64,000 bases of DNA from Gramella sp. Hel_I_59 (GTDB lineage Bacteria > Bacteroidota > Bacteroidia > Flavobacteriales > Flavobacteriaceae), in the NCBI RefSeq assembly GCF_006714895.1, contig NZ_VFME01000001.1:3100001-3164000 (forward strand). Reading direction: 5' to 3'. How positions within the stretch are numbered: position 1 is the stretch's first letter; each line of letters starts with the position of its first letter. The notes beneath the pieces are model-generated. The model worked only from the letters and a program-made list of their open reading frames with translations. It made no database searches and was not told the origin of the DNA. Below, piece by piece: positions 1-64,000 of this stretch. Made by a program: the position numbers and the translations under genes.

Positions 1-712
1 TACCCCACAGTTCGACAGGCTCACTGCTAAGGTCGACAGGCTCACTGCTATGGTCGACAGGCTCATTATTAGCACCGACGGACTTACTCTTAAGTTCAAC
101 TGGGCTAGTATCGCCAGCTTGCTCCATTTTTACTTTAGCATCATGGAACTTTCTGATCATTGCCGGTAAGACATGCGAAGTTTCCAGGTCAAAATTATCA
201 TGAGTTCCATATAGATTGGTAGGCATCAAACTAACATAATCTTTTCCAAATTGTTTTCGTATCGCTTCACAGGCTTTTACTCCGGCAATCTTTGCTATAG
301 CATACCATTCATTGGTTGGTTCCAGGCTATCCGTCAGCAAATATTCTTCCTTCAGTGGTTGTGGAGCATGCTTTGGATAAATACAGGAACTTCCTAAGAA
401 GATAAATTTCTGAACATCTGACTTATGAGAGAAGTCGATAAGATTATTCTGAATCTGCATGTTCTCCATCAGGAACTGATATGGATATTCGCTATTCGCC
501 ATGATCCCACCTACTCTCGCTGCCGCATCGATGACTACTTCCGGTTTTTCAGTTTCAAAGAAATCAGCAACAGCTGCCTGGTTGCGAAGATCCAGTTCCG
601 AAGAAGTTTTACCGATAAGATTTGTATATCCCTCAGCTTCGAGTTTTCGCCAGATCGCTGAGCCAACCATTCCACGGTGACCGGCGATGTATATTTTTGT
701 GCTCTTGTTCAT
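1..712 (-). CDS. fcl: GDP-L-fucose synthase, partial (C-terminus off the left edge)
   Basis: The enzyme converts GDP-4-keto-6-deoxymannose to GDP-L-fucose in the cytoplasm, using NADPH, and follows Gmd. Read from the ATG at 712, the 237 visible codons stay open to the edge. They show the Rossmann start [14 protein letters not shown], the LGSSCIYP motif, and the catalytic Tyr-x3-Lys in [10 protein letters not shown]. The region before the conserved VWG segment is expanded: about 30 residues are replaced or inserted, ending in three copies of a 7-residue unit of the form SEPVDLS. These are coded by three 21-bp repeats at 10-72, so the frame is kept. The family call is firm. Whether the enlarged loop leaves the enzyme active cannot be told from sequence. 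The remaining C-terminal part lies outside the window. Confidence 0.9.
10..72. repeat. Three tandem 21-bp repeats inside fcl
   Basis: Units at 10-30, 31-51 and 52-72 share the core TCGACAGGCTCA. Units 1 and 2 differ only at their edges, and unit 3 diverges at its end. The same core occurs singly at 19633-19654, 19743-19764 and 19870-19892. The length of 21 bp equals seven codons, so any copy number keeps the fcl frame. Confidence 0.9.
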
Positions 713-805
713 TCTAATTCTTTCTTACGATTTGTTAGGTGTTCAGACCGCTGTATCGTTTTCTCAGTTGATTTCGCAGATTATGGCGGATTGCGCGAAT
801 TCCTT

Positions 806-1192
806 CTAAGAATTTTCCGTATTAATGAAGCGTTTCCACTTCAGACTTTTCTCTCCAAAGTTAATTAGCAAACCAACTTCTGTATTGGTAGCTTTTAGGT
901 AATTGATTACCTGATTTTCCAGCGCTTTAGGTAAAAAGGCTACTGATTTTATTTCAACTATAATTTTGTTGTAGCAAAGAAAGTCAGCTTTGAAATATTT
1001 CTCCAGTTTTTCACCTTCGTAATATAGATTCAGCCTTTTTTGTTCTTCGAAAGGAATTGAAAACTTATTAAACTCCTTACTTAACACTTCCTGATATACT
1101 GATTCAAGAAAACCGTGACCGAGGCCTTTATGAACTTTCATACAAGCACCAATTATTTGAAACGTTTCCACCTCAAAAAGTAATTTCCCCAT
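806..1192 (-). CDS. GxxExxY family protein
   Basis: This 128-residue protein belongs to the GxxExxY family, named for the motif seen here as GLGHGFLESVYQEVL near residues 23-37. The family has a PD-(D/E)XK-nuclease-like fold and no settled function. A second block, FKADFLCYNKIIVEIKSV (around residues 68-85), carries the Asp and Glu-x-Lys expected of that fold. The gene interrupts the fcl-gmd pair, which are normally adjacent. Its start codon overlaps a 12-bp repeat (ATCCGTGTAATC) that recurs 54 bp upstream. This fits its frequent appearance as a small mobile-looking insert between unrelated genes in Bacteroidota. Family call strong, role unknown. Confidence 0.85.
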   Translation of the reverse strand: MGKLLFEVETFQIIGACMKVHKGLGHGFLESVYQEVLSKEFNKFSIPFEEQKRLNLYYEGEKLEKYFKADFLCYNKIIVEIKSVAFLPKALENQVINYLKATNTEVGLLINFGEKSLKWKRFINTENS

Positions 1193-1256
1193 CCGTGTAA
1201 TCCGTTTTCTTCAGTGAAATGAACCTTCCGTGAAATCAGCCTTAATCCGTGTAATC
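1191..1256. repeat. Direct repeat ATCCGTGTAATC flanking the GxxExxY start
   Basis: The 12-mer ATCCGTGTAATC occurs at 1191-1202 and 1245-1256, in the 72 bp between the GxxExxY gene and gmd. A related CCGTGAAATC lies between them. The copies may be part of a small insertion unit carrying the gene. Confidence 0.7.
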
Positions 1257-1264
1257 TTTCTTAG

Positions 1265-2380
1265 TTATTCGAAATAATTTAAAGTCTTAAACCCACCTTC
1301 TTTAAGGTACTGATCTTTCTGCATAAGTTTTACATCACTGGCCATCATATCTTTTACTAGATCCTTTAGATCATATTCAGGAGTCCAGCCTAGTTTGTTG
1401 TTTGCTTTGGAAGCGTCTCCTATTAATAGATCAACTTCTGTAGGTCTGAAATATTTCGGATCTACTGCCAAAACTTCCTTACCTGTTTCCAGTTGAAATT
1501 TATCGTTGCTACAGGATTTTACATAAGCCTTTTCATCAGCATCTTCACCTCTGAATTCGAGTTCTATTCCGACTTCAGCAAAGGCCATTTTTACAAAATC
1601 TCGAACCGGAGTAGTTTTCCCCGTAGCGATCACCCAGTCTTCTGCTTTTTCGGCTTGCAGGATCATCCACATCATTCTTACATAATCCTTTGCGTGTCCC
1701 CAGTCTCTTTGTGCATCCAGATTCCCCAGGTAAAATTTATCCTGAAGTCCTAAAGCGATCCTTGAAGCTGCCCTGGTGATCTTACGAGTTACAAAAGTTT
1801 CCCCTCTTAGCGGAGATTCGTGATTAAACAAAATTCCGTTACATCCATACATGCCATAAGCTTCACGGTAGTTTACCGTGATCCAGAATGCATACATTTT
1901 TGCAACTGCATAAGGCGAACGTGGATAGAATGGCGTAGTTTCAGATTGAGGTACTTCCTGAACCTTTCCGTATAATTCTGAAGTGGAAGCCTGATAAATA
2001 CGTGTTTTCTTTTCCAGCCCTAACAAGCGAACTGCATCCAGGATACGTAAAGTCCCTAATCCATCAGCATTTCCGGTATATTCCGGAACTTCAAATGATA
2101 CCTGAACATGGCTCATAGCAGCCAGGTTATAGATCTCATCTGGTTGGATTTCCTGAATAAGACGTATAAGATTCGTAGAATCTGTCATATCGCCATAATG
2201 GAGTATAAAATTTCTTTTATCTTCATGTGGATCCTGATATAAATGATCTATCCTATCGGTATTAAAAAGAGAAGATCTTCTTTTTAAACCGTGAACTATA
2301 TATCCTTTTTTCAGGAGGAATTCACTTAAATATGCTCCATCCTGCCCGGTCACGCCGGTAATCAATGCTACTTTATTCAT
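1265..2380 (-). CDS. gmd: GDP-mannose 4,6-dehydratase
   Basis: Converts GDP-D-mannose to GDP-4-keto-6-deoxy-D-mannose, the step before Fcl. The 371-residue length is normal. Features seen are the NADP-binding start [19 protein letters not shown] (residues 5-23), the [16 protein letters not shown] segment typical of GMD, and the catalytic Tyr-x3-Lys in [12 protein letters not shown]. It lies downstream of cysN with a 93-bp gap, and with manC in the same run it supplies the GDP-mannose to GDP-fucose branch. No start ambiguity is apparent. Confidence 0.96.
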
Positions 2381-2473
2381 TTTCAGCTATTGCAATTTTC
2401 ATATAATACCGCAGTCCTCTTTACAAAAGACTTCTACTAACTTAAGACTAATGATAATTCCGACAGAAATAGA

Positions 2474-3730
2474 TTAAACTATCATTCCTGCTGCAACGGT
2501 TTCATTAGTATTTTCATCTACCAGAATAATACTACCTGTATTTCTGTTATCTCTATAAGAATCGATCATCAATCTATGCGTAGTTCTGATCGTTACTCTA
2601 GCAATATCATTCATGGAAAGATCCTTGTTTTCCGTATTTCTATTATAAGTGTTGATATCAATCTTATAAACCACATCCTTGATCATGGCTCTCTGTTGAT
2701 TGGAAGTGTGCATCACGGTATATTTTGCTCTGGGCTTCGCAGCATCGTTATTCAGCCAACATAACATCACATCAAATTCCTGCTCTCCTTCCGGTTGATT
2801 ATTCTTCTTTACAATCATATCGCCGCGGCTTACATCAATATCATCTTCCAGAGTTATAGAAATAGACATTGGTGCAAAAGCTTCCTCAACCTCCTGTTCC
2901 CCGGTATTGATAGATTTGATTTTCGAGGTAAAGCCTGAGGGCAGTACGGCTACTTCATCACCCAATCTATAGATTCCGCTGGCCACTCTACCGGCATAGC
3001 CTCTGTAATCTCTATGCTCGTCACTTTGTGGTCTTAATACAGTTTGTACCGGGAACCGTGCATCGATCTTGTTAATATCACTACTAATATGCAGGGTTTC
3101 CAATATACTAAGTAGCGTTCCACCTCCATACCAACTCATGTTTTCGGAACGATTCACAACATTATCTCCCAGAAGGGCACTCATTGGAACAAAACGTACA
3201 TCTTTTACCAGCAGCTTGGAAGAAAACTCCTCGAACTGACCAATGATCTCATTATATCGTTCTTCTGAAAAATCTACCAAATCCATTTTATTGACACAAA
3301 CGATCAAATGAGGAATATTCAGAAGTGAAGCTATAAACGAATGTCTTTTGGTCTGCTCGATAACTCCATGCCTGGCATCTATTAAAATAAGAGCTGCATT
3401 CGCTGTTGATGCTCCAGTAACCATATTACGGGTATATTGAATATGACCCGGAGTATCTGCGATAATGAATTTTCTCTTAGGAGTGGTGAAATATCTGTAC
3501 GCTACATCGATGGTGATGCCCTGTTCTCTCTCATCCTTTAAGCCATCTGTGAACAATGCCAGGTCCACTCCTTCATGACCTTTTTTTGCACTGGTGTTGG
3601 TTACTGACTCTAACTGATCTTCAAATATAGATTTGGAATCATATAGCAGTCGGCCAATGAGGGTACTTTTCCCATCATCCACGCTTCCTGCCGTTGTAAA
3701 TCTTAGTAATTGATTGTTATTGATCTCCAT
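2474..3730 (-). CDS. cysN: Sulfate adenylyltransferase GTPase subunit
   Basis: GTPase partner of CysD. Together they make adenosine 5'-phosphosulfate (APS) from ATP and sulfate, with GTP hydrolysis driving the reaction. Seen in the 418-residue protein: the P-loop GSVDDGKST (residues 15-23), the G3 box DTPGH (92-96) and the G4 box NKMD (147-150), followed by EF-Tu-like beta-barrel domains. There is no fused CysC kinase domain; cysC is a separate gene upstream. It follows cysD with a 65-bp gap. The sugar-nucleotide neighbours point to sulfate activation for glycan sulfation rather than cysteine synthesis, which is inference. Confidence 0.96.
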   Translation of the reverse strand: MEINNNQLLRFTTAGSVDDGKSTLIGRLLYDSKSIFEDQLESVTNTSAKKGHEGVDLALFTDGLKDEREQGITIDVAYRYFTTPKRKFIIADTPGHIQYTRNMVTGASTANAALILIDARHGVIEQTKRHSFIASLLNIPHLIVCVNKMDLVDFSEERYNEIIGQFEEFSSKLLVKDVRFVPMSALLGDNVVNRSENMSWYGGGTLLSILETLHISSDINKIDARFPVQTVLRPQSDEHRDYRGYAGRVASGIYRLGDEVAVLPSGFTSKIKSINTGEQEVEEAFAPMSISITLEDDIDVSRGDMIVKKNNQPEGEQEFDVMLCWLNNDAAKPRAKYTVMHTSNQQRAMIKDVVYKIDINTYNRNTENKDLSMNDIARVTIRTTHRLMIDSYRDNRNTGSIILVDENTNETVAAGMIV

Positions 3731-3795
3731 TATAATATGCTCTTATATATTGTATTGCTAATTAAGCTTGCTGACTCTAAGTTGTGATCTATTAT

Positions 3796-4701
3796 CTAGA
3801 AGTACCCTTGTTTTTTACGGTCTTCCATAGCGGTCTCAGAACGCTTATCATCAGATCTATCTCCACGTTCTGTTTTCCTCATAGTAGAGACTTCATCGGC
3901 AATCTTTTCCAGCGTATCTGCGTCAGACTCTATTCCTCCGGTAATGGTAATATCACCAAGGGTTCTAAACCTTATTTTTTTCTTTTCAATAGTTTCTCCT
4001 TCTTCCAATTTCAGGTATTCTGATACCGGAATCCAGGAGTTACTTCTGAACACAACCTCTCTGTCATGTGCAAAGTATAATGATGGTATACTTATATTCT
4101 CTCTTTTAATATAGTTCCAGACATCCATCTCGGTCCAGTTACTAATTGGAAAAGCTCTGAAGTGTTCTCCTTCGAAATGTTTTCCGTTTAGCAAGTTCCA
4201 GAGTTCTGGCCGCTGGTTCTTAGGATCCCATTCTCCAAAATCATTTCTGTGTGAAAAGAAACGCTCCTTGGCTCGTGCCTTTTCTTCATCTCTTCTACCG
4301 CCACCTATAGCGCAGTCTACCTTGTTAGTCTCTATTGCATCCAAAAGTGTGGTGATCTGAAGCGCATTTCTTGTAGCGTTCTTTCCTTTTTCTTCCGCCA
4401 CACGACCCTGGTCAATACTATCCTGTACCGATCCTACGATCAATTTCACTCCTAGCTCACTGATTAGATCGTCTCTAAACTGAATGGTCTCTGGAAAGTT
4501 GTGACCGGTATCTACATGCATCAGTGCAAAAGGAATTTTACTTGGATAAAAAGCCTTCTTAGCCAAATGTGTTACTAAGATAGAATCCTTTCCTCCCGAA
4601 AACAGGATCACAGGATTTTCAAATTGTGCCCATACCTCCCGTAGGATATAAATAGCTTCAGATTCTAATTCGTCTAAGTAATTAAGATAGTACTTGCTCA
4701 T
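3796..4701 (-). CDS. cysD: Sulfate adenylyltransferase catalytic subunit
   Basis: ATP pyrophosphatase-type subunit that adenylylates sulfate to APS in complex with CysN. The 301-residue protein has the PP-loop SGGKDS at residues 35-40 and matches the family over its full length, ending in the usual RKKQGYF tail. Its ATG shares one base with the stop codon of cysC (overlap at 4701), a sign of translational coupling. It belongs to the cysC-cysD-cysN run. No PAPS reductase or sulfite reductase gene lies nearby. Confidence 0.97.
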   Translation of the reverse strand: MSKYYLNYLDELESEAIYILREVWAQFENPVILFSGGKDSILVTHLAKKAFYPSKIPFALMHVDTGHNFPETIQFRDDLISELGVKLIVGSVQDSIDQGRVAEEKGKNATRNALQITTLLDAIETNKVDCAIGGGRRDEEKARAKERFFSHRNDFGEWDPKNQRPELWNLLNGKHFEGEHFRAFPISNWTEMDVWNYIKRENISIPSLYFAHDREVVFRSNSWIPVSEYLKLEEGETIEKKKIRFRTLGDITITGGIESDADTLEKIADEVSTMRKTERGDRSDDKRSETAMEDRKKQGYF

Positions 4702-5297
4702 TATTTTGTTATTTCCAGTTCTTTTTCTAATAAATTAAGGATACGTTCTACTGAAACCCTAGCTTCTTCCTGATCTGTCCTGATCTCGATCGTAGGTGTT
4801 GCTGGGGGTTCGTAAGGTGCATCAATTCCTGTAAAGTTTTTGATCTCTCCAGCCCGGGCCTTTCTGTAAAGCCCTTTAACGTCACGCTTCTCGCAAATCT
4901 TTAAAGGCGTGTTCACAAAAACCTCTATAAAATCTTCTTCTCCTATAATTTCTCTTATAAAATCTCGATCGCTTTGCAAAGGAGAGATAAAGGAAGCAAT
5001 CACTACGCTCCCACTATCTACAAATAGTTTAGCCACCTCAGCGATACGTCTCAAATTCTCCTCTCGATCCTCACGACTAAAGCCTAGATTATTGTTAAGT
5101 CCCCCACGAATATTATCACCATCTAAGGAAAAGGTGTGTATTCCTTTTTCAAAGAGTTGTTGTTCCACCATATTTGCCAGGGTAGATTTCCCCGAACCTG
5201 ATAACCCGGTAAACCAAATCACAAAAGACTTATGACCTTTCATGGAATTACGAGACGCTCTGCTAACTTCAAATGTATGTGGAACAATATTATTCAT
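4701..5297 (-). CDS. cysC: Adenylylsulfate kinase
   Basis: Phosphorylates APS to PAPS, the universal sulfuryl donor. The 198-residue protein has the P-loop GLSGSGKST (residues 31-39), the DGDNIRGGLNNNLGFS substrate segment and the family's EVFVNTPLKICEKRDVKGLY block. The start overlaps the end of the DUF2061 gene by 8 bp, and the stop touches the cysD start, so the three genes look co-translated. As a free-standing kinase ahead of cysDN it would make PAPS for sulfotransferases. Confidence 0.96.
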   Translation of the reverse strand: MNNIVPHTFEVSRASRNSMKGHKSFVIWFTGLSGSGKSTLANMVEQQLFEKGIHTFSLDGDNIRGGLNNNLGFSREDREENLRRIAEVAKLFVDSGSVVIASFISPLQSDRDFIREIIGEEDFIEVFVNTPLKICEKRDVKGLYRKARAGEIKNFTGIDAPYEPPATPTIEIRTDQEEARVSVERILNLLEKELEITK

Positions 5298-5751
5298 GGG
5301 AATTCTCTAATGGTTCTTTTCGTTTTAATTCTTGATCTCTTCGCTGTTGCAGTCCGAAGTCGTACTTATACCAGGCTCTCTCGTGCAGGTAATATAAGAT
5401 CATTTTTGTAATGACCTCTATAAGCCCAATCTTTAAACCCGTAAAAGGATCACCTGAAATCCACCAAGCCAATAGCATCGTATCTAAAGTGCCTATAGCG
5501 CGCCACGTAATCGTTTTTGCAATATGTCTTTTCCTACTATCTCCATTCTTCGTGACCCCAGCTTTGACTCGAAACCATATACGCTCATGTAGGTAATATA
5601 GCAACATCTTGGTAACCACTTCGGAAAAACCGATCTTAAGACCTGTATAGGGATTACCTGTCACTAGCCAGGAAAGCAGAATCGTATCAATCGTTCCAAC
5701 AATTCTCCAGGTAATAGTTTTAGCGATATGCCTTTTATATGTTTGCGCCAA
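5290..5751 (-). CDS. Tandem DUF2061 membrane protein
   Basis: This 153-residue protein consists of two DUF2061 units. Each begins with KRHIAKTITWR and ends with KM-LYYLHER (residues about 6-53 and 74-121). Each unit has two hydrophobic stretches, so about four membrane segments are expected. The family's function is unknown, but single DUF2061 proteins are often found next to sulfate-activation genes. Here the gene overlaps cysC by 8 bp and starts 3 bp after the manC stop, which ties it to this operon. A role in sulfate or sulfated-precursor handling at the inner membrane is only a guess. The near-identical halves show an internal duplication. Confidence 0.85.
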   Translation of the reverse strand: MAQTYKRHIAKTITWRIVGTIDTILLSWLVTGNPYTGLKIGFSEVVTKMLLYYLHERIWFRVKAGVTKNGDSRKRHIAKTITWRAIGTLDTMLLAWWISGDPFTGLKIGLIEVITKMILYYLHERAWYKYDFGLQQRRDQELKRKEPLENSHE

Positions 5752-5754
5752 GAT

Positions 5755-6753
5755 CTATATTAAATGTGATGCAGAGATCTCAAGTTCCTGATAAACCTTT
5801 TTTACATCCTGGGAACATTTTTTACTCAGCACCAGATTAGCATCTTCTGTACAAACCAAAATAGAATTTTCAAGTCCTACAAAAGCAGTATAATTATTCG
5901 AACCTATTACCATATTGCCATGGCCATCTTTTTCATGTCCCTGCTCAATTAGATAATCATAGATAGCTTCAAAGCTTCCCATATCACTCCAGTCAAAACC
6001 TGACTTCACAACCTTTATTTTATCGCTCCTCTCCATAACTGCATAATCCACACTGATTGAAGGAATTTTTAAGGAGTCTTCCAGATTTAATGCACCTTCC
6101 TTATTATTAAACCAGACTTCCCTGGATGATTCGAAAACTTCTGGCTCATACTTCTTTAATTCCTCCAGAAACAAACCTGCTTTAAAACAGAACATTCCGC
6201 TATTCCAGAGAAATTTTCCGCTTTGCAGAAAGGTTTTTGCAGTAGCCAGATCTGGCTTTTCTCTAAATGAGCTTACGGTGTTGCCTTCAGTTTCAAGATA
6301 ACCATATCCAGTTTCCGGCTTTGTCGGCTGAATACCGAAGGTGACAATATTATCTTCTTTCGCCAATGCTACTGCTTCTTCCACTGCTTTATTGTAAGCT
6401 GCTCCTTCTACAATAATATGATCTGCCGGAGTAACAAGTAGAATATTTTCAGGATGTGCAGAAAAAGCTGCAAATGCTATTGCCGCCGCCGTGTTCCGTG
6501 GGGTTGCTTCAATAATGCTGGAGTGATCTATCGTCCTGGTTCTACTTAAGGTTTCCTCAGATAGATGATCGTTATCAACATTTCCAACGATAGTTAGGTC
6601 ATCGCAAAACTTTTGATTCCGTAGAATTGATAGCTCAAAGAGCGATTTCCCTCCAAACAGGTCTATATATTGTTTTGGTCTTGACTTTCGAGAGAGCGGC
6701 CATAGTCGGCTGCCAACTCCTCCAGTAAGTAATACATGAATAATTTTAGACAT
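5755..6753 (-). CDS. manC: Mannose-1-phosphate guanylyltransferase
   Basis: Makes GDP-mannose from mannose-1-phosphate and GTP, feeding Gmd and Fcl. The 332-residue protein has the nucleotidyltransferase signature GGVGSRLWPLSRKSRPKQ at residues 11-28 and no C-terminal phosphomannose isomerase domain, so it is the short, monofunctional form. It is the first gene of the left half of the locus on the minus strand, with DUF2061 and cysCDN directly behind it. Upstream lies a 673-bp region divergent from the lasso cluster. Confidence 0.95.
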   Translation of the reverse strand: MSKIIHVLLTGGVGSRLWPLSRKSRPKQYIDLFGGKSLFELSILRNQKFCDDLTIVGNVDNDHLSEETLSRTRTIDHSSIIEATPRNTAAAIAFAAFSAHPENILLVTPADHIIVEGAAYNKAVEEAVALAKEDNIVTFGIQPTKPETGYGYLETEGNTVSSFREKPDLATAKTFLQSGKFLWNSGMFCFKAGLFLEELKKYEPEVFESSREVWFNNKEGALNLEDSLKIPSISVDYAVMERSDKIKVVKSGFDWSDMGSFEAIYDYLIEQGHEKDGHGNMVIGSNNYTAFVGLENSILVCTEDANLVLSKKCSQDVKKVYQELEISASHLI

Positions 6754-7426
6754 AACATAACAGGGCTTCGCCTCCGTGAGTCACATATTGTAACTCTCGT
6801 AATAAAATTTTCGATAAAACCTGATTGAAATTCTTTAATCTGGTTAGACCAAAGACACATAAGTAGGGTTAGGCGGATCAGGTTGATTAGAACTTGCGAA
6901 ATTAATCCAGATAATCCATACTGTCAAATTGAAAACGTTAAAAATTTTAACTTTATCTGATCTCAATCGTTTTTAAATGGAACACCTAAACCCTTGATAA
7001 CCAATTATTACTAATAATGTCATAATCTCAAACTTCAGAAGTTAAGATAATTATCAAAGTCATGATTTATTGCTATTTAATTGATAATTCCTCAAATATT
7101 AAATTTTATTATTCTGAAGAGTTTAAGGTATTTTTATCAAGTTTACAACTTATATTTCTGTTCCCGGTGAGATTATTCCCTCATAGATAGTTCACAAGAG
7201 TTACATTTCTTAGTCTGGGAATAAATTTCATTTCTACTCTATCTACCATTTTATTAATTAATAATTGATTAAAAACAGCATCTCATATACCCAACATATA
7301 TCAAAACCTGCATACCAGGTCTTCTGTTTTGAGTAAATCATGCCTGAAAATGAATACTGTGTAAACAATTTATATTTTCTATGTTTGTGAATTATCTACA
7401 ATTAAAGCTAAAACTTATCTTATAAA
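6754..7426. other. Divergent intergenic region, no gene seen
   Basis: These 673 bp separate manC (leftward) from the lasso kinase gene (rightward). They are very AT-rich. No open frame longer than a few dozen codons looks real on either strand. The only clear signal is the -7 box at 7380-7387 for the rightward operon. No -7 match was found for manC. Confidence 0.6.
7380..7387 (+). promoter_or_regulatory. Candidate Bacteroidota -7 promoter box for the lasso operon
   Basis: TATGTTTG matches the flavobacterial TAnnTTTG consensus exactly and lies 39 bp before the TTG start of the kinase gene. No convincing TTG -33 element is seen at the expected distance, so the call rests on the -7 box and its position. 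Confidence 0.5.
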
Positions 7427-8299
7427 TTGAAAGATTCCATTACAGCCCCTCAACAGCATTATAAGTTCCCCTTAACCGATGTAAAAATCGAAATAAGCAA
7501 CAACATAATAGAGGTCGAGGATCCACTATATGTTGATGATTTCTATCGTGTAACTCAGAACGAATTTTTAATGGAAGTTGATGATGTAGGCACCTTCTAC
7601 GCTGCTAACGGCAATTATATATCCATGTGCATTGACCCACAAGCAAGTAGGGAGACTATTGAACTTTACTTAAACGGGTCAACCTACGGCGCAATTTTGC
7701 ATCAACGGAAAATTATGCCTATGCATGGCAGTTGTTTTGTTTATGGTAATAAGGGAATTATGCTTTGCGGGGATTCCGGAGCCGGAAAATCTTCGCTTAC
7801 CGCAGCATTTGTGTTGGATGATAATGAGTTTCTGACAGATGATATAACTCCAATAGTTATTAAGAATAATCAGGCTTTGATCTGGACTATGAGCGACCGT
7901 ATTAAATTATGGGAAGATAGTCTTAAGCAGCTTAGTGAAAGCAAGGAAAGTTTACGTAAAATTGACCCTGATACCGAAAAATTTTACTTTCCCTTAGCAT
8001 CGTATACTAAAAGTCATTTTGCCCTTGATCATATTTTATTATTGGATATTCACGACAATCCTTCTATAAGCATAAAGGAGGTGGAGGGAGTAGAAAAAAT
8101 TATGGCTTTAAGAAAGGAAATATATCGTCTGGAATATATGTTTGGGATGCCCGAAAACGAATCCTCATTTTTCAAAGATCTAACTGCTATGTGTAATTAC
8201 ACCAAAGTCACAAAACTATCCAGACCTAAGCAGATACCAATTCAAGAAACTCAACAGGCAATCGCGGACTACCTGGGCAAAATTTACAATTCAGATTAA
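7427..8299 (+). CDS. Lasso-peptide tailoring kinase, HPr kinase-like (PadeK type)
   Basis: This 290-residue protein resembles the kinase domain of HPr kinase/phosphorylase, with the P-loop GDSGAGKSS (residues 115-123), a preceding conserved His (MPMHGSC) and an acidic block DDNEFLTDDITP (131-142). In paeninodin-type lasso clusters such kinases phosphorylate the C-terminal Ser of the precursor. The precursor here also ends in Ser. No phosphocarrier HPr is encoded nearby, which argues against a role in carbon regulation. The start is TTG: the first in-frame ATG comes only about 49 codons later. The gene is first in the K-C-A unit, 9 bp before the cyclase gene. Confidence 0.85.
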   Translation: MKDSITAPQQHYKFPLTDVKIEISNNIIEVEDPLYVDDFYRVTQNEFLMEVDDVGTFYAANGNYISMCIDPQASRETIELYLNGSTYGAILHQRKIMPMHGSCFVYGNKGIMLCGDSGAGKSSLTAAFVLDDNEFLTDDITPIVIKNNQALIWTMSDRIKLWEDSLKQLSESKESLRKIDPDTEKFYFPLASYTKSHFALDHILLLDIHDNPSISIKEVEGVEKIMALRKEIYRLEYMFGMPENESSFFKDLTAMCNYTKVTKLSRPKQIPIQETQQAIADYLGKIYNSD

Positions 8300-8308
8300 G
8301 CTAAATTC

Positions 8309-10210
8309 ATGAGCGCCATATTTGGAATTATAGATTTTGAGGGCCGACCTATCCAGGATGAATGGATCACTTCCATGCAGAAAGATCTGGCTCATCGTGG
8401 ACCAGACCGGCAGGATATTTATCGCGAGGAATCCATGTTTTTCGGGCATATGCTATTACAGGTTACTCCGGAATCCATCTATGACTCCTCACCCTATGAA
8501 GAAGATGGCTTTGTAATCACAGCTTATGCGCGTCTTGATGAACGCGAGGCAATCATGGATAGAATTAATACGCATCCATCGGAACGCGAAACTATCACCG
8601 ACCCACTTTTACTGTTACGGTCTTATATCAAATTCGGAAAAGATTTTGTCAAAGATATTTATGGGGATTTTGCCTTCGCCATCTGGAACAAAGAAAAAAA
8701 AGAACTCTTTTGTGCCAGAGATCAAATGGGGGTAAAGCCATTTCTTTATTATTTTGAAAATAACAGATTTGTTTTTTCTACGGAATTAAAATCACTAGTA
8801 CAACTTCCTTTTGTAAAAACTGAAGTTGACCATCTACATTTGAGGGATGAGGCAATAGGCCTATGTGATGCTCCTACTAAAACTGCTTGGAAAAACATTT
8901 ACAGACTTAAAGCCGCCAGTTATCTTAAAATAGATAAATACCAGATTTTAATTTTTAAATACTGGGATTTAAATAAAAAAAATAAAAATTTAAATACGGA
9001 AGAAGATTGGGCTAAGACATTGAGAAGTTTACTTGAAAAAGTGATTGCAGACCAAACGAGGGTAATTAGCGAAGTTGGAGTTCCTCTAAGTGGAGGTTTA
9101 GATTCAAGCACCATTGCCTGTATTACTGCTAGAAAGTTTGCAAAAGAAAATAAGAAGATTATTTCTGCTTCGTCCGTCCTTGACAAAAATTATTGTGAGC
9201 CAAGCCTCCGTGATGAAATGGACTACATAAACGAAGTCATAAAGCAGGAAAAAAATATAGATCCTACTTTTATTTATCATTCTACACTAAAATATTCCTT
9301 AAAAGATCTTTTTTCCAAATTTGATGACAATTATGCCCCTGTTGTACATTCATATTATTTAGATGAGGCCATCTTTTCCAAATTTCAAGAAAAATCAGTG
9401 CGTCGAATGTTGTCCGGGGTATTGGGAGATATTACCACATCTAATAGTACTGTATCCCCACTACCCATTTTAATGCGAAATGGGAGTTTCTCCAAATTTT
9501 TCAGATTAAGTAGACGTTTCCGAAAAAATATGAATTTAAGTTATTATACTCTTATAACCAGATACATAACCGAACCAATTTTACCATTTTTCTTCCGCGA
9601 AATTGTTCACTCCGTTTTGAGAATTTATAAACCCTGGACTATTTTAAATTTCCCTCTGGAATTTCAGGATAGAGTAAAAAAAAGCCTGCAAAAAAGGATG
9701 AAAGATTTTTACAGAAAATTTTATTTGGATCAGTTTAATATTAAAAACAGTATTTGGCCAGAGGAATTTGAAAACTTTGGTGAAGAATATGATTGTAATT
9801 CTTCCCATCATCAAATTGAAATAACATATCCCTTATTAGACAGACGAATAATTGAATTCATGGTTCAGTTACCGGTTGAACATTATTATATGGGGGGATT
9901 AAAACGGGGGCTAATCAGAAAAGCAATGGAAAATATATTACCCGATAAGAATAGGTTAAGATTCGACAAATTGCCTTACTCACCTGCTTATAAACAAATA
10001 AATCAAAATTATCTCGCAAAGTTTAAGGAATCATTGAGCGAAAGTAACTACAATAATGCTTTAATAAGTAACGCAAAATTAAAAGAATCTCTTGAAAATA
10101 TCCTAATTTATGATAACTTAGCGTCAACTTATTGGGAGGTATTAGGGATTTATGGCTGGATACAGTTCGATAATTGGACAATTGAAAATAAAGAAAAATT
10201 AGTAAAATAG
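8309..10210 (+). CDS. Lasso-peptide cyclase, asparagine synthetase-like (C protein)
   Basis: This 633-residue asparagine synthetase homologue would adenylate the side-chain carboxylate of the core Asp and close the macrolactam onto the core N-terminus. The N-terminal glutaminase-like domain begins MSAIFGIIDFEG, with Ser in place of the catalytic Cys2, as is usual for lasso cyclases that do not use glutamine. The ATP pyrophosphatase loop SGGLDSS is at residues 261-267, and the C-terminal synthetase domain contains the YPLLDRRIIEFM segment seen across the family. It sits between the kinase gene (9-bp gap) and the precursor (10-bp gap). A housekeeping asparagine synthetase is unlikely because of Ser2 and the B1-B2 genes downstream. 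Confidence 0.9.
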   Translation: MSAIFGIIDFEGRPIQDEWITSMQKDLAHRGPDRQDIYREESMFFGHMLLQVTPESIYDSSPYEEDGFVITAYARLDEREAIMDRINTHPSERETITDPLLLLRSYIKFGKDFVKDIYGDFAFAIWNKEKKELFCARDQMGVKPFLYYFENNRFVFSTELKSLVQLPFVKTEVDHLHLRDEAIGLCDAPTKTAWKNIYRLKAASYLKIDKYQILIFKYWDLNKKNKNLNTEEDWAKTLRSLLEKVIADQTRVISEVGVPLSGGLDSSTIACITARKFAKENKKIISASSVLDKNYCEPSLRDEMDYINEVIKQEKNIDPTFIYHSTLKYSLKDLFSKFDDNYAPVVHSYYLDEAIFSKFQEKSVRRMLSGVLGDITTSNSTVSPLPILMRNGSFSKFFRLSRRFRKNMNLSYYTLITRYITEPILPFFFREIVHSVLRIYKPWTILNFPLEFQDRVKKSLQKRMKDFYRKFYLDQFNIKNSIWPEEFENFGEEYDCNSSHHQIEITYPLLDRRIIEFMVQLPVEHYYMGGLKRGLIRKAMENILPDKNRLRFDKLPYSPAYKQINQNYLAKFKESLSESNYNNALISNAKLKESLENILIYDNLASTYWEVLGIYGWIQFDNWTIENKEKLVK

Positions 10211-10220
10211 CACCTAAGTC

Positions 10221-10349
10221 ATGAAAGAAAATAATTCTAAAAAACAATGGACAAAACCCCAAATTAAGTCTGAATTGAAAATCAAGGAAACCCTTTCAAG
10301 GGGAGGAAAGGGCGGTGATGGTGGAGCTACAAACCAATCAAGGTCATGA
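10221..10349 (+). CDS. Lasso-peptide precursor (A protein), 42 residues
   Basis: A short gene starting 10 bp after the cyclase stop. The leader has the W-x2-P-x-I pattern (Trp10, Pro13, Ile15) bound by RRE proteins, then KIKETL with Thr24 at position -2, the hallmark Thr before a lasso core. The predicted core, residues 26-42, is SRGGKGGDGGATNQSRS. Asp8 of the core lies at the right distance for an 8-residue ring with Ser1. The tail ends in Ser, the expected target of the kinase. A strong terminator follows 24 bp downstream. Cleavage after Leu25 is inferred from the Thr(-2) rule. If cleavage fell at Gly3 or Gly4 instead, the ring would be too small. Confidence 0.85.
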   Translation: MKENNSKKQWTKPQIKSELKIKETLSRGGKGGDGGATNQSRS

Positions 10350-10373
10350 TTTTTTATGAATTTACGCTGAACT

Positions 10374-10405
10374 AATACTTACAATTTTTTATAAGTATTT
10401 TTTTT
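10374..10405 (+). terminator. Rho-independent terminator after the lasso precursor
   Basis: The 8-bp perfect stem AATACTTA/TAAGTATT (10374-10381 and 10392-10399) with a 10-nt loop runs into eight T. It closes the K-C-A unit and implies that B1-B2-N-D have their own promoter, or depend on read-through. Confidence 0.85.
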
Positions 10406-10729
10406 GGGAACTACTTTCAAAACAACCTTCAACCTAGATTTGGTTGTCCCAAAGGGAAAGGATTACAAGGTTTATGAAAAACCACAGGAATACATAATAC
10501 AGTTTCTTTTACTCAGCTTAGGCCTTGAAAAGAACTAATCATTAGTGTCTTAGTTGGGTTTTCGCTTACTCAGTTACCAAGTTTAAGAGCTATTTACTAT
10601 TACATCCTCTTTTCAAGGTTAAGATAACACCCTTCCAGTTCATAATCTTTTTAGGATATGAAATATTTTACAATATAAATTTGAAAGATATCTTATTGTC
10701 ATTGTCCTGAATTCGCTTACTTTTCGGTT

Positions 10730-11220
10730 TATTATGTAGTATAAACCCATCAAGTGCAAGATTTCTTGGGAATTTTTTAAATTTAGTTAATATATCCGCA
10801 CCAATAATACATGTAAACCACGATTACATTAATCTGATCTATTTACTTAAAATCTGGTGAATTTTTCATACATTTTTATTCGAACTTGATCTTTAAAGAC
10901 ATACTCAGCAGTAAAGCCATCATTTAGAATCTCCTTGTTCACAATTTAGAAAGTTCATTAGTAGATTTACTATTCACTTCTACCTTGGAGAAACTGCAAT
11001 AAACTTTCAAATCTAATTCTTCTTATTTAAAAGATTGTTGATTTCGAGTATGCTGTTGAACTTTTTATGCCAAATAAGTTTATTAATTTCGATTGAGTTC
11101 CTCGGCACAATATCTTAGTTATACTTCTCATATCTTTTTGGATTCAGATTTGAACTTCATTTAAATCTACTACCTCAATTTTGTTTAACGCATATCCGCA
11201 ATTATCCACTTAATTTTCAT
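10730..11220 (-). pseudogene. Possible decayed LytTR-type response regulator
   Basis: From an ATG at 11220 the minus strand reads KIKWIIAD, like the first strand of a receiver domain. After a frameshift it continues YALNKIEVVDLNEVQI. Further on, EYVFKDQVRIKM (about 10909-10874) and LTKFKKFPRNLALDGFI (about 10790-10740) resemble parts of a LytTR DNA-binding domain. The pieces are in the right order but separated by stops and frameshifts. The resemblance is by eye and weak; the region could also be unrelated AT-rich DNA. Confidence 0.3.
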
Positions 11221-11312
11221 AATCCTTACTATGTCGACTCTTCTATATCACGCTTTTTCAGGCATGGTATAGTTGTCTCGGCTTCGTTAATCAAGGAGAA
11301 CCTGTGTATTTC

Positions 11313-11340
11313 ATCGAGTATATATTGAGGTTATCGAGTA
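11313..11340. repeat. Two ATCGAGTA direct repeats 20 bp apart
   Basis: Exact copies of ATCGAGTA lie at 11313-11320 and 11333-11340, a start-to-start spacing of about two helical turns, 122 bp before the B1 start. They could be sites for a regulator that binds direct repeats. No regulator gene is intact nearby. Confidence 0.4.
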
Positions 11341-11461
11341 CTTCCGAATTTACACATAACAGTTAAATTTTTTACAATAGTTTAGTCAAAAGCTGTAAAA
11401 CCTCCGAATAGCTGGGGCCTTGTGCTTAGTTAAACATTTTTTAATTTTTACTCATACATAA

Positions 11462-11737
11462 ATGATAAATCAGGTAAATGATAAGGTACTTTCCAGCAAA
11501 ATCGGTAATGAGGCTGTTCTAATGTGTATGGAAGCCGAGTCTTACTACGGTCTTGATCCTATAGGAAGCAGAATCTGGCAATTATTAATAGAATCACCGA
11601 AAACTATTCAGGAAGTCATTGATGTACTTTTACAGGAATATGATGTAGATCAAGAAACCTGTAGCAGGGATGTTCATAGTTTTATTGATGAGATGATTTC
11701 GCGAAAGCTCATTCTTAATGAATCGATTGCAGCATGA
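11462..11737 (+). CDS. Lasso RRE protein (B1), PqqD-like
   Basis: A 91-residue PqqD-like RiPP recognition element, which binds the precursor leader and hands it to the peptidase and cyclase. It shows the typical order: short beta strands (KVLSSKIGNEAVLMCMEAESYYGLDPIGSRIWQLL, residues about 8-42) and then a winged-helix part. The ESYYGLDPIGSRIW segment is the family's most recognisable block. Its stop overlaps the B2 start (ATGA), so B1 and B2 are probably co-translated and act as a split B protein, as in other Gram-positive-like and Bacteroidota clusters. Confidence 0.9.
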   Translation: MINQVNDKVLSSKIGNEAVLMCMEAESYYGLDPIGSRIWQLLIESPKTIQEVIDVLLQEYDVDQETCSRDVHSFIDEMISRKLILNESIAA

Positions 11738-12162
11738 TAGGTTCATTTATACCGGCGAGGAAATTATCATTTTCAGAGATCACTCTACTTCCTGAAGCAA
11801 TATTACTCCTTTTTATATATCGCTTAAAAGTTAGTTATCAGGCTTCAAGGAAATGGATGCCAGCACCTGTTTCAGAAACTTCTCACAGCAGAGGTGAAGC
11901 TAAAATAGGAAAAGCCTTATTAATAGCTACCATAATTAATGGTCTGGAAAATCGTACCCCCTGGAAGAATACTTGTCTTGTCAAAGCACTTGCAACCCGA
12001 AAAATGCTTGAACGACGATCTTATGACAACACCTTACACATAGGAGTAACACCAACTCCTGACAAAAAGTTTAGAGCCCATGCCTGGTTATCTATAGGAG
12101 GTACTAATATTTTAGGAGGTGAACATCTGGATGGTTTCTTTGAAATATCCGGATTTCAATAG
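11734..12162 (+). CDS. Lasso leader peptidase (B2), transglutaminase-like
   Basis: A 142-residue cysteine protease of the transglutaminase-like lasso B2 family, which removes the leader. The nucleophile is likely Cys81 in PWKNTCLVKALATRKML, and the catalytic His is His116 in RAHAWLSIGG; these blocks are conserved in B2 proteins. The third catalytic residue cannot be assigned by eye. The start overlaps the B1 stop by 4 bp. Length is normal for the family. Confidence 0.9.
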   Translation: MIGSFIPARKLSFSEITLLPEAILLLFIYRLKVSYQASRKWMPAPVSETSHSRGEAKIGKALLIATIINGLENRTPWKNTCLVKALATRKMLERRSYDNTLHIGVTPTPDKKFRAHAWLSIGGTNILGGEHLDGFFEISGFQ

Positions 12163-12177
12163 ATAAACAAAAGAAAA

Positions 12178-13146
12178 TTGGCAAACCTTACTTTTCTAAA
12201 TCGTGAAGTTCTTCATCAACGTCACCGCTTATCTCATCAGCAGATCGATGCGCTACTAAATGAGAATCGAAGTAAGGATTATCTTCAGGAAAAATATCAT
12301 CTACTTTTTCAGGTAGGTGAATTCGACAAGATAACAGATGCTTTCCGAAAGTCTACGATCCCATTCACTCCATTAAAAGGCCCGATGCTATCTTACCGGC
12401 TTCACCAGGAAGCCAGTTACAGGTACTCTAATGATCTGGATCTATTGGTTTCGCCAAAAGATATTGAAAGATGTATTTCTATACTCGAACTGCATGGCTA
12501 CAAAACAGCTCTTTTCCCCTGGCCAGATAATTCAAAAAAAAGAAAAAGATTAATAAAACTGTCAAATCAAATATTGCTTTCAAACCCTGAAAACAATATT
12601 AACATTGAAATTCACTGGAAATTATTTAAATCCAGAGTTACTGATGATCGAACTCTTTCAGAAGTAATTAAATCAAATACCGGAAACCTAATATTTCAAA
12701 ATCGAAGCTTCCAGATTTTTGATAATGAACTGGAACTATTGTATTTAATTATTCACGGTGGGAAGCATGCCTGGTTTAGGTTAAAGTGGCTCGTTGATGT
12801 GAGAGATTTCTTAGCAAACATCACTTTTGACGAACATAAATTTGTGGAGCTGACTACCCAATTGAATGCGACCCGCATGGTAGCCCTCTGCAATTCAACC
12901 CTGGAAAAATACTTCCCTGAATCTTCTCTAGTACCCTGCTTACCTGAAACAGATATAGCAAAACTTTCTGATTTTGCGATCACACAAATCGAATATGAAG
13001 ACTATTATAGCAAATCATTTCTGGATCGAATTAAGACATATCTTTTTGAACTGAAATGCTTTCCAGGCTTCAGGTTTAAATTAAGTACTATTGCAATAAT
13101 ATTCTACGGAAAGTATTCCAAAGTGTTCGAGTTCTATCGCAACTGA
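12178..13146 (+). CDS. Nucleotidyltransferase family protein of the lasso cluster (PadeN-like)
   Basis: A 322-residue protein with the nucleotidyltransferase_5 pattern: TPLKGPML (around 64-71), then RYSNDLDLLV (82-91), with two metal-binding Asp residues at 86 and 88. Related genes occur with HPr-like kinases in paeninodin-type clusters and are suspected of tailoring the peptide, but their reaction is not established. A transfer onto the phosphorylated C-terminus is an attractive guess. It starts at TTG 15 bp after B2. The next in-frame ATG lies beyond the catalytic block, so TTG is favoured. Confidence 0.8.
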   Translation: MANLTFLNREVLHQRHRLSHQQIDALLNENRSKDYLQEKYHLLFQVGEFDKITDAFRKSTIPFTPLKGPMLSYRLHQEASYRYSNDLDLLVSPKDIERCISILELHGYKTALFPWPDNSKKRKRLIKLSNQILLSNPENNINIEIHWKLFKSRVTDDRTLSEVIKSNTGNLIFQNRSFQIFDNELELLYLIIHGGKHAWFRLKWLVDVRDFLANITFDEHKFVELTTQLNATRMVALCNSTLEKYFPESSLVPCLPETDIAKLSDFAITQIEYEDYYSKSFLDRIKTYLFELKCFPGFRFKLSTIAIIFYGKYSKVFEFYRN

Positions 13147-13198
13147 TTCTTTTTGTAATTTCCCTCGGAAGAATTTATTTTCAAGTATTCATTTCTTT

Positions 13199-14890
13199 AT
13201 GAAAATTGACCCATATTTTACTAAAAGCCTGAAAATGCTTTTAAATTTTCGTCCGGGAAAAATTCTACTTCTTTTTACTTTAACGCTTTTCCTTGGAGTA
13301 TTTTCCGGACTCTCGATTGTACTCCTGATACCACTCTTGCAATTATTAACTGCTGAAACCAGTGATAATCAGAATCCTATTGCAAAATTTTTTAAAGAGC
13401 TGGCAGAAAAGGTCAACTTTCAATTAAACCTGGAAACCATTCTTATAATTTACGTCCTGCTACTGTCGTTTATGGCAGTTTTGCAATTATGGAAAAGCTT
13501 GCTAGATGCCAGATATCAACAAAGGTTTATTTACGAAATACGTAACAGATTATTCCGGAAGATTATCAAGGCCGACTGGCAGTTATTAAATAATCGAAGC
13601 AAAACTGGTCACTTACAGGTTCTAAGTACCGAAATTCCCAATCTGGCTGATTATTTCTTTTTTATCATGCGGGTACTTACCGGTTTGATTATGGCAGGAT
13701 CTTACCTGGTTTGGGCAATGTTCGTCTCAAGTAAGTTTACGCTATTCATTTCTTTTATAGGAATACTGGTTTTCATACTGCTTCGTAAATTTATGTTCAG
13801 AGCTTTTGATCTAGGTGAGAGATTTCTGGATTCCTATAATCATCTTCTTAAATATATTGATGACTTCTGGACTACCGTAAAGATTGCTAAGGTCCATGGG
13901 TCTGAAGCATTTTATTACAAAAAATTTGAATCTGTTTCTTCATCCCTTCTAAAACTGGATATGAAGATGCAGAAAAACAGCGCTTACCCTACCTTTTTCT
14001 ATCGAATTTCCGGAATAATCGTCCTTACATTAGTAGTCTATTTAGGTTATAAATTCGATCTAATTCCTCTAACCTCATTTTTTATATTGATTATATTATT
14101 TTCAAAGGTTTACCCGCAGTTCACAACGATAAGTACCGATATCAATATTATAATAAGCAATTTCGCTTCCGTACGAATGGTGATGCAACTCGATGAAAAC
14201 TTTTCTGCTACAAACGTAGATTTTTCAACCCCCAAAAATGTAATTCGGTTACAAAATCAACTTCGAATTACAAATCTGAATTTTTCCTATGATAATGAAG
14301 AACTATTCCACGATTTTAGTGCTAGTATACCCGCGTTTTCTCTTACAGGAATCATTGGTGAATCAGGTAAAGGAAAAACGACCTTAATCGATTTGATCGC
14401 TGGTTTACAACAACAAAAATCTGGCGAAATAATGGTAGATGATGAGATACTTGAAGATGAAAACTTACAGAGTTGGAGACATCAAATTGGGTATCTACCT
14501 CAGGATGCTTTTTTTATAGATGGAACTTTACGCGAAAATCTAATTTGGGACAATCCTGGAAAAATATCAGATAAAGAGATTAGGTATACTTTATTGCAAG
14601 TACGAGGTTCACATCTTTTAGATCGCTTAGAAAACGGACTTGATGAAGTGATTGTGAATTACCAATTTCACTTCTCAGGAGGTGAAAGACAACGTCTTGC
14701 ACTCGCCCGGGTTCTATTAAGACAGCCGCAGATACTTCTGCTCGATGAAGCTACTTCATCTCTGGATGAAATTAGCGAAAAGCTAATTATGGAACTTCTG
14801 GTACAATTAAAGAGTGAGATCACTATTTTGTTCGTAACACACAGGCTTTCAATTTTACCTTTTTGTGACAAAGTTATTAAACTCAGGTAA
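13199..14890 (+). CDS. Lasso-peptide ABC exporter (D protein), fused permease-ATPase
   Basis: A 563-residue half-transporter: about six membrane segments in residues 1-310 and an ATPase domain with Walker A GESGKGKTT (387-395), signature FSGGERQRL (492-500) and Walker B LLLDEATSSLD. Such exporters end lasso clusters and give export and self-immunity. It lies 52 bp after the nucleotidyltransferase gene. No peptidase C39 domain is present, as expected since B2 removes the leader. It could in principle be a lipid flippase of the polysaccharide locus, but strand and spacing place it with the lasso genes. Confidence 0.88.
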   Translation: MKIDPYFTKSLKMLLNFRPGKILLLFTLTLFLGVFSGLSIVLLIPLLQLLTAETSDNQNPIAKFFKELAEKVNFQLNLETILIIYVLLLSFMAVLQLWKSLLDARYQQRFIYEIRNRLFRKIIKADWQLLNNRSKTGHLQVLSTEIPNLADYFFFIMRVLTGLIMAGSYLVWAMFVSSKFTLFISFIGILVFILLRKFMFRAFDLGERFLDSYNHLLKYIDDFWTTVKIAKVHGSEAFYYKKFESVSSSLLKLDMKMQKNSAYPTFFYRISGIIVLTLVVYLGYKFDLIPLTSFFILIILFSKVYPQFTTISTDINIIISNFASVRMVMQLDENFSATNVDFSTPKNVIRLQNQLRITNLNFSYDNEELFHDFSASIPAFSLTGIIGESGKGKTTLIDLIAGLQQQKSGEIMVDDEILEDENLQSWRHQIGYLPQDAFFIDGTLRENLIWDNPGKISDKEIRYTLLQVRGSHLLDRLENGLDEVIVNYQFHFSGGERQRLALARVLLRQPQILLLDEATSSLDEISEKLIMELLVQLKSEITILFVTHRLSILPFCDKVIKLR

Positions 14891-14940
14891 TTAAACGCTT
14901 GCTTGAAGATTATCAAAAGTGCTGGAAAATAACTGAAGAA

Positions 14941-14978
14941 TGAGGTATTCGGAAGTTAGTACCACTTCCAAATACTCA
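14941..14978. terminator. Hairpin between lasso exporter and rfbB
   Basis: Near-perfect arms TGAGGTATTCGGAAGT and ACTTCCAAATACTCA sit between two converging genes. There is no T-run, so it is a weak terminator candidate. Confidence 0.4.
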
Positions 14979-15027
14979 CAATCTATCACATGCCTTTCAT
15001 GACTAGCATTTATATAGGAAATTTATG

Positions 15028-16044
15028 CTACCTACTTAAATACCAAATTATAGTTTCTTTTAAAGCATCTTCAAATTCTGAATCTGCTTTCCAGTTCAAT
15101 TGAGACCTGATCTTACTGGCATCAATGGCGTACCGCTGATCATGCCCTGCTCTATCCTTTACAAAGGCAATCTGTTCACTATAGCTTCCGGAATCCTTCG
15201 GTTTAAGTTCATCCAGCAATTTACAGATCTTTTGAGCAAGCTCTATATTCTGCATTTCTGCGTCACCTCCAATATTATATACCTCACCAGCTTTAGCTTC
15301 CGCATAAACCAGACTGATCGCTTTTACATGATCCAGCACATATAACCAGTCACGCACATTCTTTCCGTTGCCATAGATAGGAATATTTTCACCGCTTATA
15401 GCCTTTCGAATTATCGTTGGAATCAGCTTTTCTTTATGCTGCTTTGGACCGTAATTATTGGAGCAGTTCGTAATGACCGTATTCATTCCATAAGTATGAT
15501 GGTAACTACGCACTACCATGTCTGAAGCAGCTTTACTTGCCGAATAAGGAGAGTTCGGAGCATAGGGAGTTTCTTCAGTAAAATACCCGGTATTACCAAG
15601 ACTACCATACACTTCATCTGTGGAAATATGGTGGAATTTGCAATTATTATATTCTTCCCTGTATTCAAACGGAGTTTTCATCCAGGTCTTAAAGGCTACA
15701 TCCAGCAGGTTAAAAGTTCCGTTTACATTAGTTTCGATAAAAACACCTGGATTGCTAATAGAATTATCTACATGAGATTCCGCAGCAAAATGTATAACTC
15801 CCTGGATATGATGATCCTGGAAGATCTTTTCAATCAAGTCACGGTTGCGGATGTCACCTTCTATAAAACTATAGCGAGGGTTGGATTCCTCTTCGCTAAG
15901 ATTCTCCAGATCACCGGCATAGGTAAGCGCATCGAGATTAATCATATGCTGTTCCGGAAATTGCTCCAGGTAATAAGGTATAAAATTGGAACCTATAAAA
16001 CCTGCACCACCGGTAACCAGGATCGTTTTGTTTAGATCGTTCAT
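15028..16044 (-). CDS. rfbB: dTDP-glucose 4,6-dehydratase
   Basis: Converts dTDP-glucose to dTDP-4-keto-6-deoxyglucose, the entry to rhamnose and amino-deoxy sugars. The 338-residue protein has [14 protein letters not shown] (residues 9-22), the active-site [10 protein letters not shown] block and the Tyr-x3-Lys in [12 protein letters not shown]. It overlaps the end of rfbA by 4 bp. The later steps to rhamnose (RfbC, RfbD) are not in the window. Confidence 0.96.
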
Positions 16045-16916
16045 TGTCCTGCTCTCTTTAATAAATATTCACCATAGGATGATTTCCCCAGTTTTCCTGC
16101 AAGTTGCACCAGATCCTGCTTGTTTATATAGCCTTTTTCATAAGCGATCTCTTCCAGGCAGGCTACTTTGAGTCCCTGTCTTTTTTCTAGGGTATGAATA
16201 AAATTACCTGCTTCGAGCATCGATTCATGGGTTCCTGTATCCAGCCAGGCATAACCCCTATGCATAATCTCCATTTTAAGATTACGATCATCAAGGTATG
16301 ACTGTATCACAGAAGTGATCTCCAGTTCCCCACGTTTGCTAGGTTTCACATTCTTAGCAACTTCGATAACCGAATTTGGGAAAAAGTACAGACCTACAAT
16401 CGCATAATTTGATTTTGGTAATTCTGGCTTCTCTTCTACGCTTAGAACGTTCCCTTCCGCATCAAATTCTGCCACCCCATACCTGGAAGGCTCGTTTACA
16501 TAGTATCCAAAGACTCCAGTTTTCTGCTCCTGTTCTACCGTAGCGACCGACTTCCGAAGTAAACTTGTAAATCCATGTCCGTAAAAAATATTATCTCCCA
16601 GAATTAAAGCAACGTCATCACCATCTATAAATTCTTCCCCTATAATAAAAGCCTGCGCTAGACCATCTGGTGATTCCTGTACCGCATATTGAAAGTTCAT
16701 GCCAAGATCATTCCCATCACCCAGCAGTTTTTCAAAATTACTTCTGTCCTGTGGTGTCGTAATAATCAGAATTTCCCTGATACCGGCAAGCATTAATACT
16801 GAAAGTGGATAGTAGATCATTGGCTTATCATAAACATTCAGCAACTGCTTGGACACTCCTTTAGTAATAGGATATAATCGGGTACCTGAACCTCCGGCAA
16901 GAATAATTCCTTTCAT
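16041..16916 (-). CDS. rfbA: Glucose-1-phosphate thymidylyltransferase
   Basis: Makes dTDP-glucose from glucose-1-phosphate and dTTP. The 291-residue protein has the signature [20 protein letters not shown] (residues 3-22) followed by [17 protein letters not shown], and the usual full length. It overlaps rfbB by 4 bp and follows cysQ with a 35-bp gap. Confidence 0.97.
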
Positions 16917-16951
16917 TTTCTAAAATTTATATGGCATTGCTGCAAATCTAG

Positions 16952-17740
16952 CTATTTCACCAGAAACCAGTTATTCAGCAGTTTTTCGCGATTATACAAC
17001 ATTTCTTCGCCTGTTTTATGATCATACACAGTCTTACCAGCAAAAGTGCAGATCGCCTGTCCTGCCGCCGTATCCCATTCCATAGTAGGAGCAAAACGCG
17101 GATACTGATCTGCCTTACCTTCAGCTACCATACAAAGCTTCAAAGAACTCCCCTTAGAAATGCTATCTACTTCACCGTGCTTTTCTTCAAGCTGACTGAT
17201 ATAATCTTTAGTTTCTTCTGAAAGATGGGATTTACTGGCTACTACGGTGAATTTTTTATTCAAATTTTTCTTCGGAAGTTTTACTGCGGAAGATTCCAAA
17301 CTTTCCATTCCTTCGAAATCCACGATATCATCGACCTTAAAAGAACCCATATTTTCGGCAGCGTAATACAGTTCCTTAAGCGCCGGAACATAAATCACTC
17401 CCATCACGGGTTTTTGATCCCTAACCAGGGCAATATTTACCGTAAACTCCCCATTTTTCTTGATAAATTCCTTCGTACCATCGATAGGATCCACGATCCA
17501 TAAGCTGGACCAGTTCTTTCGTTCTTCATAGGAAAGATCCCTTCCCTCTTCTGAAAGCACCGGAATATCTGTAGCTGCAAGATGCTGCATGATAATTTCA
17601 TGTGAAGCCAGATCGGCTTTTGTAAGTGGAGAGTCATCTCCTTTAAAATCTACCTCAAAATCTTCATTTTCGTAGATCTCCATAATTCTTTTCCCAGCTT
17701 CCAGTGAAGCTAAGATCGCAATCTCTAAATTCTTTTCCAT
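16952..17740 (-). CDS. cysQ: 3'(2'),5'-bisphosphate nucleotidase
   Basis: Hydrolyses PAP, the by-product of PAPS-dependent sulfation, to AMP. This inositol-monophosphatase-fold protein shows DSPLTKADLASHE, the metal-binding WIVDPIDGTKEF and the C-terminal EWDTAAGQAIC. The ATG at 17740 (262 residues, MEKNLEIAIL) is chosen over an upstream ATG at 17797 because it fits the family N-terminus and avoids a 29-bp overlap with the epimerase gene. Its presence in the same locus as cysCDN supports a sulfation pathway. Confidence 0.93.
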   Translation of the reverse strand: MEKNLEIAILASLEAGKRIMEIYENEDFEVDFKGDDSPLTKADLASHEIIMQHLAATDIPVLSEEGRDLSYEERKNWSSLWIVDPIDGTKEFIKKNGEFTVNIALVRDQKPVMGVIYVPALKELYYAAENMGSFKVDDIVDFEGMESLESSAVKLPKKNLNKKFTVVASKSHLSEETKDYISQLEEKHGEVDSISKGSSLKLCMVAEGKADQYPRFAPTMEWDTAAGQAICTFAGKTVYDHKTGEEMLYNREKLLNNWFLVK

Positions 17741-17768
17741 ATGATGAAAGTCTTCTTGTAATTTGTGA

Positions 17769-18782
17769 TTATTTATAATATCGCTGAAACCATTCAAGAT
17801 ATCTTTTAATTCCTTCTTCTATATCTACCTTTGGCTTATAGCCATAGCGTTCCATAAGCGGCCGGGAGTCTGCCCAGGTTCTATTCACATCCCCCTGCTG
17901 CATGGGCATCAGGTTCTTTTTAGCCTTGATTCTTAACTGCTTTTCAATTTGCTCAATAAAATCCAGCAATTTTACCGGCTGGCTGTTTCCAATATTAAAT
18001 ATGCGGTGGAGTGCATTTTTATCTGTTTCTGAATCATTGATTACCGCTTTCACTCCATTAATGATATCATCTACAAAGGTAAAGTCTCTTTCCAGGTTCC
18101 CTTCGTTAAATACCCGGATCGGTTCTCCATTCTTAATTGCATTTACAAATAGAAACATCGCCATATCTGGTCTTCCCCAGGGTCCGTATACTGTAAAAAA
18201 TCTCAAACCTGTACAGCGAATTCCGTAGAGATGGCTGTAGGTATAAGCCATTAGTTCATTGCTTCGCTTCGTTGCCGCATATAAACTAATAGGCTCATCT
18301 ACTCTGTCTTCTTCAGAAAATGGAACCTTTTTGTTCTGTCCATAGACACTGGAAGAACTGGCATAAACAAAATCTTTAATGTTGTAAAGTCGACAGCATT
18401 CGAGAATGTTGGCAAAACCTACAAGATTACTATCGATGTAAGCCTGAGGATTTTCGATGCTATATCGTACTCCTGCCTGCGCAGCCAGATTGCAAACCAG
18501 GTCTAACTCGTAAACCTTAAAAAGTCCAGGTAAGTTTTCGCGATCCTGAAGATCCATCTTATGGAAAATGAAATCGGGATACTGCTGACTATTCAATGGC
18601 TGATTATATGCGGAATCTGCCGCCGTAATAATTCCTAGTTCAGCAAGACGTGCAATTTTCAGGGATGGGCAGTAATAATCATTAAGATTGTCCAGACCAA
18701 TTACTACATGTCCTTCCTGCAAAAGTTTTTTGCAAAGGTGAAATCCAATAAATCCGGCTGCCCCGGTAACTAATATCTTCAT
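17769..18782 (-). CDS. UDP-glucuronate 4-epimerase-like NAD-dependent epimerase
   Basis: Short-chain epimerase, most like UDP-glucuronate 4-epimerases, giving UDP-galacturonate for glycan synthesis. Features in 337 residues: ILVTGAAGFIGFHLCKKLL (3-21), LDNLNDYYCPSLK after the second strand, SSSSVYGQNKKVPF, the catalytic Tyr in SLYAATKRSNELMAY and the RFFTVYGPWGRPDMA segment. The last two are typical of the glucuronate epimerase group. Substrate is inferred from similarity. It is the second gene after upxY. Confidence 0.88.
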   Translation of the reverse strand: MKILVTGAAGFIGFHLCKKLLQEGHVVIGLDNLNDYYCPSLKIARLAELGIITAADSAYNQPLNSQQYPDFIFHKMDLQDRENLPGLFKVYELDLVCNLAAQAGVRYSIENPQAYIDSNLVGFANILECCRLYNIKDFVYASSSSVYGQNKKVPFSEEDRVDEPISLYAATKRSNELMAYTYSHLYGIRCTGLRFFTVYGPWGRPDMAMFLFVNAIKNGEPIRVFNEGNLERDFTFVDDIINGVKAVINDSETDKNALHRIFNIGNSQPVKLLDFIEQIEKQLRIKAKKNLMPMQQGDVNRTWADSRPLMERYGYKPKVDIEEGIKRYLEWFQRYYK

Positions 18783-18896
18783 AAAGATTATAAGCTCAAA
18801 TGATCAACAACTGCAGAGTTTGATTGCCTCCTAACAGTTCGTTGCTAAAATATTGGATTAAACCGATAAATTATAATATTAAGGAGCTAAGTGTTC

Positions 18897-19370
18897 CTAA
18901 ACTACGTCGTGCACGCTGGCAGTAAGTATCCAGCCCAGTTCTTCGAGGATCAGTTTTAGCTTTTTATCACCAACCTCTTTGATCACTGCCGTTTGATTCG
19001 CCATTTTACCCGATTTTAGTTTTACCTGATCTCCGGGTTTGAACTGGGTAACTTCCAGATCTGAGATCTTATCATTATTAAGCCAGGACCGTATTGCTTT
19101 GATTTCAGCATCCTTAGCAATAGCCGGTTTATGAAGCCATTGTAGAAAATTAACCACACCGGGCGCATCAAAGACCTTTGACCTCTCACTTTCAGCGATA
19201 TTTACAAAGATATAGGATCTGAATAATGGAACCGTGACTTTCTTCTTACGGTCACTCCATTGACGGACTTCCACGATGGTAGGACAGAATACTTCTATTC
19301 CCATTCTGGATAGATATTCTGAAGTTTTGATCTCGTGTTGTGATTTGGTTCTTGCTACGTACCAGGGCAT
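18897..19370 (-). CDS. UpxY-family transcription antiterminator (NusG-like)
   Basis: A 157-residue NusG-type protein that starts MPWYVARTKSQHEIKTSEYL, the NGN-domain pattern, with a C-terminal KOW-like region (about residues 105-150, FKPGDQVKLKSGKMANQTAVIKEV). UpxY proteins sit first in Bacteroidota capsular operons and let RNA polymerase read through the long locus. Here it heads the minus-strand run to rfbB and probably acts on its own leader. The left half (manC onward) lies beyond the lasso cluster and may need a separate promoter. Confidence 0.9.
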   Translation of the reverse strand: MPWYVARTKSQHEIKTSEYLSRMGIEVFCPTIVEVRQWSDRKKKVTVPLFRSYIFVNIAESERSKVFDAPGVVNFLQWLHKPAIAKDAEIKAIRSWLNNDKISDLEVTQFKPGDQVKLKSGKMANQTAVIKEVGDKKLKLILEELGWILTASVHDVV

Positions 19371-19632
19371 ACTGCGATAGGTTTAATGAATGTTCAGTTT
19401 CACAGTAGGGTGCATAAACTATTCTGATGCAAAGTTCGGAAATTTCAGGCAGGGGAACAATTTTTTACAACCTTCAAATCGATCGTCTGTAACATTACTA
19501 GAAGTTGTGGAGCTGAGGTTAATTAAATGGTCGTTATCATCTCGGAAGACAGACGATAATAAAATTTCGACGAATTTATAATGTTGAGGTTCGCTTTTGA
19601 TTTGGGACGATCTAAATTGATTTTACAGGCTT

Positions 19633-19892
19633 CCTTCGACAGGTTCAGGATGGCGGCAGTGTCTTATCTAAAACCTATTATTTGATAAGAAATATTGGTA
19701 TAATATTCGACTACCTATTCTCTGATTTTCTTTGACGAACATCCTTCGACAGGCTCAGGATGGCAACTAAGCTATTATAAGATTACACACTATGAGATTT
19801 ACTGATATGAAATTTCATTTCATAAACAACTTTGTGAGTATCCTTGGGCAAGCACCTTTCTTCAAACTTCCTTCGACAGGCTCGGGACAAGC
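19633..19892. repeat. Three dispersed CCTTCGACAGG repeats
   Basis: Copies at 19633-19654, 19743-19764 and 19870-19892 share CCTTCGACAGGyTCrGGA. Their spacing is irregular (110 and 127 bp) and their orientation is the same. The core equals that of the in-frame repeats in fcl at 10-72. Confidence 0.85.
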
Positions 19893-19919
19893 TTATCGCC
19901 CAGTCAATATATAAAACAA

Positions 19920-19949
19920 AAAAACCCAAACTTTTCAGTTTGGGTTTTT
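19920..19949. terminator. Terminator hairpin at left element end (former tRNA-Gln terminator)
   Basis: The 13-bp perfect stem AAAAACCCAAACT/AGTTTGGGTTTTT with loop TTTC works in both directions. It lies just outside the left attachment repeat. Before the element integrated it would have followed tRNA-Gln directly. Confidence 0.85.
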
Positions 19950-19953
19950 AACA

Positions 19954-19975
19954 TTCTTGTTGGCCTACTAGGGCT
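19954..19975. repeat. Left attachment site of the element
   Basis: This is an exact 22-bp copy of the sequence at 43511-43532. It reproduces only the 3'-terminal bases of tRNA-Gln, then diverges. Confidence 0.88.
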
Positions 19976-20086
19976 ACTAGACTTTTTTCATAATTTTTAA
20001 CTAGTATTAACTCCATATGTTACAGTATACCTCCCATTTGTTTAACCATAATTAATCGATATTAATCATCTTTAGAAAAACTTTTT

Positions 20087-20110
20087 CCCCCTATAAAGCC
20101 CCCTGTTTAA
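20087..20110. repeat. Integrase arm-type repeat, left end
   Basis: CCCCCTATAAAGCCCCCTGT continues with TTAA. It holds two direct CCCCCTrT units 12 bp apart. A near copy lies at 43451-43474 inside the right end, in the same orientation. Confidence 0.6.
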
Positions 20111-20170
20111 TCAATTTTAATTAGTTTTAATAAGAATTCTACTACATCCTATTAACTTCAGTTCAAATAT

Positions 20171-21406
20171 ATGCAGGTATCATTTACCCTTCGAAAAGAT
20201 AAGATCACCAAAAGTGGGCTGATGCCTGTAAGAATGTTGATCACCTCTAATGGCGAGCGAATTCGAAAAAGTGTGCGCAATGTAAAAACCCTAGAGAAGT
20301 ATTGGAAAAATCAAAGAATTAAACCTAATCTGAAATCTGAGGATTATAATTTTCATGTAGAATATAATAAACAGCTAGATGATCTTGAAAACAAGGTTAA
20401 ACTAATATTTCGATATGCCCTTTTGAACGACATTGAGGCTGACAAGAATTACATTCTTCAACAGTTAGATAACAAAAACTTTGGTAAAAATTCCATCGCT
20501 CCCAAATTCATTGATTCGTTTGATGAGTTTATAGAAACTAATCGCAGCTCTAAAGCGGAGGGTACAATAAAGAAATATGTATCAACAATAAATTTCATCA
20601 AAGACTTTCAACAGTATTCAAATTATGATCTAAGCTTCAATAATATTGATTTGAACTTCTATGAAAAGTTTCGCGATTATGCCTTTAATGAAAGGAATAC
20701 TCTAAATAATTATTTTGGACGACTTATAGCTGGAATCAAAACTTTTATGAACTGGGCTTATGAAAGAAATTATCATGAGAACCTTGAGTTTAAAAAATTT
20801 AAAACGATTCACAATACTATCGAAGTTATTTACTTAACGATGGATGAATTGATGGCGCTTTATAACTATAAGTTTGATTCCAAGAGACTAGAACACGTTA
20901 GAGATTTCTATTGTATGGGTGCGTTCACCGGACTCCGTTTCAGTGATTTGAGCCAACTTAAGCCATCTAATATTTACCCTGATGAAATTCGGCTAAGTAT
21001 TCAAAAAACTAAAAGCATAGGACATGTAACACCTCTCAATAATTTTTCTAAAGCGATACTTAAAAAGTATGCTGGTACCATCTACGAACCTATTCCTTCC
21101 ATTTCTGGACAAAAGTTTAATAAGTATATAAAAGAATGTTGCAAGAAAGTCGGAATAGATACACCGGTTAATACCACAAGATATATTGGCCAAAGACGAG
21201 TAGATAAAGTACAACCAAAGCATGAGCTCATCACTAGTCACACCGCCAAAAAAAGCTTTATTACGAATTCCCTTATTTTGGGTATGAAAGAGATGGTTGT
21301 TCGAAATATAACTGGAAATATTGATGAAAAATCATTTAAGCGTTACGTAGAAATTGCTGAAGATTTTAAAAAGCAGGAAATGGATAATACCTGGAACAAA
21401 TTATAA
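20171..21406 (+). CDS. Tyrosine recombinase (element integrase)
   Basis: This 411-residue site-specific recombinase of the Bacteroidota conjugative/mobilizable element type should catalyse integration and excision at tRNA-Gln. An Arm-binding N-terminus (1-90) is followed by a SAM-like core-binding domain (about 110-205) and a catalytic domain. Arg256 (FTGLRFSDL), His357 (SHTAKKSF) and the nucleophile Tyr392 (FKRYVEIAE) are visible. The usual H-x-x-R is H-x-x-K here (Lys360), and the usual GH before the Tyr is GN, so two catalytic positions deviate. It begins 196 bp inside the left repeat. Confidence 0.93.
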   Translation: MQVSFTLRKDKITKSGLMPVRMLITSNGERIRKSVRNVKTLEKYWKNQRIKPNLKSEDYNFHVEYNKQLDDLENKVKLIFRYALLNDIEADKNYILQQLDNKNFGKNSIAPKFIDSFDEFIETNRSSKAEGTIKKYVSTINFIKDFQQYSNYDLSFNNIDLNFYEKFRDYAFNERNTLNNYFGRLIAGIKTFMNWAYERNYHENLEFKKFKTIHNTIEVIYLTMDELMALYNYKFDSKRLEHVRDFYCMGAFTGLRFSDLSQLKPSNIYPDEIRLSIQKTKSIGHVTPLNNFSKAILKKYAGTIYEPIPSISGQKFNKYIKECCKKVGIDTPVNTTRYIGQRRVDKVQPKHELITSHTAKKSFITNSLILGMKEMVVRNITGNIDEKSFKRYVEIAEDFKKQEMDNTWNKL

Positions 21407-22566
21407 TGAAAGATTATTACGCTAAAAGAGTACTATTTGAGAAAAAGAAAGAGGAGCTAGAAAACAATTATGCTTCTAAGCATCCGACATTATATGATCG
21501 GATCATTTCCTTGGAACAGATGAACTATTTAAATTTAATTGATAGAACATTTTTTCTAATTAAACTAAGAGAAGACTTCTATTTTGAACATAAAGAGATA
21601 TTAGGCTCTGAAACGGAAGAACCCAAAGAACTAAATTATCCAGAATTACCTGGGATCGACCACTTATTGAATAACTATTCAATCGAAGATCATATCATTA
21701 AAACTGACAACCGTCTTACTAAAAAAATCAGGGATAATTTTAGAGATATACGAATAGCTTACAACTTAGGTGATTTTCAATATATTATGAAAAACGATAG
21801 ACCAACTTTATTCCATGACCCAAATCTCCTTTGTATCTCACCCTTTCTTTATGATCTTGATACTTGGTTTAAAATTATTAGAAATGATATTTCTAAGATA
21901 AATATTCAACCTGTCATACGAGGTGAAAAGAAGACTGAAAACGTTGAAGAGTATTTAGGTATTAAGAATAAGCTCAAATTTGTTCCAATTGAAATAGAGA
22001 GAAGAATTGGTTATCCACTTATTAAAAATTACTTAAACCCTTTTCAGGTAGTTTTAAACATTGATACCCCATTACTTTTATCGATGCTAGATACTCTAAA
22101 ATTTAATCACTTAACCGGATCTCTTAGCTTTGATTCCCTAACCAGGAAAGAACTAAATGCTTCCGAAAAACTTGAACTCAGAGGGATTTTAAAATTGAAG
22201 CATGACAAACAAAGCCTTTATAGAGTATTCTCAACTTTCTTTAAGCACTTAGATATAGAAGAAATTAATTATAAAAATGAATTACGCTCCTTCATTGAAT
22301 TCTTCCATATAGAAAATGAACAGCACATCCATAAGAGTATTCCTGATTTTAATTTTCTAAGTAGAGATTGGAAAGACTTCGCAGGACTTTTAAAATATCT
22401 TCGGGATAAGAAAGCAATAGTTTCAGAGGTCAAAAGCCTTTATCGGTTATTTAATAGTTTAAATATTGAACATAATCATACGAAATCAACATTCAACACT
22501 TACTACAGAAAAGAAGTAGATCTACCTAAAAATTATATAAAATCATTAAACTTCTATCTTCTTTAA
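21406..22566 (+). CDS. Unknown protein coupled to the integrase; weakly RteC-like
   Basis: A 386-residue protein whose ATG shares its first base with the integrase stop, so the two are translationally coupled. It is charged and helical, with no membrane segment or signal. The C-terminal 130 residues (LLKYLRDKKAIVSEV, then SLYRLFNSLNIEHNHTKSTF, then a basic end) resemble the C-terminus of RteC, a regulator of excision in Bacteroides elements. The resemblance is by pattern only. Position after the integrase fits a recombination-control role. Confidence 0.6.
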   Translation: MKDYYAKRVLFEKKKEELENNYASKHPTLYDRIISLEQMNYLNLIDRTFFLIKLREDFYFEHKEILGSETEEPKELNYPELPGIDHLLNNYSIEDHIIKTDNRLTKKIRDNFRDIRIAYNLGDFQYIMKNDRPTLFHDPNLLCISPFLYDLDTWFKIIRNDISKINIQPVIRGEKKTENVEEYLGIKNKLKFVPIEIERRIGYPLIKNYLNPFQVVLNIDTPLLLSMLDTLKFNHLTGSLSFDSLTRKELNASEKLELRGILKLKHDKQSLYRVFSTFFKHLDIEEINYKNELRSFIEFFHIENEQHIHKSIPDFNFLSRDWKDFAGLLKYLRDKKAIVSEVKSLYRLFNSLNIEHNHTKSTFNTYYRKEVDLPKNYIKSLNFYLL

Positions 22567-22586
22567 AAATTTAATTTTCCTTGGTA

Positions 22587-22597
22587 CCCCCTATTAA
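22587..22597. repeat. Single internal copy of the CCCCCTAT motif
   Basis: CCCCCTATTAA lies between the integrase operon and the HTH gene, and matches one half of the end repeats at 20087 and 43451. Confidence 0.4.
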
Positions 22598-22705
22598 TTA
22601 AATAATGAACATCCTATTTCAAAAAAGGATCTAGAAACCACCCACCCATTTATAGAATTTAGTAGAACAAAACAGAAATGAATTGTTTAACTAAATCTAT
22701 TAATT

Positions 22706-22999
22706 ATGTACAAACCCATTCTTTATGGTTTCACAAAAAAAGACCTAGAACATACTGTTGAACTGGTCGTAAACAGGATTCGGAAAACCGAGTTAGTAAA
22801 TCAGACCGTTATAGACCCAAAGGAAGATCGATTATCCCAAAAAGAGGCAGCTAAATTATTTGGTAAAACTGAGCAATGCTTAATTGGGTGGAGAAAAAAG
22901 AAACTTATCCCATTCTATAAAATAGCAGGTTCCGTATTCTATTCTAAAAGAGAACTTCTCGAAACCGCCCGAAATAATCCCGACTTGGTTAAATCTTAA
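22706..22999 (+). CDS. Helix-turn-helix protein, excisionase-like
   Basis: A 97-residue protein with a MerR/excisionase-type winged helix in its C-terminal half: LSQKEAAKLFGKTEQCLIGWRKKKLIPFYKIAGSVFYSKREL (around 47-88). Such proteins in Bacteroidota elements act as excision or replication-control factors. The gene stands alone, followed after 9 bp by a hairpin. Confidence 0.8.
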   Translation: MYKPILYGFTKKDLEHTVELVVNRIRKTELVNQTVIDPKEDRLSQKEAAKLFGKTEQCLIGWRKKKLIPFYKIAGSVFYSKRELLETARNNPDLVKS

Positions 23000-23008
23000 C
23001 CAAAAAAA

Positions 23009-23030
23009 ACGTGGAGCTGTCACTCCACGT
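23009..23030 (+). terminator. Hairpin after the HTH gene
   Basis: A perfect 8-bp stem ACGTGGAG/CTCCACGT with a 6-nt loop, followed by CTAATTCTTTTT. The T-run is displaced, so termination is likely but not certain. Confidence 0.6.
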
Positions 23031-23105
23031 CTAATTCTTTTTACAACCGTTTAACTAGTTGAAAGCTATGCAAATATACGGCTTTTCAACCAAAAAAATC
23101 ATTTT

Positions 23106-24293
23106 ATGAAAGCTAAAAGTAGTTTCTATGGATTTGAAAACCCAAAGAATAAAACCGTTTACCATCAAACTTCAGATTACATCTTTTCCAAATACAAATT
23201 GCGCTACAATGAAATATCCCATGATTACGAAATACGACTCTTAAATGATACTAAATGGGATATATTGAATCTACAGTCTTTATTAATTGAACTTGAAAGT
23301 GAGGGCATAAAGATTTCAATAGCTAAACTCGAAATCTTTATCAAATCTGATTTTATAGAGTCCTATAACCCTATACGTGACTATTTTGAGAATTTACCGG
23401 AGTGGGACCAAGTTGATTGGATAAAAAAATATGCCGAGTATGTCCCAGTAGAATTTGCGGACCAATTCCAATATAACTTTAAAAAGTTTTTAGTTCGTGC
23501 TGTAAGATGTGCATTAGAACCTAATTATGTAAACAAACAATGCTTTGTCCTGGTACATCCAGGTCAGAATTCTGGTAAATCTTCCTGGTGCCGAGACATA
23601 TGTCCGCCTGAATTGGAGGCATATTATACTGAAGAAATTGGCCATGGAAAAGATGCAAACATTCAATTAACCAGGAATTTCCTAATTGTTTTTGACGATT
23701 TTGATGGTGAAAATAAAAAAGACTTAGGTTCTCGGAAAGCTATGATGTCTAAGATGAGAATCAACGAGAGACTTCCATACGATCGTAAAAATTCTAAACT
23801 CCCACGTATATGCTCATTTCTAGGATCAACCAACGAATTCACTTTCCTAAAAGATGAAACTGGTTCCGTTCGGTGGCTTTGTTTTGAAATGAAAGGTAAA
23901 ATCGATTTCAAATATAAAGCGGAAATAGGTATAAATAATATTTGGGCTCAGGCTTATTATTTAGCCTACCAGGATAAATCTTTTGATCCAACCTTGACTC
24001 TGGAAGATATCCGATTAAATGAGATTCGAAATTCTAAATACCGAGAATTATCTCAGGAAGAAGAAATTCTTACAAAGTACTATTACCCAGGAAAAGATAT
24101 GACTGATTTCTTAACTGCAACAGAAATTACCAATGACCTTAATTCTCTCAATTTGTCTTTAAGTAAGATAAATATGGGAAGAGCACTTAGCGCTCAAAAT
24201 TTTCCGAGAGTGAAACATCCAAAGCGACAACTGTATGGCTATTTAGCGAAACCTCTATTCAAAGTTAGCCCTTGGGAATTAGAAAATAAATAA
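23106..24293 (+). CDS. VapE/VirE-type replication helicase
   Basis: A 395-residue protein of the virulence-associated E family, P-loop helicases used for replication by phages and integrative elements. The P-loop GQNSGKSSW (around 153-161) is followed by NFLIVFDDFDGENKKD (Walker B-like), then KMRINERLPYDRK and FLGSTNEFTFLKDETGSVRW, which are family-typical blocks. It precedes the iteron-like cluster and the primase gene, so it probably works with them at the element's origin. Confidence 0.88.
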   Translation: MKAKSSFYGFENPKNKTVYHQTSDYIFSKYKLRYNEISHDYEIRLLNDTKWDILNLQSLLIELESEGIKISIAKLEIFIKSDFIESYNPIRDYFENLPEWDQVDWIKKYAEYVPVEFADQFQYNFKKFLVRAVRCALEPNYVNKQCFVLVHPGQNSGKSSWCRDICPPELEAYYTEEIGHGKDANIQLTRNFLIVFDDFDGENKKDLGSRKAMMSKMRINERLPYDRKNSKLPRICSFLGSTNEFTFLKDETGSVRWLCFEMKGKIDFKYKAEIGINNIWAQAYYLAYQDKSFDPTLTLEDIRLNEIRNSKYRELSQEEEILTKYYYPGKDMTDFLTATEITNDLNSLNLSLSKINMGRALSAQNFPRVKHPKRQLYGYLAKPLFKVSPWELENK

Positions 24294-24504
24294 ATATTAA
24301 AATCATCTTACCTATTTACCTAGATAAAGGTGATTCCCTAAATATCAAGTATTTCAAATAGGTAAGATCAATGAATTAAAGTCACCTTCAGCTTACCTCA
24401 ATTAGAGACCTTAGGTAAGACAGGTGACTTAATTAAGCATTGATTACAACTTCAAATAACTGATTATCAATACATAGGTAAGAAGGTAATTTAAAATTTT
24501 AAAA
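24294..24504. repeat. Iteron-like cluster of AGGTAAG motifs, candidate replication origin
   Basis: Three exact copies of TAGGTAAGA (24359-24367, 24412-24420, 24475-24483), two inverted copies CTTACCT (24307-24313, 24392-24398), and a divergent inverted pair GTCACCT (24381-24387) / AGGTGAC (24422-24428) fill the 211-bp gap between the helicase and primase genes. Such dense repeats next to replication genes usually mark an origin or an autoregulatory operator. Confidence 0.65.
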
Positions 24505-25359
24505 ATGAAAAAAACGATAAATTGTGAGTCAGCCAAAAAAATCGACTTGCTTGATTTACTGCAACAATTGAATGCAGTATGTAAAAGAGAAAATAATAAT
24601 GAAGCCTGGTTTCTCAGTCCTTTCCGTAACGAAACTATACCCTCTTTTAAAGTTTCAAAAAGATTAAATAAATGGTATGATCACGGGGAAGGAATTGGGG
24701 GAAACCCTATTGACTTGATTACCCGTTTAGAAAATTGCTCAGTAAGCAGTGCATTAAGCTTTTTAGGTGAAGGTTCTTTTTCTTTTCAACAGCAGAAAAT
24801 TTCAAAAGGAAAAGAGGAATTTAAGTATGAAGTTCTTAAAGAACAGAATTTACAGAATAGAGCGTTATTAAATTATCTTAAATCCAGAGGTATATCTCAA
24901 ACTATAGCAAAAACCTATTGTTTTGAAGTTTACTTTAATAGCCAGGGTAAGAAATACTTCGCCATTGCATTCAGAAACAATTCAGGTGGCACAGAGCTTC
25001 GCAATAAATATTTTAAAGGTTGTAAAGGTGCAAAAGATATTACCACTATTAATAACAACTCGCACACAGTAAAAATTTTCGAAGGTTTTATAGACTTCCT
25101 TACTTATCAGGATTATTTTTCCTTCAATTCAAATGCTTCTGATTTTATCATATGTAATTCCACAGCATTAGTTCGAAAAGCAGCTCCCCTCCTAAATAAT
25201 TATAAATCTATAGAGATATTCTTTGATAATGATGATGCCGGTAGACGTGGTCTCAAATCCCTAAAAAGTTGTAGAGAAAATGTCATAGACAATAGTTCGA
25301 AATACAAAGATTTCAAGGACTTAAATGAATTCATCATGAACTCTAAACCTCATAAATAA
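24505..25359 (+). CDS. Toprim primase with a degenerate CHC2-like domain
   Basis: A 284-residue mobile-element primase. The N-terminal part (about 1-95) follows the CHC2 primase pattern (FLSPFRNETIPSFKVSK, YDHGEGIGGNPIDLI) but lacks the zinc-binding Cys and His, as is common in Bacteroidota elements. The C-terminal Toprim domain has the Glu in VKIFEGFIDFL and Asp residues in EIFFDNDDAGRRG. It would prime DNA synthesis at the adjacent repeat cluster together with the VapE-like helicase. Confidence 0.88.
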   Translation: MKKTINCESAKKIDLLDLLQQLNAVCKRENNNEAWFLSPFRNETIPSFKVSKRLNKWYDHGEGIGGNPIDLITRLENCSVSSALSFLGEGSFSFQQQKISKGKEEFKYEVLKEQNLQNRALLNYLKSRGISQTIAKTYCFEVYFNSQGKKYFAIAFRNNSGGTELRNKYFKGCKGAKDITTINNNSHTVKIFEGFIDFLTYQDYFSFNSNASDFIICNSTALVRKAAPLLNNYKSIEIFFDNDDAGRRGLKSLKSCRENVIDNSSKYKDFKDLNEFIMNSKPHK

Positions 25360-25387
25360 TTAATTAAACAGAGTGGCATTTCAAGAG

Positions 25388-25418
25388 GTGTGCTTGTGGC
25401 CCAAAGGCCAAAACACAC
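25388..25418. other. Candidate oriT hairpin upstream of mobC
   Basis: An imperfect inverted repeat, GTGTG-n5-GGCC/GGCC-n4-CACAC, lies 42 bp before the mobC start. Transfer origins in mobilizable elements often sit here as a hairpin next to the nick site. The nick site itself cannot be placed. Confidence 0.45.
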
Positions 25419-25459
25419 TCTTGTTTTGCTCATTCTATTCACAAAAAGAAAACAAGAAA

Positions 25460-25756
25460 ATGAAACAAGTAGTTACAAAATTTCGGTGCACCATTTTTGA
25501 AAAAAAGCTTATAAGAATAAAAGCCAAAAATGCCTCTTTAAGTGTTAGTGAATATTGCAGAAGATCTGCCATGGATAAAAAAGTCGTTCAAAGGTTAACC
25601 GAAGAGGAAATTGAAATATATCAGAATCTGGTAACATTCCACAACAACTTCAAATGGATCGGTAATATGTTTAGGAAAAAAGATCCAGGTCTAACCAAGG
25701 CAGTATATGATTTAGCTGATGAAATAAAAGAACAATTAAAAAAATTAAGAAAATGA
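25460..25756 (+). CDS. MobC-like relaxosome protein
   Basis: A 98-residue ribbon-helix-helix type mobilisation accessory protein, resembling MobC: FRCTIFEKKLIRIKAKNASLSVSEYCRRSAM at the start and a C-terminal helical part, LVTFHNNFKWIGNMFRKKDP. It should bind oriT and help the relaxase nick. The ATG at 25460 is preferred over an upstream GTG-type extension, whose coding would run through the oriT hairpin and has no family match. Its last 4 bp overlap the relaxase start. Confidence 0.85.
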   Translation: MKQVVTKFRCTIFEKKLIRIKAKNASLSVSEYCRRSAMDKKVVQRLTEEEIEIYQNLVTFHNNFKWIGNMFRKKDPGLTKAVYDLADEIKEQLKKLRK

Positions 25757-26586
25757 TAAGTAAAGCCTCATGTTTATCCCACACTAAAGCTTCCATTAAA
25801 TATGGATGGAATAATGAAAAAGACGCTGAAATTGTGTTTAATCAAAATTTAATAGGAGATAATCCTGAAGAGATCTCAAAGGAATTTGCAATGATTCAGC
25901 GATTGAATACGGTTTGTATTAAAAATACTATAAGTATTGTAATAAGTCCTTGCATAGAAGATAAGGAAAAATTGAATAAACGTTTGTTGAAAAACATTTG
26001 TGAGCGGTTTATGGAGAAACTTCAATTGGGTGATCGTCAAGCCATAGGTTTCACCCACAACGACAAAGCACATTTGCATATTCACCTTTATATAAATCGC
26101 GTCGACTTTCACGGTAAGGCATATAATGATTCATTCATTAGCAAGGAATGTCAGAGAATTGCAAAAGAAATAGCAAAAGAGTTGAATCTTACTACTGTCG
26201 AGGAAATTCAAATAAGGAAAAGAAACAAAACAAAAGCCGTACGAAATGAAATCCTTAAAAATCATCAATCGGTAATAAAGAAAAAACCGAAAACTATAGA
26301 TGAATATTTCAAACTTTTAAAACAAAAAGAGATTGAAGTCAGACCGATTATCAATAAATCAAATCAATTGCAAGGATTCCGATACAAATTCAAAAACTCA
26401 GAATTTAAAGGAAGTGAAGTTAATTGGAAATTGACAGGTTCAAATTTAATTAAACAAATATCTCTCAACTCAAAAATATTTAAAAACGATAAAATTAAAA
26501 TAGGATCTAACTTTTATGGTTTACATCCTAGTTTAGAAAAGGCGTTAAAACGCGATAATGGAAAAAACAGAGGACTAAATAGATAA
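25753..26586 (+). CDS. Relaxase / mobilisation nuclease
   Basis: A 277-residue MobB/MOBP-like relaxase that would nick oriT and pilot the strand into a helper's secretion channel. The HUH metal motif is seen in HNDKAHLHIHLYINRVDFHGKAYND (around residues 96-120). An N-terminal SKASCLSHTKASIKYG segment is typical of relaxases from Bacteroidota elements. The gene overlaps mobC by 4 bp. The short length means nuclease domain only, without helicase or primase. Confidence 0.92.
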   Translation: MISKASCLSHTKASIKYGWNNEKDAEIVFNQNLIGDNPEEISKEFAMIQRLNTVCIKNTISIVISPCIEDKEKLNKRLLKNICERFMEKLQLGDRQAIGFTHNDKAHLHIHLYINRVDFHGKAYNDSFISKECQRIAKEIAKELNLTTVEEIQIRKRNKTKAVRNEILKNHQSVIKKKPKTIDEYFKLLKQKEIEVRPIINKSNQLQGFRYKFKNSEFKGSEVNWKLTGSNLIKQISLNSKIFKNDKIKIGSNFYGLHPSLEKALKRDNGKNRGLNR

Positions 26587-26588
26587 GT

Positions 26589-27038
26589 ATGGCAAAAATT
26601 GATGAAATAGCACGTCTAATGACCGAAGAAATTAATGATTTCAAAAAATCAGTAGAAAAATTAGCTGAGCTAAATATAAAATTATCTCAAACGAGAATAA
26701 AGCCGGATTTAGATGATGTAAAAAACACTTTAACTAAAAACTTAGAGGAGCAGAATAAAAAACAAGAAAGATGCCTGAATGACCTTCAAAAAGTAGTAAA
26801 AAGAACTGTGGATTCTCAAGAACAACCTCGTTGGTTGATTATTTCAAAATTATCTCTTGTTTTGCTATCCTTGATCTTTGTATTCTATTCACTATTTAAA
26901 ATCAGCTCTATCCCGGATTTAGAAAAGGCTGCTTATGATAAAGGGCAGGAGCAGGTTCTGACTCATGTTAAAAAATTTCTCAGCGAGAATAAAGAAGCTA
27001 GTCACATTTATAATGAATGGTTAACCAAGAGCAATTGA
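26589..27038 (+). CDS. Coiled-coil membrane protein downstream of the relaxase
   Basis: A 149-residue protein with a long charged helix (residues 1-75, coiled coil likely), one membrane segment (about 82-104, WLIISKLSLVLLSLIFVFYS) and a C-terminal soluble tail. It starts 2 bp after the relaxase stop, so it belongs to the mobilisation operon. Similar small proteins follow relaxases in other Bacteroidota elements; no function is known. It might tether the relaxosome to the membrane. Confidence 0.7.
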   Translation: MAKIDEIARLMTEEINDFKKSVEKLAELNIKLSQTRIKPDLDDVKNTLTKNLEEQNKKQERCLNDLQKVVKRTVDSQEQPRWLIISKLSLVLLSLIFVFYSLFKISSIPDLEKAAYDKGQEQVLTHVKKFLSENKEASHIYNEWLTKSN

Positions 27039-27102
27039 TCATTAAACCTAATTAATTCCTTTTTAATTAGAGACTTCACCTCTTTTTTCTTTAGCAAAAC
27101 TA

Positions 27103-27171
27103 CCCAGGAAAATCCTGAATACGGCATAAAGCCACTACGTTCTATATACGTATTAACAGGATTTTACTGGG
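27103..27171. repeat. Long imperfect inverted repeat
   Basis: Arms 27103-27123 and 27149-27171 pair as CCCAGGAAAATCCTGAATACG with its complement, apart from one mismatch and a 2-nt bulge, around a 25-nt loop. TTTTT follows the right arm. It separates the mobilisation genes from the cargo and may be a terminator or a protein-binding site. Confidence 0.7.
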
Positions 27172-27231
27172 TTTTTAGTTATGCACAAAAAAAGAAATGT
27201 TGAAAGTCTAATTAATTAAAACCTGAATATT

Positions 27232-27750
27232 ATGAAAGATCAAAACTCTAAAGAACGTTTAACTAATCAAGAGATTATTGAGCATATTATGAATGATATC
27301 GAGCAGATTGATATCGGCAGATTTGACTACATCTATACCCCAAATAAATCCGATTTTACTAAAGCAATGACTGACTCAATAATAGAAACATGTAAAAGAC
27401 TCGATTTGAGAGTCGTACGTGAGGTAGATATCAAAATGCCAGAGCATATAAGAATAGCTCACAAAAGAAAGACCTGCATTGGGAAAGTAGATTTCATAAT
27501 AATTAACCCCAATGAGAAAGATATTGCGATTGAATTAGATAGTTCTAATAAGCAATACAATTACAAGAAACTGGAGGTATCTGCAGAGATTGGATACAAG
27601 GCCTTTTGGATAGTGTGGAACAGAAATACATCTGGTAAACCCTACAAATCTTCTTATAAAGATGATCATAGGCAAAGAAATCAGGAATTAGGATTTGTGA
27701 ACGATAACGTAAGCATTTTAAGACACACTTTTCATCCCAATCTGAAATAG
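27232..27750 (+). CDS. PD-(D/E)XK-like protein (DUF2726-type fold)
   Basis: A 172-residue protein of unknown role. The middle (GKVDFIIINPNEKDIAIELDSSNKQYNYKK, around 83-112) has the shape of a PD-(D/E)XK nuclease core of the DUF2726/DUF559 kind: an Asp at the strand end, then IELDSS in place of the usual Glu-x-Lys. No helicase or methylase is attached. It lies just before the Gabija-like genes and ends in its own terminator, so it may be an independent defence or anti-restriction gene. Confidence 0.55.
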   Translation: MKDQNSKERLTNQEIIEHIMNDIEQIDIGRFDYIYTPNKSDFTKAMTDSIIETCKRLDLRVVREVDIKMPEHIRIAHKRKTCIGKVDFIIINPNEKDIAIELDSSNKQYNYKKLEVSAEIGYKAFWIVWNRNTSGKPYKSSYKDDHRQRNQELGFVNDNVSILRHTFHPNLK

Positions 27751-27758
27751 AATGCCTA

Positions 27759-27790
27759 GGCTCTTTCTACTAGGGAAGAGTCTTTTTTTT
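27759..27790 (+). terminator. Terminator after the PD-(D/E)XK-like gene
   Basis: A 9-bp stem, GGCTCTTTC against GGAAGAGTC with G-T pairs, is followed by eight T. Confidence 0.75.
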
Positions 27791-27951
27791 GTTGATTTTG
27801 ATGAAATGCATTTAAGAATCGATCAACACATTTTGCTTATCTAGATCCAGAAACATTAATATATAAAACACCATAATATAATATTTATTGAATATTATAT
27901 TAATGGATTAATATTTTAAAGCTTTATAGTATAAAACCTATTCAACCTTGA

Positions 27952-28071
27952 AGCAGAAACCAATTTTATGAGCATCTGAACTCGTACGTTGCTATCTGCA
28001 ATGGATGTAATATTACCCAATCTACAATCGAAAACATGCTAGGACACAAATTGGATAATCTAAAAAATTGA
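27952..28071 (+). pseudogene. Remnant of a second tyrosine recombinase C-terminus
   Basis: A 40-codon frame ending at TGA 28071 reads HLNSYVAICNGCNI, then STIENMLGHKLDNL. This follows the catalytic His to LGH-motif stretch of tyrosine recombinases. There is no start, an upstream stop at 27949, and no Tyr region, so it is a scar of an earlier element. Confidence 0.5.
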
Positions 28072-28172
28072 AATAATATCCTTATGCTGTTTTTATCTCC
28101 ACATATTTTAATGGTAAACGTTATATTGCGCTAGGTATAACGATTTACCTACATGCTCAACAAAATCTAGAT

Positions 28173-29777
28173 ATGAAAATAAACAGAGTTGTAATACATA
28201 ATTTTAAATCGATTAAAAATTTCAACTTAGAATTAAATCCTGATTTAAATATTCTCGTAGGAAATAATGAAACTGGTAAATCAACAATTATAGAAGCTAT
28301 TTACCTAGCTCTTTCCGGAACTTTTCAAGGCAGAAAAATTCAGAATGAGATATCTCCTTATCTATTCGGCAAAGCTTTGACGAAAGAATATATTGATTCA
28401 TTGAAAGCTGGCAAGAAGTACTCAATACCAAAACTTTATATAGAACTATACTTTGAAAATAATTCAGCTTTTTCCGAATTAAAAGGAACTAATAATAAAC
28501 TTGGTGAAAATTGTCCGGGAGTAAAAATGAGTATTGAATTCAATGAAGAGTACAAAGAGGAATATGAAAAATACATAGAAAATCCTTCAGAAATAACCAC
28601 CATACCTTCTGAGTACTACAAAGCATCATGGCTATCATTTGCCAATAAATCAATCACATATAGAAGTATTCCTATTAATTCAACATTAATAGATACTACT
28701 GTGATTAGATTACAATATGGAACGGATTTCTATATGCAGAAAATTATAAACGATCAACTGTCAGCTAAAGAGAAATCCGAACTTTCCTTAGAATATCGAA
28801 AATTAAAAGAATCATTTTCCAGTCAAGAAAGCATAAAAACTATCAATGAAAAATTAAAAAAAGATAAAGGGGTAATAACCGATAAAGATTTGTCTGTTTC
28901 AATTGATATTTCTGGAAAGACAGGTTGGGAAACAAATCTCACCTCATATCTAGATGAAATTCCATATCAATTTATCGGTAAGGGTGAACAGTCAATTTTA
29001 AAAATGCTTCTCGCATTAGATAGAAAAGGAGAACAAACTGATGCTATTTTAATTGAAGAACCAGAAAATCACCTTTCTCATACTAATGTAAATTACCTTA
29101 TTAACAAGATTCAATCTAAATGTCAAGAAAAACAACTAATTATATCCACCCATAGCCCTTTCGTTGCAAATAAATTAGGGTTAAATAAACTTATCTTAAT
29201 TGGCCTTAATCATAATTATACGAGGTTAAATGATTTAGAAATAACAACTCAAAACTATTTTAAAAAGCTATCAGGATATGATACTCTGAGATTTATCTTA
29301 TCAAAAAAAGCAATACTTGTTGAAGGACCATCTGATGAACTTATAATCCAAAAAGCTTATATGCAACAAAATAATGGGAAATTACCAATTGAAGATGGAA
29401 TTGATATTATTACTGTTAGAGGATTATCCTTCAAACGTTTTTTAGACATTGCTCAAATCACCAAAAACGAGGTAGGAGTTATGACTGATAACGATGGTGA
29501 TTTTTCTAAGAATATAACTGCAAAATATTCTAGTTACACAAACGTGGATAATATTAGCATTTATGCCGACCAGAATGAAATTTATAAAACATTAGAGCCA
29601 CAAATAGTTAAAGTGAATGAGTTAGAAAATCTTAATAAAGTTCTTGATACAACCTATAGTACGAAAGAAGAAATAGTTGAGTATATGACGAAAAATAAGA
29701 CTGACTCAGCAATGAAAATATTTGATTCTTCAAAAAAGATTTCATTTCCCAAATATATTATTGATGCCATTTCTTAA
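28173..29777 (+). CDS. GajA-like ATPase-Toprim endonuclease (OLD family)
   Basis: A 534-residue OLD-type protein: an ABC-like ATPase with P-loop GNNETGKST (30-38), Walker B AILIEEPE (291-298) and STHSPF (325-330), then a Toprim nuclease domain with EGPSDE (384-389) and DNDGD (439-443). All key residues are present. In Gabija, GajA cuts DNA when nucleotide levels fall during phage infection and works as a complex with the helicase-like GajB. The partner gene overlaps the 3' end by 14 bp. A stand-alone OLD nuclease is the alternative, disfavoured by the coupled helicase gene. Confidence 0.88.
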   Translation: MKINRVVIHNFKSIKNFNLELNPDLNILVGNNETGKSTIIEAIYLALSGTFQGRKIQNEISPYLFGKALTKEYIDSLKAGKKYSIPKLYIELYFENNSAFSELKGTNNKLGENCPGVKMSIEFNEEYKEEYEKYIENPSEITTIPSEYYKASWLSFANKSITYRSIPINSTLIDTTVIRLQYGTDFYMQKIINDQLSAKEKSELSLEYRKLKESFSSQESIKTINEKLKKDKGVITDKDLSVSIDISGKTGWETNLTSYLDEIPYQFIGKGEQSILKMLLALDRKGEQTDAILIEEPENHLSHTNVNYLINKIQSKCQEKQLIISTHSPFVANKLGLNKLILIGLNHNYTRLNDLEITTQNYFKKLSGYDTLRFILSKKAILVEGPSDELIIQKAYMQQNNGKLPIEDGIDIITVRGLSFKRFLDIAQITKNEVGVMTDNDGDFSKNITAKYSSYTNVDNISIYADQNEIYKTLEPQIVKVNELENLNKVLDTTYSTKEEIVEYMTKNKTDSAMKIFDSSKKISFPKYIIDAIS

Positions 29778-30840
29778 CAATGAAGTAATTATTTCATCAG
29801 CTGGATCTAGGAAGACAACCTATCTGGTAGATTCTGCAATATGCGAGAAGTCAGAGAAAATATTGATTCTCGCTTATACTATTAAAAACCTCGAACAAAT
29901 CCGTCAATATATTATTGATAAAAAAGGTTTTATTCCTACCAATATTACAATACAAAGCTGGCATGCCTTTGTTCTTCAAGACTATATTCGACCTTATCAA
30001 AACTTCCTATACTCGAAAAAGAGAATTGAATCTATTTACTACCCTGAAAATCTAAATTTATTCAATAAATCCAGAAGATTTATAAAAAAAGACAACACTG
30101 AAAAATATTATTTAGTAGGTGGAAAATATATAATTTCAGAACATCTATCAGAATTTGGGAGCCATTGTAACATTCTTTCAAAAGGAATGGTAATAAGTAG
30201 ACTAAACGAAATCTATGATCGAATTTATATTGATGAATTTCAAGATTTAGCTGGATATGATTTTGATATAGTAGAACAAATAATGCGTTCGCCAATAGAA
30301 ACTATTTTAGTCGGCGATTGTCGCCAAGCAACATATTTCACGAATTGCTCCCCAAAATATAAACAATTCAAAGGTTCTAATATTATACAGCTCGTTCAGC
30401 ATTGGTACGGTCTAAAATTATGTGTTATTACAAAGAGAAACGAATGCTATAGATCGAATCAGAGAATTTGTGATTTTTCAGATAAGTTATACCCCAATTT
30501 ACCTAAAACAAACTCAAAATTAGAATTAGAAACAGGTCACGATGGAATTTTTACTGTACCTAAAAACGAGGTTAAAAATTACATTGAAAAATATAACCCG
30601 ACAATCTTAAGATATTCAAGAAGTACAAAAGTTAATGATCATATTGCGTTCAATTTTGGAGAGGTAAAAGGACAATCCTTTGATAGAGTATTAATTTATC
30701 CAACTGAACCAATCCGTAAATATTTAAAAAATGGAGACGAGACTCAATTTAAAAATATTTCCAAATCGAAATTCTACGTAGCAATTACAAGAGCCAGATA
30801 TAGTGTGGGTTTTATTTACGATGGTAAAACATTTTTCTGA
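29764..30840 (+). CDS. GajB-like UvrD-family helicase
   Basis: A 358-residue compact superfamily 1 helicase-like protein paired with the OLD nuclease. Motif I is SAGSRKTT (residues 12-19), with Arg where nearly all P-loops have the Gly before the Lys. Motif II is IYIDEFQDLAGYD, and motif V/VI regions EVKGQSFDRVLIYPT and KFYVAITRARYSVGFIY are intact. The ATG at 29764 is preferred over 29722, whose 14 extra codons lie wholly inside gajA. The protein is shorter than typical GajB. Retained motifs suggest a working nucleotide sensor, but the P-loop change could weaken ATP binding. Confidence 0.85.
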   Translation: MPFLNNEVIISSAGSRKTTYLVDSAICEKSEKILILAYTIKNLEQIRQYIIDKKGFIPTNITIQSWHAFVLQDYIRPYQNFLYSKKRIESIYYPENLNLFNKSRRFIKKDNTEKYYLVGGKYIISEHLSEFGSHCNILSKGMVISRLNEIYDRIYIDEFQDLAGYDFDIVEQIMRSPIETILVGDCRQATYFTNCSPKYKQFKGSNIIQLVQHWYGLKLCVITKRNECYRSNQRICDFSDKLYPNLPKTNSKLELETGHDGIFTVPKNEVKNYIEKYNPTILRYSRSTKVNDHIAFNFGEVKGQSFDRVLIYPTEPIRKYLKNGDETQFKNISKSKFYVAITRARYSVGFIYDGKTFF

Positions 30841-31413
30841 TTAAAGCACTGTAGGCAATAACGGTTCATCGACAACAAGCGGTACCGTTAGAAAGAAAAT
30901 AATTAACTTGACCAACAAACCAGGTCTAATCCTACAACACCGCGTTCCCTACTCCGCCAAATTCACAATTCCATTACTATTCAAAACAACTCCTAAACGA
31001 ATTTTACACTATTTCAATTTCCTCTAGAAAATTGGAAAATAATAACGAGCTTTTTTTTAATTCTGGCAATCCTTAACTGAAGCACCCTCCATTTTCAAAA
31101 CAGTTTTAGAACAAAAAAGACCATAGTTAATATATATACTCTGCATCACACACAAAAAATTGCCAGCGGAGAAACTGGCTTATCCAAATTACTGCTTTTA
31201 TTTCCGTGCAAATCCCTAAATCTACCATGGTTTCAACTTTATGATAAGTAAGACGGAGTGTGCGCATTGATTTCTTAATTTTGCCATTGTAACTAATAAG
31301 AAGATTCCTGGAACCATCTATCTCTGTCTGCAACAAGCAGGCACGAGGCAAGCCGTAGAGGAATTTTATAGATTAAATATTTTACAGATTTTTTCTTTCT
31401 GTTTGCACCATTT
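30841..31413. other. Gap between the defence pair and the metal operon, no gene seen
   Basis: In these 573 bp two convergent transcription units end. A 7-bp inverted repeat TAACGGT/ACCGTTA (30859-30865, 30884-30890) is present. A 74-codon minus-strand frame at 31127-31351 has no recognisable features and was not called. Confidence 0.55.
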
Positions 31414-32046
31414 TTAATTCGTATTATATTCAATGTTTCTGGCTTTATTGAAAGCTTCCCAACCTTCTTTGGCTGCATAGGGAACAATAAGCAGTGCTGC
31501 AACCGGGTCTGCCCACCACCAGCCTAGCCAATTGACCAGCAGTAATCCTGCAAGTACTACCACAGTTTGGTACAAACAAATAAAAGTGTCTTTGGCATCG
31601 GCCAGCATAGCCGGACTGTCCAATTTATTTCCGTATTTTCTTTTGTAATAGATTAAAATAGGATTAACTACCAATGAAACAAGCAAGATGATTAAACCCA
31701 ATTTACTCCAACGTGCCGTTTCTTGATTAACTAGCTTTGTGATTGAATCATAGGAAATAAAAAGGCAAACCAGTGTAAAAGATGCTGCAATAACATATAA
31801 TGTAATTTTCTTACGACGCTTAACCTTTTCCTCTTCTATGTCGTTAAGCTCGCCGTGCAACCGCCAGCCCAAAGTTGCTGCGCTTATTACTTCTATGGTG
31901 CTATCCAGTGCCCATCCTATGAGTGCAGAACTATTTGCAGTTATTCCAGCAATAAGTGAAACGACCACTTCTATCGTGTCGTAAATGACATTCCATATTT
32001 GAAGTGTTCTTGCTTGTTTAAGATTCTTTTTTCTTGATGATTCCAT
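31414..32046 (-). CDS. CDF-like cation transporter (short form)
   Basis: A 210-residue membrane protein with five to six hydrophobic segments, related to cation diffusion facilitators. Acidic metal-site candidates are in ALDSTIEVISAA (segment 2) and ADAKDTFIC (segment 5), where classical CDFs have His-x3-Asp. The C-terminal cytoplasmic domain is absent. It is the last gene of the metal operon, 75 bp after the second CDF-like gene. Substrate is unknown; Zn, Co or Cd is likely from context. Confidence 0.8.
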   Translation of the reverse strand: MESSRKKNLKQARTLQIWNVIYDTIEVVVSLIAGITANSSALIGWALDSTIEVISAATLGWRLHGELNDIEEEKVKRRKKITLYVIAASFTLVCLFISYDSITKLVNQETARWSKLGLIILLVSLVVNPILIYYKRKYGNKLDSPAMLADAKDTFICLYQTVVVLAGLLLVNWLGWWWADPVAALLIVPYAAKEGWEAFNKARNIEYNTN

Positions 32047-32121
32047 ATTTAATTCGTCTGTATAGTTCCCATTTTTTTCATTATGTAATAGGCATTTTGA
32101 TGTATGATTTTTTTTCCAGAT

Positions 32122-32913
32122 TTACCTTGATAATTTCAATATTTTAATTGCTCCGCGCATCACAAATGTGAAGACAATACCGCCAATGATCAAATCTGGC
32201 CATTTACTTCCTAAAAAATAAACCAAAACACCCGCCAAAATTACTCCGCCGTTCACGATAATATCATTTGAAGTAAAAATGGCACTGGCTTGCATGTGGA
32301 CTTCGTTACTTTTAGCCTTGTTGATTAGCCATAATGAGATTAAGTTTCCGGCAAGTGCCAAAGAAGAAATAATAATCATCCACTGGAATAAAGGAGTTTC
32401 ACTACTCATAAAAAACCTGCGCAAGACTTCTGTAAATCCAAGAGTCGCCAGTAACATTTGAAAGTATCCACTAAATTTTGCGACCTTCTTTTTTCTTGAA
32501 ACTGCACCACCTACTGCAAATAAACTCAGCGCATATACTATCGAATCTGCCAGCATATCAAGAGAATCTGCAATAAGGCCCATCGAAGAAGATATCCAAC
32601 CCGTAATCATTTCAACGAGAAAAAACCCAAAATTAATACCCAACACCCACCAAAGAATATTTTTTTGTTTGGTTTCGTTTTCCATAACTGGAACTTCCGC
32701 CTCTTCTGATCCTATAAATTTATCGCCTAATTTTAATTCTGAAATCGAGGAATGAATAACCTCAATCCCTTCTCGATGATACACTTCAAGTTTTCGATTG
32801 GGAATATCAAAGTCTAGATATTTTATCTGTTCATAAGATTCCAGTTTCATCCTAATCATCTGCTCCTCAGAAGGGCAGTCCATTTGACTGACTATAAAAG
32901 TGCTTTTGTTCAT
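32122..32913 (-). CDS. CDF-like transporter with an N-terminal HMA-like domain
   Basis: 263 residues. The first 65 resemble a heavy-metal-associated domain in which the CxxC is replaced (MDCPSEEQM), and the rest has five to six membrane segments with DSLDMLADSIVYALS, a CDF-type metal site. It overlaps the P-type ATPase stop by 4 bp. The combination of a modified HMA sensor with a CDF-type pore is typical of small Bacteroidota metal operons. Direction is presumably efflux from the cytoplasm. Confidence 0.82.
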   Translation of the reverse strand: MNKSTFIVSQMDCPSEEQMIRMKLESYEQIKYLDFDIPNRKLEVYHREGIEVIHSSISELKLGDKFIGSEEAEVPVMENETKQKNILWWVLGINFGFFLVEMITGWISSSMGLIADSLDMLADSIVYALSLFAVGGAVSRKKKVAKFSGYFQMLLATLGFTEVLRRFFMSSETPLFQWMIIISSLALAGNLISLWLINKAKSNEVHMQASAIFTSNDIIVNGGVILAGVLVYFLGSKWPDLIIGGIVFTFVMRGAIKILKLSR

Positions 32914-35456
32914 TTTTTATAGGCTAAAAGTCTTAAAGCGTTGAAAACTACCAGAAGTGTGGAACCTTCATGTATAACTACCGCCACTCCAATGTTAGCG
33001 AAACCAAAAATGGTAGCAGGGATAAGCAGAGCTACAATTCCCAGACTTACCCAAAGGTTCTGCTTGATTATAGCTTTTGCCTTTCTACTCAGTCCAATGG
33101 CAAAGGGCAGGGTTTCCAATTTATCGGCCATTAGGGCAATATCTGCGGTTTCCAGGGCAACATCGCTACCAGCAGCTCCCATAGCTATTCCTACGGTGCT
33201 GTTTGCCATGGCAGGGGCATCGTTCACACCATCACCTACCATTGCTACCTTAGATTCTTTTTCTTTTAGTTTTTTTATGGCTTCCACCTTTTCTTCCGGC
33301 AGTAAACTACCCCAGGCATCGGTCAATCCTATCTCTTCTGCTACTGCGTCTGCTACCTTCTGGTTATCACCGGTAAGCATGATCATTCGTTTAATTCCTA
33401 TTTTCTTCAATTCAGAAAGGGTCCTTTTGGCTGCCTCCCGGGGGGTATCCATTAAAGCAAGGATGCCTATATATTCTTCATTCTTACGAAGAAGCATCGT
33501 TGTGTTTCCACCACCTTCAAGATCTCGTACTTTAGTAGTTATTTCTTCTGATGGAATAGTATCATTTAGTTCTTCGTATAGATCCAAATTACCAACATAG
33601 ATCTTATCATTTCCCAATGTTGCTTTAATACCTTTTCCTAACACGGCTTCCAGATTGGAGGCATCCGGGATTTCCTCGCCTTCCATCCGCTCCTTTCCAT
33701 CGCGAACTACAGCTTTTGCCAGGGGATGATCACTCAAACTTTCCACGGCTACTGCTATTTTGAGAAGTTCATTTTCTGAAATATCCCCAAGTGGTACTAC
33801 TTGCTTAAGTTTTGGCTTTCCTTCCGTTAGAGTCCCGGTCTTATCAAAGGCGAGGGCGGTCAATTCTCCCAGATCCTCTAGTGGTCGGCCTCCTTTAATT
33901 AATACCCCACCTCGAGCCGCCCGGGCCACACCACTCAATACAGCACTTGGGGTCGAGATCGCCAAAGCACAGGGACTTGCAGCTACCAATACAGCCATTG
34001 CTCTGTAAAAGCTGGCGCTAAATGGCTCGTCAATTACTAAAAATGCGAATAAAAGAGCTCCGACCAAAATAAGAACGGACGGCACAAAATATTTTTCGAA
34101 TTTATCGGTCAACAACTGGGTAGGTGATTTTTGGGTCTGGGCTTCATTAACCAATTTGACCAGCCTTGACAATGTAGAATCCTTGGCTGCTTTGATCACT
34201 TTAATTTCCAAAGTATTGTTCCCATTGATAGTTCCGGCAAAAACGCGGTTTTCATCTTTGATATCATCTACCTCTGAGTAATCCTTCTCAACATCTTCTA
34301 CGGGAATTTTATCTACCGGTACACTCTCCCCGGTTATTGGAGCCTGGTTTACACTACTCTGCCCATCTACAACTACGCCATCTGCGGATATTTTACTATT
34401 AGGTTTCACCACAATGATATCCCCAATATTGAGTTTTTCGATACCAACTTCTTCCGTTTTACCATTTTTTTTAACCAAAGCTGTTTTAGGTGCCAATTCT
34501 GCCAATGCGGCTATAGATTTTCGTGCTTTGTTCATCGCATAATGCTCCAGGGCATGTCCCAGGCTAAAGAGAAATAATAACAAAGCACCTTCAGCCCATT
34601 CCCCTAATATAGCTGCTCCAATAGCTGCGACCAACATTAGAAAATCAATTTCAAAACCACCTTTGGCCACGGTTTCCACAGCTTCTTTCGCGGTATAAAA
34701 GCCTCCAAAGAAATAGGCTCCAATATAAAGTGCAAGGCTAACCCATTGGGGAACTGAATCTACAAAGGATAATCCAAAACCTATCCCTAGTAAAACACCA
34801 CAAATAATGGCAAATATAAGTTCTGTATTTTTTCCAAAAATACCTCCGTGGGAGTGTGAATGTTCTTCCCCGGCTCCGTGACTATCACCCTCTTTATGAT
34901 TCAGTTCATCTTCATCTTCATGTTGGTGTTTCTGACTCATCTTATTTTTTTCATATAATTCATCAGAGGTTTTTTCCGAGGATTTAAAACCATTCTTATG
35001 GCCAGAGGAGCTTTTTTTAACTTGTAGGTTTTCCTTTTCAAGCCTTGCATTTATCGCTTCAAAACTAGTCTCACGCTTATCATATTCTAAACGGATCATT
35101 CCTCCGGCATTGGCGGAAGCTTCCAAAACGCCTTCGATATTCAGCAGACTCTTTTCTATAGTTCTTGCATGGCGGGTATGTCTAATCCCCTCAACCTCTA
35201 AAAGAAGGTGGCCATATTTTTCCGTAATTTCTGCCCCGGCATTTTCAGCCAAAGATTGAATTCGGTCAATAGAGATAATGTCCGGATCATAATGAAAGCA
35301 CAGTTGTGGCACCGTATCTTCCTGATCATCTACTATATGTACTTTTTCAAGACCCTCTTTGGCCTCTAATCCAGCAATGAGCCTTTGCACACAAGTATCT
35401 TTTTCATTTGGCACCTGAGGTAGCAATACCGGAATTTTTAGTTGTAGCTTTTTCAT
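32910..35456 (-). CDS. P1B-4-type metal-transporting ATPase
   Basis: 848 residues. Two HMA-like domains without CxxC cover about 1-145, then a His-rich linker (HQHEDEDELNHKEGD and HSHSHGG) and the P-type core. SPCALAISTP (around 493) in membrane helix 6 and HEGST (around 828) in the last helices are the signature of the P1B-4 group, which moves Co, Zn, Fe or Cd rather than copper. The phosphorylation site DKTGTLTEG is near residue 538 and MVGDGVNDAPAMA near 660-680. It shares 4 bp with the CDF-like gene downstream. It exports metal across the inner membrane to hand over to CzcCBA. Confidence 0.92.
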   Translation of the reverse strand: MKKLQLKIPVLLPQVPNEKDTCVQRLIAGLEAKEGLEKVHIVDDQEDTVPQLCFHYDPDIISIDRIQSLAENAGAEITEKYGHLLLEVEGIRHTRHARTIEKSLLNIEGVLEASANAGGMIRLEYDKRETSFEAINARLEKENLQVKKSSSGHKNGFKSSEKTSDELYEKNKMSQKHQHEDEDELNHKEGDSHGAGEEHSHSHGGIFGKNTELIFAIICGVLLGIGFGLSFVDSVPQWVSLALYIGAYFFGGFYTAKEAVETVAKGGFEIDFLMLVAAIGAAILGEWAEGALLLFLFSLGHALEHYAMNKARKSIAALAELAPKTALVKKNGKTEEVGIEKLNIGDIIVVKPNSKISADGVVVDGQSSVNQAPITGESVPVDKIPVEDVEKDYSEVDDIKDENRVFAGTINGNNTLEIKVIKAAKDSTLSRLVKLVNEAQTQKSPTQLLTDKFEKYFVPSVLILVGALLFAFLVIDEPFSASFYRAMAVLVAASPCALAISTPSAVLSGVARAARGGVLIKGGRPLEDLGELTALAFDKTGTLTEGKPKLKQVVPLGDISENELLKIAVAVESLSDHPLAKAVVRDGKERMEGEEIPDASNLEAVLGKGIKATLGNDKIYVGNLDLYEELNDTIPSEEITTKVRDLEGGGNTTMLLRKNEEYIGILALMDTPREAAKRTLSELKKIGIKRMIMLTGDNQKVADAVAEEIGLTDAWGSLLPEEKVEAIKKLKEKESKVAMVGDGVNDAPAMANSTVGIAMGAAGSDVALETADIALMADKLETLPFAIGLSRKAKAIIKQNLWVSLGIVALLIPATIFGFANIGVAVVIHEGSTLLVVFNALRLLAYKK

Positions 35457-35460
35457 ATCC

Positions 35461-35820
35461 CTATTGGTTTAATATCCATCTTTTAGCTTCTTCCTTTTCG
35501 GTAAGGTCGAAATATTTAACTTCCGAGCTTGTAAAAAAATCAGTGGCTTTAGCAGCCCATTGCTGCCATTCTTTTTCACCCACAAAGGCCATTTTTCCAT
35601 AATCTGAAATATGGGCGGTATCAATTTTTAAATCTTCCCATAAGCCTTTGAGATTGTAGCCCTTAAAGTTAACTAGTTCAAAAAAGAAATCCACCTTATT
35701 TCCATTTTTGACAATATTATGTATCAAAGGATGGATTTTCTCTATATCTTCTTTAGTAATCTTTCCGCTTATTGAAGCGTATATCAAATTGCTTTTTTCG
35801 ACATTTTTGATTCGTATCAT
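35461..35820 (-). CDS. SpoIIAA-like (STAS-type) protein
   Basis: A 119-residue soluble protein of the SpoIIAA-like family: KSNLIYASISGKITKEDIEKI at the start, FFFELVNFKGYNLKGLWEDLKI in the middle and KMAFVGEKEWQQW. Function is unknown; family members are frequently found in stress or transport operons. It overlaps the fur-like gene upstream by 4 bp and ends 4 bp before the ATPase, so it is fully embedded in the operon. Confidence 0.82.
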   Translation of the reverse strand: MIRIKNVEKSNLIYASISGKITKEDIEKIHPLIHNIVKNGNKVDFFFELVNFKGYNLKGLWEDLKIDTAHISDYGKMAFVGEKEWQQWAAKATDFFTSSEVKYFDLTEKEEAKRWILNQ

Positions 35821-36281
35821 TGTTTTAACTTTTTATGAGCAGATTGGTCTATGTTATATTTCAGCTTCTTTGCTTTGAGGCAATTTGCACATGCCCCCTT
35901 CAAAACTAAATTTACTTCGGTTATTTCGTATTTGTCAGGTAAATTTTCCTGTGGAACTTTATTGGGCAAACAGAAGGTTTTGTTGCAATTCATACAATGA
36001 AGGTGCAAGTGTAGATCCAGTGAATTCTTAACAGAAAATGCATATTTTGCGATAGCCGTACCATCATCAATTTGATGTATAATCCCTTTCTTTTGAAATA
36101 ATTTTATACTCCGATAAATTGTTGTTCTATCTCGTGTATGTTCACTTTTTTTGACAAAAGCCGTTTCTATTTCCCTTAATGTTACGGCATAAAACTTTCT
36201 TTTGAGATATTTATAAATAAATAATCTCATTTTGGTAGGTCTAATCCCGTTGTTTCTAAGTGTTGTTTCGGCTTTGGTCAT
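35817..36281 (-). CDS. Fur-family regulator 1
   Basis: A 154-residue Fur/Zur-type repressor: a winged helix (residues 1-80, with RDRTTIYRSIKLFQKKGIIHQID) and a dimerisation domain with HLHLHCMNCNKTFCLP and ACANCLK, two CxxC pairs that hold structural zinc. It likely senses the operon's metal. A second Fur-type gene lies 9 bp upstream, and the two differ strongly in sequence. Confidence 0.9.
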   Translation of the reverse strand: MTKAETTLRNNGIRPTKMRLFIYKYLKRKFYAVTLREIETAFVKKSEHTRDRTTIYRSIKLFQKKGIIHQIDDGTAIAKYAFSVKNSLDLHLHLHCMNCNKTFCLPNKVPQENLPDKYEITEVNLVLKGACANCLKAKKLKYNIDQSAHKKLKQ

Positions 36282-36290
36282 CTCGTAAAA

Positions 36291-36713
36291 TTAAACGCCA
36301 CTACATTTCTCACATATTCCCTTTACTACCAGGTTTACATTTTCTGCCATATATCCCTCTGGTAGGTTTATATGCGGAATTTTATGATCGGTCAAACAAA
36401 CTGTTTCATCACAATTATTGCAATGAAAGTGGATGTGTAAATCCTGTTCTACCTCACAGTTACAATAATTTTCACAGAGCGCATATTTTGGTATCCCTGT
36501 GCCATCATCTATTTGATGAACAATATTCTTTACCTCGAATGTTCTTACTGTTCTGGATAGTGTAGCCCGGTCTGCTTTTCCAAAGGCATTTTCAATTTCG
36601 GTAAGCGTTACAGCCCTGTCTTTTTTAGCCATAAATTTATAGACCAGGATACGCATGGCTGTTGGCCGAACTTCGTGTGCCTCTAATATTTTCTCGATTT
36701 CATTCATTTTCAT
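36291..36713 (-). CDS. Fur-family regulator 2
   Basis: A 140-residue paralogue of the neighbouring regulator, with the recognition helix ADRATLSRTVRTFEVKNIVHQ, metal-binding DLHIHFHCNNCDETVCL and a final CEKC. Extra Cys and Glu (YCNCEVEQD) precede the His cluster. The start overlaps the PII-like gene by 14 bp. Two tandem Fur-type sensors suggest response to two metals, or a heterodimer. Confidence 0.9.
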   Translation of the reverse strand: MKMNEIEKILEAHEVRPTAMRILVYKFMAKKDRAVTLTEIENAFGKADRATLSRTVRTFEVKNIVHQIDDGTGIPKYALCENYCNCEVEQDLHIHFHCNNCDETVCLTDHKIPHINLPEGYMAENVNLVVKGICEKCSGV

Positions 36714-37056
36714 CCTTATTTGAATCAGATATTTTAAGCGATTTTCCTGTCTTTATTTGAAAAACATTTTCAATATCTGATAGATAAATGATCCCATCCC
36801 CGGGTTCAGTTGTTTTTGCATTTTCAAGGATAATATCGATTGCTGATTGTGCTTCTTCATTTTGACATACCAGTTCCAACTTTACCACCGGACTGTCGGT
36901 TACACGGAAATCCAAAGAAGGCGACGCACCTTTTGCTTTAAATGCCCCGGTGCCTTCCCCCTGGGACAGCGTCATACTTTTGAATCCACTTTCACTAAGG
37001 GATTCTATCACTTTTTGAACCCGATTTGGTTTTATAAATGCTTTTATTTCTTTCAT
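36700..37056 (-). CDS. PII-like signalling protein of the metal operon
   Basis: 118 residues with the PII fold pattern: MKEIKAFIKPNRVQKVIESLSESGFKSMTLSQ at the start, VKLELVCQNEEAQSAIDIILENAKT in the middle and PGDGIIYLSDIENVFQIKTGKS at the end. The usual T-loop with Tyr51 is shortened and altered. PII-like proteins occur in CzcA-type operons, where they may bind nucleotide or metal and modulate the pump. It does not look like a nitrogen regulator, since no ammonium transporter or glutamine synthetase is near. Confidence 0.82.
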   Translation of the reverse strand: MKEIKAFIKPNRVQKVIESLSESGFKSMTLSQGEGTGAFKAKGASPSLDFRVTDSPVVKLELVCQNEEAQSAIDIILENAKTTEPGDGIIYLSDIENVFQIKTGKSLKISDSNKDENE

Positions 37057-37157
37057 CGCTGTTTTATTAATTCTTTATTAAGAATGAACCCTCTGGAATT
37101 TTAATTAAGACAAACATTTTACAGAGAGCCCATCCATCTAAATTTTTAAAGCTCTAT

Positions 37158-38381
37158 TTAATGACCATGAGAGGTTTGGCTTTTCTGCATTTCAGATACC
37201 AGGTAATAGGCATTGTTATACGCAACTAAAGTACCTTCTGGAAGGGGCTCCAACAGTTTAATTTCTACCCATCCATCTTCATTGATCCCCGTTCTTACTT
37301 GCACCGGTTTTAATTCCCATTCTGTTTTACCCTCTTCCTGATGTTTTTGTGCCGTAAATATGTAAGGATTTCCCTCTTCTTCTATCACCGCCTCTTCTGG
37401 TAATGCAGGTACTGCTTCTTCTCCTGTCCTAATTTTTCCTTTGATATACATTCCCGGAATGAGGTAATCTTCCTTATTATCTATCTCTGCGTGGACGTGC
37501 ACCGCTTTAGGATTTTGTTCAAATTGTTTCCCCACTGAATATATTTTTCCGGTGAGGTCACTTCCGGGGACTGACTCCAGCTTAAAAGAAATCTTTTGGC
37601 CTTCTTTTACCTTATAAATATCTTTTTCGAAAACCATTAGATCGGCATGAACATGCTCATTATCTACCACCATAAACATGCTGGTTTGAGGTTCCACATA
37701 TTGGCCAATTTGCACCTTTACTTTTTCTATATAGCCAGCAATAGGACTAACTACAGGCACGTATTCGTAGAGGGTGCCGTTTCTTATTTGGGAAGCACCT
37801 AAATTTAACTGCCTTAATTGGGATTCATAACCACTCACCTCTCCTTTTACCGACTGAAAATCTGCCTGTGTTTGTTGAAAAGTTTTCCCGGAACCAACTT
37901 CTGCCTCATACAAACGTTTTTGTCTTTCAAATTCTTTTTCCAAGAACTGCATCCGGTTATAGGCATTGATATAATCTGTTTGTATTTTAGTTAAATTGGG
38001 ATGGGATAGATACGCCAGTACCTGACCTTTATTTACCTTATCCCCTTCAATAACTTTTATTGAATTAATATTCCCGCCTAAGACAGCCGTTACGGTAGCT
38101 TCGTATTGAGGTGGCACTTCCAATTGCCCGTTTGCTTCTACTATTCCAGATAATGCTTTATTTGGTAAGGTGTCCACCTTGACCCCTAAACTATTGAATT
38201 TCATTTCTGAAAGATAAACCGAGCGCATCCCGCCTTCTTCTCTTTCTGGTTCTTTTTCATTCGTAGTTGAATCTTCAGTTTCGTGAGAAGTAGTTTCTGA
38301 TATATCAGAATTTTCTTTACACCCAAAGAACAGGCTGAATGATAGGGCAAGCATTAGAATATTTATTGATCTTTTATTCAT
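37158..38381 (-). CDS. czcB: RND efflux periplasmic adaptor, lipoprotein (CzcB-like)
   Basis: 407 residues from the ATG at 38381. This start gives a lipoprotein signal (ILMLALSFSLFFGCKENS); an upstream ATG at 38474 would overlap the pump gene by 74 bp. The membrane-fusion pattern follows: barrel-sandwich halves around GNINSIKVIEGDKVNKGQVL and SPIAGYIEKVKVQIG, with a helical hairpin between them. It links the inner-membrane pump to the outer-membrane channel. Metal cation export is inferred from the CzcA partner. Confidence 0.9.
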   Translation of the reverse strand: MNKRSINILMLALSFSLFFGCKENSDISETTSHETEDSTTNEKEPEREEGGMRSVYLSEMKFNSLGVKVDTLPNKALSGIVEANGQLEVPPQYEATVTAVLGGNINSIKVIEGDKVNKGQVLAYLSHPNLTKIQTDYINAYNRMQFLEKEFERQKRLYEAEVGSGKTFQQTQADFQSVKGEVSGYESQLRQLNLGASQIRNGTLYEYVPVVSPIAGYIEKVKVQIGQYVEPQTSMFMVVDNEHVHADLMVFEKDIYKVKEGQKISFKLESVPGSDLTGKIYSVGKQFEQNPKAVHVHAEIDNKEDYLIPGMYIKGKIRTGEEAVPALPEEAVIEEEGNPYIFTAQKHQEEGKTEWELKPVQVRTGINEDGWVEIKLLEPLPEGTLVAYNNAYYLVSEMQKSQTSHGH

Positions 38382-38400
38382 ATCGTTTTTCTTTCTAATT

Positions 38401-41400
38401 TTAGATTGATTTTTCGAGGTAATATTCAAGTTGATAACGGCTATCGAGATAATTATCAAAAGCACTCCAAGCATTTACCTCGATTCTAATGGCATCTCTT
38501 ATATTTTGAAGGAAGGTTACATAATCTATAGCACCTTCCTTAAATGCCAATACAGATCCTTCCTGTTGCTCTTTAGCCAAGGGAAGCGCTTCATCCTTAT
38601 AATAGTTCCATGAATTTCTCCATTTGATGAATTCTTCCCGCATATTTTTATAGGCAGTTTCCAATTCGAGTTTATCCTGATAAAAATTTTGCTCTGCAAT
38701 CTTTCGATTCACTTGTGCTTCCTGAGTACGGCCTAATTCAGGTCCAAAGAATAACGGAATTTGGATTCCTATTTGATATTGGAAGAAACCCGATTGCCCA
38801 TTAATTTCCTGCCTGGCATACTGTCCCTGAAATTTTGGTAGAAATTCAGATTTCCGTTCTCTGGTTAAAGCTTTTGCAACATTAACTCTCTGTTCTGAAA
38901 CCTCAAGAGCCGGGTGGGTTTTGAGTGACTCTGTCAGAAAATTTAAAGGTTCATCTAATGCTTCGGCAGTTACATCTGGTACATCATAGATCGTATCACT
39001 AACAAACCACAAATTTAGACGCTGTAATGATTTCAGGTAATTTCGATAAGCTTGTTCCAGTTGTATTTTTACCTCGTTTCCCTGATTGGATGTAGCAAGA
39101 TACTCCAGTTTAGAAGTAGCTTCTGTCTCATACCTGATTCTTGCAGCTCTTTCAATGTCTTCAAAAATTGAATCCATTTTCTTATATACCTGATACCTCT
39201 TTTTACTTGTATAAACTGAAGCCCAGGCCCTACTTACTTCACGTTCCACTTCTAAGGTATTGAGTTCTAAAGCATTTTCAGCAAGGGCCACCCTTTCTTT
39301 TTGCAATTTTAACCGGGGGGCAATTCCAAAAACATCTATGCCTTGTTGTTGAACACCAATTTGAGTATAGATCCCATCTGAACCATTTCCTACCTCTTCT
39401 TTTCCAGTAAAGATTTGGGTATTCCCAAAATCATAAGCGGTTTTACGCAGTACTTCTTCACTTTCAATTTCAAGCTGAGCGGCTTTTAGCTGAGGAAAGT
39501 TTTTGATTGCTATTTCGCGGGCTTTTTCCAAACTTATGGTTTGTAAAGTATCCTGTTGTGGATATTCAGATGAAACAGCATCAGATTGTGCATTTACGGA
39601 AAAGGTTCCGCCTAACATCAAACCAATTATCAAAATCGTAGTTAAAGATCCTGAATTAGAAGTATCCAGCTTATTCTGTTCTTTTTTCTCACGCTTTCTT
39701 TCCACAATGGTGTATAACACTGGTAAAACAACCAGGGTAAGCAGTGTAGCTGTAAGCATACCACCTATAACCACCGTAGCAAGTGGTTGTTGAACTTCTG
39801 CACCGGCAGAGGTGGAAAATGCCATTGGTAGAAAACCGAAAATATCTGTTGTTGCTGTTAACATAATTGGGCGAATTCGTTCTTTGGTTCCTGTAAAAAT
39901 TCTATCTTTTATACTGGTTACTCCTTCTTCTTTTAAAGAATTGAATCTATTTATTAGTACCAGTCCGTTTAAAACTGCAACCCCGAACAAAACAATGAAG
40001 CCTACACCGGCCGAAATACTAAATGGCATACCTCTTAACCAAAGTGCATAAACACCTCCAATAGCAGCCAGAGGTATCGCCATATAGATCATGATAGATT
40101 GGGAAAAAGATTGTAGGGCAAAATATAGAAGTACGAAAATCAAGAATAAAGCTATTGGTACCACAATCACTAATCGATCTTTGGCACTCTGAAGATTTTC
40201 GAATTCTCCTCCATAGGTAATGTAATAACCGGGTGGTAATTCTAATTCCTCATCTAATTTTTGCTGAATGTCGTTAACCACAGACTCTACATCCCTTCCC
40301 CGTGCATTTACTCCTACATAGGTTCTTCTGTATGTGTCATCTCTCGAGATCTGCATAGGTCCTGGAACATAGTCAATATCTGCTATTTCTTTTATAGGTA
40401 CCTGGGTTCCATCGGGCAAGTCGATATACATTCCTCGTAAGTCATCAATATTCTTTCTATGTTTTTCATCAAATCTTACTACTAAATCGAATCGTTTTTC
40501 ACCTTCAAAGATGACCCCGGCCGTTCCTCCGGCAAAAGCGGTGCTTATATAATCATTGACTTTCTGAATATCCAGTCCATATTGGGCAATTTTATCACGG
40601 TTAAATCTAACTGTCATTTGAGGTAGGCCGGAGGTTCTCTCCGCGTTTACATCTCCTGCACCAGGAACGGTTTGGATAATATTGGCCATTTCCTGCACCT
40701 TTTCTGACAATACCTCTAAATCTTCACCATACAACTTAACCGCAATATCTTCTCTAACCCCTTCTAATAACTCATTGAACCTCAATTCTACGGGTTGAGT
40801 AAACACTAGATTAACACCCGTAAGATCTTCATTTAGTATTTCCTTAATCTGTTCAATAAGCCCTTCCTTAGTTTCAGAACTTGTCCATTTATCCTTGTCC
40901 TTCTCAAGGATTAAGTACATATCGGCAATATCCATTGGCATGGGATCTGTGGGAATGTCGGCCACTCCAATTCTGGCCGTTACCGTTTTAATTTCAGGAA
41001 AGTTTTCTAAAAGTATATTTTCAATTTTTTTTGAAACTTCGATAGACTCTGTTAATGAACTACCTGGTCTAATCAAAGCCTGCATGGCAATATCCCCTTC
41101 ATCAAGTTGAGGCACAAATTCTCCTCCCATTCTGGAAAAGAGGAAACCGGCTATCACAAGTAGAACCACGGCAGATCCAATTACGATCAGTTTCAATTTT
41201 AATGCTCCTTTTAATAAAGGCATGTATACTTTTTGTATTCCGCCAATTATCCTGTCACTTACTTTTTCCAGCCAGCGTTCGAACTTTCCAAACCAGTTCT
41301 TTTTATTCTGAATTGGTTTCATAAATAAAGCAGACATCATAGGAACGTATGTAAGGCATAAGAAGATAGCACCTATCATAGCAAAACCGAAAGTATACGC

Positions 41401-42834
41401 CATCGGCTTAAACATTTTACCTTCTACCCCGGTAAGAAAAAGAATGGGTGTAAATACGATAAGTATAATAATTTGTCCAAAAAATGCAGAGCTCATCATC
41501 GTGCTCCCAGCATCATAGGCTACTTCATCCATTTTAGCCTGATTGAATTTCACCTTGCCAGATCTTATCCGTTTTTGTATTTCATACACGGTTCCCTCGA
41601 TGATAATCACTGCACCGTCTATAATGATTCCAAAATCGATTGCCCCCAAACTCATTAGATTGGCCCAGACATTGAATTGCTTCATTAAAATAAAAGCAAA
41701 AAGCAGTGATAAGGGAATAGTGGTAGCAGTAATAAGTCCACCTCTTAGACTACCTAATAACAATACCAGGGCAAAAATCACTATCAATGCACCTTCCAGT
41801 AAATTTGTTTTAACGGTATCGGTTGTTCGTGCTATTAATTCACTTCGATCAATAATTGGCTCTATGGTCAAACCTTCAGGAAGGGACTTCTCGACTTCAG
41901 CCATACGATCCTTGACATCCTGAATGACTGCGTTGGGATTAGCACCTTTCAGCATCATAATAATTCCCCCAACGGCTTCTTCCCCATCCTGGGTAAAAGC
42001 TCCGTATCGTACCTGATTTCCAAACTGAACATTTTCCGCAACATCCCCAATCGTGATCGGGATTGCATTTTCTGTAGTAATGGCAATTTTCTTTATGTCC
42101 TCCAGTGAACGAATTAAGCCCTCACCCCTAATAAAATTCGACATTTTATTTTTCTCGATATAGGCTCCTCCAGTATTTACATTATTCCGTGCCAGCGCCT
42201 CATAAACTTCAGAGATGCTAATACCCATACTGTTTAATTTTTCCGGGTTGATTGCTACCTCATATTGCTTTATGGAGCCTCCAAAAGAATTTACTTCAAC
42301 CACGCCTTCCAGTAAGGTGAGTTGTCGCTTGACTATCCAGTCCTGAATAGTTCGTAATTCCATAGGGGAATATTCAGTTTCATATCCCTCCTTTGGCTTT
42401 ATGGTATACTCATAAATTTGACCCAATCCGGTTGAAATAGGTCCCATAGCAGGACTACCAAATTTGTCGGGAATAGTTTTACCCAATTCAGTGAGCTTCT
42501 CCTGTACAAGTTGTCGAGGGAGGTATGTCCCCATATCATCTTTGAAGACAATAGTAACTACAGAAAGGCCAAAGCGTGAAATAGAGCGAATCTCTGTAAC
42601 CCCAGGTAAATTACCCATCGAAAGTTCTACGGGATAGGTTACAAATTGTTCTATATCTTCTGTGGCAAGATTAGGTGACTGGGTGATCACCTGAACCTGA
42701 TTGTTAGTAATATCTGGTACCGATCCCAGATTTACTGTAGACATGGACCAAATACCAGTACCTATAAGTGCTAAGGTGAGTAGCCCAATAATAAATTTAT
42801 TATTAATGGAAAATGAAATGATTCTATTGATCAT
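38401..42834 (-). CDS. czcA: CzcA-type RND metal pump fused to a TolC-like channel (CzcA-CzcC)
   Basis: A 1477-residue fusion. Residues 1-1040 form a heavy-metal RND pump with the usual twelve membrane segments, and the proton-relay motif AIDFGIIIDGAVIIIEG in TM4. Residues about 1070-1477 form an outer-membrane efflux protein of the TolC type (LEKAREIAIKNFPQLKAAQ, EVSRAWASVYTSKKRY, TYKNMREEFIKWRNSW). An added membrane segment, LTTILIIGLMLGGTFSVNAQ, joins the parts and looks like a signal peptide retained inside the fusion, so post-translational cleavage is possible. Such fusions are common in Bacteroidota. Confidence 0.92.
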   Translation of the reverse strand: MINRIISFSINNKFIIGLLTLALIGTGIWSMSTVNLGSVPDITNNQVQVITQSPNLATEDIEQFVTYPVELSMGNLPGVTEIRSISRFGLSVVTIVFKDDMGTYLPRQLVQEKLTELGKTIPDKFGSPAMGPISTGLGQIYEYTIKPKEGYETEYSPMELRTIQDWIVKRQLTLLEGVVEVNSFGGSIKQYEVAINPEKLNSMGISISEVYEALARNNVNTGGAYIEKNKMSNFIRGEGLIRSLEDIKKIAITTENAIPITIGDVAENVQFGNQVRYGAFTQDGEEAVGGIIMMLKGANPNAVIQDVKDRMAEVEKSLPEGLTIEPIIDRSELIARTTDTVKTNLLEGALIVIFALVLLLGSLRGGLITATTIPLSLLFAFILMKQFNVWANLMSLGAIDFGIIIDGAVIIIEGTVYEIQKRIRSGKVKFNQAKMDEVAYDAGSTMMSSAFFGQIIILIVFTPILFLTGVEGKMFKPMAYTFGFAMIGAIFLCLTYVPMMSALFMKPIQNKKNWFGKFERWLEKVSDRIIGGIQKVYMPLLKGALKLKLIVIGSAVVLLVIAGFLFSRMGGEFVPQLDEGDIAMQALIRPGSSLTESIEVSKKIENILLENFPEIKTVTARIGVADIPTDPMPMDIADMYLILEKDKDKWTSSETKEGLIEQIKEILNEDLTGVNLVFTQPVELRFNELLEGVREDIAVKLYGEDLEVLSEKVQEMANIIQTVPGAGDVNAERTSGLPQMTVRFNRDKIAQYGLDIQKVNDYISTAFAGGTAGVIFEGEKRFDLVVRFDEKHRKNIDDLRGMYIDLPDGTQVPIKEIADIDYVPGPMQISRDDTYRRTYVGVNARGRDVESVVNDIQQKLDEELELPPGYYITYGGEFENLQSAKDRLVIVVPIALFLIFVLLYFALQSFSQSIMIYMAIPLAAIGGVYALWLRGMPFSISAGVGFIVLFGVAVLNGLVLINRFNSLKEEGVTSIKDRIFTGTKERIRPIMLTATTDIFGFLPMAFSTSAGAEVQQPLATVVIGGMLTATLLTLVVLPVLYTIVERKREKKEQNKLDTSNSGSLTTILIIGLMLGGTFSVNAQSDAVSSEYPQQDTLQTISLEKAREIAIKNFPQLKAAQLEIESEEVLRKTAYDFGNTQIFTGKEEVGNGSDGIYTQIGVQQQGIDVFGIAPRLKLQKERVALAENALELNTLEVEREVSRAWASVYTSKKRYQVYKKMDSIFEDIERAARIRYETEATSKLEYLATSNQGNEVKIQLEQAYRNYLKSLQRLNLWFVSDTIYDVPDVTAEALDEPLNFLTESLKTHPALEVSEQRVNVAKALTRERKSEFLPKFQGQYARQEINGQSGFFQYQIGIQIPLFFGPELGRTQEAQVNRKIAEQNFYQDKLELETAYKNMREEFIKWRNSWNYYKDEALPLAKEQQEGSVLAFKEGAIDYVTFLQNIRDAIRIEVNAWSAFDNYLDSRYQLEYYLEKSI

Positions 42835-42961
42835 ATAAAAAAATTAATTCAGTTAAACATCTCGACAGTCCACGAATAGAGGAAATCGATATCGTTTTAG
42901 GCTTCAGAAAACAAGGGCTTTGGATGAAAAAGGATATAACTATCCTATTAAAAAAACTGAA

Positions 42962-43288
42962 TTAAACTTTTGGAGGATCTAAAAAGGAAAGAATAGGTTC
43001 TTCCACTGAGCTGTCAAAATGGACAAAGGCTTTTGATGGAATTTCCATAATCAAAGGTTTGAAATTTGAAGAACCAAAATCTACTGTGTGCACATGGCAG
43101 CAATGGCAACTACAAAAAGGAGGGCATAAATCCGCTACTTGGTCATGTGAATGATCTATATCTAAATTCTGGGTAGCAACCATAGTTACTTCTGAGCCAG
43201 AACTAACTTCTGAAGTATCACTGTCATTACAGGCTAATAAATTAAGCCCCAGTACATATAAAGATAATATGAATGCCATTATTTTCAC
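42962..43288 (-). CDS. Small Cys/His-rich lipoprotein-like protein (DUF6660-like)
   Basis: A 108-residue exported protein: signal MAFILSLYVLGLNLLACNDS with a lipobox-like LLAC, then a metal-binding-looking stretch, DIDHSHDQVADLCPPFCSCHCCHVH. It is the first gene before czcA and probably binds the exported metal in the periplasm or at a membrane. The start at 43288 lies almost on the predicted transcription start; the ATG at 43279 is an alternative. Similar short proteins precede czc operons in Bacteroidota. Confidence 0.75.
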   Translation of the reverse strand: MKIMAFILSLYVLGLNLLACNDSDTSEVSSGSEVTMVATQNLDIDHSHDQVADLCPPFCSCHCCHVHTVDFGSSNFKPLIMEIPSKAFVHFDSSVEEPILSFLDPPKV

Positions 43289-43292
43289 ATTA

Positions 43293-43327
43293 CAAAGATA
43301 ATTAAATAGGCATGCACAGGGTGTGCA
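43293..43327 (-). promoter_or_regulatory. Promoter box with overlapping palindrome for the metal operon
   Basis: The minus-strand -7 box TATCTTTG (43293-43300) matches TAnnTTTG exactly. A 6-3-6 palindrome TGCACAGGGTGTGCA (43313-43327) covers the region upstream, where a repressor would block RNA polymerase. Transcription should start only a few bases before the first ATG at 43288. A regulator from the tandem Fur-family pair is the obvious candidate binder. Confidence 0.6.
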
Positions 43328-43450
43328 AAAAGTATTGTAGCCATATAAATTTTAAATGGATGAAACCTCGAGTCCTTACTACATCAATTGAAAATTCAGG
43401 AAAAAACTAGTCATGAATATTCGTGAATAATTAAATACTAATAATTTTTG

Positions 43451-43474
43451 CCCCCTATTTAACCCCCCTGTTAA
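43451..43474. repeat. Integrase arm-type repeat, right end
   Basis: CCCCCTATTTAACCCCCCTG continues with TTAA. It matches 20087-20110 closely and in the same orientation, and lies 36 bp inside the right 22-bp attachment repeat. Confidence 0.6.
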
Positions 43475-43478
43475 AACA

Positions 43479-43512
43479 AAAAACCCTTAACTACAAGTAG
43501 TTAAGGGTTTTT
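43479..43512. terminator. Element-borne terminator for tRNA-Gln
   Basis: A perfect 16-bp stem AAAAACCCTTAACTAC/GTAGTTAAGGGTTTTT with a 2-nt loop works on both strands. It sits directly 3' of tRNA-Gln and differs in sequence from the hairpin at 19920-19949, which was the tRNA's chromosomal terminator. Confidence 0.9.
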
Positions 43513-43532
43513 CTTGTTGGCCTACTAGGGCT
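43511..43532. repeat. Right attachment site, in the tRNA-Gln 3' end
   Basis: The 22-bp repeat equals 19954-19975. Its positions 43517-43532 are the last 16 bases of the tRNA gene. Confidence 0.88.
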
Positions 43533-43589
43533 CGAACCTAGACTCTTCTGGACCAAAACCAGACGTGTTGCCAGTTACACCATAGGCCA
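43517..43589 (-). tRNA. tRNA-Gln (UUG)
   Basis: A 73-nt tRNA. The acceptor stem TGGCCTA pairs with TAGGCCA, the anticodon arm TCTGG-TTTTGGT-CCAGA has anticodon TTG (plus-strand 43554-43556), and the T-arm carries GGTTCGAGCCC. CCA is not encoded. It is intact and serves as the integration target of the element. Confidence 0.95.
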
Positions 43590-43738
43590 GTGCTTAAATG
43601 CGGATGCAAATTTAAGACAAAGTTTCTATCGCGCAAACTTTTTCAAAAAGAATTTCATTAAAATTTCAATTTTTTTCGGAAAGCATATTTTTTCTATTCA
43701 TTTCCAGACACTTCCAAAATATTCGCTTTTCCATTCCG

Positions 43739-43773
43739 TTTGTAAAGCATTCAGCATATTATTATTAAATTCG
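43739..43773 (+). promoter_or_regulatory. Candidate promoter for the DUF2723 gene
   Basis: TTTG at 43739-43742 and TAAATTCG at 43766-43773 (one mismatch to TAnnTTTG) are 23 bp apart, within the Bacteroidota range, and end 28 bp before the ATG at 43802. Confidence 0.45.
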
Positions 43774-43801
43774 CCCCTTCAGTAGAATTACACGAGTATT
43801 T

Positions 43802-46800
43802 ATGACAGATTTCAACTTTAGTAAGTGGAATAAGATCCTGGGATGGCTGGTTTTTCTTATTGCCCTCACCACCTATACACTTACTCTGGAACCAACGGCA
43901 AGTTTCTGGGATGCCGGTGAATATATTGCTACCTCTGCCAACCTGGAAGTTGGTCACCCACCGGGAGCTCCATTTTATCAAATGATGGGCGCATTTTTTG
44001 CCACTTTTGCGGCAGACAATACTCAGGTCGCCCTAATGATCAACTTTATGTCTGGTTTTGCCAGTGCCGTAGCCATCATGTTTATGTTCTGGTCTATCAG
44101 CTTACTGGTGCTAAAGATCGCCGGACCTCGAGAAACACTTACCGATGCTAAGAAAATAGCCGTTCTGGGTAGTGCCCTCGTTGGCTCACTTGCATTTACT
44201 TTTACCGACAGCTTCTGGTTTAATGCCGTGGAAGCCGAAGTATACGCCATGGCTGCCTGCTTTATGTCGGTTATGTTTTATTTAGGACTACTCTGGGAAC
44301 GGGATATGTTCACTCCGCGTGGAAATCGCTGGATCATTCTTATCTCCCTGGTAATCGGTCTCTCTTTTGGGGTTCACTTTATGGGTCTGTTAACCTTACC
44401 GGCTATCGGATTCCTTTATTTCTTTAAAAACTATAAGAAGGTTACCGTCAAGAACTTCATCATCGCCAACGTGGTCGTAGTAGCTGTTCTTATGTTTATC
44501 TTCAAACTGCTATTACCTTATACGCTTACTTTCTTTTCTGCTTCAGAATTGTTCTTTACCAATTCCCTGGGAATGCCTTTTAATACAGGAACAGCAATCG
44601 CTTTACTTGCCATCATCGCTATATTCTATTTCCTGATCAATATCACTCGCAAGCGTAACCTGTATCAGTACAACACACTACTGCTTTGTATACTATTTGT
44701 TCTAATCGGTTTCTCCAGCTGGGTAATGCTACCGGTTCGTAGTAATGCACCAACCGTGATTAATGAAAACAGCCCCGATAATGCCCGTGAGCTGCTAGCC
44801 TATTATAATCGTGAGCAATATGGGGAAACTCATCTATTCTACGGCCCTCAGTGGTCTGAGATGTATTCCGGACTTGATGAAAATAATCCTTATCGCGATG
44901 GAAAACCTCAATATGAAAAAGACGAGGAACTTGGAAAGTATGTGATCGTTAATGAATATAAGAACGCACGCCAGAACCTGGACGATGATCATAAAGCAGT
45001 GCTACCAAGAATGTGGAGTACTGAGCACGCCACCAATTACATGGAATTCACCGGTCCTCTGGAATTCACGATCAAACCAGAATTTCAAAGTGAAGAAAGA
45101 CTTATAAGTGCGATCAACGAATTCCGCACTCAGTTTTCCCGTGGTGAGAGGGATATGGAAGACTACCATAATTTCTTAAGACAGTTTAGCGATTACATCA
45201 ATGTAGAGAAACCCTCATTCTCATCAAACATCAGCTACTTTCTGGAGTATCAGGTTGGCTATATGTACTGGCGTTATTTTATGTGGAACTTCACTGGGAG
45301 ACAGGATGATATACAGGGAAAATTTGGAGATCTGCATGGAAACTGGATCAGCGGAATCGATTTTATTGATGAATGGCATATTGGTTCGCAAGAGAATTTA
45401 CCTTCAGATGTAAAAAATAACAAGGCTCGAAATACCTACTATTTCCTGCCGCTCTTACTCGGACTGATTGGACTCATTTTTCAGTTGAAAAGAGATCAGA
45501 AGAATTTCTGGGTGCTTATGGTGTTTTTCCTTTTTACTGGAATTGCACTGAAAGTTTACTTGAATGAAAGGCCTTTTGAACCAAGAGAACGGGACTATGC
45601 GCTCGTAGGATCCTTCTATGTTTTTGCGATCTGGATAGGCTTTGGAGTCTATGCGATCTTCGACAAACTTAAAGCTATGATTGGGCCTAAAATTCTGGCT
45701 CCGGTAGTGGTGATCGCAAGTTTACTTGCTGTGCCAATGCTTCTTGCTTCGGAAAACTGGGATGATCACGATCGTTCCGGCAGAGACACTGCACTAACCA
45801 TGGCCCGGATGTACCTGGATTCCATCGATGAAAATGCCATTATATTTACCATTGGTGATAATGATACATTTGCGCTCTGGTATGTTCAGCAAATTGAAAA
45901 ATACCGAACCGATGTACGTGTAATTAATACAAGTTTACTGGCAACCGACTGGTATATTGACCAGATGAAGCGAAAAGCTTTTGATAGTGATGCGATCCCG
46001 TCGCAATTACCGCAGGACTGGTATAACGGAAAGAACGATGCGATCTTCCTGCGCGAAGTAACCCAAGACACTGTGGGCATCAAAACCTGGATGAATTATA
46101 TTCAGAATGAAGATCCAAGAACCATGGCTGAATTACAAAGTGGGTCCATGATCAACACTTTCCCTTCTAAATATGTTCGAATTCCGGTAGACAAGCAAAA
46201 TGTACTGGACAATAATATCGTAGACCGTTCTGAAGCAAACGAGATCGTTGATCATATAGATATTGAGATTGGTGACCAGGTGCTTTACAAGAACAGGCTG
46301 TTGATGCTCGATATCATTGCCAACAACGATTGGAAACGTCCTATCTATTTTACCGGCGGAAGTTTTGGTGACGATGATTACCTATGGATGAAAGATTATC
46401 TTCAACTGGAAGGAGTTACTTATAAACTTGTACCTATTCAAACTCCTCTTGATCCCCGAAATCCTTTCGATATGGGTCGCGTGAATACAGAGAAGATGTA
46501 CAATATCGTGAAGAACTGGAACTGGGGAAATATGGGGTCTTCAGATATCTATCATGATCCTGAAACCCGTAAAAACTCTATTACCTATAGAAGCAACCTC
46601 GCAAGACTGACTGAGAATCTCCTTAATGAGGGCGATACTATACATGCTGAAGAGATCCTTGACCTGGGAATGCAACATATGCCGGTCGAGCATTATGAAT
46701 ATTATACATTACTGGAACCTTTTATTACCGGTTACTACGAAGTTAATAAACCTCAGAAAGCTCGTGAGATCTGGGAGAAAGTGACTAAGAAATATCAGGA

Positions 46801-47110
46801 GAATCTAGAATTTTATAGTAGCTGGGAAGTAGAACGTCAATACAGATACGCTGATGAGATCATCACAGATATGGAACGTTACCGCGGCCTGGTTGACATT
46901 ATGATGGTTTATGAGGATCGTGAGACGGCCAGAGTGAAAGCTGAAGAATTCAATACCTATCTAAAAAAGTTCAGGCATTTCTATCGTGAAGATGAAGAAA
47001 TAGATGCCGAAGCAAAATCTCCGCAACAGGAGATACTGGAAGCACTTGATGGCGCAACTCCCATAGGGCAACCGGACGATTCGGTTTCGCTGCAAAGTGA
47101 TCAGCAATAA
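43802..47110 (+). CDS. DUF2723 membrane protein (GT117 family)
   Basis: An 1102-residue protein. The first 650 residues hold about a dozen membrane segments, with PTASFWDAGEYIATSANLEVGHPPGAPFYQ at 28-57, the block that defines DUF2723, followed by a soluble C-terminal part with TPR-like helices. The family is assigned to glycosyltransferase family GT117. It is related to the human O-mannosyltransferase TMEM260, so a role in adding sugar to exported proteins is likely. A terminator follows. Confidence 0.9.
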   Translation: MTDFNFSKWNKILGWLVFLIALTTYTLTLEPTASFWDAGEYIATSANLEVGHPPGAPFYQMMGAFFATFAADNTQVALMINFMSGFASAVAIMFMFWSISLLVLKIAGPRETLTDAKKIAVLGSALVGSLAFTFTDSFWFNAVEAEVYAMAACFMSVMFYLGLLWERDMFTPRGNRWIILISLVIGLSFGVHFMGLLTLPAIGFLYFFKNYKKVTVKNFIIANVVVVAVLMFIFKLLLPYTLTFFSASELFFTNSLGMPFNTGTAIALLAIIAIFYFLINITRKRNLYQYNTLLLCILFVLIGFSSWVMLPVRSNAPTVINENSPDNARELLAYYNREQYGETHLFYGPQWSEMYSGLDENNPYRDGKPQYEKDEELGKYVIVNEYKNARQNLDDDHKAVLPRMWSTEHATNYMEFTGPLEFTIKPEFQSEERLISAINEFRTQFSRGERDMEDYHNFLRQFSDYINVEKPSFSSNISYFLEYQVGYMYWRYFMWNFTGRQDDIQGKFGDLHGNWISGIDFIDEWHIGSQENLPSDVKNNKARNTYYFLPLLLGLIGLIFQLKRDQKNFWVLMVFFLFTGIALKVYLNERPFEPRERDYALVGSFYVFAIWIGFGVYAIFDKLKAMIGPKILAPVVVIASLLAVPMLLASENWDDHDRSGRDTALTMARMYLDSIDENAIIFTIGDNDTFALWYVQQIEKYRTDVRVINTSLLATDWYIDQMKRKAFDSDAIPSQLPQDWYNGKNDAIFLREVTQDTVGIKTWMNYIQNEDPRTMAELQSGSMINTFPSKYVRIPVDKQNVLDNNIVDRSEANEIVDHIDIEIGDQVLYKNRLLMLDIIANNDWKRPIYFTGGSFGDDDYLWMKDYLQLEGVTYKLVPIQTPLDPRNPFDMGRVNTEKMYNIVKNWNWGNMGSSDIYHDPETRKNSITYRSNLARLTENLLNEGDTIHAEEILDLGMQHMPVEHYEYYTLLEPFITGYYEVNKPQKAREIWEKVTKKYQENLEFYSSWEVERQYRYADEIITDMERYRGLVDIMMVYEDRETARVKAEEFNTYLKKFRHFYREDEEIDAEAKSPQQEILEALDGATPIGQPDDSVSLQSDQQ

Positions 47111-47114
47111 AATT

Positions 47115-47142
47115 AAACCCGGCCAATTGCGCCGGGTTTTTT
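47115..47142 (+). terminator. Terminator after the DUF2723 gene
   Basis: The stem AAACCCGGC/GCCGGGTTT with a 7-nt loop is followed by six T, and lies just ahead of the next gene's start at 47157. Confidence 0.85.
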
Positions 47143-47156
47143 ATTTTTGAATATTG

Positions 47157-47816
47157 ATGAGTTTATTCCTGCCTAAATATCCTTCAGTCCTGAAACTTCT
47201 TTATCCAAAACGCATTTCCAGGATAAAGGATAATAATGCTATCTATCTGACTTTCGATGACGGCCCAATCCCAGAGATCACTCCATGGGTACTGAATCTG
47301 TTGGAACAGTATTCAGCAAAGGCTACCTTTTTCTGTATTGGTGAGAATGTTCAAAAGTACCCGGAAATCTTCCGAAGTATTTTAGAAAAAGGACACTGTG
47401 TGGGAAATCACACGTATAATCACCTTAACGGTTGGAAAACTAGTAAAGCCGTGTATATCGAGAATACCGAGAAAACTCAGCAGGTATTTACTGCTAATAA
47501 ATTCTTTCCAGAGACAAAGTTTTTCAGACCGCCCTATGGTAAGATCTTGAATGCCCAGGCACGTGAACTTGTGGAACAAGATTATAAAATTGTGATGTGG
47601 GATGTAATAAGTGGTGATTATGACCACAGTATTTCAGCAGAAAAGTGCTACCGGAATGTAATAAATAATGCTGTTGCTGGAAGTACGATCGTCTTCCATG
47701 ATTCAGAAAAAGCATTTAAAAACCTCAGGGAAGTATTACCCAGAGTGATGAGATATTATGCTGAAAAAGGCTTCACTTTCAAAAGTCTTACTGATGCTCC
47801 TTTAAAAGACCAATAA
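47157..47816 (+). CDS. Polysaccharide deacetylase (NodB fold)
   Basis: A 219-residue NodB-type deacetylase: the metal and base motif YLTFDDGPIPEITPWVL (around 28-44), the zinc motif GNHTYNHLNGW and the FFRPPYGK loop are intact. It probably removes N- or O-acetyl groups from a cell-envelope glycan. The ATG at 47157 is chosen over a TTG one codon earlier. Its 3' end overlaps that of the thioredoxin gene by 29 bp on opposite strands. Confidence 0.92.
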   Translation: MSLFLPKYPSVLKLLYPKRISRIKDNNAIYLTFDDGPIPEITPWVLNLLEQYSAKATFFCIGENVQKYPEIFRSILEKGHCVGNHTYNHLNGWKTSKAVYIENTEKTQQVFTANKFFPETKFFRPPYGKILNAQARELVEQDYKIVMWDVISGDYDHSISAEKCYRNVINNAVAGSTIVFHDSEKAFKNLREVLPRVMRYYAEKGFTFKSLTDAPLKDQ

Positions 47817-48084
47817 GCGTATTTGCATTTTGCTCACCGCTCTGGCGCCATTTCATTTCACCATCCCTGTAGATCATAAGCGTTGGCAAACCCTTTACTC
47901 TTAAGGCCTCAGCAAGCTGAGAATTCTTATCCACATCGATCTTTATGACCTTGGCTTTATCACCTAAAGCGGCCGCGACATCACGTAATACCGGATGCAT
48001 GGCTTCGGAAGCTTCGCTCCATTCAGCATAAAAATCCAGAAGTACCGGAATGTTCAGATCTACTAGTTCACCAAACTTTGACAT
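47788..48084 (-). CDS. Thioredoxin-like protein
   Basis: A 98-residue thioredoxin-fold protein. The usual WCGPC active site is replaced by EWSEASEAM, with no Cys pair, so it cannot act as a dithiol reductase. The fold blocks VLLDFYAEW, KVIKIDVDKNSQLAEALRVKGLPTLMIYRDGE and the cis-Pro are kept. It might be a chaperone or binding protein. A -7 promoter box lies 50 bp upstream. Confidence 0.85.
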   Translation of the reverse strand: MSKFGELVDLNIPVLLDFYAEWSEASEAMHPVLRDVAAALGDKAKVIKIDVDKNSQLAEALRVKGLPTLMIYRDGEMKWRQSGEQNANTLIGLLKEHQ

Positions 48085-48133
48085 AATTCAGTATTTATTT
48101 TTTCGGTTATTTACCGTGTTCGCCAGCTATAAT

Positions 48134-48141
48134 CAAATATA
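48134..48141 (-). promoter_or_regulatory. Candidate -7 box for the thioredoxin-like gene
   Basis: The minus-strand TATATTTG matches TAnnTTTG and lies 50 bp before the ATG. Confidence 0.45.
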
Positions 48142-48155
48142 GGAAATTCTTTGTA

Positions 48156-49382
48156 TTAAGCTGGTTTAGGTCCTTTTTTCAGTTCGATGACGCTAATTTC
48201 GGGCCATATTCCTATTCTACCAGGATATGCCAGAAATCCGAATCCTCTATTTACATTAATATAGCGTCCTGCTTCTTCGTAAATTCCAGCCCAGTGCTTG
48301 TAACGATATTGCACAGGACTCCACTTTAACCAACCCGGAATCTCGATCCCAAATTGCATCCCGTGAGTATGGCCGCTAAGCGTTAAATGATAATGTTTTT
48401 CATCTTTCTTAACCTCTTCTTCCCAGTGAGACGGATCGTGGCTAAGTAATACTTTAAAATCTTTACTGGAGAGTCCGTTTCCGGCCTTTTGAAGATCACC
48501 GGCTTTTTTGAATCCGCCAATTCCCCAATTCTCTACTCCTACCAGCGCTATCTTTTGTCCGTTTCTCTCGATAAGACTGTGTTCGTTCAGCATTAACTTC
48601 CAGCCCATTTCTGCATGAGTATCCCTTAGGCGTTGTAAATTCTGCTTTTTTGCTTCCGGACTTTCCCACTGCGTATAATCTCCGTAGTCATGATTTCCGA
48701 GGATAGAATATACACCGTCCCTGGCATTTACCTGCGAGAACACGTCTTTCCAGTTCTCCATTTCCGAAGCTTTATTATTCACAAGATCTCCGGTGAAAAC
48801 CACCAGATCACTTTCCTGCTCTTTCAAAAGATCAACACCATACTGTATCTTTTCTTTATTATCGAAACTTCCACTATGCACATCACTAATCTGGCTGATG
48901 GTATAACCATCAAAAGACTCGGGAAGGTCATCGAAATAAAGTGTATATCGCAACACCCTGAAGTTGTACCGACCTTTTACCATTCCGTATAACAAACCAG
49001 CAAAAGGAATTGCCGCAAGGCCCAAAGCCACTGTACTTATAAATTTTCTTCTTGATGGAATAGAAAAACTTTCTGAAGAGCCGAATAATTTTTGAAAACC
49101 TGCAAATGGAAGTCTTAGAAAATCTTCTCCTAGCAGAACTAAAGCAAGTACAATTTTCGCTACAAAGAATGCAAGAAAAATACCTATCGCGTAACCCCTG
49201 CCACCTCCAAAACCATCATTAGGATTAGGCTGATTAAATTGATAGAAAAGATTAGCAATCACAACGATCGAGATCAGGAAATAGAACGAGGCAACCCATA
49301 CATTCTTTGAAAATACCCGTAAAGCCTGAAAAGCGTAAAGATCTACGATAATGTAGATAACGGCAAGAATCAACCAGCGCAT
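48156..49382 (-). CDS. Membrane-anchored metallophosphoesterase
   Basis: 408 residues: four N-terminal membrane segments and a further hydrophobic stretch (about 112-132, after SRRKFIS), then a calcineurin-like phosphoesterase domain with QISDVHSG, TGDLVNNK, LGNHDYGD and LSGHTHGMQFG. All metal-binding motifs are present. Related proteins (YkuE, LpxG) cleave lipid pyrophosphates, so a role in envelope lipid metabolism is possible, but substrate is not known. Confidence 0.9.
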   Translation of the reverse strand: MRWLILAVIYIIVDLYAFQALRVFSKNVWVASFYFLISIVVIANLFYQFNQPNPNDGFGGGRGYAIGIFLAFFVAKIVLALVLLGEDFLRLPFAGFQKLFGSSESFSIPSRRKFISTVALGLAAIPFAGLLYGMVKGRYNFRVLRYTLYFDDLPESFDGYTISQISDVHSGSFDNKEKIQYGVDLLKEQESDLVVFTGDLVNNKASEMENWKDVFSQVNARDGVYSILGNHDYGDYTQWESPEAKKQNLQRLRDTHAEMGWKLMLNEHSLIERNGQKIALVGVENWGIGGFKKAGDLQKAGNGLSSKDFKVLLSHDPSHWEEEVKKDEKHYHLTLSGHTHGMQFGIEIPGWLKWSPVQYRYKHWAGIYEEAGRYINVNRGFGFLAYPGRIGIWPEISVIELKKGPKPA

Positions 49383-49506
49383 TAAGTAGTTTTTTGCGAA
49401 GATATTGGGAATCCCGTGGTTGCCACAGATTTTTAGTTCAATTTAACTAATAAAGACAAAGGCAGAATAAATGAATATCCTACCTCTGTCCAACAAACTA
49501 TTAAAT

Positions 49507-50277
49507 TTACTGTGCGCTCCAGCCACCATCGAGCACGTAGGCTGATCCTGTAATTGCTGAAGAGTCTTCCTTCGCTAAAAAAAGGGCTAATTCTGCGATC
49601 TTTTTTTCAGGGATAAATTCTTTGACAGCCTGCTTCTTAAGCATTACCTGTTTTACTACCTCCTCTTCGGTAAGACCATGAGCTTTCGCCTGATCCTTTA
49701 TCTGTCCTTCCACCAAAGGGGTTTTTACGTAACCAGGGCAAATAGCATTACAGGTAATATTATGACCTGCACCTTCCAGACCCAGTACTTTCGTTAAACC
49801 AATAACTCCATGTTTTGCAGAGACATAAGCCGACTTATATTCTGAAGCCCGGATGCCGTGTACAGAGGAAATATTGATGATTCTGCCAAATCTATTGTTT
49901 TTCATAGAAGGCCAGACAGCTCTGGAAGCAACAAACACAGAGCTCAGGTTGATGGCTATGATGTCATTCCATTTATCCAGTGGGAACTCCTCTACCTTGG
50001 AAACATATTGAATTCCGGCATTATTTACGAGTATATCGATCTTTCCAAACTCATTTATAGTTGTTGCAATAAGTTCATTAATAGCCTCCTGATCCTTCAG
50101 GTTGGCATTGGAAAAATTTGTTCTTACTGAATTTTCTTCGCCAATTTTACTGGCTATTTCTGAGCCGTTCGATTCCAGTCCATGAAACATAATATCGTAC
50201 CCAGCTTCAGCAAATGCAATAGCAATAGACTTACCAATTCCGCTGGTACTTCCGGTTATCAAAGCTACTCTGTTCAT
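49507..50277 (-). CDS. 3-Hydroxybutyrate dehydrogenase
   Basis: A 256-residue short-chain dehydrogenase that oxidises 3-hydroxybutyrate to acetoacetate with NAD. Seen: ALITGSTSGIGKSIAIAF (5-22), NNAGIQYVSKVEEFP, the catalytic Ser-Tyr-Lys in INISSVHGIRASEYKSAYVSAKHG, and CPGYVKTPLVEGQI, which is typical of this dehydrogenase. The ATG overlaps the upstream hydrolase stop by 4 bp. It ends the seven-gene operon starting at 59029. Confidence 0.9.
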   Translation of the reverse strand: MNRVALITGSTSGIGKSIAIAFAEAGYDIMFHGLESNGSEIASKIGEENSVRTNFSNANLKDQEAINELIATTINEFGKIDILVNNAGIQYVSKVEEFPLDKWNDIIAINLSSVFVASRAVWPSMKNNRFGRIINISSVHGIRASEYKSAYVSAKHGVIGLTKVLGLEGAGHNITCNAICPGYVKTPLVEGQIKDQAKAHGLTEEEVVKQVMLKKQAVKEFIPEKKIAELALFLAKEDSSAITGSAYVLDGGWSAQ

Positions 50278-51065
50278 GATCTAAAAAATTTTAGAAGTGC
50301 TTTATTGAAGTTTTCTGGCTGATCCATGGTTACTCCATGCCTGGAATCATTGATTACTTCCAGTTTTGCATTTTTCATTTCTGAAGTATAAGATTGCTTT
50401 AAAGTTACCGGTGTATAATCAAGTTCTGAAGCAACCACCAAAGTTGGTGTATCTATAGTTCTGATCTTATCTCCAATTCCCCATTCCATAAGTGTGATAA
50501 AAGAATTGTAATAAGCATCCAGATCATTCTTTTTTGCTCTCGAATAAAAAGCTGTTCTCAGATCTTCCTGATCCTTTTCAGGAAACATACCTATAGCTAC
50601 TTTCTCTGCCATGGCTTCCATGCCCTGGGACCTCAACATTTCAGTTCGCTCTGCGATCATTTGCTCTCCCATCTCTCCCAGCGCATTAAAATCTGGCGCG
50701 GTATTTACAATGACCATTTTTGAAATTCTATCGCTGATTCTGGTTGCCATTTCAAAAGCGATCGCACCACCCATTGAAAAACCTACTACTATGCAATCTG
50801 CTATCTTCAATCTATCCAACAGCAGCTTCATATCTTCTGCACATTTCTGAACTCCGTAATCCTCTTTTAGCCTAGGTTTTGAAGAGTTTCCATGTCCTCG
50901 AAGATCTGGCGCTATAACTCTGAATTCTTCTGAAAATAATTGCTTCTGAAGATCCCAATCTGCCTTTGTGGATCCCAATCCGTGAAGAAGAAGAATTACT
51001 TCTCCTTCTCCCCGATCAAGATATTCAAGGCTAATCCCGTTTTCTAATTCTGCTTTACAGATCAT
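50274..51065 (-). CDS. Cytoplasmic alpha/beta hydrolase
   Basis: 263 residues, no signal peptide. The oxyanion block LLLHGLGSTKADW, nucleophile elbow VGFSMGGAIAFE (Ser near 97), an Asp in LVVASELDYTPV and His in DSRHGVTMDQP form the triad. It may hydrolyse 3-hydroxybutyrate dimers or lactone-like esters inside the cell, given the dehydrogenase that overlaps it. It starts 20 bp after the TonB receptor. Confidence 0.85.
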   Translation of the reverse strand: MICKAELENGISLEYLDRGEGEVILLLHGLGSTKADWDLQKQLFSEEFRVIAPDLRGHGNSSKPRLKEDYGVQKCAEDMKLLLDRLKIADCIVVGFSMGGAIAFEMATRISDRISKMVIVNTAPDFNALGEMGEQMIAERTEMLRSQGMEAMAEKVAIGMFPEKDQEDLRTAFYSRAKKNDLDAYYNSFITLMEWGIGDKIRTIDTPTLVVASELDYTPVTLKQSYTSEMKNAKLEVINDSRHGVTMDQPENFNKALLKFFRS

Positions 51066-51085
51066 CTGTTATACAGGATTTTATC

Positions 51086-53563
51086 TTAATTTTTTCCTAT
51101 TGGCAGGTGATATTTCAGCTCTACCATAAACAGTCTACCAATTTCCGGAGAAGCCACAAATTGTCTTACTTCAGAATCAAAAAGATTGGTTATAGAAACT
51201 CCAACTGTCCAGTTATCGTTCACGTGATAACCAGCATTAAGATCCATATTGAAGAATCCTCCTAGTGGACCATAATTCCAGGTTCTACCGTTTCGCGCAT
51301 TTTCGATGACGTCATCTACTCCATCACCATTCAGGTCCTGAGTTTCAGCAGCGATATTGATCCCTGAAAAGAAGTCATATTCCTGTACATAACGGCCATA
51401 TAGAGAACCAAAGAATTTAGCTCCGGTATAGTAATATCCAATCCCAAATTTATTTTCCGGAGTGTTGATAGGAAGATCTGTTTCCAGCACCTGTCCATCT
51501 CTATTCGCATCGTTAGCCGGATCATTCTCATCCAGTTCATATCCAAAATATGAGTAGTTAAATGAGAGTCGGTTTTTATCATTAAGGAAGTAGTTGATTC
51601 CAAGATCTGCCCCATAAGTATCCACTTGCCCGAAGTTGAGGTACGTAAGTACAAAAGAACCATCTGAACCTGCGATCACATCTCCAATTGGAGTCTCTCC
51701 CCTGGTCGCAACCGGAGAAGTCGCAGAAATGTTGATTAGCGGACTTAGGAAATCTTCCGATTTGTTGTAGTATGCATTCGCTTCGAAAAATGTCTTTTCT
51801 CCAAACAGTTTTCCTTTGTATCCAATTTCCCAGGATTTTATAGTTTCAACTTTTAGCTCAGAAATTTCTGTACCATCCTGTAACGTGAAACCTTCTCCGT
51901 TACCCAGCACAAGACCCCCAAAAAGGTTTCCGCTAAGGTTTAATATCGATGGAGCCGCAATACCCTTTCCATAAGTAAGCCTGAAACTACCAAAGTCAAA
52001 GTTCTTTACGATCGCTGCCTTCGGAATAAAATTCCCTCCATAAAGTTCATGATCATCATATCTACCAACGAATAAAAGATCCACTCCTGCATCTTCAAAA
52101 CTATATTCCAACTGGCCATAAACTCCAACCTGATCAATTTCAATGGTTCCTTCTTCATCCAAAAGATAAGTACCATTAGAATCGGCATTATCTTTCTGAT
52201 ATTGAGCACCAACCACGTAAGTTAGGTTTCCGAAGTTGTTATTATACTGCGCTTCTGCATTCAGCCTCGTAGAAGCATCCTCGAACACAGATCCTCTTGG
52301 AAGGCTAATTCCGCCATTTGGAGCTCCTTCAATCGGGAACCACTGCTCGGTAAATGATCTTGCTCTAGCTTCCTCATCTGTAAATCCATTATTGATAAAA
52401 GAAACATAGTTTTGTGTACGCTGGTTGATCGCGTAGGTATCCTCTGTCTTACTCCAGGTGTGATATAAGTTTCCGTAGAAATGCGGTGAAACATATTTTA
52501 ACTGTAGATAATCTATAGACCAGTCCTTGATCTGGTTTCTCCCAGCATTCGTAACGCCAAGGTTTGAATTATTACTGTGCCCATAAGAAGCGATCAAGTC
52601 ACTCGTTTCATTAAGACTGAAATAAGTAGCTGCACCATATTTTGTTGTCGAAAAGTCTCTGTCCAGATCCAGTTCATTATATGCTGTAGTTCCCACATAA
52701 ACTGAATCTACATAATCAAATTCCTCTCCCTGAGTTCTTTCTGCCCAGACTTTAAAAGCAAATTTATCGCTCACCTCCATGGCATAGCGCCCACGAACTG
52801 TGAACTGCTTCTGGTTACCAGCTCCAACCACAAGGTCCAGACCTTCAGAAGTTCTTGGATCCTTGGTTAGTGTATTTACAAGTCCGTTATGAGCATTTGG
52901 ACCATAGAGAGCTGCATTAGGACCTAAAATAATCTCGACTCTTTCAATATCTTCCTTTGTGATCGTCGTAAACGAGCCAAGCGGCAAACCTGTAGCTACC
53001 AGCGAAGAAATTCTCCCGTCCTCGATCTGAAGGTTTTTAGAGTTGAAAGCTGAATTGAATCCTCGAATATTGATTCCGGTTCCCTGCACTCCTGTTCTAA
53101 CGAAATCCACTCCTTTTTGTCTAGCGGCTAATTCACCCGGATTGGGACCAGGAAAGTCGGCAATCTGCTTTGCAGAGATCACATTAACCGTTGCCGGCGC
53201 TTTAGTGATCTTTTGAGGTCTTCTATTTGCTGAAATCACAACTTCATCCATTACCGAGGATGATGGATTTAAACTAAAATCCATGGTCAAGTTCTGCCCT
53301 TCAGCGATGCTAATATCCCTGGTAAGAGTTTCGTAACCCATAAAGAAAACCTCAATGGTATAATCATCTGGTTCAAGATCCAGTTTATAATTCCCATTCT
53401 CGTTCGTGGTAGCGCCGGTGTTGGTTCCTCTTACTACAATATTGGTTCCCAGTAAAGGTTCCCCGGTAGCGGCATCTGTAACTGTCCCGCTAATGCTTCC
53501 CGTTTGAGCGTATGCAAAAACGCCGAACAGCATGCTCATAATGGTGAAAAGTCTAATCTTCAT
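51086..53563 (-). CDS. TonB-dependent receptor
   Basis: 825 residues: signal peptide (LFTIMSMLFGVFAYAQ), a carboxypeptidase-regulatory-like domain (about 22-108), a plug (KAPATVNVISAKQIADFPG to about 240) and a beta-barrel ending in MVELKYHLPIGKN. It imports a substrate across the outer membrane with TonB energy. No SusD partner is encoded. Its place in a 3-hydroxybutyrate operon suggests uptake of hydroxybutyrate oligomers or a related ester. A 130-bp gap separates it from the upstream gene. Confidence 0.92.
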   Translation of the reverse strand: MKIRLFTIMSMLFGVFAYAQTGSISGTVTDAATGEPLLGTNIVVRGTNTGATTNENGNYKLDLEPDDYTIEVFFMGYETLTRDISIAEGQNLTMDFSLNPSSSVMDEVVISANRRPQKITKAPATVNVISAKQIADFPGPNPGELAARQKGVDFVRTGVQGTGINIRGFNSAFNSKNLQIEDGRISSLVATGLPLGSFTTITKEDIERVEIILGPNAALYGPNAHNGLVNTLTKDPRTSEGLDLVVGAGNQKQFTVRGRYAMEVSDKFAFKVWAERTQGEEFDYVDSVYVGTTAYNELDLDRDFSTTKYGAATYFSLNETSDLIASYGHSNNSNLGVTNAGRNQIKDWSIDYLQLKYVSPHFYGNLYHTWSKTEDTYAINQRTQNYVSFINNGFTDEEARARSFTEQWFPIEGAPNGGISLPRGSVFEDASTRLNAEAQYNNNFGNLTYVVGAQYQKDNADSNGTYLLDEEGTIEIDQVGVYGQLEYSFEDAGVDLLFVGRYDDHELYGGNFIPKAAIVKNFDFGSFRLTYGKGIAAPSILNLSGNLFGGLVLGNGEGFTLQDGTEISELKVETIKSWEIGYKGKLFGEKTFFEANAYYNKSEDFLSPLINISATSPVATRGETPIGDVIAGSDGSFVLTYLNFGQVDTYGADLGINYFLNDKNRLSFNYSYFGYELDENDPANDANRDGQVLETDLPINTPENKFGIGYYYTGAKFFGSLYGRYVQEYDFFSGINIAAETQDLNGDGVDDVIENARNGRTWNYGPLGGFFNMDLNAGYHVNDNWTVGVSITNLFDSEVRQFVASPEIGRLFMVELKYHLPIGKN

Positions 53564-53693
53564 AAAAGATAGTTTTTGATTGTTTTAAGACGAAATTAAC
53601 AAGAGTATGCGGTACTGGATGGGCTGAGTCAAGATTGTGAAGTATGACCGTGAAAAATTCTGGCTAACACCTTAACTAAAAGATCATAGAACC

Positions 53694-55130
53694 TTAGTAA
53701 TTATGGGACTTCTCCTCAAAGTGCGACTTTAGATTTGAAAAGAACCCGGGAAGAGAAAAAGCCAGTCGGTCTATAAATTCATTTAGCATTTCTAATCCTT
53801 CCGTATTCAGATTGGAAGCTTCAATGCTTTGAATAAGTTTCTCAAATAATTTATCTTCAGAATACTGACCATTGAGGTAGTTGGCTAGATAATAGTACCA
53901 GTGAATCTTGGGTACAAGATTTTCCCGACCCATTTCCTCTGTTTCGCGCTCAAGAAGATTATACTTTTTAGTGATCTTAATCACTTCAGCAGGTTTTTCT
54001 GCTGTAGTTAGCAACATTAGGTAGTTTGAGAAAAACCTGCCCCAGCGATGTTCGAATACATGCTTTCGATTCTCATACAGGAAGTTACCCGCAAAGGTTT
54101 CTGCAATATTCAGCCGTTTATTCCTCACCAGTGTACGAACGTAATGTGTGGCGAATCCAAGCTTTTGATGATGGTTATAGGAACTTTTAAAAAGTTTATA
54201 ATTTTCAGTCAGTAGATCCAGCGCTTCCCTGTTCTTATTCTTTTTCAGCAGGATCGCTACGAGATTATTCAGGTAGAAAAGCTTATCGCTATTATCCTGT
54301 TTAACCGACAAATGTGCATAATACTCAGCCTGATCCAGGTCCTTTAAATTCGAATGCAGGATCACCCGGTTCGCATAATAATTAAAAAGCACACGCCTGG
54401 AGTACAACAATCCATGTTTAAAGCAATCATCGATATAATCAAAAACCTTACGCGCCTTCTCATATTCCTTGTAGTTGAAATAGAGAAAAACCAGCCTGAT
54501 GAATGCATGATATTTATTGCGTCCATCCAGCTTATCGTCATATAGATATTCCAGTAATCTGGATTCCCAATGCTTTGTATTGATCTTTTGTGAGGTGTAT
54601 TGCCGGGTTAGATCCTTAGTTGCATGAAAAATCTCATCTTTTACAGCCAGGGAGCGTTCATAGGCTTCCAGATTCTGTTTTAAAAAAGCTTCGGTAAGCT
54701 CACAATCCTGATATCTGAATCTTACCAACAAATAATCCTGGTATTCTCGAACCAGTTCATAGAATTTCTGGAAATAGAACGAGGTTTGATCGTAGACATT
54801 AATATTTTCCAGCAGTTCTTTTTCTTCCACGGAAGTAATTGTATCTGTCAACACCTGTTTTTCTATAAAACTCAGGTATTCCAGATGCGCATCCACATCG
54901 GCTCTCTCAAGTTTATGCGTTATCCACTTTTTGATATAAGCATATTTGCGCTTATCAATCTCTTCATCAAAGTCTTCTGAAGTAAAAAAGCGTTCAGCAT
55001 TTCTACATACTTTATTTAAAATTTCCTCTTTCTCATCATCCCGTATCCTGTTCGCCTTCTGAAGAAAAGATGCTTCATGAGGCAAGACCCCTTCAGAAAA
55101 GTCGGTGAATATTTTAAGTTTAGACTTCAT
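53694..55130 (-). CDS. Helical-repeat protein of unknown function
   Basis: 478 residues, all helical by composition, with no signal or membrane segment. The stretch from about 190 to 400 looks like degenerate TPR units (KYHAFIRLVFLYFNYKEYEKARKVF, DQAEYYAHLSVKQDNSDKLFYLNN, NREALDLL). I do not recognise a family. Its ATG overlaps the upstream hydrolase stop by one base, so it is translated with the catabolic genes and might regulate them or assemble a complex. Confidence 0.7.
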   Translation of the reverse strand: MKSKLKIFTDFSEGVLPHEASFLQKANRIRDDEKEEILNKVCRNAERFFTSEDFDEEIDKRKYAYIKKWITHKLERADVDAHLEYLSFIEKQVLTDTITSVEEKELLENINVYDQTSFYFQKFYELVREYQDYLLVRFRYQDCELTEAFLKQNLEAYERSLAVKDEIFHATKDLTRQYTSQKINTKHWESRLLEYLYDDKLDGRNKYHAFIRLVFLYFNYKEYEKARKVFDYIDDCFKHGLLYSRRVLFNYYANRVILHSNLKDLDQAEYYAHLSVKQDNSDKLFYLNNLVAILLKKNKNREALDLLTENYKLFKSSYNHHQKLGFATHYVRTLVRNKRLNIAETFAGNFLYENRKHVFEHRWGRFFSNYLMLLTTAEKPAEVIKITKKYNLLERETEEMGRENLVPKIHWYYYLANYLNGQYSEDKLFEKLIQSIEASNLNTEGLEMLNEFIDRLAFSLPGFFSNLKSHFEEKSHNY

Positions 55131-56056
55131 TAATCTAGAAAAATCTTTATTCGTTCATTAACGGCTTCAGCTTTTTCAAAATTCACAAAATGTCCCGCTT
55201 CATCGATCACCTCAACTTCAAGATCCTGAAATTTTTCTTCGGAAGTTTCTATCAAACCTTCTATACTTTCTGAAGGATGAAAATATTTGTTTGGAATGAG
55301 CATATCATTCTTTCCGAAAATCATTAACACAGGAATTTTAATGTTTTGAATCTCATCGATTACTGGCTCCTCCAGCATTGCATGAATGTTACTGACTACT
55401 GTTTCAGCATAATCAGGAAAGTCTTCTGCCTCTTTCATAGCGATCCTATCATCTACCATAGATTGAGCATCATCAGGAAAACTGTAAAAATTCAGCTTAT
55501 AATTTGCTAGAATCTGCTCATCTGAAGTATTTACAACCATCGCTGGTGTATATGCAGATTTCATGACTGAAGCCTCCTGCTCTGTAAAAGTCTCTATTCC
55601 GGCTGGTGCGATAAGTATCAATTTTTGATAAGTCTGTGGATATTTTAACACGGAATGCATCGCGATCTGCCCACCCATGGAATGACCAACAAGTACAACA
55701 TTAGACAATTTCATATTATCAACCAGATCATGTAGAACTTTAGCATATTCAGCTAAGCTATAATCGGTTTTGCTACGGGAAGATTTGCCATATCCCGGTA
55801 GATCTATTGCTATACAACGGTAATTCCCGGTAAGTCCCTCGAGGTTCTTCTTCCACGAATCCAGGTTACTGGACAGACCGTGAACGAAAACTAAAGTTCT
55901 GTCTCCACTACCTTCGTCGGTATAGGCAATTGTTTCATGATTGATTTTGATAGTTTTCACTGGAAGTTCGTAGGTTGCTAATTCACTAATTGTTTGCTGT
56001 GCACTTAAGGAGCTTAGAACAATACTAAACAGACTAAATAATATTCTTTTTTTCAT
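55130..56056 (-). CDS. Secreted alpha/beta hydrolase
   Basis: 308 residues with a signal peptide (ILFSLFSIVLSSLSAQ). The LVFVHGLSSNLDSWKKNL block, VLVGHSMGGQIAMH nucleophile elbow, LMIFGKNDMLIP and DEAGHFVNFEKAE triad positions are intact. In the periplasm it could split oligomers imported by the TonB receptor. It overlaps the ligase gene by 23 bp. Confidence 0.88.
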   Translation of the reverse strand: MKKRILFSLFSIVLSSLSAQQTISELATYELPVKTIKINHETIAYTDEGSGDRTLVFVHGLSSNLDSWKKNLEGLTGNYRCIAIDLPGYGKSSRSKTDYSLAEYAKVLHDLVDNMKLSNVVLVGHSMGGQIAMHSVLKYPQTYQKLILIAPAGIETFTEQEASVMKSAYTPAMVVNTSDEQILANYKLNFYSFPDDAQSMVDDRIAMKEAEDFPDYAETVVSNIHAMLEEPVIDEIQNIKIPVLMIFGKNDMLIPNKYFHPSESIEGLIETSEEKFQDLEVEVIDEAGHFVNFEKAEAVNERIKIFLD

Positions 56057-57551
56057 CTTGTAGGAGCTTATACATTTTCTTTAATTTTTTACGGTCAATT
56101 TTACCGATCCCGGACTTAGGTAACGAATTGAGAAATACAATATGCCTGGGAATTTTGTAAGATGCGAGATAGTCTTTAAGCTTTTCCTGCAGTTCTTCTT
56201 CGGTTAATTTCTGAATATTTCCAACCAGAAAAGCTACTCCAGCTTCCCCCCAGTTTTCATCTTCAACACCTATGACTGCCGCCTCCTTAACCAGATTCTT
56301 TTTCAGCAATACGTTTTCGACCTCCAAAGGATAAATATTCTCTCCTCCCGAGATAAACATCTGGTTCTTTCTTCCTACCATATATAGAAAACCTTCGGAA
56401 TCTATTCTTACAATATCACCGGTTTGAAACCAGCCATCTTTTATTTTTTCAAGAGTATAAGCTGAATTGTTCCAGTAGCCAGGAGTAACAATATTTCCAC
56501 TCAGGTACAACTCTCCGGCTTCGCCAGCCATTACTTCACGATCTTCGTCATTTAAAATTTTATAGTCCACGTAAAAATTTGGTTTTCCGATAGAACCTTT
56601 TTTCCATAGAGCATCATGATGATGCAGAGAGGTGATACAAGGCCCCGCTTCGGTGAGTCCGTAGCCCTGCCGTAAAAGAATTCCTTTTTCTGCCCATTTA
56701 TCTATAATTGAAATGGAGAGATCTTCTCCTCCTACAACAATATATTTTAGCTGTGGTGCTTTAAAATTCTGGAAAGCCTGGTGTTTAACCATCATTCTAA
56801 GCATGGTGGGAATAGCAAGAAACAGACTTATGGAATTATTCTCAATATAATCCAGCACCTTTTTAGGCTTGAATGCTTTCAGAAAATCTACCCTTGCACC
56901 ACGGTGCAACATTGGTAACAGCAACACATTCCAACCGGAAGTATGATAAGGCGGCAAAGCATTCAGTGTAAAATCTGCGGAAGTTATTTCTAATTGTACT
57001 GAAGTATTTAAACTATTCCAGAAGAGCATTCGGTTGGTATACAAAACACCTTTTGGTTTTCCGGTTGTTCCTGAAGTATAAAAGATAAAGACCGGTTGCT
57101 CAGGTTCAATTTCAGCAGGGATTGCTTCTGAATTTTCTCTGGATGAAGCTTTGAAGATTTGGCTTATTTCGATCTGATTAAAATATACTTTTTCTCTTAG
57201 TTGAACTGTTTTCGCTTGATATGCCTTTTCAAAAATAACCAGTGATGGTTCTACGTCCTTGATGCAGTATTCCAGTTCTGAAACCAAAGCTCTGTAATTA
57301 AGCGGAACAAGTATTGCTCCCATTCTTTGAGCAGCGATAAAAAGTATGAGGTATTCTGGGGAATGTGAGGCAAGCACTGCAATTCTATCTCCTTTTTCGA
57401 TAGAATATTCGATTCTTAAGTGATTTTCGAGCCGAATCGAAAGATCATTTAGTTCCTTGTAAGTATATGAGGCACCCGTGTCTACAGATGCTACCCCCTT
57501 CTTATCTGGAGTATAGACAGACCATTTTCCTATCCAATCAAAATAATTCAT
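56034..57551 (-). CDS. AMP-forming acyl-CoA ligase
   Basis: A 505-residue ANL-superfamily ligase with FIFYTSGTTGKPKGVLYTN (A3), YGLTEAGPCITS (A5), GWFQTGDIVRID (A7) and the catalytic Lys in LPKSGIGKIDRKKL. It activates a short or medium acyl chain to its CoA ester; acetoacetate or 3-hydroxybutyrate would fit the operon. It overlaps the symporter gene by 4 bp. Exact substrate cannot be read from sequence. Confidence 0.9.
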   Translation of the reverse strand: MNYFDWIGKWSVYTPDKKGVASVDTGASYTYKELNDLSIRLENHLRIEYSIEKGDRIAVLASHSPEYLILFIAAQRMGAILVPLNYRALVSELEYCIKDVEPSLVIFEKAYQAKTVQLREKVYFNQIEISQIFKASSRENSEAIPAEIEPEQPVFIFYTSGTTGKPKGVLYTNRMLFWNSLNTSVQLEITSADFTLNALPPYHTSGWNVLLLPMLHRGARVDFLKAFKPKKVLDYIENNSISLFLAIPTMLRMMVKHQAFQNFKAPQLKYIVVGGEDLSISIIDKWAEKGILLRQGYGLTEAGPCITSLHHHDALWKKGSIGKPNFYVDYKILNDEDREVMAGEAGELYLSGNIVTPGYWNNSAYTLEKIKDGWFQTGDIVRIDSEGFLYMVGRKNQMFISGGENIYPLEVENVLLKKNLVKEAAVIGVEDENWGEAGVAFLVGNIQKLTEEELQEKLKDYLASYKIPRHIVFLNSLPKSGIGKIDRKKLKKMYKLLQDEKKNII

Positions 57552-59029
57552 GTTTTCTTTCTACTAATTAAATATAGAGAATTACCAATAATAAAAGATG
57601 CGACAACAGCGATCGCTGCTGAAACTCCCGGGTTGTTCACCGGCTCCTGCATATACGGGGTAATCCTTCCGTAGTAAATAATAAAATGAAGTGCTACTGC
57701 TGAAAAACTTGCGATGAATACTGCATTCTTGCTAACCTTCTTGAAATATATCCCAAAAAGCACCGGCACAAAGGCAGCAGCGAAATAGGCATAGACCCCA
57801 TTCTGAGCAAAAATCGCCACACTTACATTTGGATCTACGATCTGGTCGTAACTTAGAAAGAAGCTCACGATTGCCAGTATAATGATCACAATTTTATTTA
57901 ATCCTACTTGATTAAAATTCTCCTTTTTACTTAATGGTGCTATTAGATCTGTCGTAATCGTGGTGGAAAGTGATTGTATCAAAGCCTCTAAAGTAGATAG
58001 CCCCGCTGAAATCAAACCGGCAACGATAATAACACCGATTCCCGCTGTAAAAGTTTTCACTACATAAGCCGAAACCAATTCATCCATTTTCAAGGCTGTT
58101 CCATCAAGGCTTAGATCTGGAAAAGTGAGTCTCGCATAAAGGCCAACCACTACTACAAGGAAGAAGATACTCATGCAACCAATTGCTACGGTAAGATATT
58201 GATTGATGGACTTTTCACTTCTAAGAAATAATGTCTTTGTAATAATATGTGGTTGACAAACGATGGCGATCCCAATGATGATCTGGCAGACGATGATTTC
58301 AAAATAATCCCGGAAAAGAAAACTTTCAGAGTTTGTGGTTTTCGTCAAATTAGGATCGATCTCACTTAGCAGACTCGCAAATCCTTCGAAACCATTAGAA
58401 AAATACTCAGATCCTGAAGCTAAAAGGATCACTGCTACCACGAACATGATAATCGCCTGTACTGTATTGGTATACACCATGGAATTGGCTCCACCAAACA
58501 TGGTATATCCAAAGACAAAAGTGATCAACCCCATTAGAACATAGAAAGGCTCAAGGTTTAATGATTTTGATATGATCTGGGTAAGTCCCACGCAAATAAG
58601 AACTATGAAGGTAATCAATAATAAAGACAGGATCGCAAAGAAAATAGTAAGTCCTTTGGAATCATACCGCTTGCCTATCCATTGTGCCATAGTTAAAGCT
58701 TTGACAGTAGAACCATGTTTCTGAAATGCTTTGGTAAAGAATATGAGAGAAGCAAAAATTGCAATGGGCATCACCACCCCAAAAGATATGATTCCGGAAA
58801 AACCATATAAAGCTATAAAGCCAGGATTTATGATGAATGTTGCCGCACTGGTCATGGAAGCAGCAAGACTTAAGCCAACCGCCCATGCAGGAAAACCATT
58901 ACTTCCAATTGCAAAGTCATCCATATTCTTCGTTTTTAGATTTCCTCTTATCACGAAGAAGAGGATGATAAGAGCATAGACGACTAGAAGAATAGTGACG
59001 TAAAGTGACCAGATTTCTGAAGCGAACAT
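57548..59029 (-). CDS. Sodium:solute symporter
   Basis: A 493-residue SSS-family transporter with about 13 membrane segments, including the family blocks WAVGLSLAASMTSAATFI (49-66) and GLISAGLSTLEALIQSLSTT. It is the first gene of the catabolic operon and would bring the monomer (a carboxylate such as 3-hydroxybutyrate) across the inner membrane. Overlaps the ligase by 4 bp. Confidence 0.9.
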   Translation of the reverse strand: MFASEIWSLYVTILLVVYALIILFFVIRGNLKTKNMDDFAIGSNGFPAWAVGLSLAASMTSAATFIINPGFIALYGFSGIISFGVVMPIAIFASLIFFTKAFQKHGSTVKALTMAQWIGKRYDSKGLTIFFAILSLLLITFIVLICVGLTQIISKSLNLEPFYVLMGLITFVFGYTMFGGANSMVYTNTVQAIIMFVVAVILLASGSEYFSNGFEGFASLLSEIDPNLTKTTNSESFLFRDYFEIIVCQIIIGIAIVCQPHIITKTLFLRSEKSINQYLTVAIGCMSIFFLVVVVGLYARLTFPDLSLDGTALKMDELVSAYVVKTFTAGIGVIIVAGLISAGLSTLEALIQSLSTTITTDLIAPLSKKENFNQVGLNKIVIIILAIVSFFLSYDQIVDPNVSVAIFAQNGVYAYFAAAFVPVLFGIYFKKVSKNAVFIASFSAVALHFIIYYGRITPYMQEPVNNPGVSAAIAVVASFIIGNSLYLISRKKT

Positions 59030-59235
59030 ATATGATTGATTACAAAATGTGAATGTAGGATTCTACATGAACAGATTAACATGAATTTATGAAATAAAAA
59101 GTAAGACTTAAGTAAGAATAAAAGAATATTATTCATGAGCCATTACCAACAAAGACCTTATCAAAGTGCGACTTCCAGAATAAAGGTTTTGATCACGCTT
59201 TTTGATACATTTAGGGCAGCATTAATTCATCGATC

Positions 59236-60210
59236 ATGAAACGTCGACAATTTCTTCAGAAAACCGGGATCAGCATAGGAGCACTTAGTATAAGTTCCAG
59301 CCTTTTTCCTCAAAATATATTAGAACCTATGAACATCAAACCAAAACCTGTTGCGGTGGCAACCTGGAATTTTCAAAACGCAACCAAAAAAGCCGGGTCA
59401 ATGCTGGAAAATGGTTCCAGCGCCCTGGATGCTGTGGAACAGGGAGTGATGGTAGAAGAAGCCAATTTAAAGAATACTACTGTTGGTAATGGCGGCGCGC
59501 CAGACCGGGACGGGAATGTTACTTTAGACGCTTGCATCATGTCACCAGATGGAGACGCCGGCGCAGTGGTTTACCTAAAGGAGATCGCACATCCGGTTCA
59601 GGTAGCGAGGAAAGTGATGGAAGAAACTCCGCATGTCATGCTAGCCGGTGAAGGTGCCTTACAATTTGCGATTCAACAAGGGTTTAAGAAGAAGAACCTG
59701 CTTACCGAAAGCTCGGAAAAAGCCTGGAAAGACTGGCTGGAGCATAAAGAATACAGACCTATTATAAATATTGAGAACCATGATACCATTGGGATGCTAT
59801 GTATGGATGACAAAGGAGATATCGCCGGAGCCTGCACCACTTCCGGACTTTCCTATAAAGTGAATGGCCGTGTTGGTGATTCTCCTATTATTGGTGCAGG
59901 ACTTTTCCTGGATAACGAAATTGGTGGAGCTGTGGGTACCGGAATGGGCGAAGCAATTATGAAAAGTGTGGGTAGTTTCCTGATCGTGGAACTAATGCGT
60001 CAGGGAATGTCTCCGCAGGAAGCCTGCAAGGAAGCGGTCATGAGAACTGTTCGCAAAGCACCAAATCATAAGGATTTCCAGATAGCGTATGTAGCACTCA
60101 ACAAAGCCGGGGAAATTGGATCTTACTGTATCCACAAAGGCTTCAGTTATGCTAAGTTTCATGAAGGGATTAGCAGCGACAACCTTAGCCCCTCTTATTT
60201 GGATTCTTAG
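59236..60210 (+). CDS. Tat-exported N4-(beta-N-acetylglucosaminyl)-L-asparaginase
   Basis: A 324-residue Ntn hydrolase that cleaves the GlcNAc-Asn bond of glycopeptides. The N-terminus KRRQFLQKTGISIGALSIS is a twin-arginine signal. It self-cleaves before Thr in ENHDTIGMLCMDD; VGNGGAPDRDG and GRVGDSPIIGAG are family blocks. It works in the periplasm. The gene stands alone, divergent from the symporter operon. Confidence 0.92.
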   Translation: MKRRQFLQKTGISIGALSISSSLFPQNILEPMNIKPKPVAVATWNFQNATKKAGSMLENGSSALDAVEQGVMVEEANLKNTTVGNGGAPDRDGNVTLDACIMSPDGDAGAVVYLKEIAHPVQVARKVMEETPHVMLAGEGALQFAIQQGFKKKNLLTESSEKAWKDWLEHKEYRPIINIENHDTIGMLCMDDKGDIAGACTTSGLSYKVNGRVGDSPIIGAGLFLDNEIGGAVGTGMGEAIMKSVGSFLIVELMRQGMSPQEACKEAVMRTVRKAPNHKDFQIAYVALNKAGEIGSYCIHKGFSYAKFHEGISSDNLSPSYLDS

Positions 60211-60283
60211 TTTTATATCTTTCTGCGGAACGATATAATCTTTGTAATTTTGAGCTAATCACGAATTTTATTAAACATTTCTA

Positions 60284-63109
60284 ATGGCCGATCAAAAACG
60301 CCTTTTTTTACTGGACGCATACGCATTAATTTTCCGAGGATATTATGCTTTTATCAAAAACCCTCGAATTAATTCCAAAGGTTTTAATACCTCTGCGATC
60401 ATGGGATTTACAAATTCTCTTTTTGATGTTATAAGAAGAGAAAAACCAGATCATTTAGCGGTTTGTTTCGATAAGGATGGCAGTGAAGCCAGAACTGAAA
60501 TGTTTTCAGACTATAAAGCGAACAGGGATGAAACTCCTGAACCTATACGTGAATCCATCCCCGTAATACAGGAAATTCTTCGCGCCATGCATATTCCAGT
60601 AGTGGAATGTGCCGGAATGGAAGCAGATGATATCATTGGAACTCTCGCCAAGCAGGCAGAAAAGGAGAACTATAAGGTATATATGGTGACTCCAGACAAG
60701 GATTTCGCTCAGCTGGTTTCAGAAAATATCTTTATGTATCGTCCTGCCAGAATGGGAAATGGGATTGAGATCTGGGGAATACCTGAAGTTCAGAAGAAAT
60801 TTGAGGTGGAACGTCCGGAGCAGGTGATCGATTTCCTCGGAATGATGGGCGACTCCGTCGATAATATTCCAGGACTTCCAGGAGTTGGTGAAAAAACTGC
60901 TAAGAAGTTTCTGAAGAAATACGGAAGCATGGAAGGTTTACTGGCAAATACCGATGACCTAAAAGGCAAGATGAAGGAAAAGGTGATCGAAAATGCTGAA
61001 TTAGGGCGATTATCCAAAAAGCTGGCGACCATATTTATTGATTGCGATGTAAAGTTTCATGCTGAAGATTACGAACTTTCCAAGCCAGATGGTGACAAAG
61101 TACAGGAGATCTTCGAAGACCTTGAATTCAGAAGATTGAAAGATCAGTTTTTAAAATTATTTTCTGGAGAAGAAGAGAGCACCCCTACGCAGGTGAGCAA
61201 TTCGCCTTCAGCAAAACAAAATGCACAAACCGCTGGCGCTGGACAGTTTTCATTATTTGGAGGTGATGGCGAAGAGATCGAACGAACATCATCGAGAACA
61301 AATCTGGCTGATACTCCGCATTTTTACCAGTTGCTTGAAACAGAAATGGCACAAAAGCTATTTTTCGAACGACTGCTTATGCAGAAAAGTGTTTGTTTCG
61401 ATACTGAAACCACTGGATTGAACCCACTGGATGCAGAATTAGTAGGAATTGCTTTTTCCTGGGAAACTGGGAAAGGCTACTATCTTCCATTTCCGGAGGA
61501 ACGCGAGAAAGCACAGGAATTGATAGAAAAAATACGTCCTTTCTTTGAAAATGAGTCTATAGAAAAGATAGGTCAGAATCTTAAATATGATATCAAGGTT
61601 CTTGACAAATATAATATCGAGGTGAAATCTCCGATCTTTGATACTATGATCGCGCATTATCTTATCAATCCAGATATGCGTCATAATATGGATGTTCTGG
61701 CAGAAACATACCTTAATTACACTCCGCAGCCAATTACCGAACTTATTGGAAAGAAAGGTAAGAATCAAAAAAGCATGCGTGATGTGGATCTGAAATCTCA
61801 AACTGAATACGGAGTAGAAGATGCCGATATCACTTTTCAGCTAAAAACGCTTTTCGAGAAAGAACTGGAAGATGCAAACACGAGAAAATTATTCAATGAA
61901 ATTGAAATTCCACTGGTAGAAGTACTGGCAGATATGGAACTGGAAGGAATCAAACTGGACGAAAATTACCTGCAATCCCTTTCCGAAGCATTAACCAATG
62001 CCATTAAAGATCTGCAAACCAAGATCTACGAGGAAGCAGGAGAAGAATTCCTGATAAGTTCACCAAAACAACTAGGCATCATCCTTTTTGAAAAACTGGA
62101 ACTTTCCAAGAAACCTAAGAAAACGAAAACGGGTCAATACAGCACCAGTGAGGACGTACTTTCCGTTTTAGCTGAAGAGAACCCGATCGTTCAACATGTT
62201 CTGGATTACCGCGGACTCGTAAAATTGCAGAATACTTATGTGGATGCGCTTCCAAATCAGGTAGAAAAAACGACCGGTCGTGTGCATACCGAATATATGC
62301 AAACCATTGCAGCTACCGGAAGACTGAGTTCCAACAACCCGAATTTACAGAACATCCCGATAAGAACAGAACGGGGCAGGCAGGTTAGAAAAGCTTTTGT
62401 TCCCAGAGATGAAAATTTCGTCCTGCTTGCAGCCGATTATTCTCAGATCGAATTGCGTATTATCGCCGCTTTAAGTGACGAAGAAAACATGATCAAAGCT
62501 TTTAAAGAGGGTGAAGATATTCATGCTTCCACAGCTGCCAAGGTTTTCAATGTGCCACTGAAAGAAGTTACTCGTGAACAAAGAAGCAACGCCAAAACTG
62601 TGAATTTCGGGATCATTTACGGTGTTTCAGCGTTTGGGCTGAGCAATCAAACTTCTCTCTCTCGTAGTGAAGCGAAAGATTTGATCGACACCTATTATAA
62701 GACTTATCCCAAACTGAGTAGTTATATTGCAGACCAGGTAGAGTTTGCAAGACAGAATGGGTATGTAAGTACTGTACTGGGACGCCGACGCTATTTGAAA
62801 GATATCAATTCAAGAAACCAGGTGGTTCGTGGTGCTGCGGAAAGAAACGCGGTGAATGCACCAATTCAGGGTAGTGCAGCAGATATCATAAAACTAGCCA
62901 TGATCAACATTCATAACAAACTGAAAGCTGGAAACTATAAAACACGCATGCTGTTACAGGTTCATGATGAATTGGTATTCGACGCTCACAAAGAAGAACT
63001 GGAAGAAATGAAAACTATGATTCGAGTAGAAATGGAGAACGCCTACAAGCTGCAGGTGCCTTTAGATGTAGAAATAGGAATTGGACAGAACTGGCTGGAA
63101 GCTCACTAG
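60284..63109 (+). CDS. polA: DNA polymerase I
   Basis: A 941-residue repair and Okazaki-fragment polymerase with all three activities: a 5'-3' exonuclease (1-290; GMMGDSVDNIPGLPGVGEKTA), a 3'-5' exonuclease (around 350-530, with the Asp-x-Glu in CFDTETTGLNPL) and the polymerase (AADYSQIELRIIAAL, RSNAKTVNFGIIYG, QVHDELVFD). Nothing unusual is seen. A perfect terminator follows. Confidence 0.97.
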   Translation: MADQKRLFLLDAYALIFRGYYAFIKNPRINSKGFNTSAIMGFTNSLFDVIRREKPDHLAVCFDKDGSEARTEMFSDYKANRDETPEPIRESIPVIQEILRAMHIPVVECAGMEADDIIGTLAKQAEKENYKVYMVTPDKDFAQLVSENIFMYRPARMGNGIEIWGIPEVQKKFEVERPEQVIDFLGMMGDSVDNIPGLPGVGEKTAKKFLKKYGSMEGLLANTDDLKGKMKEKVIENAELGRLSKKLATIFIDCDVKFHAEDYELSKPDGDKVQEIFEDLEFRRLKDQFLKLFSGEEESTPTQVSNSPSAKQNAQTAGAGQFSLFGGDGEEIERTSSRTNLADTPHFYQLLETEMAQKLFFERLLMQKSVCFDTETTGLNPLDAELVGIAFSWETGKGYYLPFPEEREKAQELIEKIRPFFENESIEKIGQNLKYDIKVLDKYNIEVKSPIFDTMIAHYLINPDMRHNMDVLAETYLNYTPQPITELIGKKGKNQKSMRDVDLKSQTEYGVEDADITFQLKTLFEKELEDANTRKLFNEIEIPLVEVLADMELEGIKLDENYLQSLSEALTNAIKDLQTKIYEEAGEEFLISSPKQLGIILFEKLELSKKPKKTKTGQYSTSEDVLSVLAEENPIVQHVLDYRGLVKLQNTYVDALPNQVEKTTGRVHTEYMQTIAATGRLSSNNPNLQNIPIRTERGRQVRKAFVPRDENFVLLAADYSQIELRIIAALSDEENMIKAFKEGEDIHASTAAKVFNVPLKEVTREQRSNAKTVNFGIIYGVSAFGLSNQTSLSRSEAKDLIDTYYKTYPKLSSYIADQVEFARQNGYVSTVLGRRRYLKDINSRNQVVRGAAERNAVNAPIQGSAADIIKLAMINIHNKLKAGNYKTRMLLQVHDELVFDAHKEELEEMKTMIRVEMENAYKLQVPLDVEIGIGQNWLEAH

Positions 63110-63131
63110 AAGACAGTAAATATCTTTAACT

Positions 63132-63166
63132 AAAAAACCTCGTTAGCAGTACTAACGAGGTTTTTT
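63132..63166. terminator. Bidirectional terminator after polA
   Basis: A perfect 15-bp stem AAAAAACCTCGTTAG/CTAACGAGGTTTTTT with a 5-nt loop lies between two converging genes and serves both. Confidence 0.92.
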
Positions 63167-63194
63167 GACTAACACTATAAACTACTTCTTACTA

Positions 63195-63764
63195 TTATTT
63201 AGCTCTTGTATACTCCAGCATCAAAATTCTGATTTCAGAAGCTCTCGTATTACCGGGATCATTTACATATTGGTCTGATTCGATTTTGGTAACATCAAAA
63301 GCGAAAGTACCAGATCCAAGATCGATCGCTTTTTCATGAATAAAGGTTTCACCATTAATTGTGAGCTCCAAAACAAGCTTATTATCGCTTACATACCAAT
63401 TACCTGAATCCATTCTATCAGAAAGGCAACTAAAATCATCACCATCTCCGTCTTCGAAGGTCATCATAGCATTGTTACTTACAAACGTACTATCAGACAT
63501 AAATGTTATACTCATTGTGTTAAAACAATCAGTTTCATCCAGAAGATTTTTGCTCCCACCCGGAGTAGAGTCGAGATCAACTTCCACATCTGCCATCATT
63601 TTCGTTAGATCCCAGCTTCCAACCATATCTGCGGTAGTAACCGTGGTTGCGTTACTGAGCTTTAACTGAGACTCCTGAGAAATATCCTCTTTACTACAAC
63701 TTTGAGATAAAAATCCAGCGAGTAGGAGGCAGCAATACAATCTAACATTCAGTATTAGTTTCAT
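63195..63764 (-). CDS. Lipocalin-like lipoprotein
   Basis: 189 residues: lipoprotein signal (LYCCLLLAGFLSQSCSKED), then a beta-rich domain starting at MVGSWDLTKMM, like the DUF4923/lipocalin-like proteins common in Flavobacteriaceae. Two Cys at the centre (DETDCFNTM, DFSCLSD) could form a disulfide. Function unknown. A -7 box lies 20 bp upstream. Confidence 0.8.
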   Translation of the reverse strand: MKLILNVRLYCCLLLAGFLSQSCSKEDISQESQLKLSNATTVTTADMVGSWDLTKMMADVEVDLDSTPGGSKNLLDETDCFNTMSITFMSDSTFVSNNAMMTFEDGDGDDFSCLSDRMDSGNWYVSDNKLVLELTINGETFIHEKAIDLGSGTFAFDVTKIESDQYVNDPGNTRASEIRILMLEYTRAK

Positions 63765-63783
63765 AATATATATTTAGGGATTA

Positions 63784-63791
63784 CAAACATA
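63784..63791 (-). promoter_or_regulatory. Candidate -7 box for the lipocalin-like gene
   Basis: The minus-strand TATGTTTG matches TAnnTTTG and lies 20 bp before the ATG. Confidence 0.5.
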
Positions 63792-64000
63792 CAGCAGAAT
63801 GCTAAAAATTAAGGAATCCTTAACATCGAAAATTAACTTTAAACGCACAAAAAAGCACTTTATCGATCTAAATATCGATAGATATTCCTTTTTGAAGTCC
63901 TTTACCTACATTATGATGTATCGTTTGATAGAATTAAGCTTTAATATTTAGGTATTTTATCATACTGAAAACCAGCTGCTTTAAGTCAGATTAAATTTTG

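Follow-up and report, generated by a model that had tools for sequence, protein, structure and literature searches.

Analysis of a seemingly intact lasso-peptide gene set in Gramella sp. Hel_I_59 with predicted tailoring of the C-terminal serine

Background

The closest described systems are lasso peptides tailored by a kinase. The accessible text of a review (PMC9266682) describes the C-terminal Ser of the precursor as the target of the kinase PadeK in paeninodin, and reports for pseudomycoidin that PsmN puts a hexose on the phosphorylated Ser, an activity assigned through gene knock-outs. In the available part of another study (PMC10368454), BsfB1 aids the kinase BsfK acting on the precursor. 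For Bacteroidota, a predicted lasso cluster in Amoebophilus (abridged source, PMC8831229) has been described, and the accessible part of PMC7533575 calls Bacteroidetes an underexplored source, while the word lasso does not occur in the accessible part of a Bacteroidetes survey (PMC9248904). According to the accessible text of PMC9576775, the refactoring of nine lasso clusters gave two products, from Bacillus and Streptacidiphilus. No characterised Bacteroidota lasso product was found in the texts consulted, which leave most subscription papers outside and give no proof of absence.

A preliminary description of the locus had considered a Bacteroidota product to be of interest. This stands in so far as the texts consulted described no characterised product, but kinase-bearing lasso loci are common in the genomes of this phylum, and their occurrence there is in itself nothing new. 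Among the best 80 of 456 cyclase relatives, 12 loci came from Chitinophaga and Mucilaginibacter, and 10 of these had a kinase gene near the peptidase gene B2 and the cyclase gene C. What the locus adds is a well-bounded cluster whose core can be predicted firmly, in a phylum for which predicted lasso clusters were encountered.

Cluster layout and genomic setting

The window (the whole stretch of 64,000 nucleotides analysed) contains a real, seemingly intact lasso-peptide gene set at 7427-14890. An ORF check of the window showed that all seven genes of the preliminary description were open and full length on the + strand, in the order K-C-A-spacer-B1-B2-N-D, with domains that fit. A gap of 1,112 bases between A and B1 was missing from that description. 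The features are listed below with their evidence.

6952-15047, no strand: stretch with no counterpart between manC and rfbB in congener G793 (blastn)
7427-8299, + strand: K, HPr-kinase-like peptide kinase, 290 aa, TTG start at 7427 (PF07475, motif residues, Algibacter K)
8309-10210, + strand: C, lasso macrolactam synthetase, asparagine-synthetase-like, 633 aa (PF00733, NF033535, SGGLDS)
10221-10349, + strand: A, precursor, 42 aa, with leader 1-25 and predicted core SRGGKGGDGGATNQSRS at 26-42 (nine comparable precursors; single pattern match)
10350-11461, no strand: A-B1 spacer, 1,112 bases, gene-free (GC 0.302; place of gene X in some sister clusters)
10374-10405, + strand: A+T-rich terminator-like hairpin, then a T run, just 3' of A (fold against shuffles)
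11462-11737, + strand: B1, RRE (PqqD-like) leader-binding protein, 91 aa (PqqD; TbiB1 5v1u)
11734-12162, + strand: B2, leader peptidase, 142 aa (NF033537; Cys81 and His116)
12178-13146, + strand: N, NTP_transf_5 nucleotidyltransferase-like tailoring protein, 322 aa, TTG start at 12178 (PF14907)
13199-14890, + strand: D, ABC exporter, 563 aa (ABC_tran, ABC_membrane; Algibacter D)
16041-16916: rfbA (read directly from the sequence)

A search of the 3.44-Mb host genome found no second lasso cluster and only a single B2, and Rfam gave zero matches to structured RNA in 6700-15100 at E <= 1.

The flanking genes manC and rfbB were recognised by their domains. In blastn, homology to congener G793 (locus L091) stopped at window position 6951 (70%) and restarted at 15048 (92%), with 156 bases between in G793, and homology to congener G777 (L092) stopped at 6954 and restarted at 15196. 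The distance between the manC and rfbB matches was 345 bases in G793 and 329 in G777. These breaks show that the cluster fills an 8.1-kb stretch in a surface-sugar locus and is absent from both congeners. At the thresholds used, manC and rfbB were both present in three congeners, the third being G786, where the gap between them measured 3.8 kb (contig C17, 492862-496615); C and D were not found in G786, so the intervening DNA is not this cluster. A non-coding segment upstream of manC (window 6754-6951, GGCTTCGCC...GTGAGTC...) was recognisable in G793 and G777, and had no Rfam match.

Of the 24 genomes in the genus, only the window's own had C (at E 1e-40) or D (at E 1e-100). The cyclase was found at E 1e-40 in 4 of 397 genomes of the family (window's own counted), which we take to be that of Algibacter (Flavobacteriaceae); of the three other cyclases, Algibacter's alone was close (55%, the remainder 29%). 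The Bacteroidota origin is supported by this comparison with relatives. Of the 456 confirmed cyclase relatives the best 80 were taken as loci, and the ten nearest (L008-L017) contained C in all 10, K in 9 and N in 8. K was missing from L015, a contig of 3.3 kb, and N from L008 and L010, where the contigs end soon after C or after the extra gene X described below.

Precursor, core and ring

The precursor A has the leader motif WTKPQI, Thr at position -2 and Asp at core position 8. It was compared with eight precursors from the nearest loci and a fused one in protein P0003, giving ten sequences of the near clade only. The relatives were reached by scanning the cyclase neighbourhoods of 9 of the 80 loci (L008-L014, L016 and L017); L015, whose contig ends inside C, and L018-L087 were left out of the extraction. 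A precursor-like ORF occurred 3' of C in 8 of the 9 scanned loci, the exception being L017, where the contig ends inside C and the scanned stretch lies before K. In all ten precursors the leader carries W..P.I and ends at the cut in Thr-Leu or Thr-Tyr, with a Trp-to-cut distance of 16 residues. An Asp occupies core position 8 or 9, and every core ends in Ser. The scripted cut agreed in nine of the ten; in L016 it fell at an earlier Thr-Leu, and the second Thr-Leu, chosen by eye, gave equal spacing and Asp9. The closest core differs from SRGGKGGDGGATNQSRS at 2 of 17 positions; the core of P0003 reads SRGGKGSDGGAVNQSRS.

Because ten precursors have a common cut, spacing and ring Asp, the core boundaries and ring proposed earlier are well supported, and SRGGKGGDGGATNQSRS closed by a Ser1-Asp8 ring fits the aligned sequences best. 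Both the boundaries and Asp8 as the ring residue hold against the nine relatives, with Thr-2 conserved in the leader and Asp8 lying within ring positions 7-9. The neutral lactam mass was computed as 1572.735 Da, which reproduces the predicted value near 1572.74 Da.

In six frames of the 64-kb window, the leader-plus-core pattern had one match, at A, and none in the spacer. The pattern was fitted to the clade, so the single match tests for a second precursor and is not independent proof; the independent support for A is the presence of conserved precursors adjoining related cyclases. A matched no NCBIfam precursor family at E up to 1 and no Pfam family, and a protein search with A returned only itself.

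The cyclase ORF of P0003 reads without a stop into a full precursor, as a C-A fusion, an internal translation start or a sequencing slip would give. In L090, a lasso-type locus, a precursor-like ORF from 9802 ends in YATPVLKHYGSVQKLTFGMGSGGGDGMSTMMDV just 5' of X, with a core that lacks the terminal Ser.

Cyclase, leader-binding protein, peptidase and exporter

C matched Asn_synthase (PF00733) at 84.5 bits (cut-off 21) and GATase_7 at 69 bits in Pfam, while its score of 373.8 bits on the NCBIfam lasso cyclase model NF033535 was under the cut-off of 525. Its classification as a lasso cyclase comes from the Pfam domain and the gene context, not from NF033535. Solved structures matching C were asparagine synthetases and a hydroxyamidotransferase. 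The ATP loop SGGLDS (261-266) and Ser2 were invariant in all 26 aligned cyclases; residue 2 is Cys in active amidotransferases, as against Ser in C. The N-terminal 170 residues (amidotransferase-like, with Ser at the nucleophile position) were far more conserved than the remainder, and the values for Christiangramia protein P0051 were 88% over the N-terminal part and 32% at 291-500. This conservation suggests, at the level of sequence, either a fixed docking function or swapping among cyclases. Archaeal cyclase relatives were also observed in L020 (Natronococcus pandeyae), with B1-, B2-, K- and N-like genes as neighbours, and in P0119 (Methanobacterium alcaliphilum).

B1 scored 69.1 bits on Pfam PqqD, over the cut-off, and 73.5 bits on NCBIfam NF033536, under the cut-off of 80; its closest solved structure was the lasso protein TbiB1 (5v1u, E 2.9e-16). 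B2 scored 71.7 bits on Pfam Transglut_core3 and 69.6 bits on NCBIfam NF033537 (lasso_biosyn_B2), over the cut-off of 33, and matched no solved structure up to E 1. Its Cys81 and His116 aligned with Cys and His in all 50 B2 sequences (window counted), which places two of the three triad residues. D scored 106.4 bits on ABC_tran and 31.4 bits on ABC_membrane in Pfam.

Kinase, nucleotidyltransferase-like protein and tail modification

K scored 25.8 bits (E 8.6e-6) on Pfam Hpr_kinase_C (PF07475), under the curated 33.3. It carries the His-Lys-Asp-Asp motif of kinase-tailored lasso peptides (H100, K121, D138 and D139), and its residues H100, G115, G118, G120, K121, S122, D138 and D139 match the spacing of the BsfK motif as given in the accessible text of PMC10368454. 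According to the same text, BsfK acts on Ser3 with this motif, so the motif by itself does not fix the site. Ser17 is the likeliest phosphate site in the alignment, being the sole core hydroxyl residue kept in all ten precursors, with position 1 occupied by Gly or Ala in five; Ser1, Thr12 and Ser15 are the other candidates.

N matched PF14907 at 133.1 bits (cut-off 31.2) and no NCBIfam family, and related N proteins occur in other kinase-bearing lasso loci. The earlier assignment to the paeninodin type agrees with the kinase and the C-terminal Ser, but N is present too, which brings pseudomycoidin closer than paeninodin alone. With K and N together, pseudomycoidin is the nearest characterised counterpart, and by analogy a product bearing phosphate and hexose (1814.754 Da) is an expected possibility.

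The A-B1 spacer and gene X of sister clusters

The cluster had been called complete, which applies to the known gene set but not to the extra gene X found 3' of A in four of the eight sister clusters with the A-side scanned and absent from the window. X lies at 10286-11329 in the Algibacter locus (L011), with relatives in L010, L013, L016, L090, L101 and L102. Seven distinct loci were inspected, four of them found through the cyclase, and X adjoined lasso genes in six. The protein has about 350 residues, with eight invariant Cys in 20 aligned sequences, and matched no family in Pfam or NCBIfam. Its C-terminal domain (270-348) is predicted to resemble RiPP recognition elements (RREs). The X profile gave no significant match to the B1 profile and no match by sequence to solved structures, so the putative RRE assignment comes from the predicted structure. 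The sister clusters with X and the window without it form a natural with/without comparison, and Algibacter could show what X does.

The folding of 10350-10420 gave a hairpin of -7.8 kcal/mol (shuffle mean -3.48, z -2.57, 3 of 200 shuffles as good). The terminator scan, which requires G-C pairs, did not list this hairpin (10374-10405). With the spacer and terminator-like hairpin 3' of A, joint expression of A with B1-B2-N-D may be lacking.

A remnant of X in the spacer was sought by tblastn, by six-frame profile search and by frameshift-tolerant alignment against shuffles, and nothing firm was obtained. The best alignment, to the X C-terminus, scored 44 (shuffle mean 34.8, 8 of 200 shuffles as high; not significant), and among the 194 shuffles that gave any hit, one equalled the tblastn bit score. 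In the positive control, copies of the L010 X with half of the bases redrawn and 2% indels scored 50-186 in five trials against a profile of the other three X, compared with a shuffle maximum of 47.25 for the window spacer. The Gillisia MAG L014 also has a gene-free A-B1 spacer (3530-4734), both spacers being 1.1-1.2 kb. The L014 spacer scored at best 34.0 against X (shuffle mean 36.6), and the two spacers showed no significant likeness to each other. Among 299 family genomes, the spacer DNA (query 10410-11440) had, apart from itself, weak matches in 14, and these were 26-55 bases long.

Proposed product and alternative explanations

The favoured explanation, with a probability of about 0.86, is that the locus is a lasso-peptide biosynthetic cluster that tailors the C-terminal Ser, as its sequence suggests. 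The observed genes and their order, the motifs, the cut site, the ring Asp and the terminal Ser suggest, by analogy with known systems, the following chemical steps to a ringed, threaded and tailored product. B1 would hold the leader of A and assist K, which would act before cleavage and phosphorylate the last Ser of the precursor. B2 would cut after Thr-Leu, and C would activate Asp8 with ATP and join it to the Ser1 amino group around the tail; the ring would then have 8 residues and the tail 9. N would modify the phosphate further, probably with a hexose as reported for PsmN, and D would export the product. Reservations include that C, B1 and K scored under curated cut-offs and that A matched no precursor family.

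The same enzymes could make the macrolactam while the product stays an unthreaded branched-cyclic peptide, its Gly-rich core having no bulky plugs. The tail GGATNQSRS is one of 7 among the 10 compared that lack F, W, Y and H, so a clear steric lock is missing. Nevertheless, the clade retains C, B1 and B2, the set dedicated to threaded lasso peptides, and Arg, Lys, Gln or a modified Ser could act as plugs, with Arg16 and a modified Ser17 as the candidates for holding the thread here; an unthreaded product is considered very unlikely. A partly decayed or silent cluster, having lost X and kept the spacer, with B1-B2-N-D perhaps poorly expressed, would account for the 1,112-base spacer where X sits elsewhere, for the terminator-like hairpin and for the faint likeness of the spacer to the X C-terminus. 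That likeness was not significant, however, none of the seven genes is interrupted or truncated, and Gillisia L014 has K, C, A, B1, B2, N and D despite its 1.2-kb spacer. L009 and L012 have no X and a short A-B1 distance, so X is not always needed, and decay is judged quite unlikely.

N could also be a true nucleotidyltransferase, so that the tail phosphate bears a nucleotide and not a hexose. The family name of PF14907 speaks for this, and the accessible part of the review (PMC9266682) leaves the PsmN question undecided; the hexose carried by pseudomycoidin and assigned to PsmN by the knock-outs in the same text speaks against it, and the nucleotide is regarded as unlikely.

For the favoured explanation, that is a threaded and tailored lasso peptide, a further proposal goes beyond the window and is offered as a long shot: the phosphorylated, perhaps hexosylated C-terminal Ser of the clade would be the lock on a Gly-rich, aromatic-free thread, making the kinase structural and not decorative, and X, with its Cys-cluster domain and RRE, would be a tailoring protein of the sister clusters. 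The ten aligned precursors provide a basis to test the roles of the C-terminal phosphate and of N, and the locking of the knot by the tail mark.

Comparison with known systems

Among the predicted clusters, that of Algibacter mikhailovii (NZ_BMWZ01000002.1) agrees with the window in gene order (K, C, A, B1, B2, N, D), with identities of 61% (K), 54% (C), 53% (B1), 56% (B2), 56% (N) and 68% (D). It differs in its core, GGPIKNGKDAANKTKS with Asp9, and in having X between A and B1.

The Bradymonas Bsf cluster shares the spacing of the kinase motif, and there, in the accessible text of PMC10368454, the precursor is the kinase substrate and B1 helps. BsfK acts on Ser3 and the Bsf leader has Ile-2, whereas the window has Thr-2 and a conserved C-terminal Ser. 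The leader Trp of the window stands in place of Tyr in the YxxPxL motif of that text.

Paeninodin (Paenibacillus dendritiformis; PadeK) is likewise kinase-tailored, with the C-terminal Ser and the His-Lys-Asp-Asp motif (accessible part of PMC9266682), but the window has N in addition and a precursor without an NCBIfam match. Pseudomycoidin (Bacillus pseudomycoides, psm) shares, in the same source, the HPr-like kinase, the nucleotidyltransferase-like N and the modified C-terminal Ser, while the window has a different, Gly-rich core of 17 residues. The comparison of gene order covers Bacillus-type loci other than psm itself; most of these have the order C-K-B1-B2-N-D, and their cyclases share 24-29% identity with that of the window. 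In both gene content and logic the cluster follows the known kinase-tailored lasso peptides, and it is therefore a further member of this group and not a novel class.
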